Shown here piece after piece: positions 1 through 22,461 of a stretch of 22,461 bases of DNA. The DNA lies in IMG/VR virus record IMGVR_UViG_3300013101_000113, positions 1 to 22,461 of that record; one strand, 5' to 3'. How positions within the stretch are numbered: position 1 is the stretch's first letter; the number at the start of each line of letters is the position of its first letter. A program made the translations under genes and the position numbers. The notes under the pieces are model-generated. The model had not been told where the DNA came from. It saw only the letters and a list, made by a program, of their open reading frames with translations, and ran no database searches. The DNA is from a virus.

Positions 1-80
1 ATAATGCTAGAGAGAAAATTTGGGCATTAGAAGGCTACGCTTTAGCTGACAGGATTTATCGGGAAGGTCGAAAGACATAA
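1..80 (+). CDS. 3' end of an upstream phage gene (partial)
   Basis: An open frame enters from the left edge and reads 25 codons before a TAA at 78-80. The tail is basic and helical-looking (IWALEGYALADRIYREGRKT). The other two forward frames hit stops early in this stretch, so this is the only plausible coding frame. In phages with a P22-type coat, the gene before the coat is often a scaffold or another head protein, but 25 residues are not enough to assign this one. The call rests on frame openness and position only. Confidence 0.4.
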   Translation, partial: NAREKIWALEGYALADRIYREGRKT

Positions 81-101
81 TCTATATAATCATCCACTAA
101 T

Positions 102-141
102 ATACAAGAAAACTCAACGTTTCTCTTGACTTTTCTTGTAT
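102..141. repeat. Imperfect inverted repeat, possible operator or stem-loop
   Basis: The arms atacaagaaaa (102-112) and ttttcttgtat (131-141) are perfect 11-base reverse complements. After one C-C mismatch (113/130) the pairing resumes with tcaa (114-117) and ttga (126-129), leaving an 8-base loop. The right arm contains the -35 box of the candidate promoter at 126-153, so a bound protein or a cruciform could affect that promoter. It could also act as a weak terminator for the gene ending at 80, though the stem is AT-rich and no clean T-run follows. Confidence 0.55.
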
Positions 142-153
142 TCATGGTATGAT
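126..153 (+). promoter_or_regulatory. Candidate sigma70 promoter upstream of the capsid gene
   Basis: TTGACT (126-131, five of six consensus bases) is followed after 16 bases by TATGAT (148-153, five of six). TG at 145-146 gives an extended -10 (TGgTATGAT). Transcription would start near 160 and leave a leader of about 170 nt before the capsid ATG at 330. The -35 lies inside the right arm of the inverted repeat at 102-141. The call is by pattern alone. Confidence 0.5.
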
Positions 154-159
154 AAAGTA

Positions 160-329
160 TTGGTTACAGCAGTGCCAACAATACCCTATTTTTAAACCTT
201 ATTGACAGAAGTCGATAAGTCTCTTCAAGCAGAAGCCTAGAGAGTAAAATTTTACGATATTAAACACATCGGGATTTTGCTTTCACAAATTCTCCCGATT
301 TATTTTTTTTTAATCAAGGAGAATCCACA
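160..329 (+). ncRNA. Long capsid-gene leader, or a short terminated RNA of about 150 nt
   Basis: The stretch between the candidate start point (~160) and the capsid ATG has no convincing ORF. It contains a perfect 12-base palindrome, gtaaaattttac (244-255), a small hairpin cttc/gaag (223-226 with 232-235), and the terminator at 268-311. If the terminator works, transcripts from the promoter would mostly end as an RNA of about 150 nt. If it is bypassed, the same stretch is the capsid mRNA leader. No known riboswitch or RNA family is recognised. Confidence 0.25.
268..311 (+). terminator. Intrinsic terminator (attenuator-like) immediately before the capsid RBS
   Basis: atcggga (268-274) pairs perfectly with tcccgat (293-299). 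An inner four-pair stem (276-279 with 286-289) closes a 6-base loop. Nine Ts follow at 303-311. The capsid ribosome binding site aaggag (316-321) comes only four bases after the T-run, leaving no room for a promoter between terminator and gene. The capsid must therefore be made by readthrough, regulated antitermination, or with the hairpin acting as an mRNA stabiliser or processing site. Confidence 0.75.
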
Positions 330-1466
330 ATGGCTTCAAATTTTATAAATGTAAACATGATCGCAGCAGAAGCTCTACGTCAGTTAGAGTATGAACTAGT
401 TGCATTGCGTTTAGCATATCGCGACAAAACCTCAGATTTCGGAAAAGTAGGCGGCTATGCAGTTGGTGAAACTGTAACAGTTAAAACTCGTCCTGCTTAT
501 GAAACAGATGAATTTTCTGGCACAATCAATACTCAAGATATTCGTCAAAGCTCAACTTCTTTCTCAATTGAGAAGCATTTTGATATTTCTATCCCTTGGA
601 CTTCTCGTGAAGCCTCTTTAAGCATTGATTCTTTATCAGAAGATGTTATCCAACCTGCAATGCAATCAATGGCACAAAAACTTGACACTTACTTGCTTAC
701 CAAAGCATGGGAAGGTCGTGGTCAATATGTATCTGCAAACCTTATGGAATCCGCCGCAGACATTGCTCTTGCACGTCGTGAAGCTAACCGTCAGCAAATG
801 CCTAAAGCAAATCGTATTGGTTTAGTAAATGGTGATTTAGAAGCTATCATGCTTGGTACTGATGCTTTCAACCGTTTTGATTCTCGTGAATCTGGTGGTG
901 TTGATGCATTAGAAAATGCACGCATTGGTCGCCTAATGGCAATTGATTGGATGTCTACTGAAAATTTCACTGATGATGCTCATACTGCTGGTGATGGTGT
1001 ATCTACTACTGTAGCCGCTCCTACTGATGGACAGAATCGCATTGGCCAAACAACTCTTGCAGTTGTAGCTACAACTGGAACTTTTGAGGTTGGTGACCGC
1101 ATTTATGTTGCTGGTATGTACCGTCCTTTGATTGTTACCACTCAAGCTCTTGTTGGTGCAACTGAGCTTTTTGTCACTCAGATTGATGAGATTGTTCCTG
1201 CAAATGCTGCGATTACTGTAGTTTCTGCTGGTGATACTTTTGATAAGTCTGGAATGATTTTCACTCCTGATGCTTTTGCATACGCTATGCCTCCTTTAGA
1301 CCTTCCAGGCGATAAGGTTGCATCTGTTATGTCTGCAAATGGAATGAGTATACGTGCAGTACAAGGTTATGACATGAATGTGAAAACAAATACACTTTCG
1401 TTTGATACGCTTATTGGCGCCAAGTGTTACGATCCTCGCAAAGTTGTAGTTCTAGGTAAATCTTAA
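330..1466 (+). CDS. Major capsid protein, P22 coat protein family
   Basis: A 378-residue shell protein, expected to have the HK97 fold plus a P22-type insertion domain. The N-terminus carries the helical pattern seen in P22 gp5 relatives (IAAEALRQLEYEL), then GETVTVKTRP near residue 46. The most diagnostic segment is SIPWTSREASLSIDSLSEDV at about 88-106. Residues about 225-300 (GTFEVGDRIYVAGMYRP and following beta-rich sequence) match the place of the P22-family beta-barrel insertion. The C-terminus ends DPRKVVVLGKS, also family-typical. The start is supported by aaggag eight bases upstream. All arginines are CGT or CGC with no AGA/AGG, unlike the tail genes, which suggests high expression. 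The gene stands alone between two terminators. Confidence 0.93.
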   Translation: MASNFINVNMIAAEALRQLEYELVALRLAYRDKTSDFGKVGGYAVGETVTVKTRPAYETDEFSGTINTQDIRQSSTSFSIEKHFDISIPWTSREASLSIDSLSEDVIQPAMQSMAQKLDTYLLTKAWEGRGQYVSANLMESAADIALARREANRQQMPKANRIGLVNGDLEAIMLGTDAFNRFDSRESGGVDALENARIGRLMAIDWMSTENFTDDAHTAGDGVSTTVAAPTDGQNRIGQTTLAVVATTGTFEVGDRIYVAGMYRPLIVTTQALVGATELFVTQIDEIVPANAAITVVSAGDTFDKSGMIFTPDAFAYAMPPLDLPGDKVASVMSANGMSIRAVQGYDMNVKTNTLSFDTLIGAKCYDPRKVVVLGKS

Positions 1467-1478
1467 TTTTTACTTTTG

Positions 1479-1527
1479 GTGGCTTGTGTTGCATGCTCCG
1501 CAACATTAAAGCAAGCCACATTTTTTT
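1479..1527 (+). terminator. Strong intrinsic terminator after the capsid gene
   Basis: gtggcttg (1479-1486) pairs perfectly with caagccac (1512-1519), and an inner stem gttgc/gcaac (1488-1492 with 1500-1504) closes a 7-base loop. Seven Ts follow at 1521-1527. The next gene's RBS ggag (1528-1531) abuts the T-run. The hairpin should cut most transcription after the capsid gene and let a fraction through to the low-copy neck and tail genes. Confidence 0.85.
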
Positions 1528-1538
1528 GGAGATTTATT

Positions 1539-1766
1539 ATGCGAATGTATGACAAAAATGGTATCCCCCATAAAGTAATGGATGTTCAGGTCAAAGACTT
1601 AGAATCTCTTGCTGGATGGACGAAGACACGACAAGAGCCTAAGCCAGAGCCAGAGCCTAAGCCAGAGCCTAAGCCAAAGCCTGTTCCTAATCCTGTAAAA
1701 ACTCAGCCTGTTGTAGATCCAAAGCCGAAGGTTGAATCAAATATGAAGACTGGTATCAAGAAGTAA
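1539..1766 (+). CDS. Small proline-rich protein, capsid-adjacent, function unknown
   Basis: A 75-residue protein read from the ATG at 1539, seven bases after ggag. The longer frame from 1476 would translate the terminator hairpin and is not used. Residues 1-30 (MRMYDKNGIPHKVMDVQVKD then LESLAGWTKT) form a compact domain. Residues about 33-52 are a run of Pro alternating with charged residues (EPKPEPEPKP type), and the tail is Lys-rich. The position directly after the capsid gene resembles that of small head-associated or decoration proteins, with the Pro-rich part as an extended linker, but this is inference. No homologous family is recognised. An in-frame ATG at 1545 is an alternative start. 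Confidence 0.7.
   Translation: MRMYDKNGIPHKVMDVQVKDLESLAGWTKTRQEPKPEPEPKPEPKPKPVPNPVKTQPVVDPKPKVESNMKTGIKK
1635..1682 (+). repeat. Short tandem repeat encoding the Pro-Glu/Pro-Lys linker
   Basis: The 48 bases consist of hexamer variants: gagcctaagcca occurs three times, with a gagcca between the first two and an aagcct at the end. All units are multiples of 6 bases, so copy-number change by slippage keeps the frame and only lengthens or shortens the linker in the small protein at 1539-1766. Confidence 0.85.
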
Positions 1767-1769
1767 TTG

Positions 1770-1913
1770 ATGTCAATAACCATAGTTGAAAAGAATGGTA
1801 AAGATTATTATCGATGGGGAGATAAAGGAAAGCTTTATCCCACCAAAGAGAAAGCTTTAAGGCAAGGTAGAGCAATAAAATCTCACAGTAGGAATAAGAA
1901 AAATGGCGCTTAA
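1770..1913 (+). CDS. 47-residue phage mini-protein, unknown function
   Basis: The frame from ATG 1770 to TAA 1911-1913 encodes 47 residues: MSITIVEKNGKDYYRWGDKG followed by KLYPTKEKALRQGRAIKSHS and a basic tail. The pattern GKxYYRWGxxGKxYP...KA..QGRAI looks like a small conserved protein I know from phage head modules, of unknown function. It starts 3 bases after the previous stop and overlaps the next gene start (1903) by 11 bases, which suggests translational coupling. Its length is below usual gene-finder cut-offs, so it is easily missed. The protein is basic and probably soluble. Confidence 0.7.
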   Translation: MSITIVEKNGKDYYRWGDKGKLYPTKEKALRQGRAIKSHSRNKKNGA

Positions 1914-2364
1914 AATACCTTATGCTACAAACAGTGAGGCAGATGTATATCTTGTTAATGTTGAAGCATGGTTCGATTTAACTGAGGAGCAAAAAACTTC
2001 TCATTTAGTCAACGGAAGGTATTTCATGGACTCAACTTATGAGTGCACTGAGTTACCAGATGAAGACAATGATGGATTACCAGATGATATACCAGAAGAG
2101 TACAAATATGCGAACTCTTTGTTAGCAGAAATTGATATGACTACTGGTTTGTTTAATGTTGATTCCACTGGTGGTTCGCCAGTAGTATCTAAAAGGGTAA
2201 AAGCTGGTTCTGTAGAAAGTGAAACATCTTATGCAGGTCAGTTTTCATCATCGACAAAATTAGGTGCAATAGATCCATACCCACAAATAACATCTTTATT
2301 AAGTGATTATTGTTTTTTAAAGAAGACAGGTTCAACTAAATCGGTCAGTTTATTAAGGGCATAA
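1903..2364 (+). CDS. Probable head-tail adaptor (DnaT-like phage connector family)
   Basis: A 153-residue protein. The beginning (IPYATNSEADVYLVNVEAWF then DLTEEQKTSHLVNGRYFMDS) follows the pattern 'YAT..EAD.Y......W..l....K...L....R.iD' seen in small phage proteins annotated as putative DnaT-like or head-tail adaptor proteins. The middle has an acidic insertion (ELPDEDNDGLPDDIPEEYKY) with the conserved 'IPE.yKyAnslLA' helix. The C-terminal half carries VSKRVKAGSVESETSYAG, typical of adaptor proteins of the gp6/gp15 type. Between capsid and tail-completion genes, the expected role is the first ring below the portal. Family assignment is by eye. Confidence 0.65.
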   Translation: MALKIPYATNSEADVYLVNVEAWFDLTEEQKTSHLVNGRYFMDSTYECTELPDEDNDGLPDDIPEEYKYANSLLAEIDMTTGLFNVDSTGGSPVVSKRVKAGSVESETSYAGQFSSSTKLGAIDPYPQITSLLSDYCFLKKTGSTKSVSLLRA

Positions 2365-2366
2365 AA

Positions 2367-2507
2367 ATGACAAATGAACACAGGCGTTTTGTTGTATTGA
2401 ACATACATAACAATTGGGCGGTGTTTTATTTGAAGAAAAAAGTTTCCACTGAGTTCAAGACAAAGCTTGAGGCAGAGGAATACAAAAAGTATTTAAAGAG
2501 TAGATGA
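2367..2507 (+). CDS. 46-residue mini-protein, unknown function
   Basis: ATG 2367 to TGA 2505-2507 gives 46 residues (MTNEHRRFVVLNIHNNWAVF then YLKKKVSTEFKTKLEAEEYK and a basic end). It starts two bases after the adaptor stop, with aaggg upstream, and ends one base before the next ATG (2509), so it fills the gap exactly, as expected of a real gene. It looks like a short beta-hairpin followed by a charged helix. No family is recognised. Confidence 0.6.
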   Translation: MTNEHRRFVVLNIHNNWAVFYLKKKVSTEFKTKLEAEEYKKYLKSR

Positions 2508-2508
2508 A

Positions 2509-2877
2509 ATGGGCCTGTATAGTGATCTGCAAAACGATATTGGTAATGCATTACTAACTGATTTACTTGATGCATATGTTGATTTTGAATTAACAGTGTT
2601 TGCAAGTGATGTTTATGATCCAATTTCAGGTACTCCATCGTCAGTTAAAACAGTTTACCCATTTAAGGGTGTGGCATTGACGGTAAAGAGTCAAGCAGGT
2701 ATGGATGATCCAGAGGAAGAGCATGATTTAGTTTTGCTTGTAATGGATTCTGATAGACCAGCGATTTTTGAAGAAGAGCAGATGATAACTTTTTCAGGCA
2801 GTGATTATCGATTGATGAAGATAAACGTAGATCCAGTAAAGGCTTCATGGACTTTAAGCTGTTTTAAGTGGAACTGA
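2509..2877 (+). CDS. Probable head-closure (head-tail joining) protein
   Basis: A 122-residue beta-rich protein. It contains YDPISGTPSSVKTVYPFKGV, then a polar loop and DLVLLVMDSDRPAIFEEEQM, then ITFSGSDYRLMKINVDP. This order ('YDP.TGt..t....fkGv..........d..vll......p..gd.i...G..Y.v..v') is that of phage head-closure or stopper proteins, which plug the portal after packaging and bind the tail. Position between the adaptor and the HK97 gp10-like gene agrees. The ATG overlaps nothing and follows the 46-residue gene by one base. Confidence 0.6.
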   Translation: MGLYSDLQNDIGNALLTDLLDAYVDFELTVFASDVYDPISGTPSSVKTVYPFKGVALTVKSQAGMDDPEEEHDLVLLVMDSDRPAIFEEEQMITFSGSDYRLMKINVDPVKASWTLSCFKWN

Positions 2878-2878
2878 T

Positions 2879-3331
2879 ATGGCTAAGAATGGTATAGATC
2901 AAAAAGATATTAAGCGCTTTGGTGAAATGGGTGCAGATATAATAAAAGTTATAGGCAAAGCAAACAAGCTTTTCTTATATGACTTATGGGATCATATCGC
3001 CATGAAGACTCCAATTTATACCGGAACTTTGAGATATTCGTGGAGAATGACTCCCGGAAGTCCTAGCTCTTACAGGCCAAAATCAGCCAGTGTGAATACG
3101 TCTAATGGTGTAGTTCAAAGGAAGTATCCAGATCCTAAAAGACCAAATTTAGAGAAGTACACAAATCGATGGAATCAGTTCTTTCTAGTAAACAATCAAC
3201 CATACACTCAGGTTGTTAATGATGATGAAAGAAAAGCTGGATATGGTTATCCAAAAACATATAATTGGATTGATAGAGGTTTAAGTGCTGCGCTAGCAAA
3301 GGCCAAGATAAGAGACTTAAATAAGATATGA
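2879..3331 (+). CDS. Tail completion / neck protein, HK97 gp10-like
   Basis: A 150-residue protein. After an N-terminal helical region, it has KTPIYTGTLRYSWRMTPGSP at about residues 43-62, the 'TPvdTG.Lr.SW' signature of HK97 gp10-like and related neck proteins. Further on, FFLVNNQPYTQVVNDDERKA matches the family's 'l.N..pYa..ie.G' segment. The C-terminus is a basic helix. This family acts at the head-tail junction as an adaptor for the tail top. It starts one base after the preceding stop, and the tail-terminator gene follows after a 3-base gap, which agrees with the usual gene order. Confidence 0.75.
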   Translation: MAKNGIDQKDIKRFGEMGADIIKVIGKANKLFLYDLWDHIAMKTPIYTGTLRYSWRMTPGSPSSYRPKSASVNTSNGVVQRKYPDPKRPNLEKYTNRWNQFFLVNNQPYTQVVNDDERKAGYGYPKTYNWIDRGLSAALAKAKIRDLNKI

Positions 3332-3334
3332 AAA

Positions 3335-3739
3335 ATGCCTAATCTAAGTGAAACCAGAAGTGATATAGAATCTTATATTTATGACAATGTTGTGGCGCCA
3401 GCAATTGTTTTTGATAATGTAAGACAAGATACTTCTGGGCTTGATGAATATGCTTTTGTAACAATACAGTATATTGGCTCTAGCAATGTTACCTTAGGCG
3501 CAGTGTTGAATAAGCGCATAAGACATTCAGGTACTATAGTGTTTAAGATTTATACTCCTATAGATCAAGGTACAAATAGAGGTTTTGTGTTGATGGATGA
3601 CATTAAGACAGAGCTTGAGAACAAATACATAAGCAGTAACCTTTTGACTTATGCGGCTGAACCAACACGGGAAGGTGTAGGCAAAGAGGGTTATTTTGCT
3701 TACTTTTTAAGAATACCATTTACATCAGACGATTGTTAA
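3335..3739 (+). CDS. Tail terminator protein
   Basis: A 134-residue protein with the features of phage tail terminators of the DUF4128/gpU-like group. It shows an N-terminal helix (LSETRSDIESYIYDNVVAPA), IVFDNVRQDTSGLDEYAFVT, the SG.IVFKIYTPIDQGTNRGF strand-turn ('f.iytp...GT..a...aD.ik'), and a C-terminal YFLRIPF.SDD strand. It lies just before the tail tube gene, the standard place for a protein that caps the tube and joins it to the head. The ATG at 3335 is three bases after the previous stop, so translation is probably coupled. Confidence 0.75.
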   Translation: MPNLSETRSDIESYIYDNVVAPAIVFDNVRQDTSGLDEYAFVTIQYIGSSNVTLGAVLNKRIRHSGTIVFKIYTPIDQGTNRGFVLMDDIKTELENKYISSNLLTYAAEPTREGVGKEGYFAYFLRIPFTSDDC

Positions 3740-3760
3740 TGGATATAGAGGAATAAACCG

Positions 3761-4945
3761 ATGGCATGTACTCAATTTGCTTCAACAAATACAACAGATT
3801 TATCATACATATTAGAAGTAGATTGTGGTATCACTCCTGATACTCCTGCTTTAAATATCCTTCCAACGACAGGTGGTGGGCCAACTGGTAATATCACAAC
3901 TACAATTTCAGAAGTTATTCGTGCAGATAGAATGACAGATGATTTGGTTGTAACTGACTCAGAGATTGGCGGTACCACAAACTATGAATTATCATATGCT
4001 CCTTATAAGCCTATCATTGGCTCATTGCTAATGGACAGCACTCCTGATACAGTTGCACTAACAGATCAAACTCTGACTATTGTAGCCGCAACTGGTGCTG
4101 TTACAGGAACAGGAACTACTTTCCTGACAGATTTAAAAGTAGGTCAATTTGTTCGTATCAATAGCGTAACAGATACTGGATCTAATGGAGTATTCAAGGT
4201 CGTATCCATTGCAGATGATACAAACATGGTTGTGACACCAAGTACAACCAATGTAGATGCTACAGCAATTGATTTCACCATTGATGGAACCAATTACAGA
4301 AATGGCACTGACGCAGCTGATAATTATACTTTTGCCAAAAGAATTTTAAATGGCGCCACTACTAGCTATTTCTACTATCGTGGATGTCAGATTTCTTCAA
4401 TGTCATTTAATTTTGAGACTGGCTCAATTCTGAATGGTGCATTTGATGTAATGGGCTTGACAGAGGAAGCTACTGATACTGAGATTCCCGGTTCTTCTTA
4501 TATTAATCCGCCTTCATATAGCTTAATGAATAGCGTAAGTTCTATTAGCAGTATTGATATCGGTGGTGTATCTGCATCAACTGAGTTTAGTAACTTAAAT
4601 CTTACTGTCAATAACAATATAACTCCTGCAAAGGCTATTGGTACTTTAGGTGCTGCGGCTCTTGCCCCATTTACATTAGAAATATCTGCTGACTCAACAG
4701 TGTATTTTGAAGACACTGTTTTGTACAATCAGTATTTACAAGCTAATGCATTTTATCTCGATATTACTTTGCAAGATGGTGATAATAACATAATTGTTAT
4801 CTCTTTGCCAAAAGCAAAATTCTCAGAATTAGACGTTCCTGTTGATGGAAAAGATAACTTCTTATTCCAGAATGGATCAATCACAGCGTTACGTGATGAT
4901 GTAAATAATTACATGGTTCAAATCACTATGATTGATGCGTTGTAA
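3761..4945 (+). CDS. Major tail tube protein with an inserted beta domain
   Basis: A 394-residue tail tube subunit preceded by agagga (3747-3752). The N-terminal part reads LSYILEVDCGITPDTPALNI ... SEVIRADRMTDDLVV.DSEIGGTTNYELSYAPY, the pattern of the Phage_tail_tube_3-like family ('y..E...G.tP..p......s..EiRsDRq..d.......g....el.y..yd...'). Residues about 103-175 (TLTIVAATGAVTGTGTTFLT, DLKVGQFVRI, VVSIADDTNMVVT) look like an extra small beta-barrel placed in the tube domain. It could be displayed on the outside of the tail. The C-terminus ends in strand-forming ITALRDDVNNYMVQITMIDA. The size is larger than simple tube proteins of about 200-300 residues, accounted for by the insertion. Family name by recognition, not by search. 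Confidence 0.82.
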   Translation: MACTQFASTNTTDLSYILEVDCGITPDTPALNILPTTGGGPTGNITTTISEVIRADRMTDDLVVTDSEIGGTTNYELSYAPYKPIIGSLLMDSTPDTVALTDQTLTIVAATGAVTGTGTTFLTDLKVGQFVRINSVTDTGSNGVFKVVSIADDTNMVVTPSTTNVDATAIDFTIDGTNYRNGTDAADNYTFAKRILNGATTSYFYYRGCQISSMSFNFETGSILNGAFDVMGLTEEATDTEIPGSSYINPPSYSLMNSVSSISSIDIGGVSASTEFSNLNLTVNNNITPAKAIGTLGAAALAPFTLEISADSTVYFEDTVLYNQYLQANAFYLDITLQDGDNNIIVISLPKAKFSELDVPVDGKDNFLFQNGSITALRDDVNNYMVQITMIDAL

Positions 4946-4971
4946 AGACTTTGCAAGAAATTGCGGAGATT

Positions 4972-5015
4972 AAGGTGGGCAGCTTTCCTGTGTTGCGGTC
5001 CATCTTTCTTATAAT
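4972..5015 (+). terminator. Possible stem-loop/terminator after the tail tube gene
   Basis: aaggtgg (4972-4978) pairs with ccatctt (5000-5006) with one G-U wobble. A weaker inner extension is possible (4979-4983 with 4995-4999, with wobble and one mismatch). The following tcttataatttt is T-rich but interrupted, so termination would be partial. The 109-base gap between tube and chaperone genes holds nothing else convincing. The TATAAT at 5010-5015 lacks a good -35. Confidence 0.4.
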
Positions 5016-5054
5016 TTTAAAATACAGGGAATATAAACACACAGGGTTTTTAAA

Positions 5055-5444
5055 ATGTTAATCACACCAATAAGTAAAACAAAAGAAACAGAAGGCGTTG
5101 AAGTATCATATTACGGCGTAAATTTGATTGTTGCAAGAGCGAATAACACAAACTTCAAGCATATGTTCCGTACTCTAACAACACCTTATAAATATCAGAT
5201 TGAGAACAATCAATCGATTCCAGAAGATGTTTCAGAAGATATTATGCTGAAATGTTATTCCGATACTATACTAGTTGGATGGAATAACTTCATTGATCCA
5301 GATGGAAAGACAGTTCCTTATAGTAAAGAAAACGCATATGCATTACTGAAAGATGATGATGATGTGTATGAATTTGTGAAAAATCAGTCTAGCAATATGG
5401 ATATTTTTCTTAACAAAGAGGTTACAGAAACAAAGGTAAAGTAA
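5055..5444 (+). CDS. Tail assembly chaperone, G-like short form
   Basis: A 129-residue protein between the tube and tape measure genes, where lambda-type phages encode gpG. It contains VSYYGVNLIVARANNTNFKH, LTTPYKYQIE, a helical middle, TILVGWNNF and YSKENAYALLKDDDDVYEFV, a pattern common in phage tail assembly chaperones ('iLvgW.nf.......YS.enA..lL.dd..v..fv'). In lambda the short form coats the tape measure before tube polymerisation and does not remain in the virion. The RBS agggt lies about eight bases upstream. The last codons include a slippery-like GGTAAAG directly before the TAA (5442-5444), and the -1 frame continues into the next coding region. Confidence 0.78.
   Translation: MLITPISKTKETEGVEVSYYGVNLIVARANNTNFKHMFRTLTTPYKYQIENNQSIPEDVSEDIMLKCYSDTILVGWNNFIDPDGKTVPYSKENAYALLKDDDDVYEFVKNQSSNMDIFLNKEVTETKVK
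5435..5441 (+). promoter_or_regulatory. Candidate programmed -1 frameshift site
   Basis: GGTAAAG occupies 5435-5441 with zero-frame codons GTA and AAG, the same phase as lambda's GGGAAAG in G/GT. It is followed immediately by the zero-frame stop TAA. The AAG tRNA can re-pair on AAA after slipping back, but the GTA to GGT re-pairing is imperfect, so the exact slip codon is not certain. The -1 frame is open from 5414 to 5803. A 7-bp hairpin (5508-5514 with 5523-5529) lies 66 bases downstream, farther than usual stimulators. Confidence 0.5.
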
Positions 5445-5803
5445 CGGAACTCTTTGAGTGGAATCTTGAACATGGCGATAAAATCAAGTTCTTTGAAGAG
5501 GTGTCAAAAAGGGGTAAGAAAACCCCTTTAGATGATATGCCAGTGTATGATTTAGCTTATGAATGGTACATGAAAGCATATCACATTCTTCGTTTCTCAA
5601 GGAGAGAAAGCGGGTATATACCTTTGTCTGAAATTCTTCTATACACTTCCCATTTTGAACTCATTGGCGCTAAGCATGAGTTTATAACGATAATCCAAGG
5701 GCTTGATTTTTCAGAGCGAGAGTTTTTCGATAAGAGAGATAATTCAAAAAAAGATCAAGAAAAACCCCAAGTAAATAAGAGAATCCAAAATGGCAGATTA
5801 TAA
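5441..5803 (+). CDS. Tail assembly chaperone T domain, made as a -1 frameshift extension (GT-like)
   Basis: The -1 frame relative to the upstream chaperone stays open through to TGA/TAA at 5801-5803. If the slip occurs at 5435-5441 it adds about 120 residues to give a G-T fusion of about 249 residues. The extension begins VTELFEWNLEHGDKIKFFEE, continues with DDMPVYDLAYEWYMKAYHIL and ends in a basic region. In lambda the T domain recruits the tube protein to the G-coated tape measure. An independent start is unlikely: the first candidate is GTG at 5501 with GAAGAG touching it and no proper spacing, and the first ATG is at 5537. The 3' end overlaps the tape measure start by 14 bases. Confidence 0.72.
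   Translation, partial: VTELFEWNLEHGDKIKFFEEVSKRGKKTPLDDMPVYDLAYEWYMKAYHILRFSRRESGYIPLSEILLYTSHFELIGAKHEFITIIQGLDFSEREFFDKRDNSKKDQEKPQVNKRIQNGRL
5508..5529 (+). repeat. Short perfect hairpin inside the chaperone T region
   Basis: aaagggg (5508-5514) and ccccttt (5523-5529) are perfect complements around an 8-base loop. It sits in the coding part of the T extension, 66 bases after the putative slip site, and has no T-run, so it is not a terminator. A role in frameshifting or in mRNA structure is possible but unproven. Confidence 0.5.
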
Positions 5804-8800
5804 TGTAAAGATTAATATTGAAGCTCAAGCCGCTCAAAGAGCAATATCCAAACTAGGAACTGAAATATCTGGTGCAGAAAGCAGAATTGATTCTTTTGGC
5901 GAATCACTTATAGAGTTTGGTTTTTCTACAAAAAAAGTACTTGAAATAACTGAAAAGATGTCAAAGGCTTTGAAGACTGAGACAGGTCTGCGCAATTTAC
6001 ACAATAAAGCCACAAGAGAATCCATCAAAGAAATAAACGCTCAGATCAAAGCCACAGCCGATTATGAAAAAGCAGTAGAGAGAGTAAGCGCAAAATACAA
6101 TCCATTAATTGCGCAACAACAAAAAGCCGCAAAACTATTTAATGAATTAACAATAGCGTTAAGAGAAGGAGCTATCACTTCCGATCAATTTGTAAAAGCA
6201 TTTGATAAACAAATGAGAGTGATTGATGGCACTGCTGCGGCTGAAGAAAAGCTACTTGCAATAACGATCAAGAAAAATAAAGCTTTGCAAGCATCTAGGA
6301 AAGCATTAGATCCACTTTTCGCTGCTCAAAGACAATACAAGAAAAACCTTATAGAGATAGAAAAGCAGAAGCGTGCTGGTAACATAACAACAAGAGAAAG
6401 ATTGTTATTAATCAATAGAGAAAAAGAGGTTTTATCAGGAGTTTTATCAATAGAGGAAAGACACAAACAGAAGCTGATTGAAGAAGGCAAGGCATTGAAT
6501 GATCTGAAAGCAAAGTATGATCCTTTGTTTGCGGCGATGCAAAAATACAAAAAGACAATGGCAGAGTTAAATGTTTTAAAAGATAAAGGAATGGTATCAG
6601 AGAAATTTTATGCAAATGCAGTTAAAGAAACAAAGAGAGCGCTGAGAGAATCTTTAGATGTAAAAAACAAGATTAAAGAAGCAAATGCGAAAGAAGCAAA
6701 AACGCTTAGCGATCTTAGAGCTAGATATGACACTTTGTACGCAGCAGAACAAAGATATGCAAAAGCACAAGCTGATTTATTAAGACTTCGAAGAGCAGGA
6801 GTGATAACAAAACAGCAAGAGATTAGACTTATTGCAGAGGCAACTAGAAGACGCAATGAAGAGACTGGTGCAACAGAAAGAAACATAGGCGCTGTAAGAA
6901 GGCTTACATTAGCAATAAGAGAGGCTGGGGTTTGGACAACTGCATGGGCTGGGTATGTAAGAGTATTAAGATTTGCTTGGAAAGTATTCTTTGGATTAAC
7001 AGTTGCTAAAACTGTTGGCAACTGGGCTATAGGTTTTGCAAAAGCAGGAGAATCGGTAGAACTTCTAGGTAAAAAATTAAAGTTTCTTACTGGAGAGAGC
7101 GACGCATTAGGTAAAGTTGCAAATTCAGCAAGAAAAGTTGGTATAGATTTAGACACACTGAACAAGACAATAACTAGGTTTGCAATAACAGCAAAAGGTG
7201 CATTTAATGTAAAAGAAATGTTATCATGGACAGAAGCGCTTGTTAAGTCAGGTCGTGTTGCAGGAACTACAAACTCAGAGCTACAGTCTGGTTTGTTACA
7301 GCTATCTCAGTCTTTGTCAGCCGGAAGGTTGATGGGTGATGAGTATAGATCGATATCAGAAAACTTACCATTACTGAAAATTGAGCTTCAGAAAATATTT
7401 GAAGAAATGGGCATGGGTAATATAGCATTAAAGAAATTATCCTCACAAGGATTAATCACTAACGATATTCTTATAGAGGCTTTCCAAAATCTCGGAAAAA
7501 CTGTTGAAGGTATGCCTGGTTCTATCGGAACAATAGATTCAGCGATATCAAGCTTAAGCACCGAAGTTAAACTTTTTATTGCTGAGATGACCAAAGGCGG
7601 AAGTGTTGTTCATGATGTTATAAAAAGCATATCTGAATCTTTGAGGTCATTAAGACAATCAATCTTCGGAGCAATAGAAGGAGAAGATAAGCTAAATGAT
7701 TCAATTGCAGATTCAACTTTAGGAACAGATAATTTTAGCAAGAGCGTAAAGAGAGTTAATGAAGAGATTAAAAAAGGAACTGAAATCACAAATGAGTTTT
7801 TGGCATCCATATTTGGCGTAAATAATGCAATGGCATCTGCATCGGATTCTATAGAAGAAACTAGTGTGTCAATGACTCTTTTAGGAACGGCAATGTCTGT
7901 GATAATGACTCTTTTTGCAGGAGGCATTGTTGTAAAATTGGCATCATTCGTAGCAAGAGTTGCAGGTCTAGGTCTTGCCGCAAGAGGGGCAGGAGCTTCA
8001 TTACGATTTATGTCGGCAGGTGTAAGTGGGCTACAGGCTAGTTTTTTATTGGCTGCGGTAGGATTAAACAAATTTTTTGGGATATTGAAATCTGGAGTAC
8101 AACTATTTAAAGGTTTCTTTACTGTAGCAGGGGCGACATTTTTAGCATATGCAGCGGCGATTGCCTATCCAATAGCGGCAATTGTTGATCATGTTGAAAA
8201 ACTAGAAAGACTTAAAGTCGTTCACGAAGAATCTATAGATCCTGCCATTGCATATGCAGAAAATATAAAAAGCATAAAGAAAGAGTTAGACGGCCTTAAT
8301 GTGAAAGAGTTATCTGATCGCATGTCTGAAAATGGCTTGAAAATGGTAGAAAATTCTGGATACACAGAAGAATTGAGGGGTAGAATATCAGAACTTAGTC
8401 ATCAAATATCTTTAGCTCCTGATAATGTAGAAAATTTACGTGATCAAATGGTTGTTCTGATAAATGTCATGAACCAATTAAGTGTAGCGAATCAGAATCT
8501 TGCACTGGATACAAAATTATCTGCGGATGAAGTTGATAATATTTCAATTTCTTTTGAGGGGGCTAGGAAAAAAGGACAAGATTTTTTAGATTCATTAAAG
8601 AACAAACAAGGATTGGACAAAGAATTTCTTGAATTTAGTCGACAGCAAGAGCAAACAGTAAAACATTTTGACGATCTTAAAAAATCAATACAAGGAATCA
8701 CAGTTGAGCAAGCGGCTTGGTTAGATCAGATGAAGGGCGCTGCGCTTCAAAGAGCTGCGAAGGCTTTTGATGAAGCTTCAAAAAGCTCAAAAAAGGCTAA

Positions 8801-9896
8801 GAAGAATATCAACAAGCTAACTCAAGCTCACATTGATATGAAAAAAGCTATCGCAGCTGGTGCAGGAGAAACTCAATTAGCGGAGATACAAAAGAGGATA
8901 GACAAGTACAGTGGTCTTACAGCAAAAGTAAAAGCTTTAGATAAAGCATTGAAAGATTCTGCCAAAGCTTCTGACAAATTAGCCAAAAAAGAAAAAAAAG
9001 CTCTTGAGGAAAGGATTAAGTTATGGGAGAAATTCAACCCTGATCTTGCAACATATTTAAATGAGGCAAAATCCTTAGCGAAAGCATTAAAACAAGGCGT
9101 CATAACGGAAAAAGAATTCAACAAACAGCTTAAAGAGCAACAAAAGCTTTTGAAATTAAATACTGGAAAAATGTCTGATTATGAAGAAGCGATTGAGGGA
9201 TGGAATTCTGGGCTTAAGAAATTTTCAGAAGAGGCTCAAGACTATTATTCGCAGATGGATTCATTTGCTCAGAAGACTATGAATAGTATGACAGATGCCT
9301 TGACAGAGTTTGTCACTACTGGTAAACTAGACTTTGCGAGCCTTGTGGATAGCATTGTTGCAGACCTTACCAGAATAGCAATTCAAGGTTCTATAACCGG
9401 TCCTTTAGCAGAAGTGCTTGGGATCGGAGGAGGAAGTTCTGGCGGAGGTGGTGGAAGTGCGGCAGGAGGTTTGCTAGGAGGATTGTTAGGAGGAGGCGGT
9501 GGTGGAACAGCAAATACATTAACCGCTGGAGGTGGTGGATTTGGCGGAATGCTGTCTAACGCAGCTATGATGTTTGGATTCAAAAATGGTGGGGCATTCA
9601 ACAATGGCGTCCAAGCATTTGCAAGTGGTGGAGTTGTAAACAGTCCCACGCTTTTCCCAATGGCTAACGGAGCAGGTTTGATGGGAGAGGCAGGTGCAGA
9701 AGCAGTAATGCCATTGAAAAGAACTTCAAGTGGAAAACTTGGTGTTGAAGCTTCTGGTGGTAGTAGTACAAATATAGTAATAAACATAAATGTCGCTGGG
9801 ACTAATGGCGATTCAGATGCAATAAGAAGAAGTGCAGGACAGGTTGCACAAGCCGCAGGTCAAGCTACTTCAAGAGCAATGAGAAGGAATGGGTAA
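5790..9896 (+). CDS. Tail tape measure protein
   Basis: A 1368-residue protein, the longest single-domain-family protein here, following the chaperone pair as in lambda. Residues 90-350 are charged coiled-coil with four repeats at an exact 70-residue period ('YDPLfAA..kYk......l...G.It' at 103, 173, 243, 313). Residues about 420-600 match the tape-measure N-terminal domain (SAGRLMGDEYRSISENLPLL and following helices). Hydrophobic stretches lie around 395-415, 695-720 and 750-800, as expected for segments that may enter the membrane. Residues 1150-1210 resemble the lambda tape measure C-terminal domain (MTDALTEFVTTGKLDFASLV). A Gly-rich linker (1211-1250) and a family-typical FASGGVVNSPTLFPMANGAG / GEAGAEAVMPL tail follow. 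By the usual ~0.15 nm per residue, the tail would be about 200 nm. Confidence 0.95.
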   Translation: MADYNVKINIEAQAAQRAISKLGTEISGAESRIDSFGESLIEFGFSTKKVLEITEKMSKALKTETGLRNLHNKATRESIKEINAQIKATADYEKAVERVSAKYNPLIAQQQKAAKLFNELTIALREGAITSDQFVKAFDKQMRVIDGTAAAEEKLLAITIKKNKALQASRKALDPLFAAQRQYKKNLIEIEKQKRAGNITTRERLLLINREKEVLSGVLSIEERHKQKLIEEGKALNDLKAKYDPLFAAMQKYKKTMAELNVLKDKGMVSEKFYANAVKETKRALRESLDVKNKIKEANAKEAKTLSDLRARYDTLYAAEQRYAKAQADLLRLRRAGVITKQQEIRLIAEATRRRNEETGATERNIGAVRRLTLAIREAGVWTTAWAGYVRVLRFAWKVFFGLTVAKTVGNWAIGFAKAGESVELLGKKLKFLTGESDALGKVANSARKVGIDLDTLNKTITRFAITAKGAFNVKEMLSWTEALVKSGRVAGTTNSELQSGLLQLSQSLSAGRLMGDEYRSISENLPLLKIELQKIFEEMGMGNIALKKLSSQGLITNDILIEAFQNLGKTVEGMPGSIGTIDSAISSLSTEVKLFIAEMTKGGSVVHDVIKSISESLRSLRQSIFGAIEGEDKLNDSIADSTLGTDNFSKSVKRVNEEIKKGTEITNEFLASIFGVNNAMASASDSIEETSVSMTLLGTAMSVIMTLFAGGIVVKLASFVARVAGLGLAARGAGASLRFMSAGVSGLQASFLLAAVGLNKFFGILKSGVQLFKGFFTVAGATFLAYAAAIAYPIAAIVDHVEKLERLKVVHEESIDPAIAYAENIKSIKKELDGLNVKELSDRMSENGLKMVENSGYTEELRGRISELSHQISLAPDNVENLRDQMVVLINVMNQLSVANQNLALDTKLSADEVDNISISFEGARKKGQDFLDSLKNKQGLDKEFLEFSRQQEQTVKHFDDLKKSIQGITVEQAAWLDQMKGAALQRAAKAFDEASKSSKKAKKNINKLTQAHIDMKKAIAAGAGETQLAEIQKRIDKYSGLTAKVKALDKALKDSAKASDKLAKKEKKALEERIKLWEKFNPDLATYLNEAKSLAKALKQGVITEKEFNKQLKEQQKLLKLNTGKMSDYEEAIEGWNSGLKKFSEEAQDYYSQMDSFAQKTMNSMTDALTEFVTTGKLDFASLVDSIVADLTRIAIQGSITGPLAEVLGIGGGSSGGGGGSAAGGLLGGLLGGGGGGTANTLTAGGGGFGGMLSNAAMMFGFKNGGAFNNGVQAFASGGVVNSPTLFPMANGAGLMGEAGAEAVMPLKRTSSGKLGVEASGGSSTNIVININVAGTNGDSDAIRRSAGQVAQAAGQATSRAMRRNG
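6096..6806 (+). repeat. Four 210-bp (70-residue) repeats in the tape measure gene
   Basis: Divergent repeats visible at protein level. The motif [Y/L][N/D][P/T]L.AAq begins at residues 103, 173, 243 and 313, and a G-x-[I/V]-[T/S] motif follows 24 residues later in each (127, 197, 267, 337). Spacing is exactly 70 residues each time. A degenerate relative occurs at about residues 1082-1106 (FNPDLATYLNEAKSLAKALK then QGVIT). The nucleotide sequences have drifted, so the duplication is old. Confidence 0.8.
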
Positions 9897-10570
9897 TGGC
9901 ATTTATAGAATCTCCAAGGTTTCCAGAGTTTATATCGTATGGGTCTAGTGGTGGCCCATCTTATAGCACTGATGTCATAACTGTGAAGAGTGGTTATGAG
10001 ACTAGAAACTCAAACTGGATTCAATCCAGAAGCAATTATGATGCTGCGTTTGGGATAAAAGTTCAGAAAGACATTGATACAATAGTTAATTTTTTTCATG
10101 CAATGAAAGGAAAGGCTAATGAGTTTCGGTTTAAGGACTGGGGAGATTACAAATCATGTCCACTTGATGACACGCCTAGTGCTATTGATCAATTCATAGG
10201 TATAGGCGATAGTACTGATGGTATAGATGGTGTGACAGATTTTCAGATAATAAAGAGTTATACTTCTGGAAGAACTACTGAGAGAGAAATCTACAAACCT
10301 GTTGTAGATTCGCTTGTTGTTGCAGTTGAAGGAATTGGTTCGGTTGAAGGCACAGACTATGATATAGATTATACTACTGGGATTATATCTTTTAAATCAG
10401 GGAGTGTGCCGTTATTGGATAGAGGTGATGGTCAACCAGAAACAATCACAGCTGGTTATGAGTTTGATGTTCCTTGTAGATTTGATTCAGATCAATTAAC
10501 AATAAACTTCGAGGCTTACCTTGTTGGTTCTGCAAGTATTCCAGTAATAGAGGTCAGAATTAATGTCTGA
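9896..10570 (+). CDS. Distal tail protein, DUF2460 / GTA g12-like
   Basis: A 224-residue protein with the pattern of the DUF2460 family (TIGR02217-like). It has FIESPRFPEFISYGSSGGPS at the N-terminus, then STDVITVKSGYETRNSNW, then a helix and FFHAMKGKANEFRFKDWGDY ('fF.a..G.a.gFr.kDw.Dyk'), and a C-terminal VPCRFDSDQLTINFEAY segment. In the Rhodobacter capsidensis-type GTA the equivalent g12 forms the ring joining tube and hub. The ATG overlaps the tape measure TAA by one base (TAATG), and the 3' end overlaps the next gene by eight bases, so the tip genes are coupled. Confidence 0.9.
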   Translation: MAFIESPRFPEFISYGSSGGPSYSTDVITVKSGYETRNSNWIQSRSNYDAAFGIKVQKDIDTIVNFFHAMKGKANEFRFKDWGDYKSCPLDDTPSAIDQFIGIGDSTDGIDGVTDFQIIKSYTSGRTTEREIYKPVVDSLVVAVEGIGSVEGTDYDIDYTTGIISFKSGSVPLLDRGDGQPETITAGYEFDVPCRFDSDQLTINFEAYLVGSASIPVIEVRINV

Positions 10571-12551
10571 GTTAACTAGTTATACATCATGTTTAAGAAT
10601 AGAAAGAACTGATGGATTTGTTCTTTGTATAACTGATTTAGACAGAAGTTTGGTGATAAACGATTCTATTCTTGGGTTAGGTGTTGATGATCAAACTTAT
10701 TTAGCTCCTGCCGGATATACTCCCACTAATATGCAAAGCACTTCTGACAATTCAGTGAACAATGCTGATATAGAAGGTGTGTTAACAGCCGTTGGAGTTG
10801 ATAGAAATGATATCATAGGTGGAAGATATGATTTTGCAAAACTAAATGTTTTCATTTACGATTATGAGAATCTTCTTTTAGTTAAGAAACTAGGCTCAGG
10901 TCATTGGGGCGAATCAACTGTCAAGGATAATTCTTATGTTGCTGAGTTTAGATCATTATCACAGCAAGTTCAGCAAACGATAGGAAGAACGTTTAATCCA
11001 GAGTGTGACGAACAACTAGGTGGGGTGAGATGTGGAGTTCCACTTGGAAATTTTCCTAAGAGTGGTGCAGTAACAGCGGATACAAGCAAAGATTATTTTT
11101 ATTCGTCCACAGTTACAGATGACAATGGTTTCTTAACTGGTGCTATAGCAACTTTTACGTCTGGAATAAATGATACTGTGTCTGCTCCAGTTGATTACAA
11201 TATCAAGGATACGCATAAAGTAGAATTAGGCGTTTCTCTTCCTAATGAGGCAGACATGGGTGCATCATTTGATATTGTGAAATTGGTTTTATCTGGTCAA
11301 TCTGTCACAGAAGTCGGCACAACAAACACTTTTGAGGATTCTGGTCAATCAAAGATAAATGGATATTACAATGGATGGAATATAACTTTTACATCTGGAA
11401 ACAATAATGGAATAACATACTCAGTCAATACTTTTGAGAATAACATTTTCACTACCGAGGAGATGTCAAATTTATCTGTGGAAGGTGATGCATTTGATTT
11501 ATTGAGAGTGGTTGCTGGGACTATAACTGTTATTGAAGTTCAGAGGACAGTTTTTACAGATACTTCACTGACAGAAGAAACGGGATACTTTGATGGATTG
11601 ACATTGGAGTTTACCACTGGTGATAATATAGGAAAAACCGCAACAATAATAAGCTACACTGGGATCGATAGAACGTTCACAATTGATGATGCGAATCTAA
11701 CTCAAGATTTGACTCCTGGCGATGGATATGAAATACTTAAACCGGATTCAGGTTCAATAACAAGCATAGATAAGAATAAGATATTTTCTGATTCATCATT
11801 AACAAACCCAAGTGGAGAGTTGATCGGGTATAGCATTCAGTTCACTTCCGGACCTAACACATCTGATAGTTATATAATAAGCAATCAGAATTTAGGGATA
11901 ATCACTTTGTTAAATCCTACTCCAGCTGATATATCGCCACTTGATGTTTATGATATAAATTATGAACAATCTGGAGTAATAGATTCTAATGGTGCATCAA
12001 AGGACGAAATTCTTGATGATACAATATTAGGTTCAGCAGATTTTAATGGAATGACTGCTCAAATGGATTCAGGAGCGAATGCAGGTCAGACCTCAACTAT
12101 TCAATCAACTAACACAGGGGCATTGGTTGTATCTCCTCCTTTTCCTAATTACAATCTAAATGGTGATAACTACAGTGTTATAAACTCAGGAGATAATTTT
12201 ATGTCTCTTGGTGAGATTACTGAAGTTACTGATAATCAAAATTTCAAAGCTACTTTGACTGATGATCCTAATTTTGGAGATGATTACTTCAACTATGGAA
12301 AATTGATATTCACTGGTGGTCAGAATGTTTCGATTCATATGGAGGTAAAGGATTTTATAGATGTTGACAATGTTTTTGAAATGTTTTTACCTTTCCCATT
12401 TGATATTGAAGTTGGTGATACTTTTCAGGTTTTTGCTGGGTGTGATAAAAGGCTTGAAACTTGCAAGACAAAGTTTGATAATCATATTAATTTTCAAGGA
12501 TTTCCGTATATTCCAGGCCAAGATGCCATAACGAAATTTGGTGGTCAATAA
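10563..12551 (+). CDS. Tail hub protein, DUF2163 / BR0599 type, with six tandem C-terminal modules
   Basis: A 662-residue hub. Residues 1-165 are the DUF2163 N-terminal domain (SYTSCLRIERTDGFVLCITD, the ADIEGVLTAVGVDRNDIIGG segment, and NPECDEQLGGVRCGVPLG). The C-terminal end is the BR0599-type segment: GDTFQVFAGCDKRLETCKTK followed by FDNHINFQGFPYIPGQDA. Relatives are usually about 280-300 residues with one C-terminal module. Here six modules of 74-82 residues lie in tandem, marked by an FTSG-like turn at residues 198, 276, 350, 427, 501 and 583. Four cysteines (148, 157, 627, 634) match the usual conserved quartet, despite 470 residues between the pairs. GTA g13 and lambda gpL relatives are reported to hold an iron-sulfur cluster, so a cluster here is an inference. 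Confidence 0.9.
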   Translation: MSELTSYTSCLRIERTDGFVLCITDLDRSLVINDSILGLGVDDQTYLAPAGYTPTNMQSTSDNSVNNADIEGVLTAVGVDRNDIIGGRYDFAKLNVFIYDYENLLLVKKLGSGHWGESTVKDNSYVAEFRSLSQQVQQTIGRTFNPECDEQLGGVRCGVPLGNFPKSGAVTADTSKDYFYSSTVTDDNGFLTGAIATFTSGINDTVSAPVDYNIKDTHKVELGVSLPNEADMGASFDIVKLVLSGQSVTEVGTTNTFEDSGQSKINGYYNGWNITFTSGNNNGITYSVNTFENNIFTTEEMSNLSVEGDAFDLLRVVAGTITVIEVQRTVFTDTSLTEETGYFDGLTLEFTTGDNIGKTATIISYTGIDRTFTIDDANLTQDLTPGDGYEILKPDSGSITSIDKNKIFSDSSLTNPSGELIGYSIQFTSGPNTSDSYIISNQNLGIITLLNPTPADISPLDVYDINYEQSGVIDSNGASKDEILDDTILGSADFNGMTAQMDSGANAGQTSTIQSTNTGALVVSPPFPNYNLNGDNYSVINSGDNFMSLGEITEVTDNQNFKATLTDDPNFGDDYFNYGKLIFTGGQNVSIHMEVKDFIDVDNVFEMFLPFPFDIEVGDTFQVFAGCDKRLETCKTKFDNHINFQGFPYIPGQDAITKFGGQ

Positions 12552-12973
12552 TGATAATAGATAATGTTATTGAAGAGGCCAGATCGTATTTAGGAACTAC
12601 TTGGGTTCATCAAGGACGATCCAGAAGAGGGGTTGATTGCGTAGGTTTTCTTCTGCTTTCATTTATGACATCTGGAATAAAATTAAATGATTCAAGAGGG
12701 TATGCAAGAAAACCTGATGGAATTATGTTAAAGAAAATGATGGATGGTCAGAAGAGTTTTATGACTGTTGGTAAAAATGACATAAAAGCTGGAGATGTTT
12801 TGTTGTTTAGGATACGTCATGATCCTCAACATGTCGGTCTAGTAGTGCCTAGCAAAACTGCAAAGTTTGGTATGATTCACTCATATAATGGTGGAGAAAA
12901 GAAAGTTGTTGAGCATGATTTAGCTGATTACTGGATCAAAAAAATAGTTGCTGTTTATAGGCTGATAGAGTAA
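12551..12973 (+). CDS. NlpC/P60 tail peptidase, GTA g14-like
   Basis: A 140-residue papain-like hydrolase of the phage NlpC/P60 type. The catalytic Cys is at residue 30 in GVDCVGFLL, the His at 94 in HDPQHVGLVV, and the third polar residue is probably His110 in GMIHSYNGG. The DIKAGDVLLFRI segment (about 77-88) is a family hallmark. The enzyme probably cleaves peptide cross-links of peptidoglycan during DNA entry and sits in the baseplate. The gene lies between hub and g15-like gene exactly as in the GTA. Its ATG overlaps the hub stop by one base, and its own stop overlaps the next ATG the same way. Confidence 0.93.
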   Translation: MIIDNVIEEARSYLGTTWVHQGRSRRGVDCVGFLLLSFMTSGIKLNDSRGYARKPDGIMLKKMMDGQKSFMTVGKNDIKAGDVLLFRIRHDPQHVGLVVPSKTAKFGMIHSYNGGEKKVVEHDLADYWIKKIVAVYRLIE

Positions 12974-15900
12974 TGGCAGTTGCGGCGGTAGGATTAGTAG
13001 GTGCGGCTGTAGGCTGGGGAGCTTTTACTGTTGGAGTAATAGGTGCAACTACTTTAGCGACAGCTGTTCAAGTTGGGTGGATAGCTGGCACCTTGTTGGG
13101 TACTTTGCTATTCGCAAAAGAGAACATCATAGAGCAATCAGGGCCAAGGCTAGGAGATTTAGATACTCAAACTGCTAAATGGGGAACTTCTATACCTAGG
13201 CTATTTGGATCATTTAAACTTGCAGGAAATGTTATATGGTCTTTACCATTGCATGAAACAAAGCATGTTGATGAATCAGGAGAAGGAAAAGGACAAGGAG
13301 GAACAAAGACATCATCAACTTGGTATTCGTATGCTGGTTCATGGGCTGTTGCATTTTGCGAAGGAACTATTGAAGGTGTAAAAAGAATATGGTTTGATTC
13401 TGTTTTGGTTTATGATGGTGTGAACTATCATGGAGGATTGGATTACGATAACTATAATGTGCACAAAGGAACTGGGAATCAAAGCGTTGATTGGTTTATA
13501 CAATCAAAAGACGAAGACACTCCTGCTTACAGAAATGTTGTTTATATAGTTTTCAGAAAGATAGAGCTTGAGAATTATGGGAATAGAGTTCCAAATGTAA
13601 GTGTCGAATTAGTGGAGAAAGGTGATTTTCCACCACCTAGATTTATAGATAAAACTATATTTAAGAATACTCCAGATTTGGATATGAATAAGTACTCTGC
13701 CACTTTATATGCAGGAAAGGGTGGGGTTGCTTATGTTCATCCCGGATTAAAGATGAGTTTGCAATCTCATGGAAAGGCTGTCATAAGCTCTCAGTATCCT
13801 CCAAGAGAAGATGACGATGATTTAGGTGAATTCACAGAGTATAGATATTTCTCGCTGAAAGGTCAGGAGAAGTTTCCACTTCCAGAAAAACCAGAAATCT
13901 TGGAGCCAGAATATAACATAGAATCCGCAAGAGTCTATTACACAGAAAGGTTTGAATATGTGCTATTGGTAGGAGGTGGAGGATATCAATATTTGGTGAT
14001 TCCTCCAGTAGAGAATTCTCCTGATAACGATGCAAGAGTTATTATAGATGATGAAAACATTCACGATATTGCTCCATATGATGATGGATTGCTACAGCTA
14101 AATACTAATGATGAGATTATAATACTTGATTCGAATTTTATTGAAGTAAGAACTGTAAGTCTAAATTGGAATGACAAAAAACCAAAGATGACTACAAATG
14201 TCTTTGAAAGAACTAGAATAACAAATGTTGATAATGGAGTTGTTTACATAGCGGCAAGCAGTTCTGAGTTCATAGATTCTATAGGTTGGTTATTCTATAA
14301 AACTAATCTTGATGATGGAAACGTAGAGTATCTAGGAGAGTTTAGGGATACTGATAACATAAATTTCACAAACTCCAGTCAAGCTACGTCTATAATAATC
14401 AAGAATGCTATTGCAAATATATCTCAAGCTTCTGTAACTTATTCATATTATTATGTTGATTTATCTCCATTTGACAAACTTTCTGTTCCTATCAGCAGTG
14501 TGTGTAGTGACGTATTACTAAGGGCTGGTTTAAAGGAAGATGAGTTTGACGTTTCTGATGGAGTGGAGTTGATTAGTGGATATGTAATAACAAAATCTAT
14601 GTCAGCTAGAGCAGCGTTGCTTCCAATCACCACTGCTTATCAATATGACATGACTGAAATAGATAGTGTGATTAGGTTATTAAAGCGTGGATATGATAGC
14701 TTAGTGCAGATAAACATGAGCGAGGAAAGTGTTGGAGATGTTTCTGTCAAGAGAACTCAGGAGGTTGAGTTAAGCAAACAGATCAATGTTCAATATGCAA
14801 ACGAATCAAATGATTATCAATACGGATTGCAAGTAGCTCAGAGAATAGATAGAAATGCAGATGGTATAAGAAATTATCAGTTTAACATGGCTTTGACTGA
14901 TGACAAGGCAAAGCAGATAGCTGAGATAATATTATTCAATGAATGGAACGAAACTCTAACTTTTGAATTCATGCTATCAAGAGATTACGAGTATCTTAAA
15001 CCTGCTGATGTAATAACATTATTATATGACGGAAGTAATTACAATGTTAGGGTGACAGATATAGCATTCAATACTGATAGTTCTATCTCTATTAAATCGA
15101 CAATAGAGAATGGAGAGGTCTATGAGTCTTTTGCAGAAGGGAGCAACACAAACAACAGTGGTCTTACTCAAGACAAAGTTGATTTAATTGGTATTACGTA
15201 TATGTATGTTTTAGACATACCAACTCTTGATAGTCAGTTAGATTTTCCAAGTTTATACATAGCTGTTAGAGGTGCTTTTTCAGGATGGAAAGGTTGTGAA
15301 GTTCATAAATCGAGAGACAATGTTGATTACTCCAGAGTAATAGGTGGTCTACAAAACACTATAATGGGCTACACACTAACTGAATTGCAGACTGGTGTAT
15401 CTCATATTTTTGATAGAGCAAGTGTTGTTACGGTAATTGTCATAGACGAATCTTTATATTCAGTAACAAAAGAGATTCTTCTTTCTGGAGAGAACTATGT
15501 TCTTATCGGTAATGAGATATTGCAATATCAAGATGCTATTGATAATGGTGACAACACTTTTACATTAAGAAATTTCCTAAGAGGAAGGAGAGGTACTGAA
15601 TGGGCAATTACGACTCATGAATTGAATGATAGATTTGTCTTTTTGGATACTACCTTGTTAGCTGACATAGATGTAACGATAAGCTCAAAGACTTATTACA
15701 AAGCGACCACTTTGGGTCATTTTGTTGAAGATTCATCCCCTATAGAAATAACACCTGAGCTTGTATCAAAAATGCCTTTTTCTGTTGAATACATAAGGTG
15801 TCAAAGCGAAGACAATGATGACAAAACAATTCAATGGATGAGAAGATCAAGAGAAGTATCAGGATACATGAGAACACTATCACTGTTCGAAAGTTTTGAG

Positions 15901-16098
15901 AGATATCAAATCGATATTTACGATGATGCTCATGTAGATGTTGTTGCTACAAAAACAATTGATGAAGCTCAAGAATATTTTTACCCAGCATCAAATCAGA
16001 CGTCTGATGGGATAACGCCTGGATTGCCAATGAAGATAATGATATATCAAATGTCGGATTTTGTTGGACGTGGATATGGAAAAGAGGCTATTTTATAA
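12973..16098 (+). CDS. Giant tail-tip protein, GTA g15-like, paralog 1 of 3
   Basis: A 1041-residue protein. Residues 4-47 are a hydrophobic Gly/Ala-rich segment. Residues 56-215 are a conserved tail-tip domain (GPRLGDLDTQTAKWGTSIPR, LFGSFKLAGNVIW, WAVAFCEGTIEGVKRIWFDS, DTPAYRNVVYIVF, NRVPNVSVELVE). Residues about 220-500 are a variable beta-rich middle, propeller-like by eye. From about 505 a second conserved region starts (SSVCSDVLLRAGL, ISGYVITKSMSARAALLPIT, LKPADVITLLYDG) like the Phage-tail_3/g15 C-terminal half. It then has NYVLIGNEILQYQDAIDNGD and LRNFLRGRRGTEW near 840-877. In GTA g15, this region contacts the hub and host-recognition parts. The TIM-barrel segment of g15 is not recognisable. 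Start overlaps the peptidase stop by one base. Confidence 0.85.
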   Translation: MAVAAVGLVGAAVGWGAFTVGVIGATTLATAVQVGWIAGTLLGTLLFAKENIIEQSGPRLGDLDTQTAKWGTSIPRLFGSFKLAGNVIWSLPLHETKHVDESGEGKGQGGTKTSSTWYSYAGSWAVAFCEGTIEGVKRIWFDSVLVYDGVNYHGGLDYDNYNVHKGTGNQSVDWFIQSKDEDTPAYRNVVYIVFRKIELENYGNRVPNVSVELVEKGDFPPPRFIDKTIFKNTPDLDMNKYSATLYAGKGGVAYVHPGLKMSLQSHGKAVISSQYPPREDDDDLGEFTEYRYFSLKGQEKFPLPEKPEILEPEYNIESARVYYTERFEYVLLVGGGGYQYLVIPPVENSPDNDARVIIDDENIHDIAPYDDGLLQLNTNDEIIILDSNFIEVRTVSLNWNDKKPKMTTNVFERTRITNVDNGVVYIAASSSEFIDSIGWLFYKTNLDDGNVEYLGEFRDTDNINFTNSSQATSIIIKNAIANISQASVTYSYYYVDLSPFDKLSVPISSVCSDVLLRAGLKEDEFDVSDGVELISGYVITKSMSARAALLPITTAYQYDMTEIDSVIRLLKRGYDSLVQINMSEESVGDVSVKRTQEVELSKQINVQYANESNDYQYGLQVAQRIDRNADGIRNYQFNMALTDDKAKQIAEIILFNEWNETLTFEFMLSRDYEYLKPADVITLLYDGSNYNVRVTDIAFNTDSSISIKSTIENGEVYESFAEGSNTNNSGLTQDKVDLIGITYMYVLDIPTLDSQLDFPSLYIAVRGAFSGWKGCEVHKSRDNVDYSRVIGGLQNTIMGYTLTELQTGVSHIFDRASVVTVIVIDESLYSVTKEILLSGENYVLIGNEILQYQDAIDNGDNTFTLRNFLRGRRGTEWAITTHELNDRFVFLDTTLLADIDVTISSKTYYKATTLGHFVEDSSPIEITPELVSKMPFSVEYIRCQSEDNDDKTIQWMRRSREVSGYMRTLSLFESFERYQIDIYDDAHVDVVATKTIDEAQEYFYPASNQTSDGITPGLPMKIMIYQMSDFVGRGYGKEAIL

Positions 16099-19000
16099 TG
16101 TCAGGTAATTCTATAGGAACAATTGTAGGAGCGGCGATAGGATTACTTGTTCCAGTTATAGGGCCAGGTTTAGGCGCTTCCATTGGTGGTGCAGTAGGAG
16201 GGATGCTACTGCCTGATAAACTAGGCATTCAAGATCAGAATGGGCCAAGGCTTAATGATCTAAGCGTTACTAGTGCATCATATGGTGCAACTATTCCTAA
16301 GACTTATGGTGCATACAGAATATCTGGAAATGTTATTTGGACTGAGGGTATAAGGGAAGTAAAACACGTAAGAGAGGAAGAGGTAGGCAAAGGAAGTGAG
16401 ACGTATGATGTAACATGGTTTACATATTCTGTCGATATAGCTATAGGGATATGTGAAGGGGAAATCCATAACATAAGCAAGGTATGGGCAGATTCTATTC
16501 TGATATGGGACGCCAACACTGGTGGTTTTACTACATCTATAGTAGATCAGGATGAAGCATCCGGTAATATGTCTATTTATACAGGAAGGCAAGACCAAAA
16601 ACCAGATTGGTTGATGCAAAAATCAGAACCAGACACACCAGCATACAGAAATGTTGCTTATGTTGTTTTCAACAACCTACAGCTAGAAGTGTTTAAAAAT
16701 CGCATACCTAATTTTACATTTGAAGTGAACAGTCAGGCTCCGCCAGAAGCTCTTCCTATGATACTTGGAGGGCATTCCACAATTGAGGGGTTTGATATAA
16801 CAGACCCCGGCATAAGAAACTATGATCCTATACTTCCTGTTAAAGCTAGTGCTGTTAATGGAGTTATAAACTCAGTTAAGTTTGTTGGTGCATATGATTT
16901 GCCTGTTGGAGATGTGACTCCAAGGATAACCCAAGGCTGGGCTGAGTATCATATATTTCAGGATGATCAAGTAAGAAGACAAGCTCCAATAGCAGATTAT
17001 GAAGGAATGGCGGCAGATGATCAGTTCAATCAAATTCCTTCGGCCGGCTCTAAAGGATGGACTCAAGAAGATAAGCTTAGTTCTACATTAAATTTCATAG
17101 GAACTGTGTATGATTTTGGAGATTGGGGAGGCACTTCTCACCAATTGATAGGGCTAGGTATTTTTGCTAATCCATATGGAGGAAGGCAGATAAGAACGCT
17201 TCCATCTAAGATAGTTGAAAGACACGGTTCTCTGTATGCAATGGCAGATACTATGCTTGTAGACGGCATTGCAGGTACAACTAATAGGATAAATGTTCAA
17301 AAAATAATAAAATACTCATATCCACCTGTTACAGTTCAGACAAAAAAAGGCTCTAGCTCTCCGCCAGTCAGTCCTGAATATGAATGTTATGTCACTTATG
17401 CTGGCACAGAAGACACGGCAAGAGGGAAGTTTATAAACCCAGATCATCTACCATGTTCAGAAATACATTTGGAGGATGACTTTGTTCCTGATTTAGTGTA
17501 CGATTTTACTAGACCTATTCAAGACATTTTTGATGTTTCAGAATACACCAACATTGATAAAAACAATAATGGGCGATATGATTTTTTTGTTGGCATAGAT
17601 AACATATACTTTATAGAAACATATAATATGTATGATGATGGACCGTTGTTTATAACAATGGATCTTGATGGTAATGTGACAGACCAAAGAATACTAAAAC
17701 ACCCTATGTTTTCATCTAATATGAGAGCGGATTTAATAGTCCATAGAACTGATGCAATAGTTTATTTAGTAATTGATTATTTATCGAGACATGATTCTTA
17801 TAATGTGTGGTCTAAAGCAGTATTTGAAATTAATACCTTTGATGATTACAGGATTGATTATTTAGGATATACGTATGTGCCAGACAGATATGACTGGTAT
17901 TGTTTCACTTTTGCAGGCACTCCGTATTTAGACATAATCGACGGTAGATTTTATATGTCTCAGTTAGAGATGTATAGTCGATCAGATAGTGGATGGCCTA
18001 ATGGGCAAAAATGGCTAGGTGCTGGAATATGGTCTTTATACTCTGCATCTTATGAAGGCATTCCATTATCTGAGATAATAATTGATTTGCTTGTTAGAGG
18101 TGGAATAGACGAAAGCGTTATAGAAGCCGGTGAAGCTGCGAGTACTACTGTAAAAGGGTTTTTAGTTGCAAAACAAATGTCAACAAGATCGGCTATAGCA
18201 GAACTTCAAAAAACTTATTTGTTTGATCTTATTGAGCAAGATTTCGGTTTTGTGGTCAGGATGAGAGGAGATTTTCTTTCAGTAGGCACAATAAGTCATC
18301 AAGATGTTAGTGGTGTGATAGAGATTGCAACCACTATAGATACTGAAATTCCAAGAAAAGTTACTTTGAGGTATCCAAATAAGAATACTGATTATCAAGC
18401 AGGATCACAGACAGCAATAAGAATAGATGGAAACAGTGATAATAATGTTGTGATTGAAACTGTTGTTGTTTTTACTGATGATGAGGCGAAACAATTAGCA
18501 GAAAAATTATTGTATTCTTCTTGGGGCGGGAAGTCTACTATAAAACTTTCTATACCTTTTACAAATAAATATTCCGTAGCTGATATAGTTACTATTGTTG
18601 ATGTCACTGTTACATATAATGCAAGAATAGTGAAAATAAATTATTCTGACAACCATCTTATGCAGGTTGATTTGGTTGTCGAAGACACATCTAGTTATAC
18701 GTCTAATGCAGAAGGTTCAAGCACTGATGATGGATTCTTAACAAATAGACCAGATGATATATCTAATACATATCTCGAAGTATTCAACGCTCCACATTTG
18801 ATCAATAATTTGATAAAATCAAGAGGGATTTATTATGGTGCAGAAGGATACGGGGATTTATGGAGAGGTTGTGAGGTTTTTAAATCAAAGAACTCAGGTC
18901 AAACCTATCAATCGGTAGGGGCAATACTTGATGCATCTGTTATTGGTCAAGTATCTCCAGCTTTGAAATATCACAAATCTGCTGTATGGGATACCACTAG

Positions 19001-19661
19001 TGTGTTGAATGTATTTGTTGGCGATGATGTATTGTATAGTGTTTCACAGGAAGAAATAAACAATGGCACTGCAAATTTAGCATTGGTTGGGAAAGAAGTC
19101 ATTCAATTTAAAGATGTTATAGAGAAAGAATACGGTGTGTATGAACTTACAAATTTGATAAGAGGATTACAAGGCACTGAAAACGCAGCTGGAGAGCATG
19201 AAGATTTTGAATTATTTGTAATGCTCAATCTTGATTTAGGGTTTTCTTTTTCCACGTTAGATTTGGAAAGAAAGTATGTTGCAGCGTCCTTTGGGAAACT
19301 TGTAGATTATAATGGTGCTATCGATAGGACATATGATGGCACTAACCTAAAACCTCTTTCTCCAACAAGACTCAATAGTGTGTTGATGCCTAATGGCGAT
19401 AAAGAAATAACTTGGAACAGAAGAGACCGATATGTGAGGTATAGCTTTAATACGTCACCATTTTCTGAGACTTCTGAAATATACAAACTTGAGTTTTTGG
19501 CATCAGGTGTGATTGTTAGAGAGGAAGAGATATATTCCGATTACACTTTTCTATACACAGTTTCAATGCAATCAACTGACGGTAATGTTGATTTAATCAG
19601 AGCTTATCAATTTTCTGATGATATTTTTAAGGCTGGTGAATATTCGGAGATAACTATCTAA
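16098..19661 (+). CDS. Giant tail-tip protein, GTA g15-like, paralog 2 of 3
   Basis: A 1187-residue paralog of the preceding protein. It opens with a glycine-zipper segment (IGTIVGAAIGLLVPVIGPGL, residues 6-25, and GGAVGGMLLP), then the conserved domain at 49-210 (GPRLNDLSVTSASYGATIPK, NRIPNFTFEV). The variable middle runs from about 212 to 650, the longest of the three, rich in Tyr, Trp and Asp, beta-strand-like, without similarity by eye to the middles of the other two. The conserved second half starts at about 655 (LSEIIIDLLVRGGI, VAKQMSTRSAIAELQ) and carries NLALVGKEVIQFKDVIEKEY then LIRGLQGTENAAGEHED near residues 993-1035. Expected role is in the baseplate or receptor recognition. The start is TAATG with the preceding gene's stop, and agagg lies ten bases upstream. 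Confidence 0.85.
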   Translation: MSGNSIGTIVGAAIGLLVPVIGPGLGASIGGAVGGMLLPDKLGIQDQNGPRLNDLSVTSASYGATIPKTYGAYRISGNVIWTEGIREVKHVREEEVGKGSETYDVTWFTYSVDIAIGICEGEIHNISKVWADSILIWDANTGGFTTSIVDQDEASGNMSIYTGRQDQKPDWLMQKSEPDTPAYRNVAYVVFNNLQLEVFKNRIPNFTFEVNSQAPPEALPMILGGHSTIEGFDITDPGIRNYDPILPVKASAVNGVINSVKFVGAYDLPVGDVTPRITQGWAEYHIFQDDQVRRQAPIADYEGMAADDQFNQIPSAGSKGWTQEDKLSSTLNFIGTVYDFGDWGGTSHQLIGLGIFANPYGGRQIRTLPSKIVERHGSLYAMADTMLVDGIAGTTNRINVQKIIKYSYPPVTVQTKKGSSSPPVSPEYECYVTYAGTEDTARGKFINPDHLPCSEIHLEDDFVPDLVYDFTRPIQDIFDVSEYTNIDKNNNGRYDFFVGIDNIYFIETYNMYDDGPLFITMDLDGNVTDQRILKHPMFSSNMRADLIVHRTDAIVYLVIDYLSRHDSYNVWSKAVFEINTFDDYRIDYLGYTYVPDRYDWYCFTFAGTPYLDIIDGRFYMSQLEMYSRSDSGWPNGQKWLGAGIWSLYSASYEGIPLSEIIIDLLVRGGIDESVIEAGEAASTTVKGFLVAKQMSTRSAIAELQKTYLFDLIEQDFGFVVRMRGDFLSVGTISHQDVSGVIEIATTIDTEIPRKVTLRYPNKNTDYQAGSQTAIRIDGNSDNNVVIETVVVFTDDEAKQLAEKLLYSSWGGKSTIKLSIPFTNKYSVADIVTIVDVTVTYNARIVKINYSDNHLMQVDLVVEDTSSYTSNAEGSSTDDGFLTNRPDDISNTYLEVFNAPHLINNLIKSRGIYYGAEGYGDLWRGCEVFKSKNSGQTYQSVGAILDASVIGQVSPALKYHKSAVWDTTSVLNVFVGDDVLYSVSQEEINNGTANLALVGKEVIQFKDVIEKEYGVYELTNLIRGLQGTENAAGEHEDFELFVMLNLDLGFSFSTLDLERKYVAASFGKLVDYNGAIDRTYDGTNLKPLSPTRLNSVLMPNGDKEITWNRRDRYVRYSFNTSPFSETSEIYKLEFLASGVIVREEEIYSDYTFLYTVSMQSTDGNVDLIRAYQFSDDIFKAGEYSEITI

Positions 19662-22461
19662 TGGGAACAGCAGCGTTTGGTGCAATAGGATCAGCAATAG
19701 GTGGTGAGGTAGCAGGAGCTTTTGGTTCTCAGTTAGGTTGGGTTGCTGGAACGCTAGTAGGAACCTACTTGTTTGCTCCTCCCGGTCCTGATTTAGTACA
19801 AGAGGGGACTAGACTTGATGATTTAAAAGTGACATCGTCCACTTATGGAGCTAGTGTTCCTAAGCTTTTTGGATCTTATAGACTATCTGGCAACGTTATA
19901 TGGGCCAAAAAGATTCGCGAAACCAAACATGAAGAGAGTCAAGATTCAGGAAAAGGATTAGATGGTGGAACATCTACTACGATATGGTACACATATGATG
20001 CAACATGGGCCGTTGCTTTCTGTGAAGGTCCGATAGACGGCATTAGAAAAATATGGTTTGATTCAATTCTTGTTTATGAAAATGGAAAGTCTGAGATAGG
20101 CGATAGAATAACAATCTACAATGGAACTGATGATCAAGAAGTTGATTGGGTGATACAGTCAGACAGAGAGGACAACCCTGCTTACAGAAATATCGTTTAT
20201 GTTGTTTTTAATGAGGTTAAGCTTAAGAAGTATGGTGATAGGATACCTAATGTTACTTGCGAAGCTGTAATAGGATCAAGCAATGAAAGAGACGTTTATC
20301 ATACTGTCACTGGAGAGATAAATTTCTCAGACACTCTTTCTGAGATAATGGGAATTGATTTTGACGCAGGTGTAAACAAGGATTTTGTGTTTAACAGTCC
20401 ATCAAATTCTATGTTTTTTGTTGCCACAAGAACAGATCCAGTGACAAGATTGATCACAGATTCTGTTTTGGCAAAAGTAAATGTAGAAGGCCGCATTGTT
20501 TTTTATAAGATAATTAAGCCTCAGAAGTATGAGTATTCTATAGGAGATGGTGGATTAGTTTTATGGTCTGATAATGCCAATGTTTCTGCTGATTTTTTTG
20601 TTTATGACGACCAATTGGATTTAATATCCAGTCAGACTCTTTTGTATTACAACATTGATACCGATACTTATTGGGCTGGAGGTGAAGGGTTTTTTGTTTC
20701 AAAGGTTGCCTATACTGATAAAAAACTTATTTGGATGGTGAGGGATTACACAACTCAATTTGCTGGTGGGATTTATGTAAATGGAGATAAAGTCATTGAT
20801 GGTGCTGATTTAACTGATATATATCCAAGAAACGGATTATCTGCCATTGGAGGAAAGATAGTTTTATTTTCTGACAGAGCATTTGCGCAGGTAGGTGATG
20901 AGTATAAGATAAGAGTTTATGAGACAACTGGCGATCTTGATTTTGAGATGGATTATAAAAAATACAAGTACTCAGAGATACTTTCCATAAACAATGCAAC
21001 AACTCAGTTTAAGCCAACGGAAAATGGGATTATAGTTGCTTGTTCTTTTGGTTGGGATAATGGTAGACATCATTGGTTAATTGACACAAATGATGCTGAT
21101 GCTTTTGAATATCTAGGTGCTAATAAACCATCTGGAGATGAAGGGTATGGCGATGCAAAAGGTGGATTTTATTCAAGCAACATAAATTATATTCTCGATA
21201 GCACTTGGGGAGTTGTTTTAGCAAATACATCGGCATTGCTTACTAGTCAAGGAATAAGATTATCTGACTTATGCTATGGTTTATTGATAGAGTCTGGTCT
21301 TGATGATGTTGATTTGGATATGACAGAAGGGAAAGATACTATTGTTTCTGGATATGTCGTTTCCAAGAATATGCCTGCAAGAACGGCCATTGAACCTGTG
21401 TTATCTGCATATGAATTTACGCTTGTTGAAATAAACTCTACAATGAAGCTTAGAGAGCAAAATCAGATATCCTTAGCAAACATACCAGAGGATGATTTAG
21501 GCGCAGATGGCAACAATAAGATGGAGTACAACTCATCTCAAGAAATGGATTTACTGAAAAGCTTAACAATAAAGTTCTCTAACAGAGACTCTGATTATCA
21601 AACAGGCGTTCAAAGTGTAAGAAGAATCGACACTGATGCTACAACAGAAAGAGTTATGGAGCTTCCACTAGCTTTATCTGATAAAGAGGCAAAAGAATTA
21701 GCTGAAAAGAATTTGTATAAAAATTGGCTTATGAGGCAGTCTTATAAATTTGTAGTTCCGTATAAATATCGCTACTTAATACCTGGCGATGTTGTTACTG
21801 TTAGTTTTGATGGATATGTAAAAGATGTAAGATTAACAAAGATAATTTTCACTGACGACTTTCTTGTTGAATGCAATGGAATAGCAAATAATTATGGTGT
21901 ATATAATTCTGATGCAGAAGCTGATAGCACTGGAGAGAATGGTGGAGAGTTAGATTTAACGTCTTTCAGCACATACAATAACATTTTAGATGCTCCTACA
22001 CTGAATAATAAATATGTCAATGTTGAAGGTGTTTATTCTGGATTGTATTCGTTTTCAGATAACTGGAAAGGTGGCGTTCTAATGTCTAAGTCATTAGAGC
22101 TTGATAATTTCGCAATAAACTATACAACTTTTGAAGATATGCCAAGTGGTGTATCGAGTTCTTCTTTGCCAGATGCAAGTACTGATGTATGGGATAGGGT
22201 AAATGTATTAAAAGTTTATTCTAGCGGAATTTTGGAATCAAAAACAGAAGAGCAATTATTAGCTGGAGAAAACTATATACTTTTAGGTAGAGAGGTGTTA
22301 CAATATGCTAACGCCACTGAAATATCTTTGGGAATATACGAGTTAGATACATTGCTTAGGGGCAGGCTTGGAACTGAGTTTGAAACTGGTAGTCATTCAG
22401 GACAAGAGGTTTTTGCGTATCTGGATAGAAATGCTCTGTATTTTACATCAAAGCCAATGAA
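19661..22461 (+). CDS. Giant tail-tip protein, GTA g15-like, paralog 3 of 3 (3' end outside window)
   Basis: An open frame starts at ATG 19661, overlapping the previous stop by one base, and runs 933 codons to the window edge without a stop. The N-terminus has a Gly-rich hydrophobic segment (GAIGSAIGGEVAGAFGSQLG). The conserved domain follows at 49-205 (GTRLDDLKVTSSTYGASVPK, LFGSYRLSGNVIW, NPAYRNIVYVVFNE, GDRIPNVTCEAV). The variable middle is at about 210-530 (beta-rich; the segment IYVNGDKVIDGADLTDIYPR lies inside it). The conserved second half begins about 532 (IRLSDLCYGLLIESGL, VSKNMPARTAIEPVL, YLIPGDVVTVSF) and includes ENYILLGREVLQY ... LLRGRLGTEFETGSH near 869-915. By comparison with paralogs 1 and 2, about 145-150 residues (roughly 440 bases) remain beyond the window. 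Partial because of the window edge, not because of a mutation. Confidence 0.85.
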   Translation, partial: MGTAAFGAIGSAIGGEVAGAFGSQLGWVAGTLVGTYLFAPPGPDLVQEGTRLDDLKVTSSTYGASVPKLFGSYRLSGNVIWAKKIRETKHEESQDSGKGLDGGTSTTIWYTYDATWAVAFCEGPIDGIRKIWFDSILVYENGKSEIGDRITIYNGTDDQEVDWVIQSDREDNPAYRNIVYVVFNEVKLKKYGDRIPNVTCEAVIGSSNERDVYHTVTGEINFSDTLSEIMGIDFDAGVNKDFVFNSPSNSMFFVATRTDPVTRLITDSVLAKVNVEGRIVFYKIIKPQKYEYSIGDGGLVLWSDNANVSADFFVYDDQLDLISSQTLLYYNIDTDTYWAGGEGFFVSKVAYTDKKLIWMVRDYTTQFAGGIYVNGDKVIDGADLTDIYPRNGLSAIGGKIVLFSDRAFAQVGDEYKIRVYETTGDLDFEMDYKKYKYSEILSINNATTQFKPTENGIIVACSFGWDNGRHHWLIDTNDADAFEYLGANKPSGDEGYGDAKGGFYSSNINYILDSTWGVVLANTSALLTSQGIRLSDLCYGLLIESGLDDVDLDMTEGKDTIVSGYVVSKNMPARTAIEPVLSAYEFTLVEINSTMKLREQNQISLANIPEDDLGADGNNKMEYNSSQEMDLLKSLTIKFSNRDSDYQTGVQSVRRIDTDATTERVMELPLALSDKEAKELAEKNLYKNWLMRQSYKFVVPYKYRYLIPGDVVTVSFDGYVKDVRLTKIIFTDDFLVECNGIANNYGVYNSDAEADSTGENGGELDLTSFSTYNNILDAPTLNNKYVNVEGVYSGLYSFSDNWKGGVLMSKSLELDNFAINYTTFEDMPSGVSSSSLPDASTDVWDRVNVLKVYSSGILESKTEEQLLAGENYILLGREVLQYANATEISLGIYELDTLLRGRLGTEFETGSHSGQEVFAYLDRNALYFTSKPM

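Follow-up and report, generated by a model that had tools for sequence, protein, structure and literature searches.

A predicted RNA switch in the leader of a phage major capsid gene and its relatives in uncultivated phages

In attenuators such as amino-acid operon leaders, LicT/BglG RAT sites, and T-box leaders, one strand of the RNA serves either an antiterminator hairpin or a terminator. In translational riboswitches and ribosomal-protein leaders, an anti-Shine-Dalgarno strand either pairs with the Shine-Dalgarno sequence (SD) or sits in another hairpin. Among phages, the put RNA of HK022 has two hairpins directly after a promoter with terminators downstream, the coat operators of RNA phages set the synthesis of a structural protein through a small, internally bulged hairpin whose loop is short, and the autoregulation known from P22 scaffold concerns the scaffold gene. 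No phage protein is made in larger amounts than the major capsid protein, and assembly is sensitive to its dosage relative to scaffold. To our knowledge, RNA-level control of the major capsid protein in tailed phages has hardly been described.

Here, we analyze the leader of a P22-type major capsid gene, for which the best reading is a new attenuator-like leader family of the phage major capsid gene. We give a probability of about 0.6 to a reading in which this leader works in cis as an RNA switch for the capsid gene, with two shapes that exclude each other. The same general design recurs in leaders of more than 60 related uncultivated phages, an indication that RNA folding switches shell-protein production. 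A structured leader conserved across dozens of such phages would amount to a new class of regulatory RNA for which the gene is identifiable, the two-state model can be tested, and a phage-specific binding partner is likely.

The capsid gene and its leader in the window

The window, meaning the whole stretch of DNA analyzed here, spans an entire virus record (22,461 bases, G+C 37%) and represents that part of an uncultivated, siphophage-like genome in which the structural genes lie. Its genes include those for connector proteins, a tail tube, a tape measure, and the tail tip, in addition to the gene whose leader concerns us.

330 to 1466, + strand: major capsid gene, P22-type (PHROG 283, Pfam P22_CoatProtein)

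Two further features of the gene content were recorded. Positions 1770 to 1913 encode a basic protein of 47 amino acids (MSITIVEKNGKDYYRWGDKGKLYPTKEKALRQGRAIKSHSRNKKNGA) that belongs to PHROG 31267, of unknown function, and locus L076 shows a frame like it at its start. Three adjacent large tail-tip proteins (12973 to 16098, 16098 to 19661, and 19661 to 22459) have similar N-termini and look like paralogues, the second of them matching Phage-tail_3 and Rcc01698_C.

No isolate phage with a close capsid was found among 50,697 phage records, where the best tblastn matches were 23% to 31% identical, and the capsid of a related metagenome clade gave no closer matches as a query against phage records. 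The phage collection thus yielded no cultivated phage of this capsid family. Single-protein capsid scans of viral contigs and of genome contigs recovered no close relative, nor did a scan of genome contigs with a capsid alignment (A3) recover any relative. Nine distant phage capsids proved too divergent among themselves to make a usable search profile. The route to relatives led from the tail-tube protein to loci L076 to L078, from the partial capsid of L077 to the two-row alignment A3, from A3 to L159 and others, and from a further alignment, A4, to 80 capsid loci. The nearest relatives found are L159 (IMGVR_UViG_3300033143_004170, the same contig as L250), with a capsid 77% identical to that of the window, and L253, with a capsid 59% identical. 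These two and the window, three leaders only, can be aligned with one another and are referred to here as the window clade.

The upstream part of the leader contains two overlapping DNA elements.

102 to 141, no strand assigned: inverted repeat with 16-nt arms (102 to 117 and 126 to 141), 15 of 16 (94%) complementary, arms 8 nt apart
126 to 153, + strand: predicted sigma-70-type promoter, TTGACT-N16-TATGAT with extended TG, 10 of 12 matches

A preliminary description of this DNA had named both, as a 15-bp imperfect inverted repeat over the -35 box and as a TTGACT/TATGAT promoter with an extended TG, and both are present. The repeat, whose right arm contains the -35 box, is operator-like and lies upstream of the expected transcription start; it is the best in the 22,461-base window, with a score reached in only 1 of 60 whole-window dinucleotide shuffles. 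A 7-bp version occupies the same place in L159, and none was seen in L253. The promoter (TTGACT at 126 to 131, a 16-nt spacer, and TATGAT at 148 to 153) is ordinary as a single match, with 72 promoter-like sites found in the window versus 71.8 expected, and the same layout is repeated in the nearest relatives (TTGACT-16-TACAAT in L250, 10 of 12; TTGACA-17-TATAAT in L253, 12 of 12).

Downstream of the promoter, the RNA from 157 to 345 folds at -44.8 kcal/mol versus a shuffle mean of -27.1 (z = -4.83), a value equaled by none of 200 shuffles. The elements of its 5' half are as follows.

157 to 184, + strand: hairpin H1, predicted to fold, loop C-AGCA-G
198 to 219, + strand: hairpin H2, predicted to fold with 9 bp and with compensatory pairs among relatives, loop C-AGAA-G
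220 to 243, + strand: hairpin H3, 5-bp outer stem, internal loop, and 2-bp inner stem, loop C-AGAA-G
244 to 255, + strand: palindrome gtaaaattttac, at chance level

All three hairpins have a C-AGNA-G loop, and three such hairpins occurred in 0 of 1000 shuffles of the window leader. L250 has two of them (0 of 1000 shuffles) and L253 has one (P = 0.055). The palindrome is present as previously described but is not significant, since the window contains 7 palindromes of 12 nt versus 7.2 expected, and on its own it is therefore attributable to chance. Two further readings were rejected, guanidine-II-like loop-loop kissing because the leader loops are mostly not self-complementary, and CsrA-type GGA sites because the loops mostly lack GGA.

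The 3' half of the leader holds a terminator-like hairpin, the strands that compete for it, and the SD of the capsid gene.

240 to 250, + strand: strand 1, GAGAGTAAAAT, which can serve the H3 5' arm as partner or pair with loop strand 274 to 284 (11 contiguous pairs)
255 to 258, + strand: CGAT, which can pair with ATCG at 268 to 271 and so lengthen the helix 240-250:274-284
268 to 299, + strand: terminator-like hairpin, ATCGGGA (268 to 274) with TCCCGAT (293 to 299), 18-nt loop
274 to 284, + strand: strand 2', in the loop of hairpin 268-299, partner of 240 to 250
289 to 300, + strand: 3' arm and anti-SD strand, ATTCTCC (289 to 295) with GGAGAAT (318 to 324) and GATT (297 to 300) with AATC (312 to 315)
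303 to 311, + strand: nine-T tract, present in neither L159 nor L253
316 to 321, + strand: SD of the capsid gene, AAGGAG, four bases after the T-tract, with the ATG at 330

Hairpin 268-299 is followed by TTATTTTTTTTT and has the form of a GC-containing hairpin with an immediate T-run. The intrinsic terminator that had been proposed here, with nine T ending four bases before the capsid ribosome-binding site, is thus present, although its loop is long and its terminator score is moderate (8.1 by a purpose-made score, just below our counting cut of 9). A standard terminator scan omits it because its loop is 18 nt long. A DNA pattern of hairpin, T-tract, and SD also matched three viral contigs, none of them bearing on capsid genes, and these matches were taken as coincidence. 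In one of them, the prophage-like contig L068 (2500 to 2760), TCCCGATTTATTTTTTAATTTCAAGGAG stands in the leader of a host adhE gene at the contig's edge and coincidentally resembles the T-tract and SD of the window.

The loop of hairpin 268-299 can pair with 240 to 250 and its 3' arm can pair with the SD, so that the leader could act as a two-state relay. The earlier list of leader elements had their positions right to within a base but overlooked these competing partners. The predicted fold of 153 to 345 does not contain the terminator and instead pairs 268 to 284 with 240 to 250 (plus 255 to 258) and covers the SD through 289-300:312-324; within it, the helices that compete for the terminator strand are 240-250:274-284 and 255-258:268-271. 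The 3' arm of H3 overlaps strand 240-250, and H3 is possible only while that strand is not used by the loop of hairpin 268-299. The predicted relay thus has three linked choices: H3 or 240-250:274-284, hairpin 268-299 or 240-258:268-284, and an SD that is free or covered by 289 to 300.

Conservation in the window clade and the wider capsid family

The preliminary description had proposed alignment of relatives to look for covariation in the 268-299 stem. This alignment shows a stem that is identical in L159 and, in L253, changed on both sides in a compensatory manner at 4 of 7 pairs. H2 and H3 also have compensatory pairs among the window-clade leaders, and forcing hairpin 268-299 produces the same H3 in the window, L250, and L253 (five outer pairs, an internal loop, two inner pairs, and a terminal loop of 3 to 4 nt). 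The T-run after the hairpin is found in the window only, being absent in L159 (TTTAAACCTAAATTAGGAG) and L253 (ACATAAGGAG). Since both nearest relatives lack the nine-T tract, termination is not what the window clade conserves; the shared design would be exposure or covering of the SD, with termination as an addition in the window. The sequences thus indicate that SD exposure, not termination, is the predicted output common to this clade. For the same reason, we disfavor the free RNA of about 150 nt ending at 311 that had been listed as one option for this leader.

L159 and L253 could form the relay as well. Contiguous pairing between the loop strand and the upstream strand extends over 11 pairs in the window (P = 0.004), 9 in L250 (P = 0.245), and 8 in L253 (P = 0.038), and that between the 3' arm and the SD over 7 (P = 0.065), 6 (P = 0.326), and 8 (P = 0.025), respectively; in a family-wide test of SD occlusion, the P value for the window is 0.13. 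Individual P values vary, so the case for these pairings lies in the agreement of the three leaders and in none of them singly, and in the closest pair, the window and L250, the pairings are weaker than their appearance suggests, as the two values for L250 indicate.

For the wider family, 3 of the 80 loci from A4 (L211, L234, and L258) were dropped for want of a capsid start, giving 78 leaders with the window, and removal of 11 near-identical duplicates left 67, from which L182, L206, and L242 (too short) and L244 (wrong start) were removed to give 63. Shuffle nulls preserve dinucleotides and ignore relatedness, and thinning at 60% capsid identity was applied to folding and hairpin counts only. 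A fold z below -2 was found for 51 of the 63 leaders (mean -3.75) versus 4 of 63 capsid-coding stretches of equal length from the same loci (mean -0.42), and for 14 of 19 clusters after thinning. Small hairpins with a triloop closed by a Y-G pair (C-G or U-G) number 103 in the 63 leaders versus 19.9 (sd 4.0) in shuffles. At least two of them occur in 46 leaders versus 2.7 expected (14 of 19 thinned clusters versus 1.1), and the identical triloop occurs twice in 23 leaders versus 0.03 expected (7 of 19 clusters versus 0.02). A short word, TCGGCCA, was noticed about 60 to 100 nt before the capsid, after two triloop hairpins, in L208, L214, L224, L229, L247, and L259.

Terminator-like hairpins lie within 80 nt upstream of the capsid ATG in 30 of the 63 leaders, versus a shuffle mean of 1.35 and maximum of 4; a terminator score of at least 8 is reached in 32 (2.1 in shuffles), and promoters with at least 10 of 12 matches are present in 31 (6.65 in shuffles), all three counts being set against the shuffle null only and uncorrected for relatedness among leaders. 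A terminator before a capsid gene, seemingly paradoxical, is therefore a recurrent arrangement. SD occlusion at P ≤ 0.05 was seen in 18 of the 63. The 3' arm of a triloop hairpin overlaps the 5' arm of the terminator in 10 of the 30 terminator leaders, compared with 2.7 by random placement.

The sharing of strands is clearest in A8, an alignment of 19 related capsid-family leaders. In its first and second triloop hairpins, 94.3% of cells are paired and 8 of 13 pairs carry double changes; in its terminator helix, which precedes a T-rich stretch in many of the sequences, 98.7% of cells are paired and 3 of 8 pairs carry double changes. Both helices exceed 500 of 500 column shuffles, in cells paired and in covariation score, as well as all slid controls. 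Five alignment columns are common to a triloop hairpin and the terminator helix, and both structures can form in 18 of the 19 sequences. Column 49 changes together with its partners in columns 37 and 92, with A-U-A/G in 13 sequences and G-C-G in 5. In A8, an antiterminator-like hairpin and a terminator, each predicted from sequence, share a strand and both covary. Attenuation or antitermination, one of the options first put forward for the window, is supported by these patterns as a class for the capsid-family leaders: 30 of 63 have the terminator-like hairpin and A8 has the shared strand, although the T-tract is absent from both nearest relatives of the window.

A covariance model of A8 (R1) was searched in 63 sources, comprising the window and most, not all, of the family loci. 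It matched 23 of them at E < 0.01, of which 19 are training sequences, always on the + strand and in the leader. In whole records, for which 27 of the longer ones were picked, 18 had one strong match each, those compared by coordinates sitting in the capsid leader, and the only other full-length + strand match was weak (21 bits). A cmsearch of the window leader with R1 gave no match at E ≤ 1, and the Y-G triloop hairpins are, by the same criterion, absent from the window, L250, and L253, whose own hairpins have four-base loops. Since the window has no triloops, no R1 match, and a terminator score of 8.1 against the cut of 9, its membership in the wider family rests on its capsid and on general layout.

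A two-state model and its alternatives

In the mechanism that we propose, the promoter at 126 to 153 would give an RNA starting at a probable position near 160, in which H1, H2, and H3, with their matching loops, would be probable factor-binding sites, followed by the strand-exchange relay. In state A, pairing of 240 to 250 with 274 to 284 would block hairpin 268-299, so that transcription would not terminate, and anti-SD strand 289 to 300 would cover the SD. In state B, H3 would take up 240 to 243, hairpin 268-299 would form, and the SD would be free; should state B arise before RNA polymerase has left the T-tract, transcription could end instead. State A is the predicted default, as forcing hairpin 268-299 costs 5.3 kcal/mol in the window, 9.4 in L250, and 8.0 in L253, by which amounts state A is better when pseudoknots are ignored. 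State A would also form first and let the polymerase pass, because 240 to 250 and its loop partner are made before the 3' arm, which would cover the SD after the polymerase has passed. Stabilization of H3 would then release the loop strand, so that hairpin 268-299 could form and the SD would be exposed. Most likely, the capsid gene would be transcribed but locked, and a factor favoring H3, coded by the phage and perhaps an assembly protein, would unlock it. The structure, its conservation, the exclusive pairings, and the covariation are read from the sequences, whereas we infer the start site, the trigger, and the direction of the switch; state B in the window might end transcription instead of activating.

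Elsewhere in the family, a sensor of this kind would be coupled to a real terminator, and the last triloop hairpin would act as the antiterminator. Because the triloop hairpin in A8 opposes the terminator, the sign of control is not transferable between branches. Loops that match within a leader and differ between phages suggest a phage-specific binding partner, for which the 47-amino-acid basic protein is a conceivable candidate. We hold only tentatively, as possible but doubtful, the fuller proposal that in a widespread family the loop-matched hairpins, two or three per leader, would be read by an RNA-binding protein specific to the phage, whether coat, scaffold, or a small basic late protein, so that assembly state or infection phase would set capsid synthesis through a terminator or SD occlusion depending on the branch.

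It is unlikely that hairpin 268-299 is a plain terminator, there to keep leaky transcription out of the capsid gene until RNA polymerase is modified by a Q-like or N-like antitermination factor of the phage. The 30 of 63 leaders with a terminator-like hairpin before the capsid would fit this explanation, as would a second hairpin after the capsid gene.

1479 to 1527, + strand: hairpin GTGGCTTG/CAAGCCAC with seven T, predicted to fold, terminator score 11.75

This second hairpin directly precedes the SD (1528 to 1531) of the gene after the capsid, so that both window hairpins lie directly before an SD, and terminator-like hairpins within 130 nt after the capsid occur in 20 of 61 family loci versus 0 to 2 in shuffles (two of the 63 leaders were excluded because less than 130 nt follows the capsid). 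The capsid gene therefore looks like its own transcription unit. The same order of hairpin, T-run, and SD was also observed in L071 and L077. A plain terminator, however, does not account for L159 and L253, which keep hairpin 268-299 but not the T-tract, and it leaves the anti-SD complementarity and the competing helices unexplained.

Somewhat less likely still is a static leader, in which the hairpins protect the 5' end of the mRNA and the U-rich tract aids ribosome binding through S1, with no switching. Distant capsid loci resembling that of the Xanthomonas phage PBR31 (L061 and L079 to L158; 56 of 80 loci after removal of duplicates and truncated starts) are in its favor, since a GC hairpin and a T-run stand before the capsid SD in 14 of 56 versus 0.7 in shuffles, which also means that a terminator before the capsid SD is not unique to the window family. 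These leaders are more weakly structured (mean z of -1.57, 16 of 56 under -2), and in those listed with the hairpin the upstream frame ends only a short distance away. In a static leader, the exclusive helices of A8 with their shared covarying strands would be purposeless, and the window clade does not conserve the U-tract.

Processive antitermination of the put or nut type, with tandem hairpins that let RNA polymerase pass the terminators before and after the capsid, is quite improbable. The order of the elements, with two or three similar hairpins that immediately follow a promoter and lie upstream of terminators, would suit it, but R1 finds one strong copy per record, located in the capsid leader where coordinates were compared and not at other promoters, and in 10 of 30 terminator leaders, versus 2.7 expected, the terminator and the last hairpin have a strand in common, which points to local attenuation. 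Least probable of all is a set of unrelated pieces, in which the promoter has an operator dyad, the terminator is an ordinary one, and the complementarity to the SD, a purine-rich sequence, arose by chance. Although the palindrome is at chance and SD complementarity in the window alone has a P of 0.065 to 0.13, strong folding, conservation, and covariation over many phages speak against it and the family-wide counts contradict it.

Comparison with described regulatory RNAs

Searches against Rfam 15 gave no match at the gathering score in sets of 14 and 19 family loci, and positions 1 to 1500 of the window gave only sub-threshold eukaryotic matches attributable to chance. The open literature on capsid leaders, attenuators, and structured phage RNAs yielded no description of such a leader, which is weak evidence of absence as subscription papers lie mostly outside it.

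The capsid loci of the PBR31-like podophages resemble the window in having a GC hairpin and T-run immediately before the capsid SD, and differ from the window family in their short gap and weaker structure. The likeness to HK022 put is that hairpins come right after a promoter with terminators downstream, whereas the leader is a single capsid-specific copy whose platform covers the SD or shares the terminator strand. H3, a candidate binding site only, resembles the coat operators of RNA phages in its small size, internal bulge, and short loop. Unlike the target of P22 autoregulation, the gene that follows the leader is that of the capsid and not the scaffold. With translational riboswitches and ribosomal-protein leaders, the window clade would share a predicted anti-SD strand with two exclusive partners; unlike those of translational riboswitches, the leader loops differ between phages and often match within one leader, with no Rfam family and no known ligand. 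The closest likeness in design is to attenuators, in that the mutually exclusive helices of the A8 leaders share one strand, as shown by covariation. Unlike attenuators, these leaders would control a phage major capsid gene through a sensor of two or three small loop-matched hairpins, with no leader peptide or known ligand, and in the window clade the predicted conserved output is exposure of the SD rather than termination.

Follow-up and report, generated by a model that had tools for sequence, protein, structure and literature searches.

Six tandem oligosaccharide-binding-type domains on an RcGTA-type baseplate hub, a putative fast-evolving adhesion array

The window analysed here, the whole stretch of 22,461 nucleotides from the uncultured phage record IMGVR_UViG_3300013101_000113, encodes an enlarged DUF2163/gpL-type protein that is a baseplate hub of the RcGTA type. 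Between its two cysteine pairs lies an array that is best read as six oligosaccharide-binding (OB) domains, M1 to M6, with sequence homology running through all six and the fold modelled for M4 and M5. Such a row would probably give the phage more, and a faster-changing, grip on the host surface by putative sugar binding. The reading preferred here, at a probability of about 0.6, is that of a multivalent and fast-evolving adhesion array on the hub, with presumed sugar binding, a presumed trimer and a predicted outward position. The lineage is represented by the window and the records L002 (IMGVR_UViG_3300013101_001348), L014 and L015, the last of which is cut off and starts like L014. No closer relatives than these three were found in viral_contigs, and the close-relative query gave none in genome_contigs.

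In Pfam searches with the full protein, PF09931 passed its cut-off at residues 3-159 and PF09356/BR0599 was matched at residues 575-654 (E 1.1e-37). The frame of 662 codons is intact, its start overlapping the end of the DUF2460 gene and its stop the start of the NlpC/P60 gene, and the order DUF2460 - hub - NlpC/P60 - megatron is the one expected for a gpL-type hub (Table 1). The names of the hub domains were assigned by alignment to the hubs of RcGTA and R4C. Cysteines are found at residues 10, 22, 148, 157, 627 and 634 and nowhere else, and the four paired columns (148/157 and 627/634) were invariant in all 12 aligned hubs; from these four cysteines an Fe-S cluster is predicted for the window hub. 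The cysteine positions agree with the initial annotation, according to which the last module alone keeps its pair while the partner pair stays at 148/157. The span given there, 11061-12425, covers the array, whereas the gene itself is found at 10563-12551.

Table 1. Features of the hub gene, its repeated modules and the neighbouring tail genes in the window.
Feature	Coordinates	Strand	Evidence
DUF2460 (distal-tail-type) gene, upstream neighbour	9896..10570	+	Pfam
Hub gene (DUF2163/gpL-type), 662 aa	10563..12551	+	ORF, Pfam
N-terminal attachment domain (PF09931), with Cys148 and Cys157 at its end as the first half of predicted Fe-S site	10563..11039	+	Pfam E 2.3e-34
Extra OB module M1, residues 164-242	11052..11288	+	27.8 bits, ordinary-hub profile
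Extra OB module M2, residues 243-316	11289..11510	+	31.2 bits, ordinary-hub profile
Extra OB module M3, residues 317-393	11511..11741	+	29.6 bits, ordinary-hub profile
Extra OB module M4, residues 394-468	11742..11966	+	20.6 bits, ordinary-hub profile; AlphaFold model
Extra OB module M5, residues 469-543, weakest copy	11967..12191	+	5.9 bits, ordinary-hub profile; hhalign; AlphaFold model
Last OB module M6, residues 544-626, orthologue of the one OB domain found in ordinary hubs	12192..12440	+	Module comparison
Second half of predicted Fe-S site (Cys627, Cys634) and clip region	12441..12548	+	Pfam PF09356 575-654, alignment
NlpC/P60 peptidase gene, downstream neighbour	12551..12973	+	Pfam
Megatron paralog a (Phage-tail_3, Rcc01698_C)	12973..16098	+	Pfam, tree
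Megatron paralog b	16098..19661	+	Pfam, tree
Megatron paralog c, extending beyond the window	19661..22459	+	Tree

Six FTSG-like turns were found as reported earlier, at residues 198 (FTSG), 276 (FTSG), 350 (FTTG), 427 (FTSG), 501 (MDSG) and 583 (FTGG). The insert alone (residues 164-543) matched PF09356 in three stretches (E 2.2e-11, 44.4 bits against a cut-off of 22.9) and phrog_778 (E 5.2e-8). For the repeats a profile was made from the C-regions of 76 ordinary one-module hubs, among which near-copies were kept without thinning and from which the window, L002, L014 and the enlarged hubs were left out. On residues 159-543 this profile found five in-register copies (scores in Table 1), and the whole window insert reached 115.3 bits (E 9e-35 for Z=1000), bearing out the earlier claim that six homologous modules are placed between the two cysteine pairs. 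In the insert of L002 three copies were matched (66.6 bits). Chance or composition as the source of the repeats was rejected, the best of 2000 shuffles of the insert reaching 10.8 bits and 1430 of them scoring at all.

By pairwise Smith-Waterman alignment most pairs of the six window modules were above chance (M2-M3, z 10.1; M3-M4, z 10.5). The pairs M1-M5, M2-M5 and M3-M6 were weak and M5-M6 was at chance (z 0.2). Taken alone, M5 is weakly supported as a homologue (5.9 bits); hhalign aligned it, combined with its L002 counterpart, to the ordinary-hub profile at 93.5% (E 2.2e-7), and the eight extra modules of the window and L002 jointly at E 2.5e-17. Two further candidates were discarded. Recent duplication, or tandem repetition at the DNA level, did not fit the single 25-base row given by Tandem Repeats Finder, and a foreign base composition did not fit the GC of 0.34-0.37, which is similar to that of the flanks.

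The initial annotation took the copied unit to be the whole C-terminal module. All five profile matches end before model position 84 of 129, short of the cysteines and the clip, and from this end and from the superposition on the RcGTA OB domain described below the copied unit is the OB domain alone, without Fe-S cysteines and clip. The placement between the halves of the metal site was correctly seen; it is the normal site of the OB domain in the RcGTA and R4C hubs, and the oddity is therefore the copy number.

An AlphaFold model covering M4-M5, based on an alignment of 56 rows, displayed two like beta domains (pLDDT 88.5, pTM 0.71); in the companion alignment M5 was covered by the query and L002 only. 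Strands were located at 31-34, 43-50, 53-56 and 69-73 in M4 and at 105-108, 117-124, 127-131 and 143-147 in M5, a near-constant offset of +74. Of the string of like domains previously suggested for residues 167-545, two were thus modelled; the single-sequence model of the full-length hub was of no use (pLDDT 32). The best VIA-align superpositions of M4 were with the OB domains of two hubs, that of RcGTA at residues 169-249 (Z 12.4 and 1.5 A over 75 residues) and that of R4C at 165-243 (Z 11.4, 1.7 A), followed by tail proteins of the phages Chi, Mystique and JBD30 and by GH110 enzymes (Z 8.3-9.6). From position 9 on the rows had Z 7.0-7.6, non-phage rows had Z 7-9, and LKA1 gp49, at Z 7.4, was within this background range. 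The VIA-align rows barely extend into M5 and have no bearing on its fold; the RcGTA OB fold (168-249) was found for M4 by superposition and for M5 by the matching strand order in the model. The same small beta barrel is also present in the EF-Tu and Uba1 rows, so the fold is no proof of function. Foldseek gave no match in the PDB at E <= 0.001 (best 8gtc_P, 0.062, and 6tba_7A, 0.12) and 24 at E <= 0.001 in the viral library, many of them unnamed phage proteins. One of these viral matches, A0A6J7X8S1, spans both modules (TMq 0.60), and similar tandem folds may occur in other tail proteins.

The sibling phages differ in the number of modules, with one in L014 (281 aa), four in L002 (518 aa) and six in the window (662 aa). 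Over the core they are 66-80% identical, the N-domains at 71-80% (77% between L002 and the window) and the last module with the clip at 66-68%; M6 itself is 62-63% identical to the last modules of L014 and L002. Position-matched extras are only 21-37% identical between siblings, so the array evolves far faster, in both copy number and sequence, than the part of the hub that carries it. The trees of the N-domain and of the last module pair the window with L002 (91 and 99/90), the megatron trees a and c pair L002 with L014, and tree b pairs the window with L014. As the siblings combine a nearly constant core with one, four or six copies, they make the sugar-binding claim testable: copy number should track the strength or range of binding.

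The hub may work as follows. The N-terminal domain would dock onto the ring of the distal tail and the two cysteine pairs would bind an Fe-S cluster, with M6 and the clip in the positions known from ordinary hubs. M1 to M5 would form a looped-out string leading from Cys157 back to M6 and Cys627; with both of its ends at the Fe-S site, this string would have to lie outside the tail tip. With three hubs per baseplate the tip would carry 18 OB domains in place of three, and the array would provide a multivalent, quickly changing hold on host surface polysaccharide ahead of DNA delivery. The fast divergence of the extras relative to the core fits a surface-binding, host-touching part. Consistent with adhesion, lectin-type domains are found at the same hub junction in other phages (Laminin_G_3 in DSS3P8, F5/8C in Lacusarx). 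Oligosaccharide binding by the extras is putative, judged from the name and the fold of the domain.

The extras were initially described as copies of the protein's own module, a view that the data do not establish. A module tree was made from 69 cores thinned from 100, over 84 columns, with 58 rows unlabelled and most forks unresolved; with the labelled rows alone compared, all 200 bootstrap trees had a branch that separated the eight extras from the three last modules. A profile of the eight extras scored OB domains of other hubs at up to 56.6 bits (L030; L059, 56.0 bits) and the protein's own last module at 25.4 bits. At odds that come close to even, the array was imported, OB modules from another phage's hub having entered next to the resident domain and multiplied there afterwards; the complete bootstrap separation and the profile ranking both speak for this, and an adhesive role would still be compatible with it. 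However, the end branches of the extras are long (0.96-2.1) on the 84 columns, where an old duplication with fast drift would look identical, and no donor with extras-like modules was found in the searches of viral_contigs and the phage records. Of 89 unthinned rows of ordinary OB cores, 100% share one glycine and 94% one glutamate. Both are present in all three last modules and neither in any of the eight extras, which retain the fold positions G45 (8 of 8) and N47 (7 of 8). The extras seem freed from a contact required of the resident domain, although which contact this might be is a guess.

Three consecutive diverged megatron (Phage-tail_3) genes are found also in the records of L002 and L014. 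Each of the megatrons a, b and c grouped with its L002 and L014 counterparts (SH-aLRT 99, 100 and 100), and the trio is therefore older than the split of the siblings. In 25 other hub-bearing records, which may be fragments, one megatron was found in 22, two in one and none in two; the record of L037 (L178) contains two Phage-tail_3 genes, possibly an intermediate between one megatron and three. RcGTA (PMC7296036) and R4C (PMC10276861) are described as having one megatron gene and three copies of its product, and gp99 of phiCbK, a megatron relative, as being duplicated in phage Colossus (PMC3556154). In the window lineage a mixed, heterotrimeric megatron ring is possible; so is the alternative that the megatrons are used separately, or that one of the three is chosen. 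A composite tip, in which non-interchangeable megatrons a, b and c are combined with the variable OB array to give 18 putative glycan sites in place of the three of the one-module sibling, is a somewhat doubtful extension; three different megatrons in place of three copies of one would then leave the tip without true threefold symmetry. Elsewhere in the window, the tail protein at 3761-4945 (phrog_290) matches the tail-fibre family phrog_1980 at residues 104-168 (E 6e-4), perhaps another inserted surface domain as judged from sequence likeness.

That the extras are structural and not adhesive, docking fibres or the three megatrons or acting as spacers that widen the tip, is unlikely. With three orthologous megatron paralogs in the lineage, extra docking faces could be wanted, and the extras have lost the two residues conserved in ordinary OB domains; but L014 carries all three megatrons with a single OB module, so the array is not needed for the megatrons, and the extras diverge far faster than the core, unlike an internal interface. 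A near-neutral expansion, in which tandem copies come and go by recombination with no selected role, would account for the varying copy number and for the second module of L002, which aligns piecewise with M2, M3 and M4, but it is very improbable, since the long frame has stayed open and nearly every one of the eight modules, at about 20-37% identity, retains the fold positions, which needs purifying selection.

The adhesion array was also compared with hubs at large. The OB profile matched 176 proteins among 9737 six-frame pieces, at 175 loci that include the window (L001), a repeat of L002 (L013) and the cut L015; most loci came from two scans, each giving the best 80 of about 600 stretches, and are no census. 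Among the loci listed, full tandem OB arrays were confined to the window and L002/L013. In L058 (ORF from 2968) a second, partial OB-like match follows the clip at residues 305-339 (11.5 bits), a C-terminal addition. The hub loci L110 and L152 are on contigs titled Archaeoglobales archaeon and Megasphaera sp., the rest being mostly proteobacterial, a difference that may reflect wrong binning or host range. That the insert is a generic module common among phages was rejected: tblastn with the whole insert (E <= 10) found two phage records, and with the M3 stretch seven of 50,697, every one at hub-type genes.

A long spacer before the OB domain was present at 15 other loci among those listed, L006 (F5/8 type C), L007 (Laminin_G_3), L008, L009, L036, L042, L055, L076, L077, L087, L094, L095, L111, L122 and L140, all enlarged by non-OB stretches. 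The ordinary-hub OB profile had no match in the inserts of L036, L042, L076, L077, L087, L094 and L095, of which those of L087 and L095 were cut to about 70 aa, nor in those of Lacusarx, DSS3P8, phiCbK and Bajun. One of ten enlarged-hub inserts scanned with Pfam passed a curated cut-off. The DSS3P8 insert matched Laminin_G_3 (5.1e-20) and that of Lacusarx F5/8 type C below its own cut-off (5.5e-5); weak HpiC1-like matches were seen in L036 and L042, and nothing convincing in the remaining six; the phiCbK insert had no domain assigned. The point where the OB domain follows the first cysteine pair is thus one at which several phage groups add lectin-like or other domains. The literature searched gave no account of a hub protein with tandem oligosaccharide-binding domains, in line with the initial statement that no described hub with such an expansion is known, although hubs enlarged in other ways exist. 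DUF2163 hubs of more than 500 residues, proposed earlier as a search target, include those of phiCbK (gp97, 541 aa) and DSS3P8 (686 aa); these, like the Lacusarx hub (463 aa), have their insert just ahead of the OB domain, at the junction used in the window, but differ from the window hub in that it does not consist of OB copies. In PMC3556154, gp97 is presented as a virion protein with three conserved domains.

A close likeness is to the hub of RcGTA, for which PMC7296036 describes an attachment domain, a two-piece ion-binding domain with four cysteines, an OB domain (168-249) between the pieces and a clip; the same four-part division, with the OB domain at 162-243, is described for R4C (PMC10276861). 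An Fe-S cluster is reported in the hubs of RcGTA (PMC7296036), R4C (PMC10276861) and lambda (gpL). The RcGTA domain was named oligosaccharide-binding from its structural similarity to the sugar-binding insert of LKA1 gp49 (PMC7296036), and the hub sites are counted among the RcGTA glycan sites. RcGTA g13 (6tba/6teh) is like the window hub in the attachment domain, the four Fe-S cysteines, the OB placement between the pairs and the clip, and differs in having one OB domain, 296 aa and a single megatron gene. The gene order Dit - hub - NlpC - megatron is common to the window and RcGTA (g12-g15, with NlpC as g14). The R4C hub (8gtc) is alike in plan and Fe-S site, and M4 superimposes on its OB domain, but it has one such domain and 291 aa. 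The L002 hub is a sibling with extra OB modules at the same place, three against the five of the window. The enlarged protein of the window is by Pfam the hub and not the DUF2460/Dit gene product, and is thus not an evolved distal tail protein; proteins of that kind carry a carbohydrate-binding insert. In lactococcal phages they tie the tail-tip scaffold to saccharide adsorption (PMC10688798), and they would work like the window hub without kinship to it, by another protein and with other module families.

Follow-up and report, generated by a model that had tools for sequence, protein, structure and literature searches.

The closest described relatives of the tail tip analysed here are those of RcGTA and of roseophage R4C, in which three megatrons and three hubs are joined in a C3 complex (PMC7296036, PMC10276861). 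In these megatrons the N-terminal helices form the iris that closes the channel, the central domain attaches the protein to the distal tail, the peripheral domain points outward and the C-terminal domain holds fibres (PMC7296036, PMC10276861); the fibre rod of R4C is bound at this last, fibre-binding domain of the megatron (PMC10276861). In Caulobacter phages, a duplication of the megatron was published for CcrColossus in 2012, and gp99, the single megatron homolog of phiCbK, was detected in virions (PMC3556154). The tip protein is already known; of three copies no earlier report was found, and no paper on hetero-trimeric or tandem megatron tips emerged from a literature search that lay mostly outside subscription journals. 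Here, we analyse a stretch of viral DNA of 22,461 bases, hereafter the window, and compare its tip genes with these systems.

Megatron paralogs and tail gene order

The features of the window are collected in Table 1. The megatron gene is triple, whereas RcGTA and R4C have one megatron, and the hub, distal-tail and peptidase genes are single. The order is the same as in RcGTA and R4C, with the megatron placed after tape measure, distal tail, hub and peptidase; the order distal tail, hub, NlpC/P60 and megatron is found also in CcrColossus and R9Y2, and the position of the putative tape-measure ORF upstream of the tip genes is matched in CcrColossus and XM05. A TAATG stop/start overlap is present at all four junctions (12551, 12973, 16098 and 19661).

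Table 1. Features of the window and the evidence on which each is named.
Feature	Position	Strand	Evidence
Whole window; virus record, tail-tip genes in right half on + strand	22,461 bases	+	
Large ORF, 1368 aa, tape-measure position, upstream of tip genes	5790..9896	+	length, gene order
Distal-tail-like protein (DUF2460, g12-like), single copy	9896..10570	+	PF09343 E 3e-59
Baseplate hub (g13-like), single copy, ~400 aa insert	10563..12551	+	PF09931, PF09356
NlpC/P60 tail peptidase (g14-like), single copy, overlapping paralog 1 start	12551..12973	+	PF00877 E 8.7e-13; TAATG junction
Megatron paralog 1, 1041 aa	12973..16098	+	Pfam, BLASTP, AF2 model, PDB profile and fold matches to RcGTA/R4C megatrons
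Parts of paralog 1: iris; adhesin-like; variable middle; central domain (PF13550); fibre-binding (PF23666)	residues ~1-46; ~47-215; 221-504; ~505-740; to end		
Variable middle 1, 284 aa, peripheral-domain position, probable beta-propeller	13633..14484	+	held-out profile, AF2
Megatron paralog 2, 1187 aa	16098..19661	+	Pfam, BLASTP, trees
Variable middle 2, 436 aa	16746..18053	+	no profile match; AF2 mean pLDDT 41
Megatron paralog 3, at least 933 aa, cut by contig end	19661..22461	+	ORF, Pfam, BLASTP, trees
Variable middle 3, 323 aa, probable beta-propeller	20279..21247	+	held-out profile

A preliminary description had recognised three tandem g15-like tip proteins with conserved ends, and this is borne out by the ORFs, BLASTP and Pfam, with the C-terminus of paralog 3 lying beyond the window. 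In pairwise BLASTP comparisons the N-terminal ~215 residues of the three paralogs are 38-47% identical (E 8e-42 to 2e-60) and the C-terminal halves, as far as the cut end of paralog 3 extends, 29-32% identical (E 1e-59 to 2e-49). All three contain Phage-tail_3 (PF13550) and Rcc01698_C (PF23666) above the curated cut-offs and begin with a GxxxG-rich N-terminus, residues 1-36 of which are modelled with low confidence in paralog 1. A profile of the family searched against the PDB matches the megatrons of RcGTA (6tba/6teh, E 1.2e-150) and R4C (8gtc, E 4.1e-119), and the AlphaFold2 model of paralog 1 (mean pLDDT 78.8) retrieves the same proteins in a fold search (6tba_8A, Z 31.5; 8gtc_M, Z 28.9). 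The tip proteins of JBD30, Chi, T5 and lambda (gpJ) are distant and show similarity of the core fold (Z 14 to 20) in the fold search alone. All three genes encode paralogs of the tail-tip protein called megatron, which is g15 (Rcc01698) in RcGTA and is found also in R4C; they resemble it, in sequence and fold, in the adhesin-like, central and fibre-binding parts and probably in the iris/penetration part. The conserved N part corresponds to the iris and adhesin-like domains, the C half to the central and fibre-binding domains, and the middle to the peripheral domain.

In the neighbouring hub gene, the insert sits between conserved ends, is shorter in the related contig L012 and is almost absent in L013; four cysteines of the hub are conserved across the three triplet phages in the alignment. 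Within the insert the stretches GYYNGWNITFTSGNN and GYFDGLTLEFTTGDN look alike, and a self-BLAST found no repeat.

Copy number, descent and fibre-anchor genes

Scanning IMG/VR with protein 1 alone gave no matches, and profiles of the conserved parts were required to find relatives. Three full tandem copies were found only in the window and in two IMG/VR contigs, L012 (3300013101_001348) and L013/L174 (3300013101_000164). Most of the loci fetched carry one megatron, so that the earlier statement that RcGTA and most relatives have a single such protein holds as a rule, but several phage groups carry two: CcrColossus, CcrBL9 and Domovoi; XM05, L044 and L051; and L091. In CcrColossus (Dolichocephalovirinae) gp122 and gp123 are a tandem duplication of the same protein as in the window, with two copies instead of three, and in Erythrobacter phage XM05, L044 and L051 both paralogs are full megatrons; by the trees, each of these duplications is independent of that in the window.

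Further arrangements of the gene were seen. In five alphaproteobacterial genome loci (L237, L238, L241, L244, L250) an N-domain-only megatron-like gene lies directly before a full megatron, and in six contigs (L035, L050, L061, L143, L152, L167) the megatron N and C parts are in separate ORFs. Paralogs 2 and 3 of L012 (5154-8984 and 8985-13001) extend beyond the usual C-terminal end, and paralog 3 has a lectin-like Laminin_G_3 domain at its C-terminus.

Trees of 48 proteins were built separately for the N and C parts, as the preliminary description had suggested, and the proteins fall into identical position groups at both ends. All nine proteins of the triplets belong to a single clade (support 98/91 in the N tree and 100/100 in the C tree), within which positions 1, 2 and 3 are each a clade at 100/96 or better in both trees, and the lineages with two copies are placed outside it, in separate clades of their own. 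There is no sign that N or C parts were exchanged between positions. Positions 1 and 3 are joined in the N tree, positions 2 and 3 in the C tree; recombination between the N and C parts of different positions is not claimed from this, since the alternative topology is not rejected in AU tests (p 0.054 and 0.13). The trees show a single triplication in an ancestor shared by at least three phages, after which every copy was kept open, and two-copy tips that arose independently of it. The gene triplication proposed from the window is in this way upheld across three contigs. That the copies are recent, decaying duplicates was considered and rejected: all are open in three diverged phages, and only paralog 3 of L013 is without a middle.

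Genes sharing an N-terminal domain of ~130 aa, which we call fibre-anchor genes, accompany these megatrons. L012 has three of them in tandem directly after the third megatron, and L174 has at least two, found before the contig end; a single such gene is present in L026 and L038, the nearest single-copy relatives. XM05 (L006, L261), L044 and L051 (9992-20650) show the order megatron, fibre, megatron, fibre, with an anchor gene of its own after each megatron, unlike the triplet L012, in which the anchors come after the third. This alternating order looks like the duplication of a two-gene cassette. Two megatrons and two anchors are present in CcrColossus, CcrBL9 and Domovoi, one of each in Bajun, L02 and RXM, and one megatron with two anchors in phiCbK. 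Two or more anchors are found in three of the three informative multi-megatron lineages versus 2 of 41 single-copy ones (non-redundant; Fisher p 0.0008), a test conceived after seeing the data and ignoring relatedness. In CcrColossus the two anchors follow the two megatrons, but phiCbK already has two anchors with one megatron, and because of this the pairing of one fibre per megatron is not strict. Against the PDB, the N-terminus of the R4C fibre is the second-best match of the anchor profile, at a non-significant E of 0.34.

The variable middles

The middles had been described as unrelated, with lengths of about 280, 440 and 320 residues. The lengths (284, 436 and 323 aa) and the absence of similarity by BLAST, in which no match among the three middles passes, stand; the lack of relationship does not, as profiles reveal homology between middles 1 and 3. 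Divergence is in fact fast: orthologs of the same position share 52-66% identity in their N parts and 38-48% in their C parts, and their middles are no more alike than shuffled sequences. About 20 of the 107 non-redundant family members have almost no middle, and in paralog 3 of L013 (10001-12268) there is none, the N and C parts being joined by 3 residues.

A held-out profile was made from seven middles of phages other than that of the window, each represented by its final 200 residues, and among 4189 sequences it ranked window middle 1 first (E 0.0075) and middle 3 second (E 0.015); when these two were added, the left-out position-2 middle of L013 was matched at E 3.7e-5. The homology between middles 1 and 3 lies in the second half of each. 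Furthermore, the middles of paralogs 1 and 2 of L012 are alike by BLAST, and the single-copy outgroups L026 and L038 have the middle common to L012 paralogs 3 and 1. Window middle 2 is matched by none of the profiles of the middles, and Pfam and PHROGs searches of the three window middles returned no meaningful family.

The fold of these domains was approached by modelling and by profile searches. The structure predictions that had been proposed for the middles succeeded in part, with blade-like strands in half of middle 1 and a mean pLDDT of 41 for middle 2. In the AlphaFold2 model of paralog 1, residues 363-496 form antiparallel strands in groups of four (10-residue mean pLDDT 51-87), the pattern of propeller blades, and residues 225-358 are without a confident model. 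Searched against the PDB, a profile of seven middles from other phages gave 12 matches up to E 10, all beta-propellers by name (WD40, NHL, SWD3 and WRAP designs), and the reversed-sequence control matched none of the 12. For WD40 targets the E-values (down to 5e-27) are inflated, because the scores of identical repeats in the target are added up; single repeats give at most about 8 bits, and these matches are taken as a pointer only, alongside the reversed control. Among 65 family middles, Pfam found GTA_TIM in four members and GH113 in four, with weak matches to the propeller families Kelch, SGL, Reg_prop and PQQ in others; GTA_TIM (PF13547), present in 4 of these 65, is absent from the three window middles up to E 10. 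The peripheral domain of the window, with no match to the TIM-barrel family of the GTA, is probably a beta-propeller, unlike that of the GTA, and an enzymatic role of the middles, raised in the preliminary description, finds no support.

From these sequences, the simplest reading is that one ancestral middle domain was copied with the gene and then diverged fast; where homology is visible, the middles are probably diverged copies of one fold, a beta-propeller. The exchange of domains postulated earlier, by which middles of three different folds would have been swapped in from unrelated sources, would account for middles that are at shuffled level even between orthologs and that vary in the family from TIM-barrel-like to propeller-like or almost none. 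We consider it improbable, given that middles 1, 3 and the L013 position-2 ortholog match one profile, that L012 middles 1 and 2 resemble each other, that the single-copy outgroups share this middle and that the position groups agree between the N and C trees; the visibly homologous middles look like diverged copies of one fold.

Assembly of the tip

On the model of RcGTA and R4C, all three paralogs may take part in the tip, the simplest arrangement being a single copy of each around the C3 hub. Three different peripheral domains, fast-evolving and probably diverged beta-propellers that bind surface glycans or receptors, would then be displayed, and perhaps also a different fibre for each paralog. 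A 1:1:1 tip is the most likely because all three paralogs keep every part that C3 assembly needs. This hetero-trimer, proposed in the preliminary description, is plausible and consistent with the sequence data, and the multiplied fibre-anchor genes lend it further support; in the form where each paralog contributes its own middle, and perhaps its own fibre, it is the best-supported reading, and unproven. The full account, a single old triplication leading to a 1:1:1 tip with different peripheral domains and perhaps a fibre for each paralog, is held tentatively, at somewhat less than even confidence. Its strict form, an obligate 1:1:1 hetero-trimer in which each paralog has its own receptor-binding propeller and its own fibre around a single pore, seems doubtful. 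Two copies cannot form a 1:1:1 tip in a C3 ring, so that paralogs need not co-assemble in this way, and paralog 3 of L013, without a middle, implies that a third recognition module is not required there and that not every copy needs one.

The impossibility of 1:1:1 in the two-copy lineages also speaks for a second possibility, rather unlikely in our view, in which tips are homo-trimers or random mixtures of the paralogs, and the population contains tips of varied composition and host preference. The complete N and C parts of all three paralogs, as far as seen, and the fast divergence of the middles, fitting alternative receptors, would agree with it, but the position-specific clades kept through deep divergence and the stop/start overlaps suggest separate roles and joint production. 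Less probable again is a division of labour by layer, where one canonical megatron would form the C3 iris and hub complex and the others would be accessory, as an extra ring or as fibre carriers. N-domain-only genes beside full megatrons, together with split megatrons, imply that the parts can act apart, and the alternation of megatron and fibre genes in XM05, L044 and L051 points the same way; however, the central domain, which attaches to the distal tail, is retained in all three window paralogs, so that they would compete for one site. The 1:1:1 tip is retained as the preferred reading.

If its strict form is true, one virion would display three recognition modules around a single pore, with a channel-gating protein that is normally homo-trimeric. 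That fibre-anchor genes have multiplied in parallel in several lineages leads to a testable prediction, the pairing of paralogs and fibres, and the triplet offers a test case for multiplying receptor-binding modules without altering the injection core. The long-kept triplication provides, in this sense, a natural experiment on whether three specialised subunits can together form a gated three-fold pore.
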